A program made the translations under genes and the position numbers. From NCBI GenBank assembly GCA_902785785.1, contig CADAAA010000001.1, positions 1 through 64,000 of the forward strand: a stretch of 64,000 nucleotides of DNA, read 5' to 3'. Source of the stretch: an uncultured Bacteroidia bacterium (lineage in GTDB: Bacteria > Bacteroidota > Bacteroidia > Bacteroidales > UBA932). The notes under the pieces are model-generated. The model had not been told where the DNA came from, did no database searches, and saw nothing but the letters and a program-made list of their open reading frames with translations. Shown piece by piece: positions 1 to 64,000 of this stretch. Within the stretch, counting starts at the first letter, position 1. Each line of letters opens with the position of its first letter.

Positions 1-468
1 GGTGAGGACGTGGACACCGGATACCTTGCCCTGGAGGGCCGCGGCGGCGTCAGCAGTCGAACGGTTCTTGAGGTCTTCCGAACGGACGGATGCCACGGCT
101 CCGGAAAGGTCGCTCTTCTTCTGGACACCGTAACCGATGACGACGGTCTCCTCGAGGAACTCGGTGTCCTCTTCAAGAGTAAAGTTGATGACGGGACGTC
201 CGGCGACGGAAACGGTCTGGGACGAATAACCGATACAGGAAACTGTGACGCTGGCCTGAACGGGGACATTGAAATTGTAATTTCCGTCAACGTCAGTCAC
301 TGTTCCGATGGTGGAGTTGCCCACCACCATGATGGATGCACCCACGACGGGCTCTCCATTCTGATCGACTACCTTTCCTGAAAGAGGCCTGTTCTGGGCG
401 AAAGCTGTGAAGCCCATGAGCAGGATAGACAGGATAACAGCCGATCTTTTTAGGATCGTTTGTTTCAT
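1..468 (-). CDS. SusC-like TonB-dependent receptor, N-terminal part
   Basis: The frame reads from an ATG at 466-468 leftwards and leaves the window, so only about 156 residues are present. They show a signal peptide (MKQTILKRSAV..., cleavage near AFAQ), a carboxypeptidase-regulatory-like beta-sandwich (GKVVDQNGEPVVGASI, then TVTDVDGNYNF), and the SusC-type linker EETVVIGYGVQKKSDLSG leading into the TonB plug. SusC proteins import oligosaccharides across the outer membrane together with a SusD lipoprotein. The partner and substrate genes should lie left of the window. The 5' leader (469-530) contains an imperfect A/T-rich inverted repeat, 471-485 with 514-527. Family identity is secure and the substrate is unknown. 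Confidence 0.9.
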   Translation of the reverse strand, partial: MKQTILKRSAVILSILLMGFTAFAQNRPLSGKVVDQNGEPVVGASIMVVGNSTIGTVTDVDGNYNFNVPVQASVTVSCIGYSSQTVSVAGRPVINFTLEEDTEFLEETVVIGYGVQKKSDLSGAVASVRSEDLKNRSTADAAAALQGKVSGVHVLT

Positions 469-631
469 TTGGTTAAAAGGATTAAAAGGTTTTAACGACG
501 CTAATTTAACCTCTTAATCCTTAAACCAATTTCATTTTTCCGTCAAATGCGGTAGTATTTCGCTCTATATATAATATATGAACAAAATTTAAAATGATTT
601 GACGGATTTTTAAAAGCCTATCCTTGTGGTG

Positions 632-1672
632 TTATGCGTTTTTGACAGTATCCGAGCCGATTCTTAGAAGAATCCTGAATACTTTACCCGGATTACCATC
701 CCAGAAACGGAGGGCTTCCGGAGCTTCGTCCCAGTCAACGACGCGGCTGATGAGGGTGTCCGTCGGGCAGGTTCCGCGCTCCATGTAGCGGATGACGGCC
801 CTGAAGTCCGAGGGTTCGGCATTGCGTGACCCTCTGATATCCAGCTCCTTCTGGACGAATAGCCTGGTCTCGAAGGTAACGTCTGCCTTGGAGTAGCCGA
901 TGCAGACGACACGTCCGGTAAAGGCGACGGAGTCGACGGCGAGCCGGTAGGTCGCCGGGCTGCCGACGGCCTCCACGACTACGTCGGGGCCGTCGCCTCC
1001 GGTGACCTCTGCGAGCCTTTCGGTGAAGTCCGGAGCCATGGTGTTGAGGGCGTATGCAGCGCCCATCTGCTTGGCTATGAGAAGCTTTTCTTCGTCAATG
1101 TCTGCGGCTATGACCGTGGCGCCACGGAGCGCTGCGCGCACTACGGCGCCCAGGCCCACCATGCCGCAGCCTATCACCATGACGGTGTCGATGTCAGTCA
1201 CTGCACCGCGTGAGACGGCATGGAAGCCCACGCTCATAGGTTCGACAAGGGCGGTTTCGCGGGTGCCGAGATTCCCGGCGGGAATGACCTTCTCCCATGG
1301 GACTGCCATGAACTCGCGCATGGCGCCGTCACGCTGGACGCCCAGCGTCTGGTTGCTGCGGCAGGCGTTCGGCCGGCCGCGGCGGCACGACGGGCACGAG
1401 CCGCAGGCGGTGTAGGGATTGACGGTGACCGTCATTCCAGGCTTGAGGTTCTCCGGAACTCCAGGCCCGACGGCCTCGATGACCGCGCCGATCTCGTGTC
1501 CCGGGATGACCGGGCTTTTCGCCATGGCGTTCCTTCCCCTGTATGTATTGAGGTCGGATCCGCAGAATCCTACATATTCCATCCTGAGGAGGACTTCTCC
1601 TGCCCTTGCTTCAGGTGCGGGCAGCTCCACGTTGGTCACGTTTCCCGGACCGCTGATTTGCAATGCTTTCAT
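632..1672 (-). CDS. Zinc-dependent medium-chain alcohol/polyol dehydrogenase
   Basis: A 346-residue MDR-family oxidoreductase. Catalytic zinc ligands are visible as Cys37 (GFCGSD), His59-Glu60 (GHE) and Glu144 (LVEP). The structural zinc lobe has Cys90, 93, 96 and 104. A Rossmann nucleotide-binding loop (VIGCGMVGLG) lies near residue 166. Such enzymes oxidise polyols, sugar acids or threonine with NAD(P). The sequence resembles sorbitol/threonine/galactitol-type dehydrogenases without clearly matching one. It follows the C69 peptidase gene on the same strand with a 32-base gap, so the two may be co-transcribed. A role in sugar or sugar-acid catabolism is inferred from the glycan genes nearby. 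Confidence 0.85.
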   Translation of the reverse strand: MKALQISGPGNVTNVELPAPEARAGEVLLRMEYVGFCGSDLNTYRGRNAMAKSPVIPGHEIGAVIEAVGPGVPENLKPGMTVTVNPYTACGSCPSCRRGRPNACRSNQTLGVQRDGAMREFMAVPWEKVIPAGNLGTRETALVEPMSVGFHAVSRGAVTDIDTVMVIGCGMVGLGAVVRAALRGATVIAADIDEEKLLIAKQMGAAYALNTMAPDFTERLAEVTGGDGPDVVVEAVGSPATYRLAVDSVAFTGRVVCIGYSKADVTFETRLFVQKELDIRGSRNAEPSDFRAVIRYMERGTCPTDTLISRVVDWDEAPEALRFWDGNPGKVFRILLRIGSDTVKNA

Positions 1673-1704
1673 GTTGTTATGTCTTTTCTATTCTTGTCAG
1701 TCCT

Positions 1705-3414
1705 TTATTTCTGCTCTATTACGGAGCCGTGCTCCTGCGCTACGACCTTCTTCCACAGGTCATTGTATCCGCCGTACTGCAGTCCCTTGGGGGTACCTTC
1801 GTTGTACTCCGAGTGTGAGAACGATCCGTCCTCCTCCTGGGCCTTGATATTCCCGTCAATGAACTTGACGAGGAGCGTCTCCTCGAGTTTCGCCCAGTTG
1901 GCGAACTGCTCCTGGGCTGTATCTACAGAATAACGGGTCAGTGCTTTGCGTATCTTTTTCAACGAAGACTTCTTTCCGGGCTTGTACTTGGCGAGAAGCT
2001 GTTCGTCGTTCGTTTTCACCTTGCTGAACATCTGGTCGTTCTCGAAGCGGTCTGCCTCAGCGCGCACGAACGGGGCCATCTTGTCATACATCTTGTAGCA
2101 GGCGTTGGCCACGCGGTTGCACATCCAGAACGCGGAGGTGGGGGAGTAGTGCAGCATGTCGCCGTTGCCGACGCGGAAGCAGTCGGGCACCTCGGTGGTA
2201 TTGACGTATACGGGGGTAAGATATGAGGTCGCGGCATCGTCGCAGCCGAACCAGATGAGGCTTCCGATCTCGTCGGGGAGCCAGCCACGGGCCTGTCCAA
2301 CGAACCAGAATCCGGTCTGCTGGGTAGCAATGGCGCGCTCGTTGACATAAGTCTTGCCGTCCACGGTGAAGCTCATGGGACGCCAGCGGTAAGGCAGGGC
2401 ATTGCCGCCCGCACCGATGTCCTGCGTCATGTCCATGGGCGTACCCTCGTAGTGGTCGCGCATGACGTCTGCGACGTCCTTGACAGTGATCTTGCGCGAA
2501 GGCTTGACAAACAGAGGCATCTCTCCCTTCAGGTCATATCCCATGGCATAGTCGAGCCAGTCGGATGCGGGGGCACTGACCTCGCGGCCTTCGGCATCGA
2601 GGTAGGTGAAAGTCCCGTTGCAGAGGATGTTGAAGGCGCTCCAGGCGCGGGCGTCGCAGGCTCGCGCGCCGCCGAAATCCAGAGGATTGTAGGCGTCGCG
2701 GAAGCTGAAGCCCGCGTCATCTCCTTCGTACCAGCCCTTGGAACGGGCGAAGGAGATCACATCGGGAGCAAAGATACAGTTGTCAGGATCGTTCTGCGGG
2801 AAGGTCGTGATGCGGGCCTGGTTGGCATGGGCGCAGATGTACCCGTCGGGTATCCTGCGCGCAACCCATACGATGCCCTTCTCCTCTCCTTTGCCCACGA
2901 GGTCCATCACCCAGGCTTCCTGTGTATCGGCGATCGAGAAGGTCTCTCCTTCGGAGGGGTAGCCATACTCGTTGGCCAGGGCCACGATGATATCTATGGC
3001 TTCGCGTGCCGTGCGGGCCCGCTGCAGAGTCACGTAGATGAGGGAACCGTAGTCCATGATGCCGTCAGGGTTGACCTGCTCCTCACGTCCGCCCCAGGTG
3101 GTCTCACCGATGATGAGCTGGTGCTCGTTCATGTTTCCGACCGTCTGGTAGGTGTGTGCGACCTGCTTGATGCTCCCGAGGGGTTTGTAGGTGTCCCATT
3201 CGATGATGGGGAGCATGGCTCCGGCTTTCCAGTCTGCGGCCTTGTGGAAATAGAGCTCACCGAACAGCATGTGGGAGTCGGCGGCGTACGAGACCATGCA
3301 GGAGCCGTCGGCGCTGGCGCCGCGGGTGATGATGACGTTGGTGCAAGCGTCCGCAGCCCCTTGCGGGACCAGCAGCATGGCACAGGCCAGGAATATGAGA
3401 GGAAGTCTTCGCAT
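1705..3414 (-). CDS. Secreted C69-family dipeptidase
   Basis: A 569-residue protein. A signal peptide ends just before Cys24 (ADACTNVII). In C69 (PepD, Ntn-hydrolase fold) peptidases the mature enzyme starts at this cysteine, which acts as the nucleophile. Other family features are the early G-A-S-A-D-G-S segment, a GNMNEHQL motif and an EAWVMDLVGKG segment. The family cleaves dipeptides from broad substrates; the signal peptide points to a periplasmic or surface location. It is the first gene of a probable two-gene unit with the downstream dehydrogenase and is divergent from the small coiled protein at 3488. Confidence 0.88.
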   Translation of the reverse strand: MRRLPLIFLACAMLLVPQGAADACTNVIITRGASADGSCMVSYAADSHMLFGELYFHKAADWKAGAMLPIIEWDTYKPLGSIKQVAHTYQTVGNMNEHQLIIGETTWGGREEQVNPDGIMDYGSLIYVTLQRARTAREAIDIIVALANEYGYPSEGETFSIADTQEAWVMDLVGKGEEKGIVWVARRIPDGYICAHANQARITTFPQNDPDNCIFAPDVISFARSKGWYEGDDAGFSFRDAYNPLDFGGARACDARAWSAFNILCNGTFTYLDAEGREVSAPASDWLDYAMGYDLKGEMPLFVKPSRKITVKDVADVMRDHYEGTPMDMTQDIGAGGNALPYRWRPMSFTVDGKTYVNERAIATQQTGFWFVGQARGWLPDEIGSLIWFGCDDAATSYLTPVYVNTTEVPDCFRVGNGDMLHYSPTSAFWMCNRVANACYKMYDKMAPFVRAEADRFENDQMFSKVKTNDEQLLAKYKPGKKSSLKKIRKALTRYSVDTAQEQFANWAKLEETLLVKFIDGNIKAQEEDGSFSHSEYNEGTPKGLQYGGYNDLWKKVVAQEHGSVIEQK

Positions 3415-3487
3415 TTTGCAGTTTTTTATTAATTGTTTATTTTTGTATTCTGATTCATTCGTACAAATCTATAAATTTTTTGTCACT

Positions 3488-3910
3488 ATGCGTCGGTTTG
3501 TCCGTTCATTTGTGCTTTGCGCCGTTCTTTTCGCCGGTTTCTCCATAGGGCTGGCGGCCCAGGCGCAGTCTGCCGACGAGGCCAAGGCGGAGAAGGAGTT
3601 CTACGAGTCCGTCGAGAGGGAGATCGAGCGCCTGACCCGTTTGCTTGATCTCAATGACGCGCAGATATTCTTCGTCGACTCCATTATAGTCCACGACTAT
3701 AAGGCCATGCAGGCGGAGATCAAGGAACTCAGCGAGCGCAAGGTGTCGAACGCCAACATGTATTATGACGTCCAGGACAAGTGGCAGGAGAAGATTTACG
3801 AGGCGTACGAGAAGGTTTTCGATGAGGACCAGTGGGCCAAGTACCTCAAGAGCGGCGCGGCGCGCGACAAGAAGTCGCGTGACAAGCGCCGCGCCAAGGC
3901 CCAGCGATAG
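3488..3910 (+). CDS. Small secreted coiled-coil protein, Spy/CpxP-like in layout
   Basis: A 140-residue product from the ATG at 3488. The open frame extends further upstream, but only this start gives a signal peptide (MRRFVRSFVLCAVLF..., cleavage near AAQAQS). The rest is a charged, helical protein with an 'L-x-x-L-L-x-L-x-x-x-Q' segment (LTRLLDLNDAQ) like LTxxQ periplasmic chaperones, and a Lys/Arg-rich tail (DKKSRDKRRAKAQR). No catalytic motif is visible. It precedes pheS by 24 bases and may share its transcript. A periplasmic envelope-stress or chaperone role is only an analogy. Confidence 0.7.
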   Translation: MRRFVRSFVLCAVLFAGFSIGLAAQAQSADEAKAEKEFYESVEREIERLTRLLDLNDAQIFFVDSIIVHDYKAMQAEIKELSERKVSNANMYYDVQDKWQEKIYEAYEKVFDEDQWAKYLKSGAARDKKSRDKRRAKAQR

Positions 3911-3934
3911 CGTTGACAATAAGGAATTCAAGAT

Positions 3935-4969
3935 ATGAAAGAAGAGATTGAGAAACTCCTTGCCGAGGTCGCTGACCTCAAGTGCAAGACACGGAAGGAA
4001 GTGGAGGAGGCCCGCGTGCGTTTCCTCGGAAAGAAGGGCGAGATCACGAAGTTGTTCGACGATTTCCGTGCCATGGACAAGGAGTCCAAGAAGACGTTCG
4101 GCCGCGTGCTCAACGAGCTCAAGAACGCTGCCATGAACAAGATAGAGGAATTGAAGGATACAGTGGCCGACGATACCGTCTCCGACGGCCCCAAGGCCGA
4201 TCTCTCCATGCCGGGAGATCCTTTCGAGCTCGGCTCGCGCCATCCCGTGTCGATCGTCCGCCAGGAGATCGTGGACATCTTCCGCAAGTTCGGCTATGAC
4301 GTTGCCGAGGGTCCGGAGATCGAGGACGACTACCATGTGTTCGAGGCTCTCAACTTCCCCCAGAACCATCCTGCCCGCGACATGCAGGATACCTTCTTCA
4401 TTTCCGCGGGACATCCCAATCCTCTGCTTCTCCGCACCCACACCTCTTCCGTGCAGGTCCGCGCCATGGAGACCATGAAGCTCCCCATCCGCGTCATCTG
4501 CCCCGGCCGTGTGTTCCGCAACGAAGCCATCAGCGCCCGCGCGCACTGCATATTCCATCAGGTCGAGGGCCTCTACATCGACGAGGGCGTGACGTTCGCG
4601 GACCTCAAGCAGGCCATCCTCCTGTTCGCCCGCGAGATGTTCGGCCCCGAGACCGAGATCCGCATGCGTCCGTCGTACTTCCCGTTCACCGAGCCTTCGG
4701 CCGAGGTGGACGTCAGCTGCAACATCTGCCACGGCAAGGGCTGCAACATCTGCAAGGGTACCGGCTGGCTGGAGATCCTCGGCTGCGGAATGGTCGATCC
4801 CAACGTCCTCGAGGCCAGCGGCATCGATTCCAAGAAATACACAGGCTTTGCCTTCGGTATGGGCCTGGAGCGTATCGCGATGCTCAAGTGGCGCGTCAAT
4901 GACCTCCGTCATTACTTCGAGAATGACATGCGTTTCCTCAAGGAGTTCAACACCGCCGTCGAAGTGTAG
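3935..4969 (+). CDS. pheS: Phenylalanine-tRNA ligase alpha subunit
   Basis: A 344-residue class II aminoacyl-tRNA synthetase subunit. An N-terminal coiled arm (residues 1-90) is followed by the catalytic domain with the characteristic GHPNPLLLRTHTS, CPGRVFRNEAISARAH and FHQVEGL motifs. The C-terminal GFAFGMGLERIAML is the family's motif 3. It forms an alpha2-beta2 enzyme with PheT that charges tRNA-Phe. pheT is not adjacent in this window. A strong hairpin terminator follows at once (4975). The long opposite-strand open frame here is a codon-bias shadow. Confidence 0.97.
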   Translation: MKEEIEKLLAEVADLKCKTRKEVEEARVRFLGKKGEITKLFDDFRAMDKESKKTFGRVLNELKNAAMNKIEELKDTVADDTVSDGPKADLSMPGDPFELGSRHPVSIVRQEIVDIFRKFGYDVAEGPEIEDDYHVFEALNFPQNHPARDMQDTFFISAGHPNPLLLRTHTSSVQVRAMETMKLPIRVICPGRVFRNEAISARAHCIFHQVEGLYIDEGVTFADLKQAILLFAREMFGPETEIRMRPSYFPFTEPSAEVDVSCNICHGKGCNICKGTGWLEILGCGMVDPNVLEASGIDSKKYTGFAFGMGLERIAMLKWRVNDLRHYFENDMRFLKEFNTAVEV

Positions 4970-4974
4970 TCTTA

Positions 4975-5006
4975 GCGGCCGCAGACGTTGCGGCCGCATT
5001 TTTTTG
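4975..5006 (+). terminator. Rho-independent terminator after pheS
   Basis: A perfect 9-bp stem, GCGGCCGCA (4975-4983) with TGCGGCCGC (4989-4997), closes a 5-base loop and is followed by ATTTTTTT. It starts five bases after the pheS stop codon. Confidence 0.9.
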
Positions 5007-5014
5007 ACAAAAAG

Positions 5015-5045
5015 TTTGGAGAATACAAAAAACTTCGTACCTTTG
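5015..5045 (+). promoter_or_regulatory. Bacteroidetes-type promoter for tRNA-Gly
   Basis: TTTGG at 5015-5019 supplies the -33 TTG, and TACCTTTG at 5038-5045 matches the Bacteroidetes -7 consensus TAnnTTTG with about 19 bases between them. The tRNA begins 21 bases downstream. Confidence 0.75.
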
Positions 5046-5065
5046 TCTTCCCGTTTGGGAACAAC

Positions 5066-5141
5066 GCGGAAATAGCTCAGTTGGTAGAGCGCAACCTTGC
5101 CAAGGTTGAGGTCGCGGGTCCGAGCCCCGTTTTCCGCTCCA
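5066..5141 (+). tRNA. tRNA-Gly (anticodon GCC)
   Basis: A complete cloverleaf. The acceptor arms GCGGAAA (5066-5072) and TTTCCGC (5131-5137) pair perfectly. The D-loop contains AGTTGGTAG. The anticodon stem CAACC/GGTTG encloses TTGCCAA with anticodon GCC. The T-arm is GCGGGTCCGAGCCCCGT. The 3' CCA is encoded (5139-5141). It has its own promoter and is followed by a terminator hairpin. Confidence 0.96.
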
Positions 5142-5149
5142 AAACAGTC

Positions 5150-5189
5150 AATCAGCCATCAGAAACGCTCTGGTGGTTGATTTGTTTTA
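5150..5189 (+). terminator. Terminator hairpin after tRNA-Gly
   Basis: Bases 5150-5163 pair with 5169-5182 over 14 positions, with two G-U wobbles and a 5-base loop (AACGC), followed by TGTTTTATG. Confidence 0.75.
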
Positions 5190-5190
5190 T

Positions 5191-5254
5191 GTGGATAACA
5201 CTCTCACCTGCAACCATTTGGCAAGTTTGCGTCCTACCAACTTAGCATAATCCC
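5191..5254 (-). pseudogene. Decayed tRNA-Gly-like sequence, inverted relative to the intact tRNA
   Basis: Read on the minus strand from 5254, this stretch has an acceptor-like GGGATTA, then an exact D-arm string AGTTGGTAG, an anticodon region CAAACTTGCCAAATGGTTG (GCC in place, stem imperfect, loop too long), a T-arm-like GTTGCAGGT that lacks the normal TTCGA core, and a 3' TTATCC partly matching the acceptor. It is about 64 bases long, shorter than a functional tRNA. A small open reading frame crosses it, but its translation is only tRNA sequence read as codons. I read it as a degenerate tRNA copy. Confidence 0.65.
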
Positions 5255-5271
5255 AAACAGAGAGAAACAAA

Positions 5272-5326
5272 CAAATAATGTCATTATTTGTGACAGAAAC
5301 GTCCTGAATCACATCCTTGTCACAAA
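5272..5326. repeat. Nested palindromes between the tRNA relic and the LytTR gene
   Basis: CAAATAATG (5272-5280) and CATTATTTG (5282-5290) form a perfect 9-bp inverted repeat with a 1-base centre. Overlapping it, TTTGTGACA (5287-5295) is inverted as TGTCACAAA at 5318-5326. No gene start lies directly downstream on either strand, so the function is unclear. Confidence 0.55.
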
Positions 5327-5402
5327 TTTTGCGTAAATGCCTAATATTTAATAAAATATGTATGGTGGAACGCTTCGCGGACGCCTTCCCCATCAGGTTC
5401 TA

Positions 5403-6182
5403 TTACAGAGAATGCAGGGCTGACTCCAGGTACTCCGAGAATGCTGGCCGGTACAGTTCGCCCACGGTGAGTACGATGCCATTGTCCAGTTTCACGCTGG
5501 TGCGGGATGCTTCCGCGATATGGTTCAGTGCTATGATGTAGGAACGGTGGATGCGCATGAACCTGTCTGCGGGGAGCTGTCCGATGAGCTTCTTCAGACT
5601 GAATAAGACCACTACGGGCTCATCGGCATACGTCAGATGTATCTTGACGTATTCGCTCATGCTCTCGACATATACGATCTTGCGTACGTCCACGCTGACG
5701 ATGCGGCGCTCCGCCTTGAAGTGGAGGAAAAGCTCGTCTTCCTTGGGAGAGAGAGCCTCCTGCATCCGCTGGGATTCGAGCCGTTGCCGGGAATTCTCAG
5801 CCAGCAATGCTTTCACCCTTTTTTCCCTACGCCGGTTTTCGACATAGTAGTAGGCGCCCAAGTCCACGCCGATCAGAAGGATTCCAATTATCAGCTTTGA
5901 AAACTCAGGCCTCATAGGTCTATGGCGTCTTGGGGGCTCAGGATATCTTCCGTCCGGATCCGGAGGAGGGGGAGCACTACCGGGAGGAGGGGCCATCCCT
6001 TCCGTCCAAGGCGGAGGCGGAGGCCCTTGGGGGCGACTTGAAGGCAGGAAGCACCAGACTCCGAACAAAATGATGAGCAAAGCCGTGAGGCATAAATATA
6101 GCGGGAATCTCTTCCTGATGAGGCGTGCCAGGAAGAAATGGTGTATCAGTAAGAGGATTAGAAATGGAAGAACCAGTAACAT
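5403..6182 (-). CDS. Membrane-anchored LytTR-domain transcription regulator
   Basis: A 259-residue protein. Hydrophobic segments lie at about 2-22 and 28-47, then a Pro/Gly-rich extramembrane loop (about 48-92), a third membrane segment (about 96-114), a basic coiled stretch (115-145) and a C-terminal LytTR DNA-binding domain (about 158-256; IVYVESMSEYVKIH and RIHRSYIIALN are typical). There is no receiver domain, so signalling must come through the membrane part or a partner. LytTR proteins bind DNA direct repeats and often control surface or adhesion genes. It is divergent from the carbohydrate-binding lipoprotein at 6337, the obvious candidate target. A -7 box TAACTTTG lies at 6206-6199 on its strand. 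Confidence 0.85.
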   Translation of the reverse strand: MLLVLPFLILLLIHHFFLARLIRKRFPLYLCLTALLIILFGVWCFLPSSRPQGPPPPPWTEGMAPPPGSAPPPPDPDGRYPEPPRRHRPMRPEFSKLIIGILLIGVDLGAYYYVENRRREKRVKALLAENSRQRLESQRMQEALSPKEDELFLHFKAERRIVSVDVRKIVYVESMSEYVKIHLTYADEPVVVLFSLKKLIGQLPADRFMRIHRSYIIALNHIAEASRTSVKLDNGIVLTVGELYRPAFSEYLESALHSL

Positions 6183-6336
6183 TTCCCTTTCATTTGCTCA
6201 AAGTTACTTCTTTTTTTTATATATTGAACCTGTTCGCTGAAGAACACGCGGCGTTCGCTGAATTCCTGCCTTTTGGGGTTGAAAGTGGTTTAATTGTTGG
6301 AATACCGGATGGGCAGTGAACTAAAATCAATAGTAT

Positions 6337-8403
6337 ATGAAAAAGGTTTATATAATTCTTGCAGCTATAGTCGTCGCCGCTTCGTCGTGTGAACGCGACG
6401 ATTTCCCATTCGATATGGGCGGTTTTGACGACCAACAGGTAGTATCTGAGCTTAAAGATCCGGCCCTCTCTTGGAGCGCTGATTCTTTCGAGGCTTCCAT
6501 CGGAGCCGATAACTCTTTTCCCACGCTTGAAAATAAATACAGTGTCGGTGTTACTTACGAATCCTCCAAGCCGGAGGTGGCAACCATCAGCAAGCTCGGT
6601 GTCATCACGCTTGTATCCGATGGAACCACCCTCATTTCCGCTTCATCTGTGGCGGACGGGACTTATTCCGCATCCAGCGATTCCTTTGTCCTGACAGTTT
6701 TGAGTCCTTCCTCCGACGAGCCCGACGATGAGTCACTCAGTTTCGAATCCACCGGCGACCCTTCATCCGACGATGACATTTCCAATACTACATTCAAGGG
6801 GAGGATTACCATTTCTTATTCCGAATCGGGCGACGCTTCCGTGAAGGGGGACAGTTACGGCTATGTCGCTGTGGACGGCAATAAGGTCACGGTGAACAAC
6901 ACTGGAGGCGAAGTCCTCATCTACGAACTCACCGGAACGACATCCAATGGTTTTTTCAAAGTGTATGGAGCCAAGAAACAGGCCATCGTGCTCAACGGGG
7001 TCAATATCACCAACCCGGACGGCGCTGCGCTCAACAACCAGAACAAGAAACGCACGTTCGTAGTGGTCAAAGGTAACAACACCCTCTCGGACGGTCCGTC
7101 TGCCGCATATGCCAAAGAGGGAGAAGAGGACCTCAAGGCTGTCGTTTTCAGCGAGAGCCAGCTGGTCTTCAGCGGCAGCGGCCTGCTCACCGTCAATGCC
7201 AGGAACGCACAGGGCAAGACCGGCGTTTCTTCAGATGATTACATCAGGGTGATGAACAGTCCCACCATAAAGGTGAATTCCGGCGCCGATGCAGGGAATG
7301 GCCTGAAGGGCAAGGATTATGTCCAGCTTTCGGGAGGTGCGCTTGTAGTATCCATCGAAGCCGCTATGGCAAAGGGAATCTCGACCGACGATTACGTGTT
7401 GGTGGAAGGTGGAACGCATATGGTCACTTCAACCGGCGGCGTGGATTATGACGAAGAGGATGAAGAATATACCGGCACGACTTGTGTCAAGGCGGACAAC
7501 TATTTCGCGATGACTGGCGGTTCCCTTACCCTGAAGAACACCGGCGACGGCGGCAAGGGCATCCGCGCAGGAAGTTACGATTTCGATGAGACGGACCATA
7601 CCCTTTCCGACAGTTTCATTTCCGGCGGCATCCTAAACGTGACCACCACCGGACGCGAATCAAATGACGTGTCCGCCAAGGGAATCAAGATAGGCTGGGT
7701 GACCAAGGACGGCAGCGGAGATCATGCCAAGGTAACTGGAAATGCCGGCAAACTCGTCATAAGCGGTGGAAACATTTTCATCAACAGCACTTACGGTGAA
7801 GGCCTTGAGGTCAAGGGAGACCTGACTTTCGACGGCGGCGAGACCTATGTCTCCTCCACTAGCGAAGATGCCGTCAACTGCCAGGGAGACCTGACTGTGA
7901 ACAACGGTTTTGTATATGCTTACTCTTCTGGAAACGATGCGATGGACTCCAACGGCAACACCAACCTTAATGGAGGATATGTGATGGCAATATGTACGAA
8001 GGGCAATCCGGAAGTGGCGATCGATGCCAATACTGAGGGGGGCAAGAAACTGTATATCAACAACGGCGTTACGCTGGTAGCCTACGGCGGTCTGGAAAAC
8101 GGCTATTCCGCATCGCAAAGCGTATATTCGATGAGCGGCACCGCAGGCTCATGGAACGCCCTTCATGACGGCAAATCCTTCATCGCGGCATTCAAGGCTC
8201 CTTCCAATATCTCAAACTACATCGTTTCGGCGCCTTCGCTCTCAAGCGGGTACAAGGGTGTAAGCGTGAGCGGTGACGCCAAATGCAATGGCGTCTGGGC
8301 AGTTGACGGCATCACCGGAGGATCGTCGGTATCGCTCTCCAACTATACCGGCGGCAATGGCGGCCCCGGCGGCCCTGGCGGCGGCAGACCCGGCGGGTGG
8401 TAG
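6337..8403 (+). CDS. Lipoprotein with BIG2-like and Cthe_2159-type carbohydrate-binding domains
   Basis: A 688-residue protein. A lipobox precedes Cys18 (AASSCERDD). Residues about 40-125 form a BIG2-like Ig domain (SWSADSFEAS..., KPEVATISKLGVITLVSDGTT). From about 150 the sequence has repeated beta-helix-like turns (NNTGGEVLIYELTG, KGISTDDYV, GLEVKGDLTFDGG) as in the Cthe_2159 carbohydrate-binding family, which binds acidic and plant polysaccharides. The C-terminus is a Gly/Pro-rich tail (GGNGGPGGPGGGRPGGW). Surface display is inferred from the lipobox. It is divergent from the LytTR regulator, across a 154-base shared upstream region. Confidence 0.78.
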   Translation: MKKVYIILAAIVVAASSCERDDFPFDMGGFDDQQVVSELKDPALSWSADSFEASIGADNSFPTLENKYSVGVTYESSKPEVATISKLGVITLVSDGTTLISASSVADGTYSASSDSFVLTVLSPSSDEPDDESLSFESTGDPSSDDDISNTTFKGRITISYSESGDASVKGDSYGYVAVDGNKVTVNNTGGEVLIYELTGTTSNGFFKVYGAKKQAIVLNGVNITNPDGAALNNQNKKRTFVVVKGNNTLSDGPSAAYAKEGEEDLKAVVFSESQLVFSGSGLLTVNARNAQGKTGVSSDDYIRVMNSPTIKVNSGADAGNGLKGKDYVQLSGGALVVSIEAAMAKGISTDDYVLVEGGTHMVTSTGGVDYDEEDEEYTGTTCVKADNYFAMTGGSLTLKNTGDGGKGIRAGSYDFDETDHTLSDSFISGGILNVTTTGRESNDVSAKGIKIGWVTKDGSGDHAKVTGNAGKLVISGGNIFINSTYGEGLEVKGDLTFDGGETYVSSTSEDAVNCQGDLTVNNGFVYAYSSGNDAMDSNGNTNLNGGYVMAICTKGNPEVAIDANTEGGKKLYINNGVTLVAYGGLENGYSASQSVYSMSGTAGSWNALHDGKSFIAAFKAPSNISNYIVSAPSLSSGYKGVSVSGDAKCNGVWAVDGITGGSSVSLSNYTGGNGGPGGPGGGRPGGW

Positions 8404-8451
8404 GACAATATCTTCCATTGTCAACTCTGCCCAATGAACAAATCAGGCATC

Positions 8452-9156
8452 TCAGAAGGACAGCAGGTTATAGTTTGCACTTATACCGATCCCGGCGTAG
8501 ATGCCTGGTTTGCTGTTGATTACATCGAATCCGAAGCCGAGTTGGGGACCTATGCCGACGGAGAACTTAGGTTTCTTCGGCTTCGGGATCGTAACGCCTT
8601 GGATCTCGTTGTACAATACATATGGATTGTCGGAGGATAGATATACCCGGCCATCCTTGATAGCAAGAGTGTAATCGGCTCGTACGACGTCCCTTGTGAT
8701 ATTCAATCCGAGATTGTTGTCATTCAGTTCCATGTATCCTTCCAGGTCCCTGAAACTGTTGCTGAAGCTGAATTCCTTCTTCAGATACTCGAGATTGCGG
8801 TCGATGATGTAGGTCGTATCATGGACCTCGTTCACAACTTCGGTTTCGACATATACGACCTGGTCTGCATTCCTGACCTTCATGTTGTCCAACTGCTGCT
8901 GCAACTCCTTGAACCGCTCCTCGAAAGCCTCGTTGATCGGTCCTACCCATATGTCCTTGTTCGCGACGTTTACACCGTTCTTGCCCGTGTAATAATGGAT
9001 GGTGTCGCTCAACGCGTGCATGTTGTGCTCGTAGGTCTTCTCCATCTGTTTGTTGGTGTGAATGCTATAGCCCAAACCGGCAAGACTCCCGGCCAAAGCA
9101 ACCCCGAGGATAATGGTGGATGCGCTCTTTCTCAGCGCTTGTGACAATTCGCTCAT
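8452..9156 (-). CDS. Membrane-anchored coiled-coil protein, DUF6808-like
   Basis: A 234-residue protein with one N-terminal membrane segment (about 13-30: TIILGVALAGSLAGLGY), a coiled region with the motif FEERFKELQQQLDNM, a beta-rich middle, and a C-terminal tail GIYAGIGISANYNLLSF. This layout and tail resemble DUF6808 proteins found in Bacteroidales phages and conjugative elements; the match is from memory of the family and is tentative. No other phage gene is nearby. It converges on the carbohydrate-binding lipoprotein and is divergent from the first BIG2 lipoprotein. A -7-like TATCTTTA lies at 9196-9189. Function is unknown. Confidence 0.5.
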   Translation of the reverse strand: MSELSQALRKSASTIILGVALAGSLAGLGYSIHTNKQMEKTYEHNMHALSDTIHYYTGKNGVNVANKDIWVGPINEAFEERFKELQQQLDNMKVRNADQVVYVETEVVNEVHDTTYIIDRNLEYLKKEFSFSNSFRDLEGYMELNDNNLGLNITRDVVRADYTLAIKDGRVYLSSDNPYVLYNEIQGVTIPKPKKPKFSVGIGPQLGFGFDVINSKPGIYAGIGISANYNLLSF

Positions 9157-9241
9157 AGTATTACGCTCTTGATTGGAATAACGGGTGTTAAAGATAGGGA
9201 AAAATACCGGAGAGCCCTATCCATTTATGTGCATATCAGTT

Positions 9242-9272
9242 TTGTGTAAAAGGATGAAAAACCTTATATTTG
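9242..9272 (+). promoter_or_regulatory. Promoter of the first BIG2 lipoprotein gene
   Basis: TTG at 9242-9244, a 20-base spacer and TATATTTG at 9265-9272 match the Bacteroidetes consensus exactly. The start codon is 38 bases downstream. The paralogue at 18610 has an identical -7 box at nearly the same distance. Confidence 0.75.
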
Positions 9273-9309
9273 AGGAGACATATAAGACTATAATCAAATA
9301 TCAATGCTT

Positions 9310-11028
9310 ATGAAAAACAAGATTCTATGGCCCTTATTGGGAGTTTGCCTGCTTCTGGTCGCTTCGTGTCAGAAAGAGCCCCAGCCTGTAAAAGTGACGG
9401 GGATAACGGTGAATCCCACTTCGCTTTCGTTGACGGAAGGTGATTCGGCGGATTTGACAGCGACTGTTTCCCCCTCGAATGCGGACAACCAGTCCGTCAC
9501 TTGGGACAGCAATGACAAGTCTGTGGCAACTGTAAGCAACGGTAAGGTCACTGCTCTCAAGGCGGGATCGACCTCGATTACCGTAAAATCGGTCGATGGC
9601 GGGTTTACGGCTTCGTGCGCCGTAACGGTCGTGGCAAAGACCGTTGATGTAAGTTCCGTTACGCTGTCCAAGTCGGAACTGACGCTTACGGAAGGTGAGT
9701 CAGAGACAATAACGGCTACGGTCAAGCCGGATGACGCTACGGACAAGACTGTCAGCTGGTCGTCATCCGATCCCGCCGTTGCAACTGTCGATGGTGGGAA
9801 GATCACTGCCGTCAAGGAAGGCACGGCGACGATAACGGCCAAGGCCGGAGACAAAACTGCGACTTGCAAGGTTACTGTCGAGAAGAAGGTCATTGCGGTA
9901 GAATCTGTCGAACTTGACAAGACCGAACTTGAACTGACCGAAGGTGGCTCCGCAACCCTTGTCGCCACCGTGAAGCCTGACAATGCTACGGACAAGACGG
10001 TTACCTGGACTTCGTCCGATCTCGAAGTCGCAACAGTCGACGGCGGTGTTGTCACTGCCGTCAAGGAAGGTACGGCTACAATCACGGCCAAGGCCGGGGA
10101 CAAAACGGCTGCCTGCGAGGTCACGGTCAAGAAGAATACCGTTGCGGTAGAATCTGTCGAGCTTGACAAGAGTGAACTCGAGTTGGCTGAGGGTGAGTCT
10201 GCTACCCTTGTCGCCACCGTGAAGCCGGACGATGCTACGGACAAGACGGTTACCTGGTCTTCGTCCGATCCTGAGATCGCAACAGTCGACGGCGGTGTGG
10301 TCACTGCAGTAAAGGGAGGCACGGCCACGATAACCGCATCCGCCGGTGATAAGACGGCGACCTGTGCAGTGACGGTGAAAGCTGATGAGCATCCCCTTGC
10401 GGCGCTGTTCGGAGATTATACCTTCTATTCCTTAGTCCTTGGTGTGAATGAAAAAGATGAAGATGCCTTTATGTACGGTAATTGGGATATGAAGATCAGT
10501 CCTTACGAGGGCAATCCTTCCCGTATCTGGATTGACAAGGTCACTATCTTCCAGGCACCGGATGTCTATGGCAGGCTCTTATCCGAGGGTGACGTCTATG
10601 CCGATGTGTCAGAAGACATGAAGACCATCACCATCCCCGTACCTCAGACAGTAAAATCAACTGCGGAAGAAGGTTTTGATGAGAAAGAGCCGTTCATACT
10701 CTATCTGTTCGATGAGAATTTTGATGCTGTTACGACTCCAAGTGTCATCACATTCACTCTCCAGGAAGATGGCAAATGGAAAACCGAGGATAATTACGGA
10801 TTTTCGACCAAATCTGCTGTAAAGGAAGATCAGGATATATACTTTTATTTCTTGAATTGTTTCGGAGGGGTCAGCATCTATTATCCGACATATTTCGTCA
10901 AGAACGAAGATGCTGCAGCACAAAGCAAGTTGAGTCCGGCGAGGACAGTATCGGTAGGAAGGTCTCTCTCCAATAGAGGAGCGGTACGGCCCCCGCTTCG
11001 CGCCGGCGCCCTTGCTCCCGGCAAGTAA
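9310..11028 (+). CDS. BIG2-repeat lipoprotein, paralogue 1
   Basis: 572 residues from the ATG at 9310. An in-frame ATG at 9304 exists, but 9310 aligns with the paralogue's start. The lipobox ends at Cys20 (LLVASCQKEPQ). Four consecutive Ig-like BIG2 domains of about 80 residues follow (each with T-x-K-P-D-D/N-A-T-D-K-T and EGTATITAK), then a unique C-terminal domain of about 200 residues starting at EHPLAALFGDYTF. BIG2 domains act as surface stalks or adhesion modules. The C-terminal domain is shared with the protein at 18610 and has no family I recognise. The next gene starts 7 bases downstream, so co-transcription with the sugar enzyme is likely. Surface display is inferred. Confidence 0.85.
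   Translation: MKNKILWPLLGVCLLLVASCQKEPQPVKVTGITVNPTSLSLTEGDSADLTATVSPSNADNQSVTWDSNDKSVATVSNGKVTALKAGSTSITVKSVDGGFTASCAVTVVAKTVDVSSVTLSKSELTLTEGESETITATVKPDDATDKTVSWSSSDPAVATVDGGKITAVKEGTATITAKAGDKTATCKVTVEKKVIAVESVELDKTELELTEGGSATLVATVKPDNATDKTVTWTSSDLEVATVDGGVVTAVKEGTATITAKAGDKTAACEVTVKKNTVAVESVELDKSELELAEGESATLVATVKPDDATDKTVTWSSSDPEIATVDGGVVTAVKGGTATITASAGDKTATCAVTVKADEHPLAALFGDYTFYSLVLGVNEKDEDAFMYGNWDMKISPYEGNPSRIWIDKVTIFQAPDVYGRLLSEGDVYADVSEDMKTITIPVPQTVKSTAEEGFDEKEPFILYLFDENFDAVTTPSVITFTLQEDGKWKTEDNYGFSTKSAVKEDQDIYFYFLNCFGGVSIYYPTYFVKNEDAAAQSKLSPARTVSVGRSLSNRGAVRPPLRAGALAPGK
9889..10386 (+). repeat. Tandem BIG2-encoding DNA repeats, paralogue 1
   Basis: Two similar units of about 249 bp begin at 9889 and 10138 (GCGGTAGAATCTGTCGA at each start). 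More diverged units precede them. Confidence 0.7.
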
Positions 11029-11035
11029 GTGAAAC

Positions 11036-13069
11036 ATGAAAAACCTTAAGACTATTGCCATCGGTCTTTTGATCCTGGCATCCTGTGCGTCGGCCATCGC
11101 GCAGTCGGCGGAGAACCTGAACCTGAACAGGATAGTGCAGCCTCCTTACAACAGCTACGGCCGGCTGGCTGACGGATGTTCCAATGCTGAACTGCTGGGT
11201 TGGAAGGTAGGTGTACAATTCTACACTTTCAACAAGTACACCTTCTTCGAAGGTATCGACCTTACGCGTGCCCTTGGCCTCCACTACATCGAGGCCAACA
11301 TGGGAGCACGCATCACGGCTGACAGCGACCAGCGCATCTCCGCCAATATGCCGCAGGAATGGAAGGACAAGATCAGGCGCAAGCTCGTGGAGAGCGGTGT
11401 GGAATGCCTTTCCTTCTATTGCGGAATGAACGGCAGCGGAGAGGGCTTCGAGGACATCGTCAAGTTTGCCAAGGAGATGGGGTGGATGATCGTCACCGAT
11501 CCCAAGCGCGCTGACAATGGCGGCAAGCCCGTCTCGTTCTATGAGGAGATCCTGGACAAGTATGGCGTAAAGATGGTGTTCACCAACCACCCCAAGGACG
11601 GCGGAGCCGCTTACTGGAATCCTGACTATACCGTCGCTGATACCCAGGGCTATGGCAAGAATATCGGTGCATCCATCGATATCGGCCACTATATGCGCGG
11701 AGGTTTCGATACCTATGAGATAGCACGGCGCTATATCGGTATCGATAAGCTCTACCATTTCCACATGCGCGATGTCAGCGAGAGGGGCCCTCACGGGCTG
11801 GATGTCCCCTGCGGGACCGGCCAGGCCAGGGTAGGGGAAATATTCAACATGATGAATGACACTCAGGTCAAGCCGCTCATCATGCTGGAGTACGAGCATG
11901 ATTTCGACAATCCTCTGCCATACCTTATCCAGAGCGTGAACTATATCAACCAGCTGTGCGGAGAGATCGTCAAGGCCAACGAAGAGAAGGCCCGGCTGGG
12001 GGACCCTGTCCTACTGTATGCCGACGCCGCGCAGATCTCCCCAGACTTGCGCGTCCAGGACAGCGGTGCGAAGTCCACCATCCACGATTGGAGCAAGCCG
12101 GAACAAAGCATTTCCTGGACGACCAGTCTTAAGCCGGGCAACTACCAGGTGAAGCTGCGCTATTCCCAGCCTTTCGCCGGCTCGGCCGTGACGCTGGCCG
12201 CTGACGGTGAGGAGCTGGCCTCCCTCATCCCTTCCACTTTCACGTGGTTCGACTTTACGGAGCAGCCGCTCGGAGTTATCCGCATCACCAAAGGCGGGCA
12301 GACCACCCTCACCTTGAAAGGCATCCAGAACAGCTTCAAACGCAACAGGCAGAACGGAAGGTTGAGGCAGGACGAAGCCCTTCCCGATGTCAACGCCCTG
12401 GTGCTGGTGCCTACTTCAATGGAAGCCACTTCGCAGCCGGTGGACATCATAAGCCGGTTCAAGGGAGTGCAGATCTTCGACGGCAAGACCTTCGCCGGAT
12501 GGGAGCCCAACAGCGACGGGGCAATGGACCATTTCCGCATCGAGAAGGGAGCGATAGTCGGCGGTAGCCTGAAGGCGGACCTCGAGCACAACCAGTTCCT
12601 CAGGACTACGAGGTTCTACCGGGATTTCGAGCTTCACCTCAAGTACAAGGTGGTAGCGAACGATAATACCTACAACGGTGGTGTACAGTTCCGCAGCGTC
12701 CATTCCGAGAATCCCCGTACTCCTTATGAAATGTATGGGTACCAGGCTGACATCATGGAAGGCAGGATAGGAGCCCTCTATGACGAGAGCCGCAGGAATA
12801 CCTTCATAGGGATGGCTCTTGACGTTCCGGACAGATATCAGGTCCGCGAATGGAACGACATGGTGATCCGATGCGAAGGTCCGCGTGTCCGAATATGGCT
12901 AAACGGAGTCAAGACGACTGACTATATGGAGCCTTTCACTCAAGAACCGTACGAGCGAATCGGCACGATAGCACAGGACGGATACATAGCCGTCCAGATC
13001 CATGAAGGTAAGGCCAGTGAGGTCTGGTACAAAGATATTTACATCCAGGATCTGACTCCGGCAGACTAA
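11036..13069 (+). CDS. Fusion of TIM-barrel sugar isomerase-like, CBM-like and DUF1080 (3-keto-glycoside hydrolase-like) domains
   Basis: A 677-residue secreted protein. After the signal peptide (ending near AIAQ) comes a xylose-isomerase-like/AP-endonuclease-2 TIM barrel (about 50-310; GWKVGVQFYTF, HFHMRDVSERG, MLEYEHDF). A beta-sandwich resembling carbohydrate-binding modules follows (about 330-450). The last part is a DUF1080 domain (about 470-672; FDGKTFAGWEP, YNGGVQFRS, YGYQADIMEG). DUF1080 proteins include 3-keto-disaccharide hydrolases, and companion TIM-barrel proteins occur in Bacteroides 3-keto-glycoside pathways, usually as separate genes. It sits between the BIG2 lipoprotein and the CE15-like esterase. 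Activity on oxidised glycosides is inferred. Confidence 0.8.
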   Translation: MKNLKTIAIGLLILASCASAIAQSAENLNLNRIVQPPYNSYGRLADGCSNAELLGWKVGVQFYTFNKYTFFEGIDLTRALGLHYIEANMGARITADSDQRISANMPQEWKDKIRRKLVESGVECLSFYCGMNGSGEGFEDIVKFAKEMGWMIVTDPKRADNGGKPVSFYEEILDKYGVKMVFTNHPKDGGAAYWNPDYTVADTQGYGKNIGASIDIGHYMRGGFDTYEIARRYIGIDKLYHFHMRDVSERGPHGLDVPCGTGQARVGEIFNMMNDTQVKPLIMLEYEHDFDNPLPYLIQSVNYINQLCGEIVKANEEKARLGDPVLLYADAAQISPDLRVQDSGAKSTIHDWSKPEQSISWTTSLKPGNYQVKLRYSQPFAGSAVTLAADGEELASLIPSTFTWFDFTEQPLGVIRITKGGQTTLTLKGIQNSFKRNRQNGRLRQDEALPDVNALVLVPTSMEATSQPVDIISRFKGVQIFDGKTFAGWEPNSDGAMDHFRIEKGAIVGGSLKADLEHNQFLRTTRFYRDFELHLKYKVVANDNTYNGGVQFRSVHSENPRTPYEMYGYQADIMEGRIGALYDESRRNTFIGMALDVPDRYQVREWNDMVIRCEGPRVRIWLNGVKTTDYMEPFTQEPYERIGTIAQDGYIAVQIHEGKASEVWYKDIYIQDLTPAD

Positions 13070-13164
13070 CCGGGCTGTTTCCCTGTTCTTACTTTTTTTT
13101 AATCGGGACAATTCCTTTTTAGGCAACAATAAGCTAACTTAGTAGGAGATTAATACCATTTGAT

Positions 13165-14682
13165 ATGAGAAAGATAATCCTTTTAATCGCCGGCTGCCTG
13201 TTCTGCGCAGCGTCCTATGCGCAGCAGCCAGTCACTTTCACTGCCCAGCAGGATCACCAGAACATGCTTGACCAGCTGGGTATCAAATCCATCAGGCATG
13301 CCTTTGATGCAGACGAGAGCAGCCCTCACGCTGCCAATTACGATGAGAGCAAGGCCAATCCCTATCCTGTGCTTCCGGAGATCCTCAAGACGAATGCAGG
13401 CAAGAAAGTGACCACCGCCAAACAGTGGTGGGAGGTCCGCAGGCCGGAGATCGTCGAGGGCTTCGAGAGCGAGGTTTACGGCCGCGTTCCGGATAATGTC
13501 CCTTCCGTCACCTGGATTGTCGAGGCGGAGGAGATCGAGACGGTCGGTATGATCAGGGCCAAGGCCAAGCAGCTCAGAGGCCATGTGGACAACAGCGCCT
13601 GCCCTTCTATCAACGTTGATATCAAGATGGTTGTCGTGACCCCGGCCAATGCCGAAGGTCCGGTCCCGGTGCTGATGATGTTCGGCGGAGCCAATCTCCC
13701 GAATCCCGTCAAGCCCGGTGCAGCTGACATGGCGGTCATCAACAAGACGCTGCGCCGTTTGCTTGAGAACGATCCGGAGACGGCCGAACTCATGAAGAAA
13801 TATCCCGCCTGGCAGCCTTTCGAGCCGGCCAATCCTTTTGCGGCATTCGCCCGTCCCGCACAGCAGACTCCCGGTCAGGATCCGCCGTCAAACCAGCAGC
13901 TCCTCGCTGCCGGATGGGGCTATGCGATGATAGATCCCAGCAGTATCCAGGCAGATAACGGTGCCGGTCTTACCCGCGGTATCATCGGCCTCGTCAACAA
14001 GGGCCAGCCGCGCAAGCCGGACGACTGGGGCTCCCTCCGAGCCTGGGCTTGGGGTGCCGCTCGCGGCCTCGATTATCTCGAGACTGACCCTGACGTCGAT
14101 GCAAAGCATGTCGGTATCGAGGGTGTCTCAAGATATGGCAAGGCCGCTCTCGTGACACTCGCGTTTGAGGATCGTTTCTACATGGGACTTATCGGATCCT
14201 CCGGGAAGGGTGGAGCTACCCTGCACCGCCGTCTGTTCGGTGAGGGCCTGGAGAATCTCGCCAACTCCGGCGAGTATCACTGGATGGCCGGAAACTATAT
14301 CAAATACTGCGCAACCGAGTCCAAGACGGGAGCCTGGAACGCCGACATGCTGCCGGTGGATTCTCACGAGCTCATAGCACTGTGCGCTCCGCGCCTTGTG
14401 TTCATCAGCTACGGCGTTCCTGAGAAGGGCGATGCCCTGTGGCTGGACCAGTACGGCAGCTGGCAGGCTACCGTAGCCGCTGGAGAGGTGTTCAAGCTGC
14501 TCGGCGCCAAGGACCTCGGCCTGTCCAATGACTACCGCAAGGAGCCCATGCCGCCGGTACTCACCGGCCTTCTCGACGGCGAGCTGGCATGGCGCCAGCA
14601 CGACGGCGGCCATACCGACGGCCCGAACATGAAGTATTTCATCGAATGGGCAACCAAGAAGATCAAGGAGAGTCAGAAATAG
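13165..14682 (+). CDS. CE15-like glucuronoyl/acyl esterase, secreted
   Basis: A 505-residue protein with a signal peptide ending near SYAQ. The alpha/beta-hydrolase core has the CE15-type nucleophile elbow GVSRYGKAA (Ser322) and a catalytic His in GGHTDGP (His483). The oxyanion-side segment SLRAWAWGAARGLDYLE is also typical. CE15 enzymes cleave the ester between lignin alcohols and 4-O-methyl-glucuronate on xylan. Some relatives act as other glycan esterases, so the exact substrate is inferred. Next to GH43 and GH51 genes, a role in debranching plant xylan fits. A terminator follows at 14704. Confidence 0.82.
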   Translation: MRKIILLIAGCLFCAASYAQQPVTFTAQQDHQNMLDQLGIKSIRHAFDADESSPHAANYDESKANPYPVLPEILKTNAGKKVTTAKQWWEVRRPEIVEGFESEVYGRVPDNVPSVTWIVEAEEIETVGMIRAKAKQLRGHVDNSACPSINVDIKMVVVTPANAEGPVPVLMMFGGANLPNPVKPGAADMAVINKTLRRLLENDPETAELMKKYPAWQPFEPANPFAAFARPAQQTPGQDPPSNQQLLAAGWGYAMIDPSSIQADNGAGLTRGIIGLVNKGQPRKPDDWGSLRAWAWGAARGLDYLETDPDVDAKHVGIEGVSRYGKAALVTLAFEDRFYMGLIGSSGKGGATLHRRLFGEGLENLANSGEYHWMAGNYIKYCATESKTGAWNADMLPVDSHELIALCAPRLVFISYGVPEKGDALWLDQYGSWQATVAAGEVFKLLGAKDLGLSNDYRKEPMPPVLTGLLDGELAWRQHDGGHTDGPNMKYFIEWATKKIKESQK

Positions 14683-14703
14683 TTTTATTCGCTCCAATAT
14701 GAA

Positions 14704-14740
14704 GAACCCCGGAAGTCACAGACTCCCGGGGTTCATTTTT
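14704..14740 (+). terminator. Terminator after the CE15-like gene
   Basis: Bases 14704-14717 pair with 14721-14734 over 14 positions with one mismatch and a 3-base loop, followed by ATTTTTAG. The T-run is on the plus side only, so it serves the esterase gene and not the converging GH51 gene. Confidence 0.85.
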
Positions 14741-14753
14741 AGTGGCTTAAGGT

Positions 14754-16838
14754 TTATTTTACGTTGTATTCGTAAAGGATGACGCTGTGCGGAGGAACTG
14801 TGAGGTTGGTGTTCAGCTTCTCAGTACGGGTCTGGACAGTGATCACGTTCGGATTGTCTATGGTATTGGCATCCGTGCTCTGGGCGGGGGCGAGAGCATA
14901 GACGGTGACCTTGGACTTGGGGTCGGGATTGCCTCCGTCGAACTTCAGGGCGACGCTCTGAGCTTCCTCGGTGGGATTGACGACGGATACCATCACCTTT
15001 CCGGACTTGCTGCACTTGGTCGCCATGATGTCCAGAGGATAGGTAGGGCTGCCGGACGGCTCAAGAGGGATGTCCACGAAAGGAGTGCCGCGCATGGGCT
15101 TCTGGGGAGAATTGCCGGTCAGGCCCAGTGGGAGGTCTCCCAGTTTCTCGATGAAGAGCTTGAACAGCAGACCGGTAGAGCTGATGGTGGCCGTGTTGTC
15201 GTCATAGGTATAAAGACTGCCGACACTGGTGATACCGGCCATCATCACATAATAGCTGTAGCGGTACATTTCGTGCAGCGTAACGGCCGCGCCGATGGTG
15301 CCCTGGAAGCCGCGGCCGCGGCCGCCGGCCCATTCATCGATCCAGTAGGGCACATGCTTTTCCTTTACGCCGGGAATCATCTCCTCATACTTGTCCATGG
15401 ACTCGGCGGAGTTCTTCACCCTGTTCGCAGCCAGGCGGATGGACTCGAGGAAGTCGAACTGGCAGGGGACCCAGCTGTCGGTGGCATCGTCGAAGTAAGC
15501 GCTTGAGTTGGGATAGATGTGCTCGGACATATAGTCGATGTACTCCAGGGAGCCTTTCAGGAGCTGTCCCGTCCAGTCGAAATCGCCGAGGAACGGAACA
15601 GGAAGCTCAGTCTGGTAGGGCTTGCGGTAGTTGCGGTACTGGCTGCTCTGCTCAGGGACCGAAGCACCGGAAGCTATGAGCTTGATGTTGGGATCCTTCT
15701 TGAGCATCTCCTCGCCGAAGTAGTTGTGCTTCAGCACATAATGGGCGGGGGACATGTGGCCGAGCTGCCACTCGCCGTATCCTTCATTGCCCACTCCCCA
15801 ATAAATCACGCCATAGGGAGCCGGATGTCCGTTCTTGGCGCGCCAGGTTCCCATCGGGGTATCCACGGATCCGTTCACATACTCGACCCACTGTCCTGCG
15901 GAGTAGGCGTCTCCGAATCCGGTGTTCACGACAAGATAGGGCTCGCTGCCGAGCAATCTGCACCATGTCATGTACTCATCGGTACCCATGTCGTTGGACT
16001 CGACGGTATTCCAGGCATAGTCGTAGCGGGGCGGGCGCTGGTCCGGGTCGCCGATACCGTCGCGCCACTCGTATCCGGAAAGGAAATTGCCTCCCGGCCA
16101 GCGATAGATCGGAGAGCCGATGTCCTTGAGGATGCCCACCAGGTCGGCACGGAATCCTTCAATATTGTCAGCAGGCATGAGCGATACTGCTCCGACGGAG
16201 AAGCTTCCGCTGCCTTCACCCACGATCTCAAGGGCGGCGTCCTTTACGTCAGCTCCTGCCGTGAATGAGAAATAATACTTCTTGTAATCCTTTGTCAGAC
16301 CGTCGAATACAACTGTCTGGCGGTCGGAGGGGCCGTTGCCCCAGACAAGGCTGACGGATACCTTGGCGGAGCCGTCGGCTTTGAGGACTACGCGGCCCTC
16401 ATAGCCGCGCCCGTTCTCAAGCCACAGGCCCGCCTGGCGGATACCGTTCCTGCCGGAACCGAGCTTGATGACGGGTGACTGCTTGCCCACATAGGGATTG
16501 TCCTTGTCCATGGTCACCGATGACTCGGGTCCAACGGGACGCCAGCGAAGCTGGTGACGTCTGGAATTCCGGGGAGTCAATGTCTCGGAATTGTCCACGG
16601 GATAGAAGAACTTGCGGTCGGAGAGCATCTCCGCCCAGATACCGTTCTCGAACATGTTGCCGAGGAGTTCGGTGAACATGCCGTGGACGAAGGGATGGAT
16701 GGGAGCACCTTCCTGGTCAAGATGGATGGTGGCTTCGATCGCGGGCTGGGGCGCTGCCTCCTTCGCCGAAGAGGCGAAAGGGAGGCAGATCTGCAGCGCC
16801 AAGGCGGCGAGGCAGCAAATCAATACTTTCTGTTTCAT
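14754..16838 (-). CDS. GH51 alpha-L-arabinofuranosidase, secreted
   Basis: A 694-residue glycosidase. The signal peptide ends near SSAK. An N-terminal beta-sandwich/CBM4-like part (about 35-210) precedes the (beta/alpha)8 catalytic domain with YRWPGGNF, the acid/base Glu352 (GVGNEGYG) and the probable nucleophile Glu502 (WIDEWAGG). A C-terminal beta-domain ends in PPHSVILYEYNVK. GH51 enzymes release arabinose from arabinoxylan and arabinan side chains. It lies 38 bases behind the GH43 gene on the same strand and is probably co-transcribed with it. Confidence 0.92.
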   Translation of the reverse strand: MKQKVLICCLAALALQICLPFASSAKEAAPQPAIEATIHLDQEGAPIHPFVHGMFTELLGNMFENGIWAEMLSDRKFFYPVDNSETLTPRNSRRHQLRWRPVGPESSVTMDKDNPYVGKQSPVIKLGSGRNGIRQAGLWLENGRGYEGRVVLKADGSAKVSVSLVWGNGPSDRQTVVFDGLTKDYKKYYFSFTAGADVKDAALEIVGEGSGSFSVGAVSLMPADNIEGFRADLVGILKDIGSPIYRWPGGNFLSGYEWRDGIGDPDQRPPRYDYAWNTVESNDMGTDEYMTWCRLLGSEPYLVVNTGFGDAYSAGQWVEYVNGSVDTPMGTWRAKNGHPAPYGVIYWGVGNEGYGEWQLGHMSPAHYVLKHNYFGEEMLKKDPNIKLIASGASVPEQSSQYRNYRKPYQTELPVPFLGDFDWTGQLLKGSLEYIDYMSEHIYPNSSAYFDDATDSWVPCQFDFLESIRLAANRVKNSAESMDKYEEMIPGVKEKHVPYWIDEWAGGRGRGFQGTIGAAVTLHEMYRYSYYVMMAGITSVGSLYTYDDNTATISSTGLLFKLFIEKLGDLPLGLTGNSPQKPMRGTPFVDIPLEPSGSPTYPLDIMATKCSKSGKVMVSVVNPTEEAQSVALKFDGGNPDPKSKVTVYALAPAQSTDANTIDNPNVITVQTRTEKLNTNLTVPPHSVILYEYNVK

Positions 16839-16876
16839 GTGGTTATAAGTTTATGGTCGCTGATGACACTATAGGC

Positions 16877-18391
16877 CTAGTTCATTTTAAGCGGAGTAGG
16901 AACCGGTACCTGTGAAGGAGAATAGCCGGTGGCCTTGCCGAAGACGGAGAAGTCGAGGATGCTCAGCGGGCTGGTCTTCGGCCAGTCGAGCATAGTCAGA
17001 CGGACAAAGCGGCACTCCACGGGTTTGATCTCGTCGAACAGGACGTTCCTGGGAACGGTGTTGCCGGATGTGTTGAGTACTTCGGTGAAGCTCTCTCCGT
17101 CCATCGAGACCTCGATCTTGTATTTGAACACAGGGGGAGCTCCTGCAGCGCCGAATCCTCTGCCGCCGCCCCCGAACAGGATGCGGGAGCCGTCGATCTG
17201 GAATGTCTGAACCCTGTCGCGGTCAACTGCTGGGGACAGGCTGATGGTAAGTGTCGGGTTGGCGTCGTCATCGGCGGGCTCCCACCATGTCGCGGTGGAA
17301 TTGTCAAGCGCGTACTCGGGGCCCCTTCCGGGCTTTTCGCTGGAAGCGACCTTCGCTGCGCCGGGGGATCCGCCGCCCGTGCTCCTGGTGGTCTTGCCGA
17401 CGGATACGATTAGCGAGCCGGAGTCACCCTTGGCGGGATCCTTGACTACACCGGGGGCCCACTGGGGCGTGTCGGTCACGTTGCAGACGAGGTTGCCGTC
17501 CTTGTCGACAGTCACGCGGTCCATGCCGATGCGGCGTCCGCCGCTGCGGAGGACGATGGTGTAGAACTGCCAGATGTTGCCGTCAGGGCCGGTCACCATG
17601 CTTCCGTGCGCAGGGCCGGTCACGATACCGTCCGTACGGCGGAGAAGCGGGTTGTTAGACGCATACTCATACGGCCCCTGGACGTTCTTGGACTTGTAGT
17701 AACCTTCGGCATAGGTCCTCCACTGGGTTCCGGAAGCGGAATACTGGAGGTAATAGGTACCGTTGAGCTTGTAGATCCACGGTCCTTCGATCCATGCGAC
17801 ATCGGGGAACTCGTTCTGCTCTCCCTGACGCTCCCAGACATGGTCCGGATTGAAGCTGAAATGGTGGGTGACGGGACCGACGAACTGGGTGAGGTCGTTG
17901 GGGTCAAGCTTGACGGAATAGATACCGCTGATGGCCATTCCCGGCCAGAACAGGTAGGGCTGGTTGTCCTCGTCTACATAGATGTGCGGGTCGAAGCCCT
18001 GGCTCCAGCCGTGCTCGCGGTCGGGAGTGCCTTTCCACTGTCCGAGCACCTCGTACGGTCCGAGGGGATTGTCGGCCACCCAGACGTTGCTGCTGTTGCC
18101 GGTCATGTAGAACTTGCCGTTGTAGGGGCATACGTCAGGCGCTACGGGTACGCCGGCCACATAGTGGTACTCCCAGTTGAGCATGTCGGAAGATACCCAT
18201 GCACCGCCACCCGTGCAGAACATGTAGTATTTGCCTTCCCATTGGAAGACGCTGACGTCTCCCGAGGCGCTTCCCTGCCCGATCTCCATGGGGAGGGGAT
18301 TGCAGTAGCGCGCATCTTTGCCCAGGGTCTGGGCATTGAGCAGGCCGGCCGAGAACAATACGGCGGCTGCCAGAATGAGGAATCTTTTCAT
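16877..18391 (-). CDS. GH43 glycosidase with C-terminal F5/8-type (CBM32-like) domain
   Basis: 504 residues from the ATG at 18391; the open frame runs further upstream but the signal peptide (MKRFLILAAAVLFSAGLLNAQ) starts here. The five-bladed propeller carries the usual GH43 triad: Asp45 (ASGDVSVF), Asp134 (GFDPHIY) and Glu202 (WIEGPWIY). A discoidin-like carbohydrate-binding domain occupies about 340-490 (STATWWEPADDD, VECRFVRLTMLDWP). GH43 enzymes act as xylosidases, arabinofuranosidases or arabinanases; the specificity cannot be read here. A -7 box TATATTTG lies at 18438-18431 on its strand. First gene of the GH43-GH51 unit. Confidence 0.9.
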   Translation of the reverse strand: MKRFLILAAAVLFSAGLLNAQTLGKDARYCNPLPMEIGQGSASGDVSVFQWEGKYYMFCTGGGAWVSSDMLNWEYHYVAGVPVAPDVCPYNGKFYMTGNSSNVWVADNPLGPYEVLGQWKGTPDREHGWSQGFDPHIYVDEDNQPYLFWPGMAISGIYSVKLDPNDLTQFVGPVTHHFSFNPDHVWERQGEQNEFPDVAWIEGPWIYKLNGTYYLQYSASGTQWRTYAEGYYKSKNVQGPYEYASNNPLLRRTDGIVTGPAHGSMVTGPDGNIWQFYTIVLRSGGRRIGMDRVTVDKDGNLVCNVTDTPQWAPGVVKDPAKGDSGSLIVSVGKTTRSTGGGSPGAAKVASSEKPGRGPEYALDNSTATWWEPADDDANPTLTISLSPAVDRDRVQTFQIDGSRILFGGGGRGFGAAGAPPVFKYKIEVSMDGESFTEVLNTSGNTVPRNVLFDEIKPVECRFVRLTMLDWPKTSPLSILDFSVFGKATGYSPSQVPVPTPLKMN

Positions 18392-18564
18392 AACGAAGTG
18401 TATTATGTGGTTGAAATCTGCTTTGGTATACAAATATAAACAATTATGGGAAAATGTGCTACTTCCGGTTCGGCTTTGCCCATAGGGCGAACAAGGGAGT
18501 CGTTAGCAACCGCCCCTTAATGGAAGTTCTTATCAAGTAATGGGAATCCGACAAGAAAAATGTT

Positions 18565-18572
18565 TATATTTG
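18565..18572 (+). promoter_or_regulatory. -7 box for the second BIG2 lipoprotein gene
   Basis: TATATTTG, identical to the -7 box of the paralogue, lies 37 bases before the ATG. I see no clear -33 TTG at the right distance. Confidence 0.55.
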
Positions 18573-18609
18573 GGGTTAAGAAAAGCATTGTGAACAAATA
18601 TTGTCAATT

Positions 18610-20580
18610 ATGAAAAAAAGGTCTGTTTGGTTTTTGTCAGTGATTTGTCTGCTCTTGTTGGCTGCTTGTGAAAAAGAGCCCCAGGCTGTCAAGGTAACGG
18701 GAATAAGCGTGAATCCCACGTCCCTTTCCCTTGTCGAAGGAGAGACAGGTAGCCTGACCGCGACCGTCTCCCCGTCGGACGCGGATGACAAAACCGTAAT
18801 ATGGGATAGTAGCGACAAGTCTGTAGCTAGCGTAGAGAACGGAAAAGTAACCGCGCTCAAGGCCGGATCTGCTAATATAACGGTTAAGTCCGTTGACGGT
18901 GGATTCACGGCGTCGTGCTCCGTTTCAGTCTCGGCAAAGACTGTAGATGTCGCCTCCATTTCCCTTTCAAAGGAGGAATTGACTCTCAAAGAAGGGGATT
19001 CTGAGACGATTACGGCCACTGTTAAGCCTGATGACGCTACAGACAAGACTGTCACATGGACGTCTTCCGATCCTTCCGTCGCAACGGTCGATGGTGGAAA
19101 GATCGAAGCCGTCAAGGAAGGCACGGCTACGGTTACCGCCAAGGCCGGAGACAAGACTGCAACCTGTAAGGTAACCGTTGATAAGAAGGTCATAGCCGTC
19201 GAGTCGGTAGAGTTGGACAAGACTGAAGTCGAGTTGACCGAAGGCGATTCCGTGACCCTTACTGCAACCGTCAAGCCGGATGATGCAACGGACAAGACCG
19301 TCACGTGGACATCTTCCGATCCTTCAGTCGCAACGGTCGACGGCGGAAAGATTGAAGCCGTCAAGGAAGGTAGCGCGACGATTACCGCGAAGTCCGGCGA
19401 GAAGTCTGCTACATGTCAGGTTACGGTCAAGAAGAAGGTCATAGCCGTCGAGTCGGTAGAGTTGGACAAGACTGAAGTCGAGCTGAACGAGGGTGACTCC
19501 GTGACCCTTACAGCCACCGTCAAGCCGGATGATGCAACGAACAAGACAGTCACGTGGACGTCTTCCGATCCGGCGGTTGCAATGGTCGACGGCGGAAAGA
19601 TTGAAGCCGTCAAGGAAGGTACTGCCACGATTACCGCGAAGTCCGGCGAGAAGTCTGCTACATGCCAGGTTACGGTCAAGAAGGTCATAGCCGTCGAGTC
19701 GGTAGAGCTGGACAAGACTGAAGTCGAGTTGACCGAAGGCGATTCCGTGACCCTTACAGCCACCGTCAAGCCGGATGACGCAACGGACAAGACCGTCACG
19801 TGGACGTCTTCCGATCCGGCGGTCGCAACGGTCGACGGCGGAAAGATCGAAGCCGTCAAGGAAGGTACCGCCACGATTACCGCCAAGTCCGGTGAGAAAT
19901 CAGCGGCCTGTACTGTGATTGTAAAGGCTAAGGTGCCGGAACACCCCCTTGCCGCCCTTTTTGGAGATTACACTTTCACATCCCCGATAGTCGCTTTTGA
20001 CGAAGAAAGGGAGAATCTGGTTTATACTTACGCTTCGTGGGAAATGGCAATCAGCCCATATGAGGGCAGTAAATCCCGTATCTGGATTGACAAGATCGTT
20101 CCCTTGTTCTCCGAAGGGATTGGCGCAGAATTCTTCCCTCACGGCGAAGTCTGTGCCGAAGTGTCCATTGATATGAAGACCATCACCATCGATGTACCCC
20201 AGCAAGTTGAAGCCACGGCGTCCTTCTGGCAGATCGAAGAGCCATTGATCCTCTACAAATGTGCAGGAGATGATGCAGATGCGGAGTTCGAGACATTCAG
20301 CGGTACCATCACGTTCACCCTTCAGGAAGACGGAAGCTGGAGGACCACCGACTCCTATGGTTTTTCCACTGAAAGCGAAGTCAAGAATGGATTCTTCTAT
20401 CCTTATATGAACTGTTACGGAGGACTCAGCTACGATTATCCGACCTATTTCGTCAAGAACGGGACTTCGACACAAGGCAGCATGAGCCCGTCCAGGAGAA
20501 TGTCTTCCGGTAAAGTCTCGAAAACGGTGAGAGCAAACGGCCTCCGCCGTGTTCTAGGCAAAATTCACTTAGGCTTTTAA
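18610..20580 (+). CDS. BIG2-repeat lipoprotein, paralogue 2
   Basis: 656 residues from the ATG at 18610. The lipobox ends at Cys20 (LLLAACEKEPQ). Five BIG2 domains follow, three of them almost identical (VESVELDKTEVEL-T/N-EGDSVT). The unique C-terminal domain, from EHPLAALFGDYTF, matches paralogue 1 (ISPYEG, SRIWIDK, DMKTITI, FTLQEDG, YPTYFVKN). It has one more Ig repeat than paralogue 1, and the near-identity of its repeats indicates recent expansion. The short LEA-like gene starts 18 bases after its stop. It is probably a surface-exposed stalked binding protein; the ligand is unknown. Confidence 0.85.
   Translation: MKKRSVWFLSVICLLLLAACEKEPQAVKVTGISVNPTSLSLVEGETGSLTATVSPSDADDKTVIWDSSDKSVASVENGKVTALKAGSANITVKSVDGGFTASCSVSVSAKTVDVASISLSKEELTLKEGDSETITATVKPDDATDKTVTWTSSDPSVATVDGGKIEAVKEGTATVTAKAGDKTATCKVTVDKKVIAVESVELDKTEVELTEGDSVTLTATVKPDDATDKTVTWTSSDPSVATVDGGKIEAVKEGSATITAKSGEKSATCQVTVKKKVIAVESVELDKTEVELNEGDSVTLTATVKPDDATNKTVTWTSSDPAVAMVDGGKIEAVKEGTATITAKSGEKSATCQVTVKKVIAVESVELDKTEVELTEGDSVTLTATVKPDDATDKTVTWTSSDPAVATVDGGKIEAVKEGTATITAKSGEKSAACTVIVKAKVPEHPLAALFGDYTFTSPIVAFDEERENLVYTYASWEMAISPYEGSKSRIWIDKIVPLFSEGIGAEFFPHGEVCAEVSIDMKTITIDVPQQVEATASFWQIEEPLILYKCAGDDADAEFETFSGTITFTLQEDGSWRTTDSYGFSTESEVKNGFFYPYMNCYGGLSYDYPTYFVKNGTSTQGSMSPSRRMSSGKVSKTVRANGLRRVLGKIHLGF
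19189..19927 (+). repeat. Three near-identical BIG2 DNA repeats in paralogue 2
   Basis: Units start at 19189, 19438 and 19684 (GTCATAGCCGTCGAGTCGG each time), giving periods of 249 and 246 bp. The third start is shifted by loss of one lysine codon. Divergence between units is low, so copy number could change by recombination or replication slippage. Confidence 0.85.
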
Positions 20581-20598
20581 TCAAATAACACTAATACT

Positions 20599-20937
20599 AT
20601 GGCAGAAGAGACAAAAAAACCCATGGACCTCAATGGTGACGGAAAGGTAACCCTCGGCGAGAGGGCCCAGTATTATGCCGGCAAGGCCGGAGAGAAGATC
20701 GAAAAGGCCGCGAACCAGGTTCGTGACGAACTCAAGGAAGACGCCAAGGAGTTTGGCGCGAAGGCTTCAGTCAAGGCCAAAGAGCTTGGAGCAAAAGCCT
20801 CAGTCAAGGCAAAGGAAGTAGCCGCCAAGGCCTCTGAGAAGGCCAAGGATGTCTATGCCGACGCCAAGGAGGAGATTGCCGAAGCCGCATGCAAGGCCAA
20901 GGCCAAGGTAAAGGAGATGAAGGAAAAGAAGGCCTGA
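20599..20937 (+). CDS. Small LEA-like Ala/Lys/Glu-rich protein with a calcium-loop motif
   Basis: A 112-residue protein without a signal peptide. Residues about 9-20 (DLNGDGKVTLGE) match an EF-hand/dockerin-type calcium loop. The rest is a highly charged helix built of 11-residue-like repeats (KASVKAKELGA, KASVKAKEVAA, KASEKAKDVYA), as in late-embryogenesis-abundant and YtxH-type stress proteins. It lies 18 bases behind the BIG2 lipoprotein and ahead of a terminator. A desiccation/osmotic-stress or envelope-tether role is inferred by analogy only. Confidence 0.7.
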   Translation: MAEETKKPMDLNGDGKVTLGERAQYYAGKAGEKIEKAANQVRDELKEDAKEFGAKASVKAKELGAKASVKAKEVAAKASEKAKDVYADAKEEIAEAACKAKAKVKEMKEKKA

Positions 20938-20981
20938 CACGGATACTGATCTGGGCCTGTATTATCCCAATCATCCTTTAA

Positions 20982-21014
20982 GCGACCTCCTTGTGCAAGG
21001 GGGTCGTCTTTTTT
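20982..21014 (+). terminator. Terminator after the LEA-like gene
   Basis: A stem with arms CGACCTCCTTG (20983-20993) and CAAGGGGGTCG (20996-21006), with one wobble, is followed by TCTTTTTT. Confidence 0.8.
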
Positions 21015-21027
21015 GATGGAAAAGGAT

Positions 21028-21035
21028 TATCTTTG
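21028..21035 (+). promoter_or_regulatory. -7 box upstream of dus
   Basis: TATCTTTG sits 8 bases before the ATG at 21044, so the transcript would have almost no leader. A well-placed -33 TTG is not evident. Confidence 0.5.
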
Positions 21036-21043
21036 CCGGTGAT

Positions 21044-22078
21044 ATGAGAATCGGGAACTTGGATCTGGGAGAGCGGCCGGTGCTGCTCGCGCCGATGGAG
21101 GATGTGACGGACGCGTCCTTCCGCATCCTATGCCGCGAGCAGGGGGCCGCGATGGTCTATACGGAGTTCGTTCCGTCGGACGGCCTGATCCGCGATGCGG
21201 TCAAGGCCAAGGCCAAGATGCGCACGATCCCGGAGGAGGCCCCTGTGGGCATCCAGATATACGGCAACATCCCCGAATCGATGGTTGAGGCCGCCAGGAT
21301 GGCGGACCATGCCGCGGAGATCTGCGGCGGTTACGGCTGCGACGTGGTGGACATCAACTTCGGCTGTCCGGTGAACAAGATCGCCGGGCGCGGGGCCGGC
21401 TCGGGCATGATGCGGGAGCCAGACAAGATGGTGATGATCACCAGGATGATCGTGGATGCGGTGTCCAAGCCCGTTACGGTCAAGACCCGTCTGGGCTGGG
21501 ACGAGGGCTCAAAGATCATCGTGGAGCTTGCCGAGCGTCTGCAGGACGCCGGTATCCAGGCCCTGACGATACATGGCCGCACCCGCCAGCAAATGTACAA
21601 GGGTGAGGCCGACTGGACCCTCATCGGCGAGGTGAAGGCCAATCCCCGTATGAATATCCCCATTATCGGCAACGGAGATATCAATTCTCCCCAGAAGGCA
21701 AAGGAGTATTTCGACCGGTATGGCGTGGACGGCATCATGGTAGGCCGCGCATCATTCGGCCATCCTTGGATATTCCGCGAGATACGGCATTACCTGGACA
21801 CCGGCGAGCTCTTGCCGAGCCTGAGCGTGAATGACCGCGTGGCGCTGGCCAAGAGGCATTTCCAGTTGTCGCTGGACCTGAAAGGCCCGGTCCGCGGTGT
21901 GTTCGAGATGCGCCGGCACCTGTCGTGCTATTTCAAGGGCCTGCCGGACTTCAAGGAGACCAGGATCAAGCTCGTGACCAGCACTGACATCCCCGAAATC
22001 TTCGCCACCCTGGACTATATTTCAGAAAAATGGGGAAATGTGACGATGGATGGGGCGGAGAGCGTCTACGGTCTCTGA
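21044..22078 (+). CDS. tRNA-dihydrouridine synthase (DusB-like)
   Basis: A 344-residue FMN-dependent reductase that makes dihydrouridine in tRNA D-loops. Family motifs are APMEDVTDASFR at the N-terminus, the catalytic cysteine in NFGCPVNK (about residue 107), KTRLGWDEG, HGRTRQQMYKGEADW and GNGDINSPQKA. The length is normal. The downstream lpxK gene starts 38 bases later on the same strand. Which Dus subgroup it is (and which uridine it modifies) is not certain. Confidence 0.93.
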   Translation: MRIGNLDLGERPVLLAPMEDVTDASFRILCREQGAAMVYTEFVPSDGLIRDAVKAKAKMRTIPEEAPVGIQIYGNIPESMVEAARMADHAAEICGGYGCDVVDINFGCPVNKIAGRGAGSGMMREPDKMVMITRMIVDAVSKPVTVKTRLGWDEGSKIIVELAERLQDAGIQALTIHGRTRQQMYKGEADWTLIGEVKANPRMNIPIIGNGDINSPQKAKEYFDRYGVDGIMVGRASFGHPWIFREIRHYLDTGELLPSLSVNDRVALAKRHFQLSLDLKGPVRGVFEMRRHLSCYFKGLPDFKETRIKLVTSTDIPEIFATLDYISEKWGNVTMDGAESVYGL

Positions 22079-22116
22079 TTTTTTCGTATTTTTGTAAAAC
22101 ATCCGCTGCGGCGACC

Positions 22117-23277
22117 ATGATAGACAAACTTATTCTGTTCCCATACTACCTCGTGCTGAGTGTCCGGCACGCTCTCTTCAACAAAGGATTCATCTGCAAG
22201 ACCCGGGAGGCCGAAGTGCCGACCGTCTGCATAGGCAACATCACCGTCGGGGGGACGGGAAAGACCCCGCACACGGAGATGCTCCTGCGCGTGCTGCAGC
22301 GCAGCGACGACTGGGGCTTCCGCAACGTCGCCGTGCTGTCGCGCGGCTACAAGCGCAGGAGCAAGCGCTTCCAGCAGGTCGTCAGCGGCTCCAGCGCCAC
22401 CCTTTACGGCGACGAGCCGGTACAGATCAAGAAGAAATTCCCCGCCGTCACGGTGGCGGTGGACAAGGACCGTATCGAGGGCTGCAGTTTCCTCTGCCAT
22501 CCTGACCTTATCCAGACGTCCAAGAAGGCCCGCAAATGCGTCCACAAAGAAATGGAGCCGGCTGAGCTTATTGTCCTTGACGACGCTTTCCAGTACAGGA
22601 AACTGAAGGCCACTTACAATATAGTCCTGGTGGACTACAACCGTCCTTTGAACAAGGACATGCTCCTGCCGCTGGGCCGCCTGCGCGACCTTCCGTCGCG
22701 GCTGCGCGCGGCCGATGCCGTGATCATATCCAAGTGTCCGCATTACATGGAGGATGAGGACAAGGCGGAGTTCCTGGCAGGACTCGGGTACAAGGACTTC
22801 GATCCGGCTTTGTGCGAAGCCGTAAATGCGAAGGGAGGCCGGCAGAAGGTCTATTTCACCTGCATTAACTATCAGCCTTTGGAGCAGATCTATGAAGAGG
22901 GTGATTCACGCTATGTCTATACTAAGAAACTAATCCTGTTCACGGGTATTGCCAAGGATACTCCACTTAGGATGTTCCTCAGCGACAAGTACAAGATAGT
23001 CAAACATCTGTCGTTCAGCGACCATCACAACTACACCAAGGCGGACATCCGTACGCTGGAGTCCGCATCCAAGTCCTTCCCCACGGCGGCTATCGCCACC
23101 ACGGAGAAGGATGCACAGCGCCTTGTTGACTGCCAGAAAGTGACACACAGGCTCAAGGAGCGCCTGTTCCAGGTGCCGATCGAAGTGGCGTTCCTGTCCG
23201 AGCTGGAAGAGGCCGTGTTCTCGTCCACGCTCATCGAACATCTCAGAAAATATCAACAGCAGAAATATGTCGAGTAA
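22117..23277 (+). CDS. lpxK: Tetraacyldisaccharide 4'-kinase (lipid A synthesis)
   Basis: 386 residues from the ATG at 22117; the open frame begins upstream, but this start gives the typical amphipathic N-terminus (MIDKLILFPYYLVLSVRHALFNKG). The P-loop-like GNITVGGTGKTPHTEML and the DDAFQYRKL motif are characteristic. The enzyme phosphorylates the 4' position of the lipid A disaccharide at the inner membrane. A TATTTTTG -7 box lies at 22087. Its 3' end overlaps the rnr start by 11 bases, indicating translational coupling. Confidence 0.93.
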   Translation: MIDKLILFPYYLVLSVRHALFNKGFICKTREAEVPTVCIGNITVGGTGKTPHTEMLLRVLQRSDDWGFRNVAVLSRGYKRRSKRFQQVVSGSSATLYGDEPVQIKKKFPAVTVAVDKDRIEGCSFLCHPDLIQTSKKARKCVHKEMEPAELIVLDDAFQYRKLKATYNIVLVDYNRPLNKDMLLPLGRLRDLPSRLRAADAVIISKCPHYMEDEDKAEFLAGLGYKDFDPALCEAVNAKGGRQKVYFTCINYQPLEQIYEEGDSRYVYTKKLILFTGIAKDTPLRMFLSDKYKIVKHLSFSDHHNYTKADIRTLESASKSFPTAAIATTEKDAQRLVDCQKVTHRLKERLFQVPIEVAFLSELEEAVFSSTLIEHLRKYQQQKYVE

Positions 23278-25390
23278 AGGAAACCGCGGGAAAGGTTCCC
23301 GCAGCGGCCGCGGCGGAGCCGCCCGCAGACCCCGGCCTTCGGCCGGCCGGCGGGGCGGCGGTGGCCGCGGCACCAAGTCCCTCCAGCACTATCCCCAGTT
23401 CATCGGAAAGGTCCAGATGAGCCGCGAGGGATTCATCTTCGTAGTCGTCGAGGGAGAGCAGGACGACATCTTCGTAAAGGCGACGAAGACACGTAATGCC
23501 CTGAACGGCGACACCGTCCGTGTCGCCCTTACCAAGGAAAAGGTCGGTACCAAGCGTCGCGAGGGAGAGGTCGTGGAGATTATCGAACGCTCGAACCGCC
23601 CCCACGTAGGTATACTCCATTTCATGGGTTCGCAGGCATGGGTGCTCATGCAGAGCAAGTCCATGCCATATGACATCGAGGTCGACCAGCAGCAGGCCCT
23701 CGAGATGGGCGGCAAGACCGGCATGAAGGCCGCCGCCGTCGTGGACCGCTGGGAGAAATACGACCTCGGCCCCAAGGGCCATGTCGTCGACATCCTCGGA
23801 ATGCCCGGGGACAACGAGACCGAGATGCACGCCATCCTCGCGGAGTTCGGTCTCCCGTACCGTTTCACCAAGGAGGTGGAGAACGCCGCGGACAAGATTT
23901 CAGACAAGATCACTTCCAAGGACCTCAAGGGCCGCAAGGACTTCCGCGATACCCTTACTTTCACCATAGATCCTGCCGACGCAAAGGACTTCGACGACGC
24001 GCTTTCGTTCCGCAAGCTCGAGAGCGGCAGCTACGAGGTCGGCGTACATATCGCCGATGTCTCGTATTATGTCAAGCCCGGCACTCCCGTGGACAAGGAA
24101 GCCCAGGAGCGCGGCACGTCGGTATATCTCGTGGACCGTACGGTCCCCATGCTTCCGGAGAAGCTCTGCAACAAGCTTTGCTCCCTCCGCCCCAACGAGG
24201 ACAAGCTCACTTTCTCCGCAGTCTTCGAGATCACTCCCAAGGCCAAGGTGGAAAGCCGCTGGTTCGGACGTACCATCATCAATTCGGATCACCGCTTCGA
24301 TTATGACCAGGCTCAGGCCGTCATAGAGTCCGGCAAGGCGACCGAGCCTGTCGAGGAGGCCCTCATCGTGCTCAACAAGCTCGCCCTGACACTCCGTGAC
24401 CGCCGCTTCAAGGCCGGAGCCATGAACTTCGAGCGCCCCGAGATGAAGGTAGAAGTGGACGAGAAAGGCAAGCCCCTGAATGTCTACGAGAAGATATCCA
24501 AGGAAGCCAACTGGCTTATCGAGGAATTCATGTTGCTGGCCAACCGCAGCGTTGCCGAGTATGTCGCCACTGGCGGCAAGATGAACGGCGTTCCGTCAAA
24601 GAAGGCCAAGACCTTCGTCTACCGTATCCATGACGAACCGAACATGGAGAAGGTCGCCGGCCTGCGCGATGTCGCCGGCAACTTCGGCTTGAAGATGGGA
24701 CCGATCGGAAGCCCTTCCGAGATTGCAGAGTCCATTGGCGGCTTGCTTGCGTCAGCCAAGGGTACGCCTTCCTACGATGCCTTGCAGATCATCGCCCTGC
24801 GTTCCATGGCCAAGGCCAAATACAGCACGGACAATATCGGCCACTACGGACTGGCTTTCAAGTTCTATACGCATTTCACCTCGCCCATCCGCCGTTATCC
24901 CGACCTCATGGTCCATCGCCTGCTGTCGATCTATCTGGACAATGGTGACAGCCAGGACAAGGGATTCTACGAGGCGCAGTGCGTCCATTCCTCCGAACGC
25001 GAGATCGTCGCGACTGACGCAGAGCGCGCTTCCGTCAAGTACAAGCTCGTGGAGTTCATGCAGGACAAGGTCGGCATGGAGTTCGACGCGCATGTCTCCG
25101 GTGTCACCGAGTGGGGCATGTACGCGGAGATCGAGCCGACCAAGGTCGAGGGCATGATACCGCTGAGGACCATTCGCTCGGACTTCTTCGAGTTCGACGA
25201 GAAGAATTTCCGCATCGTGGGCCGCAGGACACGCAAGGTCTACACCCTCGGCGACCCTGTCCGCATCCGCGTCAAGTCCGCCAATCTCGACCAGGTCCTT
25301 CTGGACTACGAACTGGTCGAGCCTGAGCATGTTGCGGAGGAGGTGCCGGTACGCAAACCTGCAACCAAGAGAACCACCAAAAAGAAATAA
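23267..25390 (+). CDS. rnr: Ribonuclease R
   Basis: A 707-residue 3'-5' exoribonuclease. An unusual Gly/Arg-rich N-terminal extension (residues about 4-40: RGKGSRSGRGG, RRGGGGRG) precedes cold-shock-like domains and the RNB catalytic core (DPADAKDFDDALSF with the metal-binding aspartates, DRTVPMLPEKLCNKLCSL, HFTSPIRRYPDLMVHRLL). A C-terminal S1 domain (GVTEWGMYAEIE) and a Lys-rich tail (KRTTKKK) follow. It degrades structured RNA and helps rRNA/tRNA quality control. It overlaps lpxK and is followed 3 bases later by the M28 peptidase gene. Confidence 0.95.
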   Translation: MSSKGNRGKGSRSGRGGAARRPRPSAGRRGGGGRGTKSLQHYPQFIGKVQMSREGFIFVVVEGEQDDIFVKATKTRNALNGDTVRVALTKEKVGTKRREGEVVEIIERSNRPHVGILHFMGSQAWVLMQSKSMPYDIEVDQQQALEMGGKTGMKAAAVVDRWEKYDLGPKGHVVDILGMPGDNETEMHAILAEFGLPYRFTKEVENAADKISDKITSKDLKGRKDFRDTLTFTIDPADAKDFDDALSFRKLESGSYEVGVHIADVSYYVKPGTPVDKEAQERGTSVYLVDRTVPMLPEKLCNKLCSLRPNEDKLTFSAVFEITPKAKVESRWFGRTIINSDHRFDYDQAQAVIESGKATEPVEEALIVLNKLALTLRDRRFKAGAMNFERPEMKVEVDEKGKPLNVYEKISKEANWLIEEFMLLANRSVAEYVATGGKMNGVPSKKAKTFVYRIHDEPNMEKVAGLRDVAGNFGLKMGPIGSPSEIAESIGGLLASAKGTPSYDALQIIALRSMAKAKYSTDNIGHYGLAFKFYTHFTSPIRRYPDLMVHRLLSIYLDNGDSQDKGFYEAQCVHSSEREIVATDAERASVKYKLVEFMQDKVGMEFDAHVSGVTEWGMYAEIEPTKVEGMIPLRTIRSDFFEFDEKNFRIVGRRTRKVYTLGDPVRIRVKSANLDQVLLDYELVEPEHVAEEVPVRKPATKRTTKKK

Positions 25391-25393
25391 CCT

Positions 25394-26863
25394 ATGAAAC
25401 GGACTTTCACCACCATCTGTCTGGCCATGTTCATGGCCTTCACGCTGGGCGCGCAGGACAAGGTCACCAAGGCTGTCCTGGAGCTTGGCCGCACCGACAA
25501 CCGCGTCATGGAACATGCGGACTACATCGCCCGCAACATAGGCGGCCGGCTTGTCGGAACGCATATGCTGCATCACGCAGAGGACTGGGTGGCGGAACAG
25601 TTCCGTTCCTGGGGCCTTGAAGTGACTTTGCAGGAGGCCGTCGAGATCGGCGTGGGATTCGACCGGGGCCCCTGGTCCGGCAGGATGCTTTCCGAGGACG
25701 GCATGACGCTGCATTTCGGTACTCCGGCGTATACCGCCGGAACCCGCGGCCCGCAGAAGGGCCGGGTGCTGCTGGAGCCGAAGACCCAGCGCGATTTCGA
25801 CCGCGTAAAGGGCGCGCTCAAGGGCGCCTGGGTGCTGCTTGAGACCGGCCCTACCAGCGGTCTGGCCATCGATGCCAGCGCCAAGGCGGACTCTACGCGC
25901 GCCGCGCAGCTCGCCGCGGGCAAGGAGGATGTCTCCGTGCCGTTCTACCGCCAGATGGTCGATGCCGGCGTCCTGGGTTTCATCCGCCCTTCCAAGATGC
26001 CCATGCAGGTGCTCTACAACCGTGCGATGTGTTTTAACCTCACCATGGACACTCTCCCCAAGGCCTGCGACATCCTGCTGGACGAGCATCAGTTCGAGAC
26101 GATCAAGCAGAAGGTGGTCGACAGGCAGGATTTCCAGCTGGAGTTCGACATCCGCAACCATTTCTTCCCCGGTCCGATGAAGTATCACAACATCCTCGCG
26201 GTCATCAAGGGAAGCAAGTATCCCGACGAATATGTCATGATGGGAGGCCATCTGGATGCCTACGACATTGCTACCGGCTCCACCGATGACGGCCAGGGCG
26301 TCTGCGTGACCATGGAGGCGGCGCGCCTGCTGGCAGCCGCCGGCGCCAAGCCCAAGCGCTCCATCATGTTCTGCATCTGGACTGCCGAGGAGTACGGTCT
26401 GCTCGGGTCGAAGTATTTCGTCCAGAACAAGACTATCCCTTGGGACAAGATTTCCAATTACTTCAACCGTGACGGCGGTCCTCTGGCAGCGGTTTCAATC
26501 ACCGTCCCCCCGGCAATGTATGACGATTTCGCCGAGGTATGCGAGCCTCTGAAGGACTACAATCCCGACATCCCCTTCGAGGTAATCAAGCGCGAGGGCG
26601 AGCCTCAGGCCCGGCCCACCAGCGCCGGCGGATCCGACCATGCCTACTTCGCCATGAACGGCATTCCGGCGATCTCCTTCAGGGAGCAGGATATCTTCGG
26701 CTACGACTTTATCTACCGTGACATCTGGCACACCGAGGATGACCTCTACGACAAGCTGATTCCGGAGTATCTGGAGCACTCGGCTGTGGTTCAGGCCGTC
26801 ACCGCCTACGGCCTTGCCAACCTGAACCATCTCCTCTCCCGCGACGGCCTCTACAAGGATTAG
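25394..26863 (+). CDS. Secreted M28-family zinc peptidase
   Basis: A 489-residue protein with a signal peptide ending near LGAQ. The C-terminal M28 domain shows the metal ligands in GGHLDAYD and STDDGQGV, the catalytic Glu pair in WTAEEYGLLGS, and a late His in GGSDHAYF. An inserted PA-like region (about 100-220) is typical of the secreted subgroup. Such enzymes are aminopeptidases or carboxypeptidases acting on exported peptides. It begins 3 bases after rnr and so is likely the last gene of dus-lpxK-rnr-M28, ahead of a weak terminator. Confidence 0.9.
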   Translation: MKRTFTTICLAMFMAFTLGAQDKVTKAVLELGRTDNRVMEHADYIARNIGGRLVGTHMLHHAEDWVAEQFRSWGLEVTLQEAVEIGVGFDRGPWSGRMLSEDGMTLHFGTPAYTAGTRGPQKGRVLLEPKTQRDFDRVKGALKGAWVLLETGPTSGLAIDASAKADSTRAAQLAAGKEDVSVPFYRQMVDAGVLGFIRPSKMPMQVLYNRAMCFNLTMDTLPKACDILLDEHQFETIKQKVVDRQDFQLEFDIRNHFFPGPMKYHNILAVIKGSKYPDEYVMMGGHLDAYDIATGSTDDGQGVCVTMEAARLLAAAGAKPKRSIMFCIWTAEEYGLLGSKYFVQNKTIPWDKISNYFNRDGGPLAAVSITVPPAMYDDFAEVCEPLKDYNPDIPFEVIKREGEPQARPTSAGGSDHAYFAMNGIPAISFREQDIFGYDFIYRDIWHTEDDLYDKLIPEYLEHSAVVQAVTAYGLANLNHLLSRDGLYKD

Positions 26864-26887
26864 CCATTTCCCGGCGTTTATAGCTTA

Positions 26888-26915
26888 GGCCAGCCACTGC
26901 AAGGGCTGGCCTTAA
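26888..26915 (+). terminator. Hairpin after the M28 gene
   Basis: GGCCAGCC (26888-26895) pairs perfectly with GGCTGGCC (26904-26911). The following TTAATTCG is only mildly T-rich, so termination efficiency is uncertain. Confidence 0.6.
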
Positions 26916-26949
26916 TTCGTTTCGCTGCTGTTTCGGCCGGTTATCTGCA

Positions 26950-27030
26950 CGAAAATGGCCGTTTTGTTCAGAAATGAGATAAGAATGCTCGATTCTGAAC
27001 GGATAGACGTGTTTTGTTCAGATTTCGGAG
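26950..27030. repeat. Intergenic direct and inverted repeat cluster
   Basis: GTTTTGTTCAGA occurs at 26961-26972 and again at 27011-27022, exactly 50 bases apart. GTTCAGAA (26966-26973) is also inverted as TTCTGAAC at 26993-27000. The block lies between the converging M28 and MATE genes. It holds no gene I can support and may be a small interspersed repeat or a structured 3' region. Confidence 0.5.
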
Positions 27031-27093
27031 GATAGGGCGCAGATTGCCTGGCGGAGGAAGTTGAAAGGCTGGGTGTTACTTTGGGCGAGGCCT

Positions 27094-28494
27094 TCAGATG
27101 GAGAAATGGCGGTCGAGGACGTCGTGGTGGTAGCGGAGGGTCAGGACGATGGTGCGGGCGAGGAGGTGTGCGAAATAGGCTACCATGAGGATATGGATGG
27201 CCTGGACCTGGAATGAGGGGCTGTCGTGGGGCAGCGGTGAGACGGCATTGAGGATGCCGATGCCGGCGAACCAGCATGCCAGGAATGCGCCGGCCGCCCA
27301 AAGCATCGCGTCGCGGATGCCCTTGGAGGCCGTGGCGCCCAGGTAGATGCCGTCCCAGGTGAAGGCTGCGCAGCCGGTCAGCGGCATCAGGACCAGCCAA
27401 GGGATGAATTTCCGGCAGGCATCCATGACGGCCGGATCGGATGTCATCATCCGTACCATGGGCATGCCGCCGAACCAGTATATCGCCATGAACCCCAACA
27501 CTATGCTCATGCTCCAATAGAAGACGTACCTGACCGACTTCTTCGTCATTCCTGGATTCCTCTCGCCGATGAACCGTCCCGTGAGGGCCTCTCCTGCATA
27601 GGCGAATCCGTCCGTGAAGAAGGAGAAGATCATCAGGAGTTTCATCATGATGGTATTGGAAGCAAGCATGAGGTCGCCGTAGTGTGCGGCGATGGCCGGA
27701 ATGCTGATATAGATGGCCGTGAAGCAAAGTGAGCGGATGAATATGTCGTTGTTCATCGACATGAATCCCTTGATCTCGGATCCGGCAAAGGACTTCCGGA
27801 GGTCTTCTCTTGAGAAACCGTCGAAGACGCTTCTGTAACGTATGACGGTCTTCAATGAGGCGTACAGAAGGCCGGAATACTGGGCTGTGACGGTGCCCAG
27901 GGCGATGCCGGGGAAACCGAGGCCTTCCCATCTGCCTATGCCGAGGGTAAGGACGATGCTCGCGGCTATGTTGACGCCGTTGACCATCAGGTCCGTCATC
28001 ATGGAACTGAACGAGTCCTGCATCCCGATGAACCATCCCCGGAAAGCCATCAGGCCGAGTGTGGCGGGGGCTGCCCATACGCGTATGAAGAAATACTTCA
28101 GTGCCAGTTCCCGTACCTCTGATGAACTGTCGACGAGCAGGAATGCAATCTTCGTGAAAGGCCACTGTATCAGGAGGATGAGGGCGGCGCAGCCGAGCGC
28201 GAGCAGCACGGCCCGCATCAGGATGCGGGCGCACTCGCGCCGGTCGCCCCGGCCGAAGGCCTGGGCCGTCAGGCCGCCCGTCCCGACCCTCAGGAACGCG
28301 AAGTTCCAGTAGAGCAGGTCGAAGAGCATCGAGCCAATCGAGATGCCGCCGATGAAAGCGGCGGCGGTGAACAGGCTGCTTCCGTGCAGATGCCCTGCGA
28401 CTGCTATGTCCACCATCCCGACGATGGGGACGGTGATATTGGCTAATATGCTTGGGATTGCAAGGCGGAGTATCTCCTTGTTGAGAGCGTTCAT
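27094..28494 (-). CDS. MATE-family multidrug/metabolite efflux transporter
   Basis: A 466-residue integral membrane protein with about 12 hydrophobic helices in two similar halves. N-terminal features are LAIPSILANITVPIVGMVDIAVAGHL and QAFGRGDRRECARI. The family exports cationic drugs or metabolites with Na+ or H+. The gene begins 9 bases after rsgA on the same strand. The other minus-strand open frame over 26912-28234 is an out-of-frame shadow with arginine/proline-rich translation. Confidence 0.9.
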   Translation of the reverse strand: MNALNKEILRLAIPSILANITVPIVGMVDIAVAGHLHGSSLFTAAAFIGGISIGSMLFDLLYWNFAFLRVGTGGLTAQAFGRGDRRECARILMRAVLLALGCAALILLIQWPFTKIAFLLVDSSSEVRELALKYFFIRVWAAPATLGLMAFRGWFIGMQDSFSSMMTDLMVNGVNIAASIVLTLGIGRWEGLGFPGIALGTVTAQYSGLLYASLKTVIRYRSVFDGFSREDLRKSFAGSEIKGFMSMNNDIFIRSLCFTAIYISIPAIAAHYGDLMLASNTIMMKLLMIFSFFTDGFAYAGEALTGRFIGERNPGMTKKSVRYVFYWSMSIVLGFMAIYWFGGMPMVRMMTSDPAVMDACRKFIPWLVLMPLTGCAAFTWDGIYLGATASKGIRDAMLWAAGAFLACWFAGIGILNAVSPLPHDSPSFQVQAIHILMVAYFAHLLARTIVLTLRYHHDVLDRHFSI

Positions 28495-28503
28495 ACGGGA
28501 GGA

Positions 28504-29448
28504 CTAGCGGAATTTCGTGTCCTCCTCGAGCATTCCGAGGTAGGAGTTGTATCGCTCGGCGCTGATGCGGCCTTCGTCAACGGCTTCCTTTACGGCACAG
28601 CCCGGCTCGTGGGTGTGCGTGCAGGGGGTGAAACGGCACTGGCGGGAGGCTTCGAGCATCTCGGGGAAGTAGAGCGCGATCTCTTCTTTTTTCAGGTCCA
28701 CCAGCCCAAAGCCGCGGAGTCCGGGGGAGTCTATGATACATGCTCCCTCGGCGGTCCTGTACATCTCGTACAGCGATGTGGTGTGCTTGCCTTGCAGGTG
28801 AGCTGACGATATCTTCCCGACCTTGGGGTCCAGTGAAGGGTCTATGGCTTTGATGATGGATGATTTGCCGACTCCGGACTCGCCTGACAACAGGCAGACG
28901 CGGGTTCCGATGGCGACGCGCAGCGTATCGATACCCTCGCCCGTACGGGCAGAGGTCTCGATGACGCGGTAGCCCGCCCCTTCGTATATCCTCTTGAAAT
29001 CCTCTATCTGTTCCGCCGCGAAATCCCTGTACAGGTCCACTTTGTTCAGGACGATAGTCACCGGAACGTTGTATACCTCACAGGTAACAAGTATACGGTC
29101 CAGGAACGGCAGCTTTATCTCGGGGAAATACAGGGATACGATGATGAATGCCTCGTCGACGTTGGCGGCGATGACATGTGCCTGACGCGAAAGGTTGGTG
29201 GAGCGGCGGATGACATAGTTGCGCCGCTCGTGCACCGAAGTGATGGTGGCCGGATGCTCCGGCGTGGGCCGTGCATCGTCGTCGGCCTCCCAGCTCACGC
29301 GGTCGCCGACCGCCACCGGATTGGTGGCGGAGCTCCCTTTGAGCCGGATGCGGCCGCGCAGCACGGCCGGGAACAGGTCCCACTCCGGCAGGCAGCTCAG
29401 CAGATAGTGGCTGCCGGCATTCTTGACAACTGTCGCTTCTCCTTTCAT
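28504..29448 (-). CDS. rsgA: Ribosome small-subunit-dependent GTPase A
   Basis: 314 residues from the ATG at 29448; the frame is open upstream, but the promoter (29484-29454) overlaps that extension. An N-terminal OB domain (AVLRGRIRLKG...PVAVGDRVSWE) is followed by the circularly permuted GTPase: NKVD, then the P-loop GESGVGKSS, then DSPGLRGFG. The C-terminal zinc knuckle is CRFTPCTHTHEPGCAV. RsgA acts in late 30S maturation. It is transcribed with the MATE gene downstream. Confidence 0.95.
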   Translation of the reverse strand: MKGEATVVKNAGSHYLLSCLPEWDLFPAVLRGRIRLKGSSATNPVAVGDRVSWEADDDARPTPEHPATITSVHERRNYVIRRSTNLSRQAHVIAANVDEAFIIVSLYFPEIKLPFLDRILVTCEVYNVPVTIVLNKVDLYRDFAAEQIEDFKRIYEGAGYRVIETSARTGEGIDTLRVAIGTRVCLLSGESGVGKSSIIKAIDPSLDPKVGKISSAHLQGKHTTSLYEMYRTAEGACIIDSPGLRGFGLVDLKKEEIALYFPEMLEASRQCRFTPCTHTHEPGCAVKEAVDEGRISAERYNSYLGMLEEDTKFR

Positions 29449-29453
29449 CTCCG

Positions 29454-29484
29454 CAAAATTACGTACTTTCCGCGAAATGTCCAA
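29454..29484 (-). promoter_or_regulatory. rsgA: rsgA promoter, predicted leaderless
   Basis: On the minus strand, TTG (29484-29482), a 20-base spacer and TAATTTTG (29461-29454) match the Bacteroidetes consensus. Only 5 bases separate the -7 box from the ATG, so transcription should begin at or within a base or two of the start codon. Confidence 0.7.
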
Positions 29485-29510
29485 TCTCCGTATTATCCCG
29501 GAAAAATGAC

Positions 29511-29518
29511 TATCTTTG
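29511..29518 (+). promoter_or_regulatory. -7 box for the polyprenyl synthase gene
   Basis: TATCTTTG, 21 bases before the ATG at 29540, in the short region divergent from rsgA. No clear -33 TTG is seen. Confidence 0.55.
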
Positions 29519-29539
29519 TAGAGACTAATCTCAGACTTT

Positions 29540-30520
29540 ATGATTTCCGAAGCATACATCAACAGGACGGTGAAGGAGATTTTCGAGGAGATCGAGTTTC
29601 CGGCCGCTCCTGCTGGGTTGTACGACCCTCTGCGCTATATGATTTCGATCGGAGGCAAGCGTATACGGCCCAAGCTCTGCATCCTCACCTATTCCATTTT
29701 CAAGGACGACCTTTACAATGAGATCATCGAACCGGCGCTCGCGCTGGAAGTGTTCCATTCGTTTACGCTCATCCACGACGACATCATGGACCGTTCCCCG
29801 CTCCGCAGGGGAATGCCGACCGTATGGAAGAAATGGAGCGAGGACACCGCGATCCTTTCCGGAGACGTGATGAACATCGACAGTTACCGCCGTATCGCGA
29901 TGACGCCCGAGCGGGTGCATGGAAAGGTAATGGAACTTTTTACCAAGACCGCTATGGAGGTCTGCGAGGGCCAGCAGATGGACATGGACTTCGAGAAATT
30001 CCCTCAGGTCCCGATGGAGGATTATATGAAGATGATCGGCCTTAAGACCGCCGTACTTCTGGCCTGCTCTGCCAAGATCGGTGCCCTGATAGGTGGAGCC
30101 TCCGAGCTGGACGCTGACTTCCTCTACGATTACGGTTACAGGCTCGGTCTGGCGTTCCAGGTCGCCGACGACTATCTCGACGCCTACGGCGACGAGAAGG
30201 TTTTCGGCAAACCTATCGGCGGAGATATAGTCAATGACAAGAAGAGCTGGCTCATCACCCGGGCCCTCGAAAAGACAGAAGACAAGGAAGAGATCTTCGA
30301 GGCCATGGCGATGCCGTCTGGTACGGATGAAGAGAAGGCTGCCAAGATCCTGGCAGTCAAGGATATCTACAACCGTCTGGGAGTGGATGACGACGCCCGC
30401 GACGAAGTCGCCCGCCTCACTACGCTCGCCATGGATGCTGCCCTGAAGGTCAATGTCAACAGCGTCCGGATGGAGATGCTCCGCCGCTTCGCGGACTCTC
30501 TGGTCTCCCGCGCCAAATAA
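29540..30520 (+). CDS. Polyprenyl diphosphate synthase (isoprenyl transferase)
   Basis: A 326-residue trans-prenyltransferase. The first Asp-rich motif is in FTLIHDDIMD, followed by RRGMPT. The second is in QVADDYLDAYGD, and GGDIVNDKKSWL follows. These bind isoprenoid diphosphates through Mg2+ and extend the chain. The product length (farnesyl/geranylgeranyl or octaprenyl for quinones) cannot be read with certainty. The U32 gene begins 6 bases after its stop, forming a two-gene unit. Confidence 0.92.
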   Translation: MISEAYINRTVKEIFEEIEFPAAPAGLYDPLRYMISIGGKRIRPKLCILTYSIFKDDLYNEIIEPALALEVFHSFTLIHDDIMDRSPLRRGMPTVWKKWSEDTAILSGDVMNIDSYRRIAMTPERVHGKVMELFTKTAMEVCEGQQMDMDFEKFPQVPMEDYMKMIGLKTAVLLACSAKIGALIGGASELDADFLYDYGYRLGLAFQVADDYLDAYGDEKVFGKPIGGDIVNDKKSWLITRALEKTEDKEEIFEAMAMPSGTDEEKAAKILAVKDIYNRLGVDDDARDEVARLTTLAMDAALKVNVNSVRMEMLRRFADSLVSRAK

Positions 30521-30526
30521 TCCGCC

Positions 30527-31774
30527 ATGGACAGGAAGGAGCTGGAGATAATGGCCCCCGCGGGCAATTTCGAGTGCCTCTCGGCCGCCATCCAGGGAGG
30601 CGCCGATGCCGTGTATTTCGGCGTGGGACGCCTGAACATGCGTTCACATTCGGCCAACAATTTCAAACCAGAGGAGCTTTGCGACGTCGTCCGGAAATGT
30701 CGTGAACACGGGGTACGGTCCTATCTGACGCTCAATATCGTACTCTATCCGGAGGATCTCCAAGAGACCTATAAGGCGCTGGATGCCGCAAAGGCGGCAG
30801 GGGTCAGCGCCGTGATCGCGTCCGATATGGCGGCGATCCTCTACTGCCGCAAGATAGGCCTGGAGGTGCATATTTCCACCCAGCTGAATATCTCCAACGC
30901 CGAGGCGCTGCGCTTCTACGCGCAGTTCGCCGACGTAGTCGTGCTGGCGCGCGAGCTGCGCCTCGACCAGGTCCGTGAGATTTACGACACTATAGTCCGT
31001 GAGCGGATCACAGGGCCTTCCGGTGAGCTTGTCCGCATCGAGATGTTCGCCCATGGGGCACTCTGCATGGCCGTCAGCGGCAAATGCTACCTGAGCCTCC
31101 ACGCCTACGGCGCTTCGGCCAACCGCGGCGCCTGCCTGCAGGTTTGCCGCCGCGGCTACGAGGTCACCGACCTCGAGACCGGGTACAAACTGGACATAGA
31201 CAACAAGTATATAATGTCCCCCAAGGACCTGTGTACCATAGAGTTCATGGACAAGATAGTGGAGTCAGGCGTGAAGGTCTTCAAGATCGAGGGCCGGGCG
31301 CGCAGCGCTGAATATGTGAAGCGCTGCGCCTCCTGCTACCGGCGTGCCGCCGATGCCGTCTGCGACGGCACGTACACGCCGGAGCTCGCAGCTTCCCTCA
31401 AGTCGGAACTCTCCGAAGTGTTCAACCGCGGTTTCTGGGACGGATACTATCAGGGTGCATATCTGGGGCAGTGGAGCGATGTCTACGGCAGCCAGGCCAC
31501 GCGTACGAAAGTCTACTGCGGCAAAGTCACCAACTGGTTCGCCCGTATCGGCGTCGCCGAGATACAGGTGGAGTCGGCTCCGCTGCGCGTGGGTGACAGC
31601 GTCATGGCCATAGGCTCCGGTACAGGTGTGGTGGAGTTCACGGCAGAAGACATCCGTGTGGACTTCCAGCAGGTGCAGGAAGCCCCCAAGGGCAGCCGCT
31701 GCTCAGTCGCCGTCCCCTCCGGGGAGCGGCTGCGCCGCGGCGACAAGCTCTATCTCTGGATTGAAAAATCCTAG
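30527..31774 (+). CDS. Peptidase U32-family protein (RNA-modification type)
   Basis: A 415-residue protein. The N-terminus IMAPAGNFECLSAAIQGGADAVYFG and the segment HGALCMAVSGKCYLS followed by NRGACLQVCRR are U32 signatures, with the cysteines that bind an iron-sulfur cluster in characterised members. Despite the peptidase name, TrhP and RlhA of this family hydroxylate tRNA or 23S rRNA, so an RNA-modification role is more likely than proteolysis. The stop codon is shared with the converging M15 gene (CTAG, 31771-31774). Confidence 0.88.
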   Translation: MDRKELEIMAPAGNFECLSAAIQGGADAVYFGVGRLNMRSHSANNFKPEELCDVVRKCREHGVRSYLTLNIVLYPEDLQETYKALDAAKAAGVSAVIASDMAAILYCRKIGLEVHISTQLNISNAEALRFYAQFADVVVLARELRLDQVREIYDTIVRERITGPSGELVRIEMFAHGALCMAVSGKCYLSLHAYGASANRGACLQVCRRGYEVTDLETGYKLDIDNKYIMSPKDLCTIEFMDKIVESGVKVFKIEGRARSAEYVKRCASCYRRAADAVCDGTYTPELAASLKSELSEVFNRGFWDGYYQGAYLGQWSDVYGSQATRTKVYCGKVTNWFARIGVAEIQVESAPLRVGDSVMAIGSGTGVVEFTAEDIRVDFQQVQEAPKGSRCSVAVPSGERLRRGDKLYLWIEKS

Positions 31775-32529
31775 CGCTTCAGAGTCTTTACCGGGAAGGT
31801 GAAATAGGTGTCGGGATAAGGCTCGTCCTTGAGCGAAAAATGCCACCATTCGCAGTCATAGGGCTGGAAGCCGTGGCGGAGCATGGCTTCGCGCAGTATC
31901 ATCCTGTTGCGGAACTGCTCCTCGGTAATCTGTACGCCGCCGGTGTATTCGCCCGTATCGGGATTGCCGCCGTAGTCGGGATGACTCTCGATGCCGAACC
32001 AGTCATGCACTCCTCCCATGTCGAGTTCCTTTCCAGTCGCCATGTCGAACAAAGTCAGGTCGATGGCAGAGCCGCGGGTATGTCCCGATTTCTCGGCGAT
32101 GTATCCCCGCTCGAAGAGGAGCGACTTGTCCACCTCGGGATAGAAATAAGGCTTCATCAGCGAGTCCGCCAGATCCTTTCCCCAACGTACGAAATGGTCG
32201 ACAGCACACTGCGGCCGGTAAGCGTCGTAGACCTTGAGCCTGTAACCCCTGGCCTTTACGTCGTCGCTGACTTCCTTCAGCGCAGCGGCCGCTTCACGGG
32301 TATAAAGCACCACCGGCTCCAGATAGCCGTCCACCCTCGCTCCGACGAAATTGTAGGTAGCGAAGTAGCGCGCCTCGATGATGGCATCAGGCACGACATC
32401 GGAGAGGTTGACGAATCCGCTGCTGTCCATTTCCGGAGTCTTCTCCGGACTCCTCATGAGATTGATCACAATGGGAATGGCCAGTAGTATGCCTACTGCC
32501 AGCCAGAACCTGTAACTGAGTCTTTCCAT
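31771..32529 (-). CDS. M15-family D-alanyl-D-alanine dipeptidase (VanX/DdpX-like)
   Basis: A 252-residue protein with an N-terminal hydrophobic anchor or signal (about 7-25). The zinc site is seen as SGHTRGSAIDLT (His and Asp ligands) and EWWHF (Glu base, His ligand). YDAYRPQCAVDHF supplies the conserved Arg. Members cleave D-Ala-D-Ala to recycle peptidoglycan peptides; no vancomycin-resistance cluster is present here, so a housekeeping cell-wall role is likely. It is the second gene after the S41 protease (10-base gap). Confidence 0.9.
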   Translation of the reverse strand: MERLSYRFWLAVGILLAIPIVINLMRSPEKTPEMDSSGFVNLSDVVPDAIIEARYFATYNFVGARVDGYLEPVVLYTREAAAALKEVSDDVKARGYRLKVYDAYRPQCAVDHFVRWGKDLADSLMKPYFYPEVDKSLLFERGYIAEKSGHTRGSAIDLTLFDMATGKELDMGGVHDWFGIESHPDYGGNPDTGEYTGGVQITEEQFRNRMILREAMLRHGFQPYDCEWWHFSLKDEPYPDTYFTFPVKTLKR

Positions 32530-32539
32530 AAAAGGGTGT

Positions 32540-34159
32540 CTAGATCTGGATGAGAGGTTTCCCGAGTGCTTCCTTCAGCTGTTCGTCGGTGCGCAGGCGC
32601 ACCTTGATGCCGGCTTCCTGGAAATAGTAACGTACGGCGATCTCCTCCTCGATGAACGGGATGATCTCGTCTTTCTTGAGGTTGAGGAACGTCTCCTTGT
32701 CCATGTCGATGGCCTTGTCGAGAGCCTCGATCTGCTCCTTCATGCTGTCGGCGAGACCATCGCTCTCCAGTTCGCGCTTGACCTGGTCGAAATAGGTCTT
32801 GGCGCTGGAACGGTAGTCGAATTCCTTGCCTTTGGCGAACTCCACGAAGTCCTTGTAATCGCTGTCCGTGAAATGGAAATCGTCCAGAGGAGCGATGCTA
32901 GGATGCTTGCGGACGAACTCCAGGGAGTACTGCTCCACTATGCCGCTCATCACGACGGAGTAGGTCAGGCGGCTGTACTCTTGGTTCTTGAGGGTGACAT
33001 CCGGAGTGATGCCGCCGCCGTCGCGGACGGTCCTGCCGTGAGCGGTCTTGAACTCGCGCGTCAGCGAGTCCGGGATGTGTCCTACGGACCCGTCCTCGTT
33101 GCGGCGCGAGTAGTCGATAGCCTGCACGCAGCGGCCGGACGGGGTATAGTACTTGGCCGTCGTGACCTTTAGCTTGCCGTTGTAGGGGAGCGGGCGTATG
33201 GACTGCACGAGCCCCTTGCCGTAAGTGCGTGATCCCATGATGGTTGCGCGGTCGAAATCCTGAAGCGCACCGGCTACGATCTCGGAAGAGGATGCCGTAC
33301 CGGAATTGACCAGTACGACGATGGGAAGCTCCGTGTCAACCGGATCGGCAGTGGTCTTGTATTCGATGGTGGCGGCAGCGTCCTTTCCCTTGGCTGTCAC
33401 GACTACCGAGCCTTTGGGGACGAAGAGGGAGACGATGTTTACGGCTTCCTGGAGCAAGCCGCCGCCATTGTTGCGCAGGTCAAGGACAAGTTTCTTCATG
33501 CCCTGGGCCTTGAGGCGCTGAACAGCGGCCTTGATCTCCGCGCCCACGCCCTCGGTGAATCCCGACTGGAGGATATAGCCCGTCGTGCCGTCCTCAAGCA
33601 TGCCGGCGTATTCCACGTCGGGGAGTTTGATGCGCTCGCGCACAACGGTGACGTCCTTGACCTCGCCGGTGTAGACCTTCTTGACGGTGAATACCACGGA
33701 AGTGCCGGGTTTGCCCTTCATCTTCGTAGTACACTCAGCGGCGGTCAGGCCCTGGACGGGTACGCCGTCGATGGCCGTGATCTCGTCGCCGCAGCGGAAG
33801 CCGAGCTTGTCGGCAGGAGAGCCCTTGTAAGGCTCGTTCACTATGACGTTGGACTCCTTGTCCGGCTTGTAGATGACTGCTCCGAAGCCGCCGTAGGACT
33901 TGCTCAGGAGCATCTCGAGGTCTTCCTCATCCTCCTCGGGAATGTACTGGGTATACGGGTCGAGGTCATCGAGCATGGCGTCGATGGATACACGCTGGAT
34001 GCGGTCCAGCGGCAACGAATCGACATAGGAGCGGTTCAGTTCCTTGAGGATTCCGTTCCGTATCTCGACCCACTGGCCGAGCTTGAAGCTTTTCGACTGT
34101 CCTGACAGGGTAGTTGCGGCGAGGAGCGCCGCCAGGACGATGCATATTGTTTTTTTCAT
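32540..34159 (-). CDS. S41-family C-terminal processing protease
   Basis: A 539-residue protein with a signal peptide (MKKTICIVLAALLAATTLSGQ). A PDZ domain (about 85-170; GFGAVIYKPDKES, GSPADKLGFRCGDEI, IDGVPVQGLTAAE) precedes the protease core. The catalytic Ser lies in NSGTASSSEIVAG and the Lys in GSRTYGKGLVQS. The C-terminal part is longer than in CtpA and helical. It is predicted to be periplasmic, trimming protein C-termini. A -7 box TAAATTTG lies at 34225-34218 on its strand. It is followed by the M15 gene. Confidence 0.92.
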   Translation of the reverse strand: MKKTICIVLAALLAATTLSGQSKSFKLGQWVEIRNGILKELNRSYVDSLPLDRIQRVSIDAMLDDLDPYTQYIPEEDEEDLEMLLSKSYGGFGAVIYKPDKESNVIVNEPYKGSPADKLGFRCGDEITAIDGVPVQGLTAAECTTKMKGKPGTSVVFTVKKVYTGEVKDVTVVRERIKLPDVEYAGMLEDGTTGYILQSGFTEGVGAEIKAAVQRLKAQGMKKLVLDLRNNGGGLLQEAVNIVSLFVPKGSVVVTAKGKDAAATIEYKTTADPVDTELPIVVLVNSGTASSSEIVAGALQDFDRATIMGSRTYGKGLVQSIRPLPYNGKLKVTTAKYYTPSGRCVQAIDYSRRNEDGSVGHIPDSLTREFKTAHGRTVRDGGGITPDVTLKNQEYSRLTYSVVMSGIVEQYSLEFVRKHPSIAPLDDFHFTDSDYKDFVEFAKGKEFDYRSSAKTYFDQVKRELESDGLADSMKEQIEALDKAIDMDKETFLNLKKDEIIPFIEEEIAVRYYFQEAGIKVRLRTDEQLKEALGKPLIQI

Positions 34160-34228
34160 AATAATCGCTTTTCAGGCTTTGTCCGCCGGATTCCTGTTCC
34201 CAGCAAACACCATTCCACAAATTTACGC

Positions 34229-34236
34229 TATCTTTG
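34229..34236 (+). promoter_or_regulatory. rdgB: rdgB -7 box, predicted leaderless
   Basis: TATCTTTG ends 6 bases before the ATG at 34243, so the transcript should begin at about the start codon. It overlaps the divergent S41 control region (minus-strand TAAATTTG at 34225-34218). Confidence 0.55.
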
Positions 34237-34242
34237 TCTATT

Positions 34243-34830
34243 ATGAAAATCATTTTTGCCACTGGAAACAAGGGAAAGCTCCGCGAGGCCGCGGAGATCC
34301 TCGGCGATGGCTTCACGCTGATGAGCCCTGCCGACATGGGTATCACCGAGGATGTCGAGGAGACTGGAGAGACGCTTATCGAGAACTCAGTCATCAAGGC
34401 GGATTACATACACGCCCGCACGGGGCTTGACTGCTTCGCCGACGACACGGGGCTCGAAGTGGATGCCCTCGGGGGCGCGCCGGGCGTGCATTCCGCACGC
34501 TACGCGACCGAGGGGCACGACTTCGAAGCCAATATCGACAAGCTCCTGGCGGAGCTGGAGAAGCATCCCGGTGAGCCCCGCACAGCCCGTTTCCGCAGCG
34601 TTGTAACGCTTATTTTCAAGGGAGAATACCATTTCTTCGAAGGGACGCTCGAAGGTGTCATCGCCATGGCTCGCAGGGGCGGCAACGGCTTCGGTTACGA
34701 TCCGGTATTCATCCCTGATGAGTATCCCGACAACACCGTGGCTGAACTCGACGACGAGACCAAGAACTCCATCTCGCACCGCGGCAAGGCCCTCCGGGCG
34801 ATGGCGGACTGGCTCCGCGAATACGCTTAG
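34243..34830 (+). CDS. rdgB: dITP/XTP pyrophosphatase (Ham1 family)
   Basis: 195 residues from the ATG at 34243; an upstream in-frame TTG lies inside the promoter box and is rejected. Signature motifs are FATGNKGKLREA at the N-terminus, DDTGLEVDALGGAPGVHSARY, GNGFGYDPVF and SHRGKALRAM at the C-terminus. It removes non-canonical purine triphosphates from the nucleotide pool. recO starts 3 bases downstream. Confidence 0.95.
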   Translation: MKIIFATGNKGKLREAAEILGDGFTLMSPADMGITEDVEETGETLIENSVIKADYIHARTGLDCFADDTGLEVDALGGAPGVHSARYATEGHDFEANIDKLLAELEKHPGEPRTARFRSVVTLIFKGEYHFFEGTLEGVIAMARRGGNGFGYDPVFIPDEYPDNTVAELDDETKNSISHRGKALRAMADWLREYA

Positions 34831-34833
34831 CAG

Positions 34834-35478
34834 ATGGATTCCGACCTGATCGTCCTGAACCTCACCAAACTAGGAGAGAGCTCCGTAGTCCTGCACACCA
34901 TCAGCAGGGAGTACGGACGCAAGAGTTTTGTGATCAAGGTATCCCGCAAGACTCCTATGTCACAGTTCCTCCCTTTGAACATCCTCGAGGCGGACGTGAC
35001 GGAAAGCACGCGCACCACCCTCTGGCGGGCCGGGCGCGTGACTGTCAAGCATCCACTTACCGGTATCCGTTCCAACATCTACAAGAACACCATGACACTC
35101 TTCATGAGCGAGGTCCTGTACAGGGCGGTCAAGGATGGCGCGCGCGAGGACGGCCTGTTCGAATGGCTTGAGCGGAGCATCCTGACACTGGATGCCATGG
35201 AGAGGGATTTTTCCAACTATCCGCTCCGTTTCCTGACGGAACTGGCCGTGGCGATGGGCTTCAGCCCGTCAGCCGAGGCCCTCGCTCCGTTCGCGGGACG
35301 CTACTATTCCTTGCTTTCGGAGTTCATAGAGGCGCCTTTCACCGAGTCCATGATTATCCCCATGAACGGAGAGGTGCGCAACGCACTGTCAGAAATCCTT
35401 CTGAAGTACCTTGCGCACCACTCCGAGTCTTCCCTCAATGTTCAGTCGCTGAAGGTCCTGCGGGAGTTGTACGTCTAA
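34834..35478 (+). CDS. recO: DNA repair protein RecO
   Basis: A 214-residue protein with an N-terminal OB fold (IVLNLTKLGESSVVLHTISREYGRKSFVIK) and a helical C-terminal part. It mediates RecA loading with RecR and binds single-stranded-DNA-binding protein. The cysteine zinc finger of many RecO proteins is absent, as is common in Bacteroidales, and the protein is short. It follows rdgB by 3 bases, and its stop overlaps the converging EamA stop by 4 bases. Confidence 0.88.
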   Translation: MDSDLIVLNLTKLGESSVVLHTISREYGRKSFVIKVSRKTPMSQFLPLNILEADVTESTRTTLWRAGRVTVKHPLTGIRSNIYKNTMTLFMSEVLYRAVKDGAREDGLFEWLERSILTLDAMERDFSNYPLRFLTELAVAMGFSPSAEALAPFAGRYYSLLSEFIEAPFTESMIIPMNGEVRNALSEILLKYLAHHSESSLNVQSLKVLRELYV

Positions 35479-36326
35479 ATGCTTGAGCCGTAGAGCAGCA
35501 ATGCCATGCCGGCGAGGAGGATGGCGAGGTCGACGGCCTTCTCCTTGATCTTCTTTTCCTTGAAAACGATGGCGCCGAGCACGAATGTCACGACGACGGA
35601 GCAGCGGCGGATGAGCGAGACGACAGACAGCAGCGCTCCTTCCTGTTTGAGGGCATAGAAGTACAGCATGTCGGCTCCCACGATGAACAGGGCTATCACC
35701 GGCAGCATCCAGTCCCAGTGGAAGCGCTCCCGGTTTTCCTTGTCATGCAATGCTTTGACAATCACGCAGATGACAAGCATCACCGTGACGTAGAAGTTGC
35801 ACCAACACTGGATGAACAACGGCTCCATGTCGGCTATCATGTGCTTGTCGTAGAGGGCGCTGGCCACTCCTGCAAGGACCGAGATGACCATGGCCAGGAC
35901 ACCCTTGCTCTTCGAGAATGCGATGCCTTCCTTCTTGCTGGCGCCGCTGAGCAGCGTCATCGCCAGCAGTGCAAGCGCGACGCCGGCCCACTGCCAGGCG
36001 TTGAGGCGCTCTCCGAACAGGACGATCGAGAACAGCACCACGAAGAAAGGCCTGGAAGCCTTGATGGTACTGGCCGTAGTTACGGGCAGCAGCTTGAGGG
36101 CTATGAGCCCGCTCACCCACGAGACGGTCACCATGAAAGCCTTGAGCTGGAGTCTCATATGGTCTTCGACCGGTCCGGAGGAGAAGAAGGGGATGAGCAA
36201 AATGGTGGAAATGGCCGTGGCGGCCAGCAGCACCCACAGGACGCCGTTGTTCTTGAGCGCCTGTTTCTTGAAGACGTCATAGATGCCCAGCAACAGAGCC
36301 GAGCCGAGTGTCATTACCAGCCACAT
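35475..36326 (-). CDS. EamA/DMT-family membrane transporter
   Basis: A 283-residue membrane protein with about ten hydrophobic helices in two EamA repeats (first about 4-130, second about 145-280; SRPFFVVLFSIVLFGERLN and RRCSVVVTFVLGAIVFKE are the repeat-end motifs). The family exports metabolites or amino acids; the substrate is unknown. It starts 12 bases after the nucleoside kinase and is the last gene of the MBL-uvrA-kinase unit. Confidence 0.88.
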   Translation of the reverse strand: MWLVMTLGSALLLGIYDVFKKQALKNNGVLWVLLAATAISTILLIPFFSSGPVEDHMRLQLKAFMVTVSWVSGLIALKLLPVTTASTIKASRPFFVVLFSIVLFGERLNAWQWAGVALALLAMTLLSGASKKEGIAFSKSKGVLAMVISVLAGVASALYDKHMIADMEPLFIQCWCNFYVTVMLVICVIVKALHDKENRERFHWDWMLPVIALFIVGADMLYFYALKQEGALLSVVSLIRRCSVVVTFVLGAIVFKEKKIKEKAVDLAILLAGMALLLYGSSI

Positions 36327-36338
36327 GGTCTGAAGGTT

Positions 36339-37334
36339 CTAAAGGGTTTGTCCGCCGATGAACTCCCTCATGATGGAAGTCGGGGGAATAGCGGCGATCT
36401 CTGCCGGGGTGAAAGCCCTGACATGGTTCAGGAAAGCGATGAGCTTCTGCGCCTTCTCGTAGACGGGCGAAGACTCGGCGATGCCATAGAGCAGCGGCTC
36501 CGCGAAATACTTCAGAACCGGAGTGTCGTAGAGGGTGGAAGAATTGAACACCGTGTCGGCATTCTCCTCGTAGGGGAAGATGTTGAGTGTCTCGCCGCGG
36601 CGGACGCTGGGCCAGAGCATCAGCGTGCGCTCCGGCGAGATGCCGCGGGCGCGGTTGTCGCGCACGATGCGGCGCAGAAGGCGCTTGTCGGTGGTGGAGT
36701 TGTGCACCTTCTCGCCTCCCGGCAGGGCTGAAAGCGAGGAGATGTATATGCGGAAGATGCGGTCCTGGTCCACTGCGGCTGTGAGTGCCGGGTTCAGGGC
36801 ATGGATGCCTTCCATGAAGAGGATGTCCTTGTCTCCGAGGCTCATGCGTCGGCTCTCGTCCATGACGGTCTTTCCTTCCTTGAAGTCGTACTTGGGGATG
36901 ATGACTTCCTTGCCGGCGAGCAGGTCGTTGAGGTTGGAGTCGAGCATTTCGATGTTCATTGCTCCGAGCGACTCGAAGTCGTATTCTCCCTTCTCATCCT
37001 TAGGAGTCTGGTCACGCGGGACGAAATAATTGTCCAGCTCTATGACCTTCGGGGTGAGTCCGAGCACGCGGCACTGCTGGGCGATGCGCAGCGAAGATGA
37101 GGTCTTGCCGCTGGAAGAAGGCCCCGAGATCATCACGATGCGCGAGACATGCCGGCGCCAGTAGATCTGGTTGGCCATGCCTGCATATTTTCGCTCCTGG
37201 CGCGCTTCGCAGAGGTTGATGAGCTCGATACCCTTGCCCTCCGCTAGGGTTTGGTTGAGTTTGTCGAGAGTGTCGATCCCGATGGCTTCGCACCAGTCGT
37301 GGTACTCCTGCCTGGCGGCTTCAATCTTTGTCAT
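36339..37334 (-). CDS. Uridine kinase-like nucleoside kinase, N-terminally short
   Basis: 331 residues from the ATG at 37334, which overlaps the uvrA stop as ATGA. The P-loop is GPSSSGKTS (about residue 71). Later come ELDNYFVPRD and DILFMEGIHALNP, as in uridine/phosphoribulokinase-type kinases. The related Bacteroidales kinases I know carry a TGS/threonyl-tRNA-synthetase-like region of about 200 residues in front; here only its end is left (INLCEARQERKYAGMANQIY). The catalytic half appears intact. Translational coupling to uvrA is likely. Confidence 0.85.
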   Translation of the reverse strand: MTKIEAARQEYHDWCEAIGIDTLDKLNQTLAEGKGIELINLCEARQERKYAGMANQIYWRRHVSRIVMISGPSSSGKTSSSLRIAQQCRVLGLTPKVIELDNYFVPRDQTPKDEKGEYDFESLGAMNIEMLDSNLNDLLAGKEVIIPKYDFKEGKTVMDESRRMSLGDKDILFMEGIHALNPALTAAVDQDRIFRIYISSLSALPGGEKVHNSTTDKRLLRRIVRDNRARGISPERTLMLWPSVRRGETLNIFPYEENADTVFNSSTLYDTPVLKYFAEPLLYGIAESSPVYEKAQKLIAFLNHVRAFTPAEIAAIPPTSIMREFIGGQTL

Positions 37335-40198
37335 AATATCTCCTTTAAGTATTTTCCGGTTACGGAGTCCGGGTCTTCGGCGACTTCCTCGGGGGTGCCG
37401 CATGCTACGATGCGTCCGCCCTTGGCTCCGCCTTCCGGTCCCATGTCTATCAGGTAGTCGACGCTCTTGAGGACGTCGAGGTTGTGTTCGATGATGATGA
37501 CGGTATTGCCTTGTTCCACCAGCTTGTCAAGCACGCCGAGCAGTACCTTGATGTCCTCGAAATGCAGGCCGGTCGTAGGCTCGTCGAGGATGTACAGGGT
37601 GTTGCCCGTGGCTTTCTTGAACAGCTCGGCGGCGAGTTTCATGCGCTGGCTCTCGCCGCCGGATAAGGTCACGGCGGACTGCCCGAGGTGGACGTAGCCG
37701 AGGCCGACGTCCACGAGGGCCTCCAGTTTCTGCGCTATGCGCGGGATGCCCTTGAAGAACTCGTATGCCTCGCTGATCGGCATCTCGAGCACGTCGTTGA
37801 TGCTCTTGCCCTTGTAATGTACGGCGAGGGTGTCCTCCTTGTAACGTTGTCCACGGCACTGGTCGCAGACGACGTTGACCGAAGGCAGGAAGTTCATCTC
37901 AATGACCTTGATGCCCGCGCCCTTGCACTCTTCGCAGCGGCCGCCGGGGACGTTGAAGGAGAATCGTCCGGCCTTGAAGCCGCGGACCTTGGCGTCCGGC
38001 GTGTCCTCGAAGAGGGCGCGGATATCGTTGAACACTCCGGTGAACGTAGCAGGATTGGAACGCGGCGTCCGGCCGATGGGGCTTTGGTCTATCTCGATGA
38101 GCTTGTCTATGTTCTTGATGCCGACTATCTCGCGGTAGGGCAGCGGTTTGACATTGGAGCGGTAGAACTTGTTCTTGAGCACCGGCATCAGGGTCTCGTT
38201 GACGAGGCTGGACTTGCCGCTGCCGCTGACTCCTGCCACTCCGATGAAAGTGCCGAGAGGGAAGTCCACGTCCAGGTCCTTGAGGTTGTTGCCGCAGGCG
38301 CCGCGCACGCCGAGCGTGAGACCGTTGCCGCGGCGCCGTACCTTCGGCACCGGAATCGACTCCTCTCCCGCCAGGTATTCCAGCGTCAGGGATCCAGCTT
38401 CAGCCTGAGGGGTTCCGGTCCGAAAAATGTCCTTCGGACCCCCCCCAAGCTTATCGCTTGGGTCCCCCCCTCTTATGTTGCCGAGGGTGGCACAATTTTT
38501 CGGACCGGACCCCTCAGGCTGAGCTGAAGGAACCGGGCCGCTGTAGCAGATGCGGCCGCCGTCTTCGCCGGGGCCGGGGCCGACGTCGATGAGCCAGTCG
38601 GCCGAGAGCATCGTCTCGAGGTCGTGCTCGACGACGATGACGGTATTGCCCTCGTCGCGGAGTTTCTTGAGCGAAGCGATGAGCTTGCGATTGTCGCGCT
38701 GGTGGAGGCCGATGGACGGCTCGTCGAGGATGTAGATCACGTTGACGAGCTTTGAGCCGATCTGCGTCGCCAGCCTTATCCGCTGGCTCTCGCCGCCGGA
38801 AAGCGAACCCGTCGGACGGTCGAGCGACAGGTACTCCAGACCGACATCCACCAGGAAATCCACCCTGTCGGTGAGTTCCTTGAGGATGTCGCGTGCGATG
38901 GCCTTCTCCTTGGCGGAGAACTTCTCCGGCAGGGAGGCGAGCCAAGTCTTGAGCTCGGAAATTTCCATTGCAGACACTTCCGCGATGGTCTTGCCGTCTA
39001 TCTTGAAATAGTTGGTATTCTCGTTGAGGCGTGTGCCATGGCAGACCGGACAGACGACCTTGTCGTCGATGTCCTCGACGACGCCGTCCCAGCCCACCAT
39101 CTCGCTGTCCGAGCCGTCCCCGATGCGGAATAGTTCGTCCGAGCCGAAAACCAGCAGGGACACGGCCTCTTCCGGGATCTCGTCGATCGGTGCGAATAGG
39201 GAGAAATCATGCTTGCGCGCAATGGCCCGGACGGTTTCGAACTTGCGGTTCTCCCGCATCCGTCCAAGCGGTACGATGCCTCCGGCCGCAATGCTCAGGC
39301 TGCGGTCCGGCACGATGGTGTCCATGTTGACGTCCACAATCATGCCGAGGCCCTTGCAGTGCGGGCAGTAGCCTTCAGGCGAATTGAAGGAGAACGAATG
39401 CGGCGCCGGCTCCTGGAGCGATATGCCGCTGTCCGGATCCACCAGATGCTTGGAATAATGCCGGAGCTCACCTGTCTCCATGTCCAGCAGGGCAAGGGCG
39501 CCCTTGCCCATGCCGAGCGCATTGACGACGGAGTCGCGTATGCGCTTGGAGTCACCCGCGCCGGGCTTGAGCTTGTCCACGACCAGCTCGATGAAATGCC
39601 CCTTGTAGCGGTCGAGGGCGTCTACCTCGTTGAGAGGGACTATCTCCCCGTCGATGCGCACCTGGGTGTAACCGCGCTTGCGCAGCTGCTCGAACAGCTC
39701 GCGGTAGTGGCCCTTGCGGCCACGCACGAGCGGGGCGAGCAGGATGCACTTCCGTCCTTCATATTCGGACATGATCAGGTCGACGATCTGCGCGTCGCTG
39801 TAGCGGACCATCTCCTTTCCCGTGACGGGGGAGTAAGCGCGCGAGGCGCGGGCGTACAGAAGTCTCAGGAAGTCGTATATCTCAGTGATGGTGCCGACCG
39901 TGGAGCGGGGATTGCCTACAGTGGTCTTCTGCTCTATGGCAATGATGGGGCTGAGGCCCGTGATGTTCTCCACCTCGGGCTTCTCCAGTATCCCCATGAA
40001 ATGCTTGGCGTACGGGGAGAGAGTGTTCATGTAGCGACGCTGGCCCTCCGCATAGAGCGTGTCGAAAGCCAGCGAGGACTTGCCGCTGCCGCTCAAGCCC
40101 GTGATGACCACGAACTTGCGGCGCGGTATCGAAACGTCCGCGTTCTTAAGGTTGTGCGCCTTGGCGCCTTCTATGACGATATACTCACCTTTATCCAT
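37331..40198 (-). CDS. uvrA: Excinuclease ABC subunit A with an in-frame palindromic insertion
   Basis: A 955-residue damage-recognition ATPase of nucleotide excision repair. The first Walker A is GLSGSGKSS (34-42). The zinc finger of the first half is incomplete (only CPHCKGLG is clear) and a second is CEECKG...CDQCRG. Signature motifs LSGGESQRIRLA and LSGGESQRMKLA and the second Walker A GVSGSGKSSL are intact. Residues about 558-601, between YSGPVPSAQ and GSLTLEYLAGEE, are not part of the family and are encoded by a palindrome (38396-38526). The insert lies in the linker between ATPase halves, so activity is probably kept. The gene overlaps the MBL gene upstream by 8 bases and the kinase downstream by 4. 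Confidence 0.95.
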   Translation of the reverse strand: MDKGEYIVIEGAKAHNLKNADVSIPRRKFVVITGLSGSGKSSLAFDTLYAEGQRRYMNTLSPYAKHFMGILEKPEVENITGLSPIIAIEQKTTVGNPRSTVGTITEIYDFLRLLYARASRAYSPVTGKEMVRYSDAQIVDLIMSEYEGRKCILLAPLVRGRKGHYRELFEQLRKRGYTQVRIDGEIVPLNEVDALDRYKGHFIELVVDKLKPGAGDSKRIRDSVVNALGMGKGALALLDMETGELRHYSKHLVDPDSGISLQEPAPHSFSFNSPEGYCPHCKGLGMIVDVNMDTIVPDRSLSIAAGGIVPLGRMRENRKFETVRAIARKHDFSLFAPIDEIPEEAVSLLVFGSDELFRIGDGSDSEMVGWDGVVEDIDDKVVCPVCHGTRLNENTNYFKIDGKTIAEVSAMEISELKTWLASLPEKFSAKEKAIARDILKELTDRVDFLVDVGLEYLSLDRPTGSLSGGESQRIRLATQIGSKLVNVIYILDEPSIGLHQRDNRKLIASLKKLRDEGNTVIVVEHDLETMLSADWLIDVGPGPGEDGGRICYSGPVPSAQPEGSGPKNCATLGNIRGGDPSDKLGGGPKDIFRTGTPQAEAGSLTLEYLAGEESIPVPKVRRRGNGLTLGVRGACGNNLKDLDVDFPLGTFIGVAGVSGSGKSSLVNETLMPVLKNKFYRSNVKPLPYREIVGIKNIDKLIEIDQSPIGRTPRSNPATFTGVFNDIRALFEDTPDAKVRGFKAGRFSFNVPGGRCEECKGAGIKVIEMNFLPSVNVVCDQCRGQRYKEDTLAVHYKGKSINDVLEMPISEAYEFFKGIPRIAQKLEALVDVGLGYVHLGQSAVTLSGGESQRMKLAAELFKKATGNTLYILDEPTTGLHFEDIKVLLGVLDKLVEQGNTVIIIEHNLDVLKSVDYLIDMGPEGGAKGGRIVACGTPEEVAEDPDSVTGKYLKEIL
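38396..38526. repeat. Palindromic element inserted in frame in uvrA
   Basis: Arms of 35 bases (38396-38430 and 38492-38526) are inverted copies differing by three single-base indels. An inner hairpin, CCCAAGC (38444-38450), loop TTATC, GCTTGGG (38456-38462), lies between C-rich tracts. The element adds about 44 codons without a stop. It is open on the opposite strand as well. I see no second copy in this window. Confidence 0.85.
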
Positions 40199-40892
40199 TG
40201 AGTTCTATCCCGTCTGCGTCCCAGTCGATGCCTTCCTGCTCCTTTTCTCCCCATGGCTGGAGGAACGGGTTGTGCGTCCTTTCATCACTGATGGTGGTCG
40301 GCCGGCCGTGGCCGGGTATCACCACTGTATCGCCGTCCAGGCCCATCAACTTGTCCATGATGGAGACAATAAGCTTGTCATAACTCCCTCCGTGGAGGTC
40401 CGTACGTCCGATCGAGCCCGCAAAGAGCGTGTCTCCGCTGAACAGCAGCTTTTCGGCCCTGCAGTAGAAGCTCAGTCCGCCCTTGGTATGCCCCGGGGTG
40501 GCAATCACCTCCCACTTCCTTCCTACGGCGTTGATGACATCCCCGTCGACCGCGTCGACGGTATCGAACTTCATTTCGGGAGTGTAACCGTATGGCGCCG
40601 CCATCTGCTTCCCCATCCCGATGAGTTCCACGTCATCCGGATGCATGTACACCGGAATCTCTCCGAATGCGTCAAGGCAGCGGTTCACACCGAAAATGTG
40701 GTCGAAATGTCCATGGGTGATTAAAACCGCCTCGATCCGGAGCCCTTCCTTGCGGATGAAATCCGCGAAAGGCGCAAACTCCTGTCCGTCTACGAATCCC
40801 GGATCCACCAGCACCGCGCCGCCGTCTTCATAAGCGACCCAGCAGTTCTCATGGAACAAAGGGTTGCAGCGGAAATATTCAAGCTTAAGCAT
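40191..40892 (-). CDS. MBL-fold metallo-hydrolase (glyoxalase II-like)
   Basis: A 233-residue metallo-beta-lactamase-fold hydrolase. The metal-binding motif is THGHFDH (about residue 80). A second His is in TPGHTKGGL, an Asp in FSGDTLFAGSIGRTD, and the last His in PGHGRPT. This pattern fits the YcbL/glyoxalase II-like thioester hydrolase group; the substrate is unproven. Two minus-strand -7 boxes lie upstream (TATTTTTG at 40920-40913, TAGATTTG at 40907-40900). It is the first gene of MBL-uvrA-kinase-EamA. Confidence 0.88.
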   Translation of the reverse strand: MLKLEYFRCNPLFHENCWVAYEDGGAVLVDPGFVDGQEFAPFADFIRKEGLRIEAVLITHGHFDHIFGVNRCLDAFGEIPVYMHPDDVELIGMGKQMAAPYGYTPEMKFDTVDAVDGDVINAVGRKWEVIATPGHTKGGLSFYCRAEKLLFSGDTLFAGSIGRTDLHGGSYDKLIVSIMDKLMGLDGDTVVIPGHGRPTTISDERTHNPFLQPWGEKEQEGIDWDADGIELNG

Positions 40893-40933
40893 CGAAAATC
40901 AAATCTAACTTACAAAAATAAAAAAAAGCTTGT

Positions 40934-40941
40934 TAAATTTG
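40934..40941 (+). promoter_or_regulatory. -7 box for the deoxynucleoside kinase pair
   Basis: TAAATTTG, 27 bases before the ATG at 40969, in the region divergent from the MBL gene. Confidence 0.5.
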
Positions 40942-40968
40942 CGTTGATAACAGAAAAACCCTCCTGAC

Positions 40969-41586
40969 ATGCACATAGGAATAGCCGGGAACATCGGCAG
41001 CGGCAAGACCACGCTCACCAGCATGCTGGCGGAGCATTATGGCTGGACCCCGAAGTTCGAGGCAGTCACCTACAATCCGTATCTGGAGGACTATTACAAG
41101 GACATCCCGCGCTGGTCATACAATCTCGAAACATATTTCCTCGCCCAGCGTTTCAAGGACGTGCTCGAGATCGCCGGCAGCAATGACACGGTCATCCAGG
41201 ACCGCACGATCTTCGAGGGTGTATATATCTTCGTCGCCAACAACAAGGCCCTCGGCAATCTCTCCGAGAGGGATTACAACACCTTCATGGAGCTGTTCAA
41301 CCTGATGATGTCGATGGTGAAGCTGCCCGACCTGCTTATCTACCTCAAATCCTCCGTTCCCCACCTCGTCTCCCAGATCCAAAAACGTGGCCGGGAATAC
41401 GAGCAGAGCATCAGCCTCGAGTACCTTGCCGGCCTGAACTCCAGGTACGACGAGTGGATCGCCTCATACAAGGGCAACGTTCTGGTCATCGATGCCGACA
41501 ACCTCGACTTCAAGAACCGTCCGGAAGATTTTTCGTACATAACGGACAGGATCGATGCTGCCCTGTTCGGACTTTTCCCGGAATAA
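40969..41586 (+). CDS. Deoxynucleoside kinase, copy 1
   Basis: A 205-residue kinase of the dCK/dGK family. The P-loop GNIGSGKTT is at 7-15, the substrate-binding QDRTIFE at about 77, and the LID arginines in KRGREYE. It phosphorylates deoxynucleosides for salvage. The next gene encodes a clear paralogue 36 bases later. In lactobacilli, tandem dAK and dGK genes form a heterodimer, and the same may hold here. Which base each copy prefers cannot be read. Confidence 0.9.
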   Translation: MHIGIAGNIGSGKTTLTSMLAEHYGWTPKFEAVTYNPYLEDYYKDIPRWSYNLETYFLAQRFKDVLEIAGSNDTVIQDRTIFEGVYIFVANNKALGNLSERDYNTFMELFNLMMSMVKLPDLLIYLKSSVPHLVSQIQKRGREYEQSISLEYLAGLNSRYDEWIASYKGNVLVIDADNLDFKNRPEDFSYITDRIDAALFGLFPE

Positions 41587-41622
41587 ACCGTATATTTGTA
41601 TTGAACCAAAATCCTTGACACC

Positions 41623-42249
41623 ATGCATATCGCAGTTGCCGGAAACATAGGAAGTGGCAAGACCACCCTGACCAAGATGCTCGCAGCCCACTATGGCTGG
41701 ACCCCGAAATTCGAGTCGGTGGACTACAACCCTTATCTTGCCGATTATTACGAGGATATGGAGCGCTGGTCCTTCAATCTCCAGATCTATTTCCTCAACA
41801 AGCGTTTCAAGGATGTCGTGGACATCTCCAAGACCGACGAGGTCATCATTCAGGACCGCACCATCTACGAGGATGCCCGCATCTTCGCGCCCAACCTCCA
41901 TGCGATGGGCTTGATGAGCACCCGCGACTTCGAAAACTATTCCGACCTCTTCGACCTGATGATGTCAATGGTCAATCCCCCGGACCTGCTGATCTACCTC
42001 AAGTCCTCGATCCCCAACCTTGTCGCACAGATCCAGAAGAGGGGCAGGGAGTATGAGAAAGGCATCCGCATCGACTATCTTACCGGTCTGAACGAACGTT
42101 ATGAGGAGTGGATAGCCGGCTACAAGGGTAACCTCCTGGTCGTCGATGCCGACAACGTCAAGTTCGCCAACCGTCCGGAGGACTTCGAGAAGGTCACGGA
42201 TATGATCGACGCCAAGCTCTTCGGCCTGTTCCCGGCCGACGAAGCATAG
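41623..42249 (+). CDS. Deoxynucleoside kinase, copy 2
   Basis: A 208-residue paralogue of the preceding kinase, with the same P-loop (GNIGSGKTT), QDRTIYEDARIF and KRGREYEKGI motifs. The two share long stretches (HYGWTPKFE, LLIYLKSS, VAQIQ or VSQIQ) but differ around the substrate pocket (VTYNPYLEDYYKDIPRW versus VDYNPYLADYYEDMERW). This supports a duplicated pair with different nucleoside preference. Confidence 0.9.
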   Translation: MHIAVAGNIGSGKTTLTKMLAAHYGWTPKFESVDYNPYLADYYEDMERWSFNLQIYFLNKRFKDVVDISKTDEVIIQDRTIYEDARIFAPNLHAMGLMSTRDFENYSDLFDLMMSMVNPPDLLIYLKSSIPNLVAQIQKRGREYEKGIRIDYLTGLNERYEEWIAGYKGNLLVVDADNVKFANRPEDFEKVTDMIDAKLFGLFPADEA

Positions 42250-42273
42250 CAGTAGGAAACATACACAAAAATA

Positions 42274-42305
42274 GAGACCGCGCCATTCCCCAAAAGCGCG
42301 GTCTC
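42274..42305 (-). terminator. Hairpin terminator, probably for the minus-strand gene
   Basis: GAGACCGCGC (42274-42283) pairs perfectly with GCGCGGTCTC (42296-42305). On the minus strand it is followed by TATTTTTG. On the plus strand the downstream sequence has no T-run. Confidence 0.7.
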
Positions 42306-42410
42306 CGTATATAAAACGAACTTAACAAATAGACACGAAATGAAATTTCGAATGTCCGATGCAAAAATAGCTTACAATTTTTAATATTCCAAGCAAAAGC
42401 CCGGAATTTT

Positions 42411-42455
42411 TTAAAACGATTTATCTTTTCCTGTCCGGTAGTCGCTGACAGTCAG
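42411..42455 (-). pseudogene. Relic of an AraC-family regulator C-terminus
   Basis: On the minus strand the last 14 codons read LTVSDYRTGKDKSF and then TAA. The intact regulator at 43648 ends LTPSDYRIGKDKSF and stop. Over 45 bases the two are identical at 37 positions by my count. An in-frame TGA lies just upstream of the matching part, so this is a fragment and not a gene. The remaining bases from 42306 to 42410 show only A/T-rich sequence. Confidence 0.75.
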
Positions 42456-42487
42456 GCAAATCCCTTGGTTTCATCCCTGATGATTCC

Positions 42488-43585
42488 TTATGGTCTGGTG
42501 ATCAAATGCCATCCGTAGTCGAGTCCGACGGCGAGATTGAACGTCGGCATAATAATCTTTTCGGATGCATTGTAAAGTTCGTCGACATATAGCTTGACGT
42601 TCAGGTTGAGAATCTGTAACTGCGGCTTCTTTGCTAGGAAATTCATCGTCTTCTTCAACGGGAACTCAAGATTGACCCCCTGGGTAAGGGTGGCACCGGC
42701 AAAGAGGGGATCCGCGATGATCAGTCCTGGTTTCCATGCGGAGTATCCGGCCCCTGCAAAAACGTTAACCCCCATTTTGCCTTCCGAGAAAAGGTATCTT
42801 CCGTAATAGGCCATAAAGCGGAGGAAAGCTCCCTTTGTGTCAATACTGCCGCCATTTTCATCGTATCCGAAGTTGTGTGGGCCGACAGCGGCGATGGAAA
42901 GTTCTGTGCCGAACATCCCTTTCCCTTCCCGATGGGCGACTCCCCCGGAAAGACCATAAGCCGGTTCAAACTCCCGCCTCAATGCGCTCCCAGGGAAGAC
43001 ACTGATCAGGTAGAAAAGCACTCTGGTGGATCCTTCCTCAATGCGGCATGGTACTTTGGTAATGTCGAACGCCTCCCGTGATACTGGGTAAGGGCTGGCA
43101 TCACCAGTCTTCCCGATCTCTTGAACGGCGAGACGGTATTGTTCCAAATACCAGGATTCAGGAAGCTTGTGCTTGTTCGTCTCAGGGAAATAATTCTCAT
43201 ATTGATCCTGTCGGAGGTCGTTGTAGAAAAGATAGTCGTCCCGGTAGCGGGAGGCGAAATGCTGGAATACGTCGAATTCCTTCTGGAGCCGTGCGAGGGT
43301 GGCCTCGGTCCTTGCCTCCGGAGATATCCATGACTGGCCGGGGATGATGGACGCCATGATGTCTTGATACTTATAGACAATGTCCTGGGACTTGACAACC
43401 TTGTTCTCCCTTATCAGTGAAAGGGAGATATAGGCATCTTTGACGTTCCCGGCATTCTCTGGGAAAGGCATCTGGAAGTCATACCGTGTCAAGGGGCCAT
43501 CCGCCCAGGATCGGTAAAACTGCGCCCGGCAGCATAGAGAGGCAAGCAGCAGTATCCCGGCGGAAAAGAAAAAGGGAAGTTTCAT
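42488..43585 (-). CDS. Uncharacterised secreted envelope protein
   Basis: 365 residues from the ATG at 43585; the frame is open two codons further only through a TTG. A signal peptide ends near CRAQ. The middle is helical and charged. The C-terminal half alternates hydrophobic and Gly/Tyr residues (GKMGVNVFAGAGYSAW, FNLAVGLDYGWHLITRP), which would fit an outer-membrane beta-barrel. I do not recognise a family. It lies between the AraC gene and the AraC relic, in the same orientation as both. Confidence 0.6.
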   Translation of the reverse strand: MKLPFFFSAGILLLASLCCRAQFYRSWADGPLTRYDFQMPFPENAGNVKDAYISLSLIRENKVVKSQDIVYKYQDIMASIIPGQSWISPEARTEATLARLQKEFDVFQHFASRYRDDYLFYNDLRQDQYENYFPETNKHKLPESWYLEQYRLAVQEIGKTGDASPYPVSREAFDITKVPCRIEEGSTRVLFYLISVFPGSALRREFEPAYGLSGGVAHREGKGMFGTELSIAAVGPHNFGYDENGGSIDTKGAFLRFMAYYGRYLFSEGKMGVNVFAGAGYSAWKPGLIIADPLFAGATLTQGVNLEFPLKKTMNFLAKKPQLQILNLNVKLYVDELYNASEKIIMPTFNLAVGLDYGWHLITRP

Positions 43586-43647
43586 GTACAATAGGCGTTT
43601 AGTTCGGGTAAGTTATAGAAAAATAAACTAATATGCAAGAAAGACGA

Positions 43648-44577
43648 CTAAAAGGACTTGTCTTTTCCTATCCGGTAGTCGCTGGGTGTCAGGCCGGTAT
43701 GTGTCTTGAAAAACTTGTAGAAGACTGACTGGTTGGGGAAATGGAGCAGGTAAACGATCTCCTTTACCGGCATGTCGGAGTACTTGAGCATGTTCTTGGC
43801 TTCGAGTATTACGAAGGAGTCTATCCACTCTGGAGCTGACCTTCCGCTGGCGTTCTTGACCAGCTTGGAGAGATATTTAGGTGTCAGGCATAGCTTGTCC
43901 GCATAGAAAGCGACCTTGCGTTCGGAGTTGTGGTACTCGGCCACGAGTTTGAGGAAACTGTCCAGGATGGTCTGCGACCGGGCCGTCCTGCGGGGATTGC
44001 GCTCCCGCGCGTCCTTGATCTGGCTGGTCCAGATGGAGCCGAGCAGATAGAAGATGGAGGATGCAAGGTAACGCAGCGCGTCACGCGATGCGGAGTTCTC
44101 CGAATGGTACAACGCTTCGGCCAGGTCGAAATAACGCTTGCATATCGCATGGTTCTCCTCGTCAAGGGTGATGCATGGGGTGTCAATGGCGGCAACGCTC
44201 TCATTGAAAAGGCTGTTGAAGTCGAAGCGTATGGTGGACATGAGTTCCTTGGATACAGCGACGACCACGACATCCAGTCTTCCCAGCTTGTCCTTGTCGA
44301 CTTCCGATACCCGGCAGATAGATCCAGGGATGCAGATGACAAGGGAGTTCTTCCTCACCCTTACCGGTTTGAGGTTGATCTCTATGGTGAAATCACCGTC
44401 TATGCAAAACAGTGCCAGGTAGCAGTTGAAGCGGCAGGGTTCATCCATGAAAGCCCCCATGCTCTCCTCATAACGTTGTTCCGAAATGAAGAAGGCATCG
44501 GAGAGATTCTCGTTGTCCTTGGCGGAGAATACCCTTCTCAGACTCCGTATGTCCAGTTCGTGAAATGAGTTTGTCAT
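43648..44577 (-). CDS. AraC-family transcription regulator
   Basis: 309 residues from the ATG at 44577; the upstream extension of the frame runs through the operator region and is rejected. An N-terminal sensing domain (about 1-170) precedes the double helix-turn-helix AraC domain (about 205-305; ADKLCLTPKYLSKLVKNASGRSAPEWIDSFVILEA, PNQSVFYKFFKTHTGLTPSDYR). It is divergent from the TolC-HlyD-permease operon and so is the likely regulator of it. The ligand is unknown. Confidence 0.92.
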   Translation of the reverse strand: MTNSFHELDIRSLRRVFSAKDNENLSDAFFISEQRYEESMGAFMDEPCRFNCYLALFCIDGDFTIEINLKPVRVRKNSLVICIPGSICRVSEVDKDKLGRLDVVVVAVSKELMSTIRFDFNSLFNESVAAIDTPCITLDEENHAICKRYFDLAEALYHSENSASRDALRYLASSIFYLLGSIWTSQIKDARERNPRRTARSQTILDSFLKLVAEYHNSERKVAFYADKLCLTPKYLSKLVKNASGRSAPEWIDSFVILEAKNMLKYSDMPVKEIVYLLHFPNQSVFYKFFKTHTGLTPSDYRIGKDKSF

Positions 44578-44621
44578 GACAGTCCTGCTTTCGTCTTTTG
44601 CAAAGATGCGAAAAAAGGCCG

Positions 44622-44716
44622 AAAGTCGATTGTTTAAAAGTCGAATCGATTGATATAAATGCCATATATTCGACTTTTTGACATTAAATATGACCAAATT
44701 GGTCTAATTTTAGTCG
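44622..44716. promoter_or_regulatory. Candidate AraC operator with repeated AGTCGA sites
   Basis: AAAAGTCGAAT (44636-44646) is perfectly inverted as ATTCGACTTTT (44668-44678). Further direct copies are AAAGTCGAT at 44622-44630 and TTAGTCGAAG near 44710. All lie between the divergent AraC and TolC genes, a normal place for AraC-type binding sites. Confidence 0.65.
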
Positions 44717-44787
44717 AAGTTGTCGCCCTTTCTGGCCATGTTTTTGTTCTTTTCCGTGCCCCGGAAAACAAAGACAAAAAACAGCAT

Positions 44788-46374
44788 ATGAAAAGGATTA
44801 TGATGATAATTCCGGCGCTTGCCTGCCTGCTGATGCCGCTTGAAACGGCAGCGCAGACAGCCCTGACGCTGGAGGACTGCCACCGTATGGCAGTCGAGAA
44901 CAGCAGGACGCTGTCACAGGCACGTACGCAGGTCGAGATGGCCGGTTACGACCGCAAGATCGCCCTGGCCAACTATTTCCCCAACCTGTCGGTGACGGGA
45001 ACGTATCAATACAACGACCGCGACATAGCGCTCATCGGCGATGCCCAGTCCGCTGCCCTGACCAATATGGGTACGGCGGCGCAGGCGGCGCTGGACGGCG
45101 CTTTCGCAGCCGCCGGCGCGCAGATGGGCGCCGCCGCCCAGGGTGCCATGGCACAGCTCCAGACAGCGATCATGACCAACCCTGCCATGGCTGCGGAATA
45201 CATGGGCAGCCCAATGTGGCAGACTGTCCTGGGGATGCTGCAGCAGATGGACTTCAACGGTATGGCCGCTCCGTCCATAGCCGATCCCATCAACGCTATC
45301 GGCCAGTCGATAGATGAAGCGCTTCACCCTGACCTGCACAATGTGTACGCGGGAGTCGTTTCTGTCCAGCAGCCGGTGTTCATGGGCGGCAAGATAGTCT
45401 ATTCCAACCAGATGGCCGCCCTGGCGGAGGAACTGGCACGAAGCCGCTACGACCAGGAGTACGCCGACATCGTCATCGACGTGGACCAGGCATATTGGCA
45501 GATAGTCAGCATCGCCGCAAAGGAGAGGCTGGCGGAATCCTATGCCGGGCTTCTGCACCAGCTTGAGCACGACATAAGGGTATCCGTAGATGAAGGGGTG
45601 ATGACCGAAGCGGATGCGCTCCAGGTCAAGGTCAAGTCCAACGAAGCTGACATGCTCCTCACGAAGTCCCGCAACGGCCTGACACTTGCCAAGATGTTGC
45701 TGTGCAAGCGCATAGGTTTGCCGCTCGATTCGGAGATCGTCCTTGCGGATGAGAATACCGAGGTAATCCCGGTCCCCGTCAAGGAGACCGGCAAGGACAT
45801 CGAGAGCGTCTATGCCGACCGCCCGGAGACCCGCAGCCTCTCACTGGCTTCGGACATCTATGAGAAGAAAGCGAAGATAGCGCGTGCCGACCTGCTTCCG
45901 AAGGTAGCGCTGACCGCCAATTACCTCGTCTCCAACCCCAATGCCTTCAACGGCTTCAGCAACAGTTGGAACGGAGGCATGTTCAATGCCGGCGTGAGCG
46001 TGAATATCCCGCTTTTCCACGGCTTCGAGGCCACCAACAAGTACCGCAAGGCCAAGGCTGAGGCGACGCTCTACCAGGACCAGTACGAGGATGCCCGCGA
46101 ACTTATCCTTCTGCAGGTCACCCAGCAGGAAAAGCTCTTTGACGAAGCAAGGGAAAAGCTGACGATGGCTTCCTCTAACCTCGAGAGCGCGGAGGAGAAT
46201 CTCCGTAGCGCCACCGTGGGGTTCGAGGCCGGAGTGATCGACTCCGACACCGTGATGGCGGCACAGACCGCCTGGCTCCAGGCCAATTCCGAACTCATAG
46301 ACGCGGGTACGGAACTGCAGATGGCTGCCGCAAACCTCCGCAAGGCCAACGGCGATATGAATGATAACGAATAA
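44788..46374 (+). CDS. TolC-family outer-membrane efflux protein
   Basis: 528 residues from the ATG at 44788, chosen because it gives the signal peptide (MKRIMMIIPALACLLMPLETAAQ). Two TolC repeats are visible (LEDCHRMAVENSRTLSQA... and the second half from about 330). An Ala/Met/Gln-rich stretch at about 84-185 lies between YNDRD and VQQPVF, within the first beta-barrel section. TolC proteins form the outer-membrane channel of tripartite pumps. It is the first gene of an operon with the HlyD-type adaptor and two permeases. Confidence 0.9.
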   Translation: MKRIMMIIPALACLLMPLETAAQTALTLEDCHRMAVENSRTLSQARTQVEMAGYDRKIALANYFPNLSVTGTYQYNDRDIALIGDAQSAALTNMGTAAQAALDGAFAAAGAQMGAAAQGAMAQLQTAIMTNPAMAAEYMGSPMWQTVLGMLQQMDFNGMAAPSIADPINAIGQSIDEALHPDLHNVYAGVVSVQQPVFMGGKIVYSNQMAALAEELARSRYDQEYADIVIDVDQAYWQIVSIAAKERLAESYAGLLHQLEHDIRVSVDEGVMTEADALQVKVKSNEADMLLTKSRNGLTLAKMLLCKRIGLPLDSEIVLADENTEVIPVPVKETGKDIESVYADRPETRSLSLASDIYEKKAKIARADLLPKVALTANYLVSNPNAFNGFSNSWNGGMFNAGVSVNIPLFHGFEATNKYRKAKAEATLYQDQYEDARELILLQVTQQEKLFDEAREKLTMASSNLESAEENLRSATVGFEAGVIDSDTVMAAQTAWLQANSELIDAGTELQMAAANLRKANGDMNDNE

Positions 46375-46386
46375 AAAAATAAAGAT

Positions 46387-47373
46387 ATGGAAAAGAAGAA
46401 GAATTACAATCTGGTCATCGGGCTTGCCGCCCTTGTGGCCATTGTGCTGATAATCGCATTCGTAGGATATCTTGTCAGCAAGCCTAAGCCGCATATCATC
46501 CAGGGTGAGGCTGAGGCCACGGAATACAGGATTTCATGTATGGTCCCCGGCCATGTGACCGAACTCTACTGCCGTGAAGGCCAGGAGATCAGCAAAGGCG
46601 ACACCGTCGCATTCATAGATTCCCCCCAGGTAAGGGCAAAGATGGCGCAGGCGCAGGCCGCGCGCAGCGCCGCCCAGGCGCAGAGCGCCAAGGCGCGCAA
46701 CGGCGCGCGCCAGGAGCAGATAGCCGGTGCTTATGAGCTCTGGCAGCAGGCCCTGGTTCAGGAGGATGTCATGAAGAAGTCTTTCGAACGCATACAGAAC
46801 CTGTATGACCAGAAGGTTGTCGCCGCACAGAAATATGATGAGACCAAGGCGAAGTACGACGCCGCCGTCGCTCAGGCGAAGGCTGCCAAGAGCCAGTACG
46901 ACATGGCGCTGAGCGGAGCCCGCGACGAGGACAAGGCCGCAGCCGCAGCCCTGGTCCGCCAGGCCGAGGGAGCCATCCAGGAGGTTGACTCCTATATGGA
47001 GCAACTGTACCTCACGGCTCCTGCGGACGGCATCGTCTCCAATATCTATCCCAAGCAGGGTGAACTTGTCGGACAGGGCTCTCCGGTGATGACGGTTACC
47101 GATCTGTCGGACATCTGGTTTACCTTCAACATCCGCGAGGACCAGCTTCACGGGATGAATACCGGTGACATTCTGACACTCAGCGTTCCCGCCCTCGACG
47201 GCGTGAAGCTTCAGGCGACGGTGAACTATATTGCCGTCCGTGAGTCCTATGCGACCTGGAAGGCTACACGTGAGACCGACCAGTACGATGCCAAGACCTT
47301 CGAGGTCAGGGCAGTCCCTAACGAAACCGTCGAAGGCCTGCGTCCCGGTATGACAGTACTTGTAGTGAAATGA
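46387..47373 (+). CDS. HlyD-family membrane fusion protein
   Basis: A 328-residue periplasmic adaptor with one N-terminal membrane helix (about 8-29), a lipoyl-like half (GEAEATEYRISCMVPGHVTELYCREGQEISKGDTVAFID), a long Ala/Gln/Lys-rich coiled hairpin (about 80-200), a returning lipoyl half (LTAPADGIVSNIYPKQGELV) and a beta-barrel domain. It links the inner-membrane transporter to the TolC protein. Its stop overlaps the next start as ATGA (47370-47373). Confidence 0.92.
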   Translation: MEKKKNYNLVIGLAALVAIVLIIAFVGYLVSKPKPHIIQGEAEATEYRISCMVPGHVTELYCREGQEISKGDTVAFIDSPQVRAKMAQAQAARSAAQAQSAKARNGARQEQIAGAYELWQQALVQEDVMKKSFERIQNLYDQKVVAAQKYDETKAKYDAAVAQAKAAKSQYDMALSGARDEDKAAAAALVRQAEGAIQEVDSYMEQLYLTAPADGIVSNIYPKQGELVGQGSPVMTVTDLSDIWFTFNIREDQLHGMNTGDILTLSVPALDGVKLQATVNYIAVRESYATWKATRETDQYDAKTFEVRAVPNETVEGLRPGMTVLVVK

Positions 47374-48539
47374 CATTCATAGGTAAAATATGGAACGTCG
47401 TCCGGCGCGAGGTCCGGATCTGGGTCCGCAGGCCTGTCTATATCGTCGGGTCCGTGTTCGTGATGGCGTTCTGCACGGTCTTCTACCTGACATTCCTCAG
47501 GGACGGCGTCCCTTCCGATGTGCCCATCGCCGTGGTCGATCTCGACAACTCGAGCACCTCCCGCGAATTCTGCCGCCAACTCGACGCCACACAGTTGGGC
47601 CGGGTCGTCCGCTATGACGACTTCGCCCCAGCCCGCGCCGACATGCAGGGAGGCCGGGTGACGTCCGTCTGCGTCATCCCAGACGGCTTCAACCGCGACA
47701 TCCAGGCCCAGCGTCAGCCTACTGTAAGCATCTATATCAACGGGCTTTACTTCCTTGGAGGTTCGCTCGCCTGGAAGGATCTCCTGACGATGGTCAACCT
47801 CACTGGAGGAGCCGTGCAGAGGGAAGTCCTGCGGATGCAGGGAGTGCCCGAAAGCAGCATCATGGGACTGCTTCGGCCGGTAGACATCGACGTCCACCAG
47901 ATCGGCAATCCTACCATGAACTACGGAGCCTACCTCGCCAACATGATGATTCCGGGAATGCTCCAGATGGTTGTCATCATCCTGCTCATATATTCGCTCG
48001 GCACCGAACTCAAATACGGAACGGGCCGTCACCTCCTCCAGTCTGTGGACGGCGACATCTACGCTGCGGTCAGCGGGAAGATGGCACTGTATACAGTGTT
48101 GTTCACTTTGATCGGCTGGACCATAGAGGTGATCCTTTACAAATGGATGCATTTCCCGCTGGCGGGGCGGCTTGGCCAGATGCTGCTGGCCTGTTTCCTC
48201 CTTGTGCTGGCATCCGAGGCCGTGGCTGTCTTCATTATCGGACTAGTGCCTGTGTGCCGTTTCGCTCTTAGCATAGGCGCGCTGTACAGCGTGCTGGGCC
48301 TCTCCCTGACAGGTTTCACCCTGCCGGTCGAGGCCATGCCCGCAGGCCTGCGCGGCCTTGCCCTGATGTATCCGCTCAGGTACTATTACGGTATGTATGT
48401 CCAGGTGGGCGTGTTCGGAAGCGGATTCGGTCAATGGTTTTTCTATGTGGTTATGCTGATGCTATTCTGTTTCCTTCCTTTTCTCGTGATGAGGAGGCTT
48501 GGCCATGCATATGAATATCTTGATTATGAGAGGAATTAG
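47370..48539 (+). CDS. ABC-2-type transport permease 1
   Basis: A 389-residue membrane protein with one N-terminal helix (about 20-42), a large periplasmic domain with IAVVDLDNSSTSREFCRQLDAT, and about five C-terminal helices. This is the ABC2_membrane_3/YhgE-like architecture used in drug or lipid export. No ATP-binding cassette is fused or adjacent. It is translationally coupled to the HlyD gene and followed 3 bases later by a paralogue. Confidence 0.88.
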   Translation: MTFIGKIWNVVRREVRIWVRRPVYIVGSVFVMAFCTVFYLTFLRDGVPSDVPIAVVDLDNSSTSREFCRQLDATQLGRVVRYDDFAPARADMQGGRVTSVCVIPDGFNRDIQAQRQPTVSIYINGLYFLGGSLAWKDLLTMVNLTGGAVQREVLRMQGVPESSIMGLLRPVDIDVHQIGNPTMNYGAYLANMMIPGMLQMVVIILLIYSLGTELKYGTGRHLLQSVDGDIYAAVSGKMALYTVLFTLIGWTIEVILYKWMHFPLAGRLGQMLLACFLLVLASEAVAVFIIGLVPVCRFALSIGALYSVLGLSLTGFTLPVEAMPAGLRGLALMYPLRYYYGMYVQVGVFGSGFGQWFFYVVMLMLFCFLPFLVMRRLGHAYEYLDYERN

Positions 48540-48542
48540 ACA

Positions 48543-49811
48543 ATGAAAGAGACTTATGTTAAAAGCTGGCTGAAAGATGCCTTGGGCATCTTCAACCTCG
48601 AACTCGGACGGCTGTTACGGGACGGAGGAGTGATGATTATCTTCATTGTCGCAGGATTCCTGTACCCGATACTGTACAATTTCGTGTACAGGAACGGAGT
48701 GTTGGAGGATACCCCCATCGCCGTGGTGGACGATGCCGGCTGCACCGACAGCCGCCGGATGATACGCGAGATGGATGCCACCAGGGAGATCGAGATAGCG
48801 TACAGGTGTACCGACATGGAGGAGGCCAGGGAACTTTTCCGTGACCGGAGAGTGAATGGCATCATCTATTTCCCCTCCGACTTCGGAGACCGTCTGGCGA
48901 ACAAGGAGACAGCGGTATTCAGCATCTATGCAGACATGAGCAGTTTCCTGTACTACAAGAACCTGCTGATGGGTTCGGAGTTCGTGATGCTGAACGAGAT
49001 AAACGGCATCAAGGTCGAACGCTACCGTTTCGACGGCCTGACTGACCAGCAGGCGGACGCTTCCGTGAACACCGTCCTGTACGACGATGTCAATCCCTAT
49101 AACAGGGCGTTTTCCTATAGCATCTTCCTGATATCTGCCATACTGATGCTCATCATACAGCAGGTAATGTTCTACGGCATGAGTATGTCGGTTGGGACCA
49201 TGCGGGAGGAGAACCGCAGTTTCGCTTCGTTGCCGGACACCCTGAGGGGTCGTGGCGTCGGCCGCGTGGTACTTGGCCGCGGAGCTGTCTATTGGCTGAT
49301 TTTCATGGTCATAGGCATATACGTGACCACGATAGTTCCGGCGATGTTCGGATTCCCGCAGCGCGGAAGCTTCCGGGATATCATGACACTGCTTGCCATC
49401 TTCGTGACGGTGTGCGTATTCTTCTGCATGACTTGGAGCACGTTGGTGACGCGGCGTGAGTCCGCATTCATCCTGTTCCTGTTCATGTCTCCGGTGTGCA
49501 TCTTCCTTACCGGGTGCAGCTGGCCGACGACCGCGTTCCCTGCATTCTGGAAATGGTTCTCGTACCTTTTCCCGTCCACTTTCGGATGCCAGGCCTTCAT
49601 TGACCTGAACACTGCCGGAGCGGACCTTGAGATAGTTGCACCCCAGTTGAAAGCCCTCTGCCTTCAGGGCATGGTGTACTTCGCATTGGCCTGCGGGGCT
49701 GTCTATGTCGAGAACTTCGTTCTCAAGCGCAAGGGCAGGATAGACGAGGTGCGCAGGGAAGTGGAAGGCCGGATTGAGCGGCGGATAGGGGCTGAGAAGA
49801 TTCAAATTTGA
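48543..49811 (+). CDS. ABC-2-type transport permease 2
   Basis: A 422-residue paralogue of the preceding permease with the same layout: N-terminal helix (about 28-50), periplasmic domain beginning IAVVDDAGCTDSRRMIREMDAT, and C-terminal helices from about 195, with the tail EGRIERRIGAEKIQI. The pair probably forms a heterodimeric membrane part. No ATPase gene lies between it and the next operon. Confidence 0.88.
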   Translation: MKETYVKSWLKDALGIFNLELGRLLRDGGVMIIFIVAGFLYPILYNFVYRNGVLEDTPIAVVDDAGCTDSRRMIREMDATREIEIAYRCTDMEEARELFRDRRVNGIIYFPSDFGDRLANKETAVFSIYADMSSFLYYKNLLMGSEFVMLNEINGIKVERYRFDGLTDQQADASVNTVLYDDVNPYNRAFSYSIFLISAILMLIIQQVMFYGMSMSVGTMREENRSFASLPDTLRGRGVGRVVLGRGAVYWLIFMVIGIYVTTIVPAMFGFPQRGSFRDIMTLLAIFVTVCVFFCMTWSTLVTRRESAFILFLFMSPVCIFLTGCSWPTTAFPAFWKWFSYLFPSTFGCQAFIDLNTAGADLEIVAPQLKALCLQGMVYFALACGAVYVENFVLKRKGRIDEVRREVEGRIERRIGAEKIQI

Positions 49812-49851
49812 CAAAAAACGCCACTTTTCCATTATTTATTCGTAACTTCGT

Positions 49852-49892
49852 GGGCTATCGGACATTTGTCCGACAGCCCATGATTTTTATTG
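49852..49892 (+). terminator. Hairpin between the efflux operon and the MFS gene
   Basis: GGGCTATCGGAC (49852-49863) pairs with GTCCGACAGCCC (49868-49879) with one mismatch and a 4-base loop, followed by ATGATTTTTATT. It probably ends the efflux operon. A -7-like TAACTTCG at 49842 would instead place it in the MFS leader, where it could attenuate. Confidence 0.65.
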
Positions 49893-49901
49893 AGAAACTA
49901 T

Positions 49902-51191
49902 ATGGCAAAGAAAAACACTAATCTAGTAGCGATCATCACGATGTGCTTCATCTTCGCGATGATTTCCTTCGTGACCAACATGGCCGCCCCGTTCGGCAAC
50001 ATCTGGCAGGTCAAGTTCGCCAATGCCGGAATGCTCGGCAATCTCATGAACTTCACCGCATACCTCTTCATGGGTATCCCTGCCGGCAAGATGCTGATGA
50101 AGATCGGTTACAAGAAGACCACGCTCATCGCACTCGCCGTCGGATTCGTCGGCGTGTTCGTGCAGTGGCTTTCCAGCAAGGTCGGCGGCGATGTGTTCGC
50201 CCTGGCCGTCTATCTCCTTGGAGCTTTCATCTGCGGCTTCTGCGTCTGCATGCTCAACACCGTGGTCAACCCGATGCTGAACATCCTCGGCGGCGGCGGC
50301 AACCGCGGCAACCAGTTCATCCAGATCGGCGGTACCATGAATTCCCTTGCCGGTACCCTCACCCCGTTCCTCGTGGGTGTCCTCATCGGCACGGTCACTG
50401 ACAAGACCGCGATGTCCGACGTGGCTCCGCTGCTCTTCATCGCCATGGCCGTCTTTGCGATCGCGTTCGTCATCATCTCCCTGGTGAAGATCCCCGAGCC
50501 GGCTCAGGAGCGTAAGGCCGTCAAGTATGAGGCCAGCCCTTGGAAGTTCCGCCACTGCGTACTCGGTATCCTCGCCATCTTCTTCTATGTCGGCATCGAG
50601 ATCGGCATCCCTTCGCAGCTGAACTTCTTCCTGTCCGATCCCACGGGTAAGGGTGCGTTCGCTGCCGGTACGGCCGGAGCTGCCGCCATCGGAGGCGCCA
50701 TCGCTGCCATGTACTGGCTGCTTATGATGGTCGGCCGCCTCTGCAGTTCGCTCATCAGTGGCAAGGTCAGCACCCGCGCACAGCTCATCACGCTGTCCTC
50801 CCTTGCCATCCTCCTCATATTCCTCGGCATCGTCCTGCCCAAGACCGTCATGGTCTCCATGCCCGGCTACATCGCCGGTCAGGGCTTCGTGATGCACAGG
50901 GTCCCGGTCACCGCTCTCCTGTTCGTGCTCTGCGGCCTTTGCACCTCAGTCATGTGGGGCGCCATCTTCAATCTTTCGGTCGAGGGTCTCGGCAAGTACA
51001 CCGAGCAGGCATCCGGCATCTTCATGATGATGGTGGTCGGCGGCGGCATCATGCCTCTCATCCAGGATTTCATCGCGAAGCATGTCGGCTACATGGCCTC
51101 CTACTGGCTCGTGATAGCCATGCTCGCCTACATCCTCTACTATGCCCTCCTGGGCTGCAAGAACGTCAACAAGGACATCCCGGTGGACTAA
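49902..51191 (+). CDS. MFS sugar transporter (FHS/GlcP-like)
   Basis: 429 residues from the ATG at 49902; an upstream TTG at 49890 lies in the T-rich tail of the hairpin and is rejected. About twelve hydrophobic helices are visible. YLFMGIPAGKMLMKIGYKKT matches the MFS loop 2-3 motif of the fucose/glucose:H+ symporter group. It is followed 27 bases later by a ROK kinase gene, so uptake and phosphorylation of a hexose, probably glucose, is a reasonable inference. Confidence 0.88.
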   Translation: MAKKNTNLVAIITMCFIFAMISFVTNMAAPFGNIWQVKFANAGMLGNLMNFTAYLFMGIPAGKMLMKIGYKKTTLIALAVGFVGVFVQWLSSKVGGDVFALAVYLLGAFICGFCVCMLNTVVNPMLNILGGGGNRGNQFIQIGGTMNSLAGTLTPFLVGVLIGTVTDKTAMSDVAPLLFIAMAVFAIAFVIISLVKIPEPAQERKAVKYEASPWKFRHCVLGILAIFFYVGIEIGIPSQLNFFLSDPTGKGAFAAGTAGAAAIGGAIAAMYWLLMMVGRLCSSLISGKVSTRAQLITLSSLAILLIFLGIVLPKTVMVSMPGYIAGQGFVMHRVPVTALLFVLCGLCTSVMWGAIFNLSVEGLGKYTEQASGIFMMMVVGGGIMPLIQDFIAKHVGYMASYWLVIAMLAYILYYALLGCKNVNKDIPVD

Positions 51192-51218
51192 TAATCAGAT
51201 AAAGATAAAGATAAAGAT

Positions 51219-52193
51219 ATGGAAGAGATAAAGGATACACAGTACGTCGTCGGTATCGACGTAGGAGGCCAGACCTCCAAGCTCGGAGTTGTAGATGCGC
51301 GCGGAGACGTCCTCGCACAGACGGTGATCCGTTCAGACACTTACGGCGATGATGCAGGCGCTTTCATCAGCGCGCTTGCAGATGCCGTGAAGAAAGTCAT
51401 CAAGGAAGCGGACAAGGAAGGCCAGATCCGCGGAGTGGGCGTAGGCGCCCCCAACGGTAACTATTATACCGGAGAGGTCGCTTTCGCACCCAATCTCGCA
51501 TGGGCTGCCAAGAAATCCGTCAAGTTCGCCGAGATGCTCACCAAGAAACTTGGCGGGCTCCCGGTCTGCCTCACCAACGACGCCAATGCCGCAGCGGTCG
51601 GAGAAATGACCTACGGCGCGGCCAGAGGCATGAAGAATTTCATCATGATCACCCTCGGCACTGGTGTCGGCAGCGGCATCGTGATCGACGGCAAGGTCGT
51701 GTACGGCCATGACGGATTTGCCGGAGAGCTCGGCCATACCACCGTCGTCCAGCACAACGGCCGCACCTGCGGTTGCGGGCGCACCGGCTGCCTCGAGGCA
51801 TATTGCTCCGCCATCGGCGTAGCCAAGACTGCCCGCGAGTGGCTGGAGATGAGCAACGAGCCTTCCCTTCTCCGCGAGGTTGAGAACATCACGTCCAAGG
51901 ATGTCTACGAGGCCGCCAAGGAAGGCGATGCCCTCGCACTCCGCATTTTCGAGTATACTGGCAGCATCCTCGGCCGCAAGTTTGCGGATTTCATCGCGTT
52001 CAGCGCCCCGGAGGCCATCGTGCTCTTCGGCGGTCTTGCCCGCGCGAAGGATTTCCTCTACGAGCCGATGATGAAGGCCATGAACGACAATGTCCTCAAT
52101 ATCTGGAAGGACAAGGTAAAGATAGTATTCTCCCAGCTCAAGGAGTCGGATGCCGCCATCCTCGGCGCCTCCGCCCTTGCATGGGAGCTGTAA
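51219..52193 (+). CDS. ROK-family sugar kinase, probable glucokinase
   Basis: A 324-residue kinase. ATP-binding GIDVGGQTSKLGVVD is at the N-terminus. The catalytic Asp lies in LTNDANAAAVGE. The ROK zinc motif is CGCGRTGCLEAY, preceded by the sugar-contact GELGHTTV. ROK kinases phosphorylate glucose, mannose, fructose or N-acetyl sugars. The adjacent sugar symporter favours a hexokinase role. The FKBP gene starts 26 bases downstream. Confidence 0.9.
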   Translation: MEEIKDTQYVVGIDVGGQTSKLGVVDARGDVLAQTVIRSDTYGDDAGAFISALADAVKKVIKEADKEGQIRGVGVGAPNGNYYTGEVAFAPNLAWAAKKSVKFAEMLTKKLGGLPVCLTNDANAAAVGEMTYGAARGMKNFIMITLGTGVGSGIVIDGKVVYGHDGFAGELGHTTVVQHNGRTCGCGRTGCLEAYCSAIGVAKTAREWLEMSNEPSLLREVENITSKDVYEAAKEGDALALRIFEYTGSILGRKFADFIAFSAPEAIVLFGGLARAKDFLYEPMMKAMNDNVLNIWKDKVKIVFSQLKESDAAILGASALAWEL

Positions 52194-52219
52194 GGAACCA
52201 ATAAAAAACAATAAGTGAA

Positions 52220-52993
52220 ATGAAAGCAAGAAAATTCCTGATCGTAGCCCTCGCTCTGAGCATGGCTACCGTGGCATGTTCCCAGAACAATGCTAAACTT
52301 CCCGATGGTACCAGCGCAAAGGACCTTCTTCCCTCCAAGGCGCAGATTGATTCCGTAAGCTACCTCCTCGGTATCAACTTCGGAAGTTTCCTGAAGTCCT
52401 ACGACTTCGGTGGGGACCTCAACTATGCGGAGATGAAGAAAGGTATCCTCGATTTCCTTGGAGCAGAGGGCGACCAGACCGATTCCAATTTCGTCAAGCA
52501 GTTCAAGGTCAATCCTGAACTCATGAACGACGTTTTCAACGGCTTCCTCGACAAGAGGGCTGCGTACAACGCTGCCATTGCCTCCGCCAAGGAGAAGGAG
52601 TTCTTCGACTCCAATGCCAAGAAAGACGGCATCAAGACCACTGAGAGCGGTCTCCAGTACAAGATCGTCGAGCCCGGTTCAGAAGTCAAGCCCGGTCCTC
52701 AGGACACTGTCCTCGTGCGTTACAAGGGTTCCCTCCTCAATGGTACCGTGTTCGATGAGGTTCCCGCAAGTGAGGAGCCTATCCGCCTGACGCTTGACCG
52801 CGTCATCCCCGGTTGGACCGAGGGTCTCCAGCTCATCGGCGAGGGTGGCAAGGCCGTCCTCTACATCCCTTCCGAGCTTGGTTACGGCAGCCGTGGAAGC
52901 GGCAGCATCGAGCCCAACTCCACCCTCGTATTCGACGTGGAGCTCGTGAAGGTTCTCCCTTACGCGGACCCGAAGATCGACCTTGAGAACTAA
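52220..52993 (+). CDS. Lipoprotein FKBP-type peptidyl-prolyl isomerase
   Basis: A 257-residue protein with a lipobox (ATVACSQ). A helical dimerisation-type N-terminal region (about 35-130) precedes the C-terminal FKBP domain (about 140-252; GSEVKPGPQDTVLVRYKG, VIPGWTEGLQLIGEGGKA, GYGSRGSGSIEPNSTLVFDVEL). It resembles FkpA/Mip-type periplasmic folding helpers. The DUF3127 gene begins 3 bases after its stop. Confidence 0.92.
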   Translation: MKARKFLIVALALSMATVACSQNNAKLPDGTSAKDLLPSKAQIDSVSYLLGINFGSFLKSYDFGGDLNYAEMKKGILDFLGAEGDQTDSNFVKQFKVNPELMNDVFNGFLDKRAAYNAAIASAKEKEFFDSNAKKDGIKTTESGLQYKIVEPGSEVKPGPQDTVLVRYKGSLLNGTVFDEVPASEEPIRLTLDRVIPGWTEGLQLIGEGGKAVLYIPSELGYGSRGSGSIEPNSTLVFDVELVKVLPYADPKIDLEN

Positions 52994-52996
52994 GCC

Positions 52997-53419
52997 ATGA
53001 CGCTCGAACTCGAAGGAAGGATCAAGACGAAGCTGCCGGCCCAGGGCGGGACAAGCGCCCGCGGAGCCTGGACTCGGCAGGACTTCGTCGTGGAATACCA
53101 GGACGGGAACTACATGTCGGAGGCATGCTTCTCCGCATGGGGACAGGACCGCGTCGACGAGCTCGCGAAGTTCGGCGAAGGGGATGCCGTCAAGGTGTCC
53201 TTCAACGTCCGGGCGCGTGAATACGGCGGCCGTTGGTACAACGACCTCCGCGTCTGGCGGCTGTCCGCGGCCGGCGCGCCGCAGGCTCAGGCTGCTCCGC
53301 AGGCCGCTTACACGGCCGCGCCGCAGCCCCAGGCTCCGGCGGCTCCCGCCGCGCCTGCCCCGACCATCGACGATATGCCGATGGACATCGGGATAGGCGA
53401 GGATGACCTTCCGTTCTAG
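52997..53419 (+). CDS. DUF3127 protein with OB-like domain and SSB-like acidic tip
   Basis: A 140-residue protein. The N-terminal part, residues 1-90 (LELEGRIKTKLPAQ, WTRQDFVVEYQDGNY, VKVSFNVRAREYGGRWYNDLRVWRL), matches DUF3127, predicted to be OB-fold-like. A disordered Ala/Pro/Gln linker (about 93-122) follows. The last residues, MDIGIGEDDLPF, have the same form as the SSB C-terminal peptide (DDDIPF in E. coli) that binds RecO, RecQ, PriA and others. A single-stranded nucleic-acid role is inferred. Its stop is shared with converging miaA (CTAG, 53416-53419). Confidence 0.85.
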   Translation: MTLELEGRIKTKLPAQGGTSARGAWTRQDFVVEYQDGNYMSEACFSAWGQDRVDELAKFGEGDAVKVSFNVRAREYGGRWYNDLRVWRLSAAGAPQAQAAPQAAYTAAPQPQAPAAPAAPAPTIDDMPMDIGIGEDDLPF

Positions 53420-54279
53420 ATTTCCAGCCAGCGTATGGAGGCGTCACGGCGCCACCAGGTAAGCTGGCGTTTGGCATAGTGACGGGTGTTCCGCTGGATC
53501 AGCGCGACGGTTTCGTCCAAGGAGACGTCCCCGTCCAGATAATCGAAAACCTCCTTATAACCAACAGTCTGAAGTGCGGTCAGATGGCGGAAATCCGCCA
53601 GTGACCGCACTTCTTCTACTAGCCCGTCGTCCATCATCCGGACGACGCGCCCGTTTATACGGTCGTAAAGGACTTCCCGAGGCCGCGTAAGGCCGATCTT
53701 CTCGATCTCGAAGTCCCTGACAGGTGCCTCTGTCCTTTCCTTGAAGCTGGAGTAAGGCTTCCCCGTGGTAAGGCATATCTCGACTGCGCGGAACACGCGG
53801 TTGACATTTGACAGGTCCATGGTGGCATACGCTGCCGGATCGAGTCTGGCGAGGTCCTCCTTGAAGGGCTCAAGCCCTTCCTTTTCAAGCCTCTCCATCA
53901 GCTCTTTCCGGATTGAGAGGTCTGCGGTGGGGACATGGCCAAGGCCGTTGCAGACGGCATCAATGTAGAACATCGACCCTCCGGTCATCACGAGGGTCTC
54001 ATGCCCCTCGTCGAACAACCTGCCGATAAGCTCCAACGCGTCGGTCTCGTACAGACCGGCGGTGTAATACTCCGTCACCGACTTTGTATGGATGAAATAA
54101 TGCCGCACGGCTGACAACTGTGCGGCTGAAGGGACTGCCGTCCCTATGGACATTTCCTTGTATATCTGGCGCGAGTCGCAGGATATGACGGGCGATCCGT
54201 ACTTGAGCGCCATCCCGATGCTGTAGTCGGTCTTGCCTACAGCGGTCGGTCCGAGGATGATGATCAGCTTCCTGCCCAC
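53416..54279 (-). CDS. miaA: tRNA dimethylallyltransferase
   Basis: A 287-residue enzyme. The P-loop is GPTAVGKTDYSIG (9-21), followed by ISCDSRQIYKEMSIGTA and VMTGGSMFYIDAVCNGL. RNTRHYAKRQLTWWRRD at the C-terminus is typical. It adds a dimethylallyl group to A37 of tRNAs that read UNN codons. It begins 12 bases after the pRiA4b-like gene on the same strand. The length is slightly short for the family but no motif is missing. Confidence 0.95.
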   Translation of the reverse strand: MGRKLIIILGPTAVGKTDYSIGMALKYGSPVISCDSRQIYKEMSIGTAVPSAAQLSAVRHYFIHTKSVTEYYTAGLYETDALELIGRLFDEGHETLVMTGGSMFYIDAVCNGLGHVPTADLSIRKELMERLEKEGLEPFKEDLARLDPAAYATMDLSNVNRVFRAVEICLTTGKPYSSFKERTEAPVRDFEIEKIGLTRPREVLYDRINGRVVRMMDDGLVEEVRSLADFRHLTALQTVGYKEVFDYLDGDVSLDETVALIQRNTRHYAKRQLTWWRRDASIRWLEI

Positions 54280-54291
54280 GGCCGGCGCAGG

Positions 54292-54927
54292 TCAGAGCGT
54301 GAGGTCCTCGCTGCCGTCGAAGATCTCCATTCCGTCCTCGTCGTCCCTGAGGCTGCTCTCGTCTTCGTCGTCGTCATCATCGTCCTCGTCGTCTCCTCCG
54401 GCCAGGTCTTCGTCCGAGTCGTCCTCGTCCTTGAGGGCGCTGAGAAGGGCGTCAAGGCTTTTCTTGCGGTTCTTGTCGCTCTCGCTGGGGAGGTGGCGCT
54501 GGTCGTCAGGAAGATCCTCGAAAGCTATGTAGCCGTTCTCGAACTCGATGGGATTGGGTCCCTTGGAGTCGGCAAGCACGGGGCAGGACTTGGAGGATGC
54601 TCCGGGCACTTCGCCTTCGAAGCTGATATTCACGCTCTTCTTGTTGGTCACATCATAGAAATACACGAAGGACTTGATCCCTTTCTTGACGACGTCGGCA
54701 ATGGTAATGTCGTCGACGGCGCCGTTGCCGAGGTCGAACAGACCGTAGCGTGCCACCACGGCGCCGGAGGCATCGAAGGCCTTGAACAGGATCAGTTGGT
54801 CCTGCGGGAACTCCATGTCCGCCCTCATCTGCTTGTGGAAGGTGTACAGGGTGTTGTCCGCGCTCAAATGATAAATCCGGTGGAACCCCTTGATGCCGGT
54901 AAGGCTCACCTTGAAGGAATAAACCAT
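54292..54927 (-). CDS. pRiA4b ORF-3-like protein with acidic tail
   Basis: A 211-residue protein. The N-terminal region, about 1-150 (VYSFKVSLTGIKGFHRIYHLSADNTLY), has the beta-rich pattern of the plasmid pRiA4b ORF-3-like (IS1096 TnpR-type) family, whose function is unknown. The C-terminus is strongly acidic and disordered (about 165-205, with a run of Asp). There are no transposase or mobile-element features around it. It precedes miaA. A minus-strand -7 box TACCTTTG lies at 54964-54957. Confidence 0.75.
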   Translation of the reverse strand: MVYSFKVSLTGIKGFHRIYHLSADNTLYTFHKQMRADMEFPQDQLILFKAFDASGAVVARYGLFDLGNGAVDDITIADVVKKGIKSFVYFYDVTNKKSVNISFEGEVPGASSKSCPVLADSKGPNPIEFENGYIAFEDLPDDQRHLPSESDKNRKKSLDALLSALKDEDDSDEDLAGGDDEDDDDDDEDESSLRDDEDGMEIFDGSEDLTL

Positions 54928-54994
54928 AATCGTTCGCTTTTCTGCATTTCGTCACTCAAAGGTACAAATTATTTCAACACACGCGCCATCGGAG

Positions 54995-55025
54995 TTGCAA
55001 ATAAAGTACAAATTAGCTAAATTTG
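54995..55025 (+). promoter_or_regulatory. Promoter of the YigZ-family gene
   Basis: TTG at 54995-54997, a 20-base spacer and TAAATTTG at 55018-55025. This places the transcript start near 55031, downstream of a possible TTG start at 55023 and upstream of the ATG at 55050. Confidence 0.75.
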
Positions 55026-55049
55026 AAAAAGCAACGGATATTTGCCCAG

Positions 55050-55661
55050 ATGCTGATCAAGGACACATATGCGAGCATAGCCGGCCGCTCCGACGGCCTG
55101 TTCAAGGACAACGGCAGCCGGTTCATCGCCCAGGCCTATCCTGTTGAGAGTGAGGAGGAGGTGAAGGAGATAGTCGGGAGCCTGAAGAAGGAGTACCATG
55201 ATGCGCGGCACCATTGCTTTGCATACCGCTTAGGGCTTGACGGTTCCCGCTGGCGCGCCAATGATGACGGCGAGCCTTCCGGGTCCGCCGGGCGTCCCAT
55301 CCTCGGACAGATCGACGCGGCGGGGCTCAGCGATATCCTTGTTGTCGTCATCCGTTACTTCGGCGGCATCAAGCTCGGCATTCCCGGGCTGATCCGGGCG
55401 TACAAGACTTCCACCGCCGATGCACTTGCACAAGCGACCGTGGTGGAGAAGGTTGCGGGCAAGGATTACAGGCTTTCCTTCCCCTACTTGTCCATGAACG
55501 CCGTGATGAAGGTCGTCAAGGACATGTCGCTGCCGCAGAAGGACCAGTACTTCGCCGAGAGGTGCAGCATGCTGCTCAGGGTACGCCTCTCCCAGGAGGC
55601 GGCTTTCCTCGACAGGGTCTCCAATATCGAGGGCGTTGACGTAGATGAAGTGAAGATTTGA
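55050..55661 (+). CDS. YigZ/IMPACT-family protein
   Basis: 203 residues from the ATG at 55050. A TTG nine codons upstream falls inside the promoter and is rejected. The N-terminal UPF0029/IMPACT domain (about 1-115) has the signature DARHHCFAYRLG, then DDGEPSGSAGRPILGQI and VVVIRYFGGIKLGIPGLIRAY. A C-terminal ferredoxin-like domain follows. The family is linked to translation or stress control in other organisms, but the bacterial role is not settled. Confidence 0.9.
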   Translation: MLIKDTYASIAGRSDGLFKDNGSRFIAQAYPVESEEEVKEIVGSLKKEYHDARHHCFAYRLGLDGSRWRANDDGEPSGSAGRPILGQIDAAGLSDILVVVIRYFGGIKLGIPGLIRAYKTSTADALAQATVVEKVAGKDYRLSFPYLSMNAVMKVVKDMSLPQKDQYFAERCSMLLRVRLSQEAAFLDRVSNIEGVDVDEVKI

Positions 55662-55671
55662 AATAGTTTTT

Positions 55672-55701
55672 TTGAAAATTGATATTATATCGTTATCTTT
55701 A
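55672..55701 (+). promoter_or_regulatory. Promoter of the serC-metG operon
   Basis: TTG at 55672-55674, a 19-base spacer and TATCTTTA at 55694-55701, one base off the -7 consensus. The serC ATG follows 34 bases later. Confidence 0.6.
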
Positions 55702-55735
55702 AGGACACATCACTTAAAATTGTTTACTGCATATT

Positions 55736-56809
55736 ATGGCAAAAGTACATGTTTTCAATGCCGGTCCCTGCCTTCTTCCGCAGCCTGTCATTGATGCTTC
55801 GATCGAAGCGCTGAAAGATTTCAAGGGCACGGGAGTGTCCGTGTTGTCCATTTCGCACCGCACCAAGGAGTGGGAAGCCACGATGAACGAGTGCCGTTCC
55901 CTCTGGAAGGAACTTCTCAATATCCCCGATACCCACGAGGTCGTTTTCCTCGGCGGCGGCGCCAGCCTCGAATTCCTCTACGTGGCCATGAACTTCCTCG
56001 AGAAGAAGGCCGCATATCTCGATACGGGCGTCTGGGCCCACAAGGCCCTCAAGGAGGCCCAGGGCATCGGCGAAGCCTACGCGCTCGCCTGTTCCAAGGA
56101 CAAGAACTACTCCTACATCCCCAAGGGGTATGAGATCCCGACCGACATCGACTATTTCCACATCACGACCAACAATACCATCTACGGTACCGAGATCAAG
56201 GAAGACATCGACTGCCCCGTGCCGCTTATCGCCGATATGTCGTCCGATATCCTCAGCCGTCCCGTCGACGTATCCAAGTATGCCCTCATCTACGGCGGCG
56301 CGCAGAAGAATGCCGGCCCTGCCGGAGTCATCTTCGCCATCATCCGCAAGGATGCCCTGGGCAAGGTCTCACGCTACCTTCCCACCATGCTTGACTACCG
56401 CACCCACATCGAGAAGGAGTCCATGTTCAACACCCCTCCGGTGTTCTCCATTTTCGTGATGAACGAGACCCTCAAGTGGCTCAAGGGCATTGGCGGAGTC
56501 GAGGAGATGAACCGCATCAACAACCGCAAGGCCGCCACCCTCTATGCCGAGATCGACCGCAACTCCCTGTTCACCGGCACCGCCGCCGTCGAGGACCGTT
56601 CCATCATGAACGTCTGCTTCGTCATGGCCCCCGGTCATGAGGACCTGCAGGACGAGTTCATGGCATTCTCCAAGGAGCGCGGCATGGTCGGCATCAAGGG
56701 ACACCGCTCCGTGGGCGGATTCCGCGCATCGTTGTACAACGCCTGCTCGCAGGAGGACGTCGAGGCCCTCGTCGCGTGCATGCAGGATTTCGAGAAATTG
56801 CATAAATAA
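55736..56809 (+). CDS. serC: Phosphoserine aminotransferase
   Basis: A 357-residue PLP enzyme converting 3-phosphohydroxypyruvate to phosphoserine. N-terminal [28 protein letters not shown]-type [15 protein letters not shown], and the PLP-lysine segment [12 protein letters not shown] are characteristic. [10 protein letters not shown] carries the phosphate-binding turn. It is the first gene of a compact operon in which all following genes are 7-10 bases apart. Confidence 0.96.
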
Positions 56810-56817
56810 CCCTGAAA

Positions 56818-57738
56818 ATGAAAGTTTTGCTCGCAACCCAGAAGCCGTTCGCCGCTGCCGCAGTGGCCGGTATTAGGGAAATACTCGAAGGAGCCGGCCA
56901 CGAGGTGGCCCTGCTCGAGAAATACGCTGAACAGTCCGACCTCGTCGCGGCCGTCTCCGACGCCGAGGCCATGATCATACGCTCCGACAAGGTTACCGCC
57001 GAGGTCCTCGATGCGGCCCCGAAGCTCAAGATAGTCGTGCGCGCCGGCGCCGGCTACGACAATGTCGACCTGGCCGCCGCCACGGCGCACGGCGTGGTGG
57101 TGATGAACACCCCCGGACAGAACTCCAACGCCGTCGCGGAGCTGGCGCTGGCCATGATGATCTTCATGGCCCGCAATCAGTTCACCCCCGCGACCGGCTC
57201 CGAACTCCTCGGCAAGCGCCTCGGAGTCCAGGCTTACGGCAACGTCGGTCGGCTCGTCGGCCAGAAGGCCCGCGCCCTCGGCATGGAGATCTCCGCCCTC
57301 GACCCGTTCCTCACCGACGAGCAGATCTCGTCCGCGGGAGCCGATCCGGTCCATTCCGTAGAGGAGCTTTACAGCACCTCCAACTACGTTTCCATCCACA
57401 TCCCCGCCCTTCCCGCGACCATCAAGTCCATCGGTTATGACCTCATCACCAAGATGCCCAAGGGTGGAGTCCTTGTCAATACCGCCCGCAAGGAGGTCAT
57501 CGACGAGGAAGGCCTCATGAAGGCTCTCGAGGAGCGTCAGGACCTCCGTTACGTCACGGATGTCATGCCGGACAACTACGAGGAGCTCCGTGAGAAGTTC
57601 GGTCTGCGCGTTTTCGCCACGCCCAAGAAGATGGGCGCCCAGACCGCCGAGGCCAATGTCAACGCCGGCCTGGCCGCCGCGCGCCAGATAGTGGATTACT
57701 TTGCGACGGGCAACACCCGTTTCCAGGTCAACAAATAG
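56818..57738 (+). CDS. serA: D-3-phosphoglycerate dehydrogenase, short form
   Basis: A 306-residue D-2-hydroxyacid dehydrogenase. The nucleotide-binding loop is atypical but placed correctly (GVQAYGNVGRLVGQKA). RAGAGYDNVDL and NTARKEVIDEEGL carry catalytic-site residues. The allosteric ACT domain of the long SerA form is absent, so serine feedback inhibition through ACT is not expected. Position directly after serC supports phosphoglycerate as substrate. Confidence 0.92.
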   Translation: MKVLLATQKPFAAAAVAGIREILEGAGHEVALLEKYAEQSDLVAAVSDAEAMIIRSDKVTAEVLDAAPKLKIVVRAGAGYDNVDLAAATAHGVVVMNTPGQNSNAVAELALAMMIFMARNQFTPATGSELLGKRLGVQAYGNVGRLVGQKARALGMEISALDPFLTDEQISSAGADPVHSVEELYSTSNYVSIHIPALPATIKSIGYDLITKMPKGGVLVNTARKEVIDEEGLMKALEERQDLRYVTDVMPDNYEELREKFGLRVFATPKKMGAQTAEANVNAGLAAARQIVDYFATGNTRFQVNK

Positions 57739-57747
57739 TCGCAGGCT

Positions 57748-58989
57748 ATGGTAAAGGTAAAGCCGTTTGCGGCGGTGCGTCCGCCGAAAGACATCGTCAC
57801 CGAGGTGGCTGCGCCGCCTTACGACGTCCTCAATTCGCAGGAGGCCAAGGACATGGCAGGCGAGAAGTCCCTGCTGCATATCACCAAGCCGGAGATCGAT
57901 TTCGATCCCATCCTGCCCGACCATGACCAGCGCGTCTACGACCGCGCGGTCGTCAACTTCAAGGAGTGGCAGAAGCGCGGCTGGCTGGTACAGGACCCCA
58001 AGCCCTGCTACTACGTGTATGCCCAGACCATGGACGGCCGTACGCAGTTCGGTCTCGTGCTCTGCGCCCATACAGACGACTATGCCGAGGGCCGCATCAA
58101 GAAGCATGAGCTCACCCGCAAGGACAAGGAAGACGACCGTATGATCCACGTCCGCATCCAGAACGCCAACATCGAGCCAGTGTTCTTCGCATACCGCGAC
58201 AACGATGCGCTCAACGCCATCGTCTCGCGCTATGCAGCCGGGGAGCCCGAGTACCATTTCGTGGATGAGAACAATTTCGGACATACATTCTGGGTGGTTG
58301 ATGACGACGCGGACATCGCACGCATCACCGAGGTGTTCACCACGCAGGTGGAGGCTTTCTACGTGGCCGACGGCCACCACAGGACGGCGGCAGCCGCCCG
58401 CGTGGGCGCGGAGAAGCGCGCGCAGAATCCGCACCACACCGGCGAGGAGGAGTACAACTACTTCATGGCCGTTTGCTTCCCCGAGAGCCAGCTCAAGATC
58501 ATCGACTACAACCGCGTGGTCAAGGATTTGAACGGACTCAGCCCCGAGGGCCTTCTCAAGGCCCTGGGCGAGGATTTCGAAGTGGAATGCAAGGGCGCCG
58601 GGGTCTATCGCCCCGATGCGCTCCACAATTTCTCGATGTACCTTGAGGGCAAGTGGTATTCCCTGACAGCCCGCCCCGGACGCTACGATGACAGCGATCC
58701 CATCGGCGTGCTCGACGTCACTATCCTATCCCGTCTCGTACTGGACAAGATACTGGGCATCAAGGACCTGCGTACTGACAACCGCATTGATTTCGTCGGT
58801 GGCATACGCGGGCTGGGAGAGCTTTCCCGCAGGGTGGACAGCGGAGAGATGAAGGTGGCTTTCGCCCTCTATCCGGTCTCGATGGACCAGCTGATGCGCA
58901 TCGCCGACAGCGGCAGCATCATGCCTCCCAAGACGACCTGGTTCGAGCCCAAGCTGCGTTCGGGACTCGCCATTCACAAACTGGACTAA
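57748..58989 (+). CDS. DUF1015-family protein
   Basis: A 413-residue protein of the DUF1015 (SerC-associated) family: VKPFAAVRPPKDI at the N-terminus, APPYDVLNSQEA, RDNDALNAIV and YVADGHHRTAAAARV in the middle. The biochemical function is not known. Its regular neighbourhood with serA and serC, seen here too, suggests a link to serine metabolism or its regulation. No signal peptide or membrane segment is present. Confidence 0.9.
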   Translation: MVKVKPFAAVRPPKDIVTEVAAPPYDVLNSQEAKDMAGEKSLLHITKPEIDFDPILPDHDQRVYDRAVVNFKEWQKRGWLVQDPKPCYYVYAQTMDGRTQFGLVLCAHTDDYAEGRIKKHELTRKDKEDDRMIHVRIQNANIEPVFFAYRDNDALNAIVSRYAAGEPEYHFVDENNFGHTFWVVDDDADIARITEVFTTQVEAFYVADGHHRTAAAARVGAEKRAQNPHHTGEEEYNYFMAVCFPESQLKIIDYNRVVKDLNGLSPEGLLKALGEDFEVECKGAGVYRPDALHNFSMYLEGKWYSLTARPGRYDDSDPIGVLDVTILSRLVLDKILGIKDLRTDNRIDFVGGIRGLGELSRRVDSGEMKVAFALYPVSMDQLMRIADSGSIMPPKTTWFEPKLRSGLAIHKLD

Positions 58990-58999
58990 ACTCCCTTAC

Positions 59000-61213
59000 A
59001 TGTCGATAGATTCAGAAGCCATACATGCCAAGCTGAAGGAATTCTTCGGGTATGACACCTTCAAGGCCGACCAGGAGCGTATCGTAAAGCACCTGGTCGA
59101 AGGCCACGACGGTTTCGTGCTCATGCCCACCGGCGGAGGCAAGTCCCTCTGCTACCAGCTCCCGGCCTTGCTCATGCCCGGTACCGCCATCGTGATCTCA
59201 CCCCTCATCGCACTGATGAAGAACCAGGTGGACGCGATACGCGGTTTCGTGTCGGGCAATGACTGCATAGCCCATTTCCTCAATTCCTCCCTCAGCAAGG
59301 CGCAGATACAGGAAGTCCGCGAGGATCTGCTCGCGGGCCGCACCAAGCTCCTGTACGTGGCTCCCGAATCATTGACCAAAGAGGACAACGTCGCCATCCT
59401 AAAGGAGATAAGCATCTCGTTTTATGCAGTGGACGAGGCGCATTGCATCTCCGAATGGGGACATGACTTCAGGCCGGAGTACCGCCGGATCCGTTCACTC
59501 GTGGACGAGATCGGGCGGGCTCCGATCATCGCTCTTACCGCTACTGCCACTCCCAAGGTCCAGCACGACATCCTCAAGAACCTCGGCATTGCCGGGGCCG
59601 AGGTGTTCAAGTCGTCGTTCAACCGTCCTAACCTTTTCTACGAGGTCCGCGACAAGGTCGATCCGGAGAAGGACATCATCCGGTACATCAAGCAGAATCC
59701 CGGCAAGTCCGGCATCATCTACTGCCTCAGCCGCAAGAAGGTCGAGGAGCTTGCCGAACTGCTGTGTATCAACGACATAAAGGCGCGCCCCTACCATGCA
59801 GGCCTTGACGCCAAGACCCGCGCGGAGAACCAGGACGCCTTCCTGATGGAGGAGATTGACGTGATAGTCGCTACCATAGCCTTCGGCATGGGTATCGACA
59901 AGCCCGACGTGCGTTTCGTCATCCATTATGACATCCCCAAAAGCATTGAGAGCTATTACCAGGAGACAGGACGTGCCGGGCGTGACGGCCAGGAAGGCCG
60001 CTGCATCACCTACTACAGCTACAAGGATATCCGCAAGCTCGAGAAGTTCATGCAGGGCAAGCCCGTGGCCGAGCAGGAGATCGGCGGTCAGCTTCTGTCC
60101 GAGGTTGTCGCTTACTCCGAGTCCAGCAGTTGCCGCAGGCGCTTGCTGCTGAACTACTTCGGGGAGGATTACCGGGTGGAGAACTGCGGCTGCTGCGACA
60201 ACTGCGTCAACCCCAAGGCCACATTCGACGGCCGCAAGGAGATGTGCCTGGTGATAGAGCTGGTGGATTCCCTGCCGGAGAAGTTCAAGATCGAGCATCT
60301 GGCGTGCATACTCGCGGGTACGGCCAATTCCAAGATCCAGTCGTACAAGCACGATACGCTCAAGCTTTTCGGCGCAGGCCGTAACCACTCCGAGCGTTTC
60401 TGGTGCACCGTCATGCATCAGGGCATCATACTCCATCTGCTGGACAAGGAGATCGAGACCTACGGATTGATCTCGGTCACTCCCGAGGGTGAGGAGTTCT
60501 TCCGCAATCCGCAGCGTCTGGAGCTGGTGGAGGACCGCGTGTTCTCGGGCGGTTCCGATGACGAAGAGGACGAGGAGGCCGCGGCCGCATCCGCCGCGAT
60601 CCGTTCCGGCGGCGGTGGCGGCGATCCCGTGCTTCTCTCCATGCTCAAGGACCTGCGTAAAGACATGTCACGCAGACTTAAGCTCCAGCCCTGGATCATC
60701 TTCGGCGACCCTTCGCTCGAAGATATGTCCATCCAGTATCCGATCCGCTTCGAGGAGCTCAAGAACTGCCAGGGAGTGGGCGAGGGCAAGGCCCGCAAGT
60801 TCGGCAAGGAGTTCCTTGACCTGATTGCCAAGTATGTGGAGGAGAATGAGATAGAGCGTCCTGACGACTTCGTGGTCAAGTCCGCCCCGAACAAGTCCGG
60901 CGGCAAGATCTATATCATCCAGAGCATCGACCGCCGCATGTCCCTCGAGGACATCGCCGAGGCGAAGGGCATGGAGATGGACGAGCTTATGACCGAGATA
61001 GAGGCCATCGTCTCGTCAGGACTGAAGTTGAACCTCAATTATTTCATAGAGCAGAATATCGACGATGATGTCGTCGAGGAGATTTACGATTACTTCAAGG
61101 ACGAGGCTGAGTCCGATTCCATAGAGGACGCGATCAAGGCGCTCGGGGCGGACTATGACGAGATGGAGATCCGGCTGGTGCGCATCAAGTTCCTCTGCGA
61201 GATAGCCTCTTAG
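59000..61213 (+). CDS. recQ: ATP-dependent DNA helicase RecQ
   Basis: A 737-residue 3'-5' helicase. Walker A PTGGGKS is at 43-49, DEAH at 145-148, and GIIYCLSRKKVEEL and QETGRAGRDGQEG lie in the second RecA-like domain. The zinc-binding segment (about 374-405: CRRRLLLNYFGED, NCGCCDNC), an RQC winged helix, an acidic linker with a Gly run (about 520-545), an HRDC domain and a C-terminal helix-turn-helix extension follow. It acts in recombination and fork repair and usually binds the SSB tail. Confidence 0.95.
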   Translation: MSIDSEAIHAKLKEFFGYDTFKADQERIVKHLVEGHDGFVLMPTGGGKSLCYQLPALLMPGTAIVISPLIALMKNQVDAIRGFVSGNDCIAHFLNSSLSKAQIQEVREDLLAGRTKLLYVAPESLTKEDNVAILKEISISFYAVDEAHCISEWGHDFRPEYRRIRSLVDEIGRAPIIALTATATPKVQHDILKNLGIAGAEVFKSSFNRPNLFYEVRDKVDPEKDIIRYIKQNPGKSGIIYCLSRKKVEELAELLCINDIKARPYHAGLDAKTRAENQDAFLMEEIDVIVATIAFGMGIDKPDVRFVIHYDIPKSIESYYQETGRAGRDGQEGRCITYYSYKDIRKLEKFMQGKPVAEQEIGGQLLSEVVAYSESSSCRRRLLLNYFGEDYRVENCGCCDNCVNPKATFDGRKEMCLVIELVDSLPEKFKIEHLACILAGTANSKIQSYKHDTLKLFGAGRNHSERFWCTVMHQGIILHLLDKEIETYGLISVTPEGEEFFRNPQRLELVEDRVFSGGSDDEEDEEAAAASAAIRSGGGGGDPVLLSMLKDLRKDMSRRLKLQPWIIFGDPSLEDMSIQYPIRFEELKNCQGVGEGKARKFGKEFLDLIAKYVEENEIERPDDFVVKSAPNKSGGKIYIIQSIDRRMSLEDIAEAKGMEMDELMTEIEAIVSSGLKLNLNYFIEQNIDDDVVEEIYDYFKDEAESDSIEDAIKALGADYDEMEIRLVRIKFLCEIAS

Positions 61214-61220
61214 CAAGTGT

Positions 61221-63221
61221 ATGATACCTCAGGAAACGGTTGACAGGATCCTGGACACTGCCAGGATCGACGAAGTGGTAGGTGACTTCGTGACGCTCAG
61301 GCGTCGCGGAGCCAACCTCGTCGCCTGCTGCCCTTTCCACAATGAAAAGACCCCCTCCTTCTATGTTTCGCCCTCGAAGGGCATCTTCAAATGCTTCGGT
61401 TGCGGCAAGGCCGGATCGGCCGTCGGCTTCGTCATGGAGCATGAGCACTATACCTATGTCGAGGCGTTGAAGTATCTGGCCAACAAGTATCATATCGAGG
61501 TCCAGGAGAAGGAGGAGACGGTCGAGGATATTGCCGCACGGCAGCGGACGGAGAGTCTGATGCTTGTATCGGAGTTCGCTCAGAAGTTCTTCGTTAACAG
61601 CCTGTTGCATACTGATGAGGGACGTAATGTCGGTCTTGCCTACCTGCATTCCCGCGGGCTGGATGACGAGACTATAGAGCGCTTCGGGCTCGGCTGGGCG
61701 CCGTCCGGATGGACGGCCCTTACGGACGCAGCCCTCGCCGAAGGCTACAAGGCGGAGTATCTGGTCGAGGCGGGACTTTGCATCCAGTCCGAGAACGGCC
61801 GCGTCACGGATCGTTTCCACGAAAGGGCGATGTTCCCTATCCATTCCATGGCCGGACGCGTCATAGCCTACAGTGGCCGGACATTGCACAACGACGGGAA
61901 CATCGCCAAATACGTCAATTCCCCCGAGACCCCCATCTATGTCAAGAGCCGGGCTTTGTACGGCATCTGGCTGGCCAAGGGGGAGATTTCCAAGGCTGAC
62001 AAGTGTTTCCTGGCGGAGGGCAATGTCGACGTCGTGTCAATGCACCAGCTTGGGCTGCGCAATGTCGTAGCGTCCTGCGGTACTTCCCTTACCGAGGAGC
62101 AGATACGCATCATCAAGAAGTTTACCGGGAACATCACGGTGATGTATGACGGCGACAAGGCCGGCATACATGCCGCCCAGAGGGCCATCGGGATGATCCT
62201 GAAGGAAGGCATGAACGTCAGCCTGGTGCTGTTCCCCGACGGGGACGACCCCGACTCGTTCTGCCGCAAACATACCCTGGAGGAGGTCCAGGCCTTCATC
62301 GCTGAGAACGAGATGGATTTCGTCTCGTACATGGCGCTGGTCAATCCCGTTGCGGCTAACGATCCGCTGGGACGGGCCAACCTCATAAACGAGATATCCG
62401 ACACCGTGGCCCTGATCCCCGATGCAGTAAAGCGCTCGGTGTTCGTGGATGCAGTGTCGCAGCGCTTCGGCGTTGAGACGCGCATCATATTCGAGCGGAT
62501 CAACGCCGACAGGCGGCAGATGCGCGAGGACGAGCAGAAGGAGGCGGAGCGGGCGCGGCGGCGGGCCGCAGCCGGGCTTCAGCCCGACTACGACCCGGCC
62601 CGCGACGAGACGCCCGCTCCCACCCCGCGCCCTGCGGAGCAGGGGCTCAGCTCCCTGGAAGAGAACAAGACGCTTGCGCCCGCCGAGCGGGAGCTCCTGT
62701 CCTTCATCATGTCGTACGGTACCTCGGAACTCGACTTCGAGAGTGACTCGGACTATTACTCCGGCAGTGAGGACGACAAGCCTACTGTTGCAGACTTCAT
62801 CCGGGCTTCCTTGGAGGCTGACGGTATCTCCTTCGCCAACAAGGCTTTCCGCGATGCGTATGACGCCTATATGCGTGAGTATGACGAAGGTTACGAGCAG
62901 GACGAGATCGTCCGGACTCTCCTCAATTCTCCCGACAGGACCGTGGCTTTCGTGGCCGCCGAGCTGTCGATGGAGAAGCACCAGCTGACTGTCAAGAACT
63001 TCGAACAGGCCCTCACCACCACGTCTTCGTGGCTGGTCAATTTCGTCCCCAAGGCCATCCTGGTCTATGCCGAGAAGAGGATAGAGGACCGCATGGCCGG
63101 ACTGATCAAGTCCCTGGCCACAGCTCCCGAGGGGGAGCAGACCGCCATCATGGCCGAGATGCAGAAGCTTTCCGCGGCCCAGAAGCGGGTTAAAGTCAAG
63201 ATCGGTAGAGAAAAAGTATAA
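61221..63221 (+). CDS. dnaG: DNA primase
   Basis: A 666-residue primase. The N-terminal CHC2 zinc finger has Cys37, His40, Cys58 and Cys61. The catalytic TOPRIM core includes [14 protein letters not shown] and [13 protein letters not shown] with the acidic metal ligands. The C-terminal helicase-binding region starts near 440 after an Arg/Ala- and Pro-rich linker. It makes RNA primers for replication. It follows recQ by 7 bases and precedes metG by 8. Confidence 0.95.
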
Positions 63222-63229
63222 TTCAAGAT

Positions 63230-64000
63230 ATGGAAAAGAATCACAAGAGAACCCTGGTGACCTGCGCGCTGCCTTACGCCAACGGTCCCGTCCACATCGG
63301 CCACCTTGCCGGCGTCTATGTACCTGCTGATATCTATGTCAGGTACCTCAGGATGCGCGGTGAGGACGTGCTCTACGTCTGCGGCTCGGACGAGCACGGA
63401 GTGCCGATCACCATCAAGGCCCGCCAGCAGGGCTGCACACCGCAGGACATCGTAGACAAGTACCACGCGATCATAAAGGAGTCCTTCACCGGACTCGGCA
63501 TCAATTTCGACATCTACGGACGGACCTCGTCAGCAGTGCATGCGGACAATGCCTCCGGCTTTTTCCGCAAGCTTTACGACGAGGGCAAGTTCGTCACCCG
63601 GGAGTCGGAGCAGTATTATGATCCGGAGGCGAAGACTTTCCTCGCAGACCGTTACATAGTCGGTACATGCCCTAAATGTGGCAACGAAGGCGCTTACGGC
63701 GACCAGTGCGAGAAGTGCGGCAGCACGCTCAGCCCCGAGGAGCTTATCAATCCCAAGTCCAAGCTCAGCGGTGCAGAGCCCATCAAGAAAAAGACCACCC
63801 ACTGGTACCTGCCCCTGCAGGATTATGAGCAGTGGCTCCGCGAATGGATACTCGAAGGCCATACCGAATGGCGTCCCAATGTGTACGGCCAGGTCAAGAG
63901 CTGGCTCGACGGCGGCCTGCAGCCGCGCGCCGTCACCCGCGACCTCGACTGGGGCGTTCCCGTGCCCGTCGAGGGCGCCGAGGGCAAGGTCCTTTATGTC
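63230..64000 (+). CDS. metG: Methionine-tRNA ligase, N-terminal part
   Basis: The first 257 codons are present and the gene leaves the window. It is a class I synthetase: [16 protein letters not shown] carries the HIGH motif, [10 protein letters not shown] follows, and the zinc knuckle is CPKCGNEG...CEKCG (about 145-165). The start ATG lies 8 bases behind the dnaG stop. The KMSKS loop and C-terminal domains lie outside. Confidence 0.95.

What the first reader, a model, noticed from the sequence alone, without database searches (positions are those of the whole stretch)
38396..38526. Palindromic element inserted in frame into uvrA
A 131-bp near-perfect inverted repeat (35-base arms, three single-base indels) with an inner hairpin sits inside the uvrA coding sequence. 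It keeps the frame open, adds about 44 residues (around 558-601) in the linker between the two ATPase halves, and has no stop codon on the other strand either. All conserved uvrA motifs flank it intact. This is the behaviour of the Rickettsia and Wolbachia palindromic elements that spread inside protein genes, but in a Bacteroidales genome. I know of no named element of this kind in that order.
Basis: partly seen in the sequence, partly recalled or inferred. Interest (0 to 1): 0.85.

Follow-up and report, generated by a model that had tools for sequence, protein, structure and literature searches.

The report
Palindromic mobile element inside housekeeping genes
A 130-base hairpin-rich piece of mobile DNA sits, without breaking the reading frame, in more than a dozen housekeeping genes of a gut Bacteroidales bacterium, and its two long stem arms differ from copy to copy yet match each other within a copy.

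Summary
The uvrA palindrome is real and one of 15 copies in its own genome; 13 lie in frame inside housekeeping genes, 2 between convergent genes. A covariance model finds copies in 206 of 250 genomes of the genus but in 5 of 183 sampled genera of the order, own genus included. Anatomy: a conserved core, mostly 60-75 nt, with three hairpins, inside a long stem whose sequence is specific to the locus but self-complementary (54 aligned copies; all 22 stem pairs show two-sided change). Both orientations and five of six frames are open. A clean empty site in two relatives shows insertion. No trace of the arms is found in 14 of 17 sites without the element. Concerted arm change and core inversion fit polymerase template switching (PMC8604942, abstract). 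Closest known kinds: Rickettsia palindromic elements and intragenic REPs; core, frame use and arm behaviour differ. The mobilising enzyme and the source of each copy's arms are unknown. New variant of a known kind.

The parts
38395..38526 (+). whole palindromic element (element orientation +, antisense to uvrA), 132 nt
   Evidence: R1 model hit 38405-38517, 107.6 bits, the only one in the window at E up to 10
38395..38427 (+). left arm of the locus-specific outer stem
   Evidence: (E up to 0.001) the only place matching the arm alone is its own partner arm
38428..38493 (+). conserved core
38429..38439 (+). core hairpin 1 (TTC loop)
38444..38462 (+). core hairpin 2, stem varies with compensation between copies
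38466..38490 (+). core hairpin 3, stem nearly invariant in 54 copies
38494..38526 (+). right arm of the outer stem, complementary to the left arm
37331..40198 (-). uvrA, 955-aa UvrA read through the element (insert about residues 559-601)

Best explanation
It is a copy of a small non-autonomous mobile palindrome, not described in the libraries and paper listings searched here, that is widespread in one large genus of gut Bacteroidales. SHOWN: many dispersed copies, a conserved three-hairpin core inside a long locus-specific stem, both orientations, open reading frames through it, a clean empty site, decayed derivatives. INFERRED: insertions survive where they keep frame and land in a loop, so the host protein is made with a disordered loop of about 35-50 residues; the core is free of stops in five of six frames, which helps survival inside genes. 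After insertion the two arms are kept complementary, and the core is now and then flipped, by polymerase template switching between the inverted arms. The enzyme that inserts it is unknown.
For: 15 copies in the own genome, 13 in frame in housekeeping genes. In four close genomes 35 of 39 extracted copies lie in ORFs of at least 200 codons with at least 40 on each side, in 5 of 6 frames and both orientations; the unused frame is the one with a TAA in the core (the ORF strand of two copies, L007 and L116, is doubtful there, and the split ispE copy was not among the 39). Copies in 206 of 250 genomes of the genus, own included. Empty sites: the own copy at C4:51591 is absent at a clean junction in G169 and G116; AroK, RecR and MtaB of G169 are short at the site, without palindrome. 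The same AroK site in three species carries the element, read in two frames. AlphaFold model of AroK with insert, from 4 sequences: insert residues 71-105 and 107-113 below pLDDT 50, best structure match a shikimate kinase, 3trf. Arms: all 22 stem pairs have two-sided changes; over the whole structure (37 pairs) 492 two-sided cells against 145 in shuffles and 84-156 when slid; the count of pair types does not exceed shuffles (78 of 500 reach it). 35 of 1187 stem cells are G-U (my sum). In 11 picked ortholog pairs 32 columns changed in both arms and stayed paired, 24 are paired in one species only. Same-site copies in different species: 20 pairs same orientation, 19 flipped (not independent).
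Against: No transposase is linked to it. No target-site duplication at the clean junction. Translation through the insert is not measured. Flipped same-site pairs have a mean arm identity of only 0.53 against 0.48 for unrelated copies; one flip (dnaX, 0.89) lies above and one (tilS, 0.78) at the 99th percentile of the background. Near-identical cores can carry unrelated arms, which template switching in place does not by itself produce. Many loci are variable linkers where the age of an insertion cannot be told, and in other genomes of the genus most sampled copies are not clearly in genes (17 of 47 with 40 open codons on each side).
Confidence: 0.78

Rival explanations
1. It is an unusual REP moved by a REP-associated tyrosine transposase (RAYT, HuH/Y1) acting in trans on the hairpins as single-stranded DNA.
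For: Y1_Tnp matches (E up to 0.001) and the element go together in 61 genomes of the genus: both 44, element only 6, Y1 only 2, neither 9, Fisher p = 1.3e-5; among genomes at least 90% complete 20/2/0/4, p = 0.001. The two Y1 proteins of the own genome resemble NCBIfam REP_Tyr_transpos (28.1 and 32.8 bits, below its cut-off of 80). Bacteroidetes RAYT subclass 2.6 is flanked by 'atypical secondary structures' with copies elsewhere (PMC6006769, passages).
Against: No element in 24 stretches (23 distinct Y1 loci, 90 kb, E up to 1). In 5 of the 18 loci where the script found the gene, similar simple hairpins lie on both sides, unlike the core. The association is not corrected for kinship, and 6 genomes have elements without a Y1 match.
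Confidence: 0.3
2. Inverted target duplication: insertion of the core copies about 20 bp of the neighbouring host sequence as the second arm, so arms are host-derived.
For: Explains locus-specific arms. The G169 sites of uvrA, tilS and igC2 hold part of one arm (in one search longest-exact-match p 0.013, 0.077, 0.001 and, for tilS, best-match p 0.013).
Against: 14 of 17 filled/unfilled comparisons show no trace (recR/G169 is borderline, p 0.058), among them the cleanest, igC4, in two relatives. The test is weak where the linker is variable, and a few of the 17 sites are not pristine (other palindrome at the trmH-type gene, long linker in truB of G116). At uvrA and tilS other relatives carry the element, so the G169 trace can be a scar of a lost copy.
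Confidence: 0.1
3. It acts at RNA level (self-splicing, translational bypass or a riboregulator), and the open frame is a side matter.
For: Strong fold of either strand; conserved core.
Against: Both orientations in genes, open frames, few G-U pairs in the stem, no Rfam family at its gathering score in the stretches searched.
Confidence: 0.05
4. Chance palindrome in an ordinary variable UvrA linker.
For: The linker does vary in length in the genus.
Against: Fold z near -10, 14 further copies, 206 of 250 genomes.
Confidence: 0.01

Closest known systems
Rickettsia palindromic elements (RPE)
   Same: Palindromes of about 150 bp inserted in frame in unrelated genes (PMC10969869, passage).
   Different: [quoted passage not shown] here both strands and five frames are open. 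Conserved core with locus-specific arms; core flips; host is Bacteroidales.
REP / REPIN repeats and intragenic REPs (GTAG, CGTC families)
   Same: Palindromes, some inside uvrA, UvrD/Rep-type helicase and truB genes in other bacteria; CGTC type reported in Bacteroidetes (PMC3733652, abstract, passages and one section).
   Different: REPs are 20-40 bp hairpins with an unpaired tag; this is about 100-160 bp with three inner hairpins, GTC of the core is paired, no copy found beside the Y1 loci searched.
Coding palindromes of Nematomorpha mitochondria
   Same: Perfect inverted repeats inside translated genes, both arms coding (PMC6649704, abstract).
   Different: The abstract describes no conserved mobile core; there the arms encode conserved protein regions.
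Repetitive hairpin elements of mitochondria (sponge RHE)
   Same: Mobile hairpin elements, some in frame inside genes (PMC2800124, passages).
   Different: Two RHE types there have conserved stems and slightly variable loops; here the stem is the variable part.
Polymerase template switching between inverted repeats
   Same: Homogenises arms and inverts the spacer (PMC8604942, abstract); both are seen here between same-site copies.
   Different: A mutation process, not an element; does not explain unrelated arms around near-identical cores.

Membership tests
Rickettsia palindromic element | palindromic insert, in frame, in unrelated genes | tested here: met
   13 of 15 own copies in frame in 13 genes
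Rickettsia palindromic element | family encodes a conserved peptide | tested here: not met
   five frames and both orientations used; two frames at the same AroK site
Rickettsia palindromic element | sequence homology to an RPE family | not tested
   no RPE sequence or model was compared
REP (GTAG or CGTC) | 20-40 bp hairpin with unpaired GTAG or CGTC at its foot | tested here: not met
   three inner hairpins; of the CGTC-like string the G is paired in 54, the T position in 52 and the C in 52 of 54 copies
REP / REPtron | cognate RAYT gene flanked by copies | tested here: not met
   0 hits around 23 distinct Y1 loci; only part of the Y1 loci of the genus was fetched
MITE | terminal inverted repeats shared by the copies | tested here: not met
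   arms differ: 16 G194 pairs with core identity of at least 0.97 have mean arm identity 0.47, shuffled 0.37; exceptions
MITE | target-site duplication | tested here: inconclusive
   none at the clean igC4 junction; other junctions lie in variable sequence
Template switching between inverted repeats | concerted arm change and spacer inversion between orthologs | tested here: met
   32 columns changed in both arms; 19 of 39 same-site pairs flipped, dnaX with clearly homologous arms

The most novel reading that the evidence does not exclude
A mobile element whose only heritable part is the three-hairpin core: at each insertion its long stem is made anew, with a sequence taken neither from the donor copy nor from the target, and the second arm is copied from the first by fold-back DNA synthesis primed at the conserved GAAAAC/GTTTTC foot. 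I know of no parallel for such a transposition signature.
Probability: 0.25. Interest if true: 0.88.

Novelty: new variant of a known kind. Interest (0 to 1): 0.66.

Why it matters
Mobile DNA that lives in frame inside protein genes is known from Rickettsia and as intragenic REPs in several species. Here it is common across a large genus of gut bacteria, so many natural insertion experiments can be read: which protein loops accept some 40 foreign residues, and how a palindrome inside a housekeeping gene survives. The element also turns the usual pattern round: stem variable, centre conserved. If the arms are made anew at insertion, an unknown copying reaction is waiting to be found. Concerted arm change and core flips make it a natural assay for template switching in bacteria.

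Tried and rejected
Inverted target duplication looked attractive after the uvrA site of G169 but 14 of 17 comparisons show no trace. A donor for the arms: the igC4 arm occurs nowhere else in the own genome at up to 3 mismatches. Concerted evolution of the cores as the general rule: ortholog cores between G000 and G169, G190, G116 (means 0.95, 0.85, 0.90) are as alike as or more alike than cores within a genome (0.81-0.87); for G169/G190 orthologs the mean is 0.84. In G190, G194 and G097 groups of loci do have nearly identical cores; other genomes were not examined for this one by one. Y1 transposases as neighbours of the element: none in the stretches searched. Rfam: nothing near a gathering score. 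Viral contigs: 0 exact matches of the core pattern. Papers: ten searches list no paper that, by title and abstract, describes this element; most subscription journals are not in that library.

Rows dropped before counts: one search lists 18 rows; 2 are the uvrA arms themselves and 2 rows belong to one split copy (ispE), leaving 15 copies. The 65 copies come from loci fetched by then and had to pass an arm score; of the 59 with standard cores 54 were aligned, five G169 copies related to others left out. In one search, 16 of 82 pattern matches had no arm of the set score. One search compares 43 copies of six genomes. The 17 pairs and the 11 pairs are those I could line up, not all.

Full report
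What is there. It lies inside an unbroken uvrA of 955 codons on the minus strand. Against a solved UvrA chain, 43 residues stand in place of 5. The fold is a four-way junction: an outer stem of 33-nt arms and three inner hairpins.

It is a family. The own genome (2.36 Mb, 12 contigs) has 15 copies (rows merged as told in Tried and rejected). Thirteen lie in frame in genes whose best NCBIfam matches are uvrA, rsmE, atpG, ribF, hemW, pcrA, an rlmB/trmH-type methyltransferase, recR, mtaB, truB, tilS, aroK and ispE. Several of these scores fall below the curated cut-off, in part because the insert or the end of the fetched stretch splits the match. The ispE copy is enlarged by further inserted DNA. 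The two other copies lie between the ends of convergent genes. In the own genome and three close relatives 35 of 39 extracted copies are in ORFs; both orientations and five of six frames occur, and the unused frame is the one closed by a TAA in the core. Elsewhere in the genus many sampled copies are not clearly in genes (17 of 47 with at least 40 open codons on each side).

Anatomy. Across 54 copies the core is conserved: hairpin 3 (CCCTCTTATGnnGCCGAGGG type) almost invariant in its stem, hairpins 1 and 2 with some compensated changes. All 22 counted stem pairs show changes on both sides; over the whole structure there are 492 two-sided cells against 145 in shuffles. The number of pair types does not exceed shuffles. 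35 of 1187 stem cells are G-U (my sum), so the stem looks copied as DNA rather than selected as RNA (inference). The arms share only a weak motif (roughly GGGTAnnnnCCCTGAAAAC in this clade, my reading).

Arms are locus-specific. Over 65 copies, pairs with core identity of at least 0.95 (39 pairs) have mean arm identity 0.58 against 0.34 for shuffled arms. Six of the 39 have arm identity of 0.83 or more: four G000/G169 orthologs and two pairs with the G169 dnaX copy, which shares arms with hemW. Four G190 copies have 97-100% identical cores and arm identities of 0.33-0.72. In G194, 13 copies have arms of 27-39 bp with 0-2 mismatches or gaps; 16 pairs with core identity of at least 0.97 have mean arm identity 0.47, one pair 0.83 and the rest 0.56 or less (shuffled 0.37). 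In G097 five of seven copies have perfect arms, two have 6-7 mismatches or gaps, and two loci share arms and flanks. In genome contigs assemblies 18 pairs within one assembly have mean core identity 0.86 and arm identity 0.49 (shuffled 0.36), but 3 of 6 pairs of any kind with core of at least 0.97 have arm identity of at least 0.8. So the pattern is strong but has exceptions.

Insertion and loss. At the copy G000:C4:51591 both G169 and G116 have the junction without insert and without arm sequence, and the arm is unique in the own genome; in G190 the two flanks lie about 3.7 kb apart. At C2:203572 G116 has a short junction and G169 holds ten bases of one arm. RecR of G190 and G169 and AroK of G169 are short, without palindrome. 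Decayed copies are seen in recR and ribF of G116. The UvrA linker is a hot spot: four relatives read carry the element, in either orientation, and others other palindromes.

How it works. Insertion by an unknown enzyme is inferred from the empty sites. The host proteins are then presumably made with a flexible loop: the AroK model matches shikimate kinases and the insert is unstructured (only 4 sequences in the alignment). Between orthologous copies the arms change together (32 columns changed in both arms and still paired, 24 paired in one species only, 11 picked pairs) and the core is often inverted (19 of 39 same-site pairs). Arms of flipped pairs are clearly homologous at dnaX (0.89) and at the 99th percentile of the background at tilS (0.78); on average flipped pairs barely exceed unrelated copies (0.53 against 0.48), so some flips may be separate insertions. 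Template switching between inverted repeats is known to homogenise arms and invert spacers (PMC8604942, abstract). It does not explain why near-identical cores carry unrelated arms. Target-derived arms were tested: no trace in 14 of 17 comparisons, partial traces in three, all in G169. This is the open and most interesting point.

Mobiliser. Y1 transposase matches are associated with the element over 61 genomes (p = 1.3e-5; not corrected for kinship), but none of 23 distinct Y1 loci has a copy in the fetched stretch, and 5 of 18 recognised genes have simple hairpins of their own on both sides. I leave this open.

Distribution. 206 of 250 genomes of the genus at E up to 1e-4, own included; 5 of 295 genomes in a draw from the order, in 5 of 183 genera, own included. 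No tool named the genus; from recall it may be the GTDB genus Cryptobacteroides.

Known or new. Intragenic palindromes, even in uvrA and truB, are known: Rickettsia palindromic elements and intragenic REPs (PMC10969869, passages; PMC3733652, section 15). This family fails the REP tests that could be run and the shared-terminal-repeat test for MITEs, and differs from RPEs in frame use and in its variable arms. I file it as a new variant of a known kind.

Noticed in passing
L157, L159, L161 (trmH-type gene of G116, G169, G190): At the site where the own genome has the element, three relatives carry a different palindrome with long arms and another core; in G169 the outermost arm bases (GGTTCGG) resemble those of the own copy.
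   Followed up: partly
L077, L080, L082 (UvrA linker of G098, G120, G100): A third palindrome type with CCCCCTTCGGGAG and GCCCTTCGGGC hairpins (L080, L082; L077 a looser relative by eye) sits in the same UvrA linker, in frame.
   Followed up: no
L018 (ribF of the own genome, just after the element), L059 and L061 (UvrA linkers): CGTC-type REP-like sequences (GTCATTCTGAGCGAAGCGAAGAATCC type, named by recall) in frame inside genes; none in the window at up to 3 mismatches.
   Followed up: partly
L409, L414, L416, L419, L424: RAYT-like Y1 transposase genes of 310-355 codons with similar simple hairpins of their own on both sides.
   Followed up: partly
L158 (pcrA of G190) and L009 (ispE of the own genome): Copies with roughly 80-100 extra bases nested in the core, reading frame still open.
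   Followed up: no
L367, L368, L369 (conserved protein of G194, G047, G023; GH3-like by recall): Three species carry the element at nearly the same loop, with different arms and orientation; other relatives have a short loop.
   Followed up: partly
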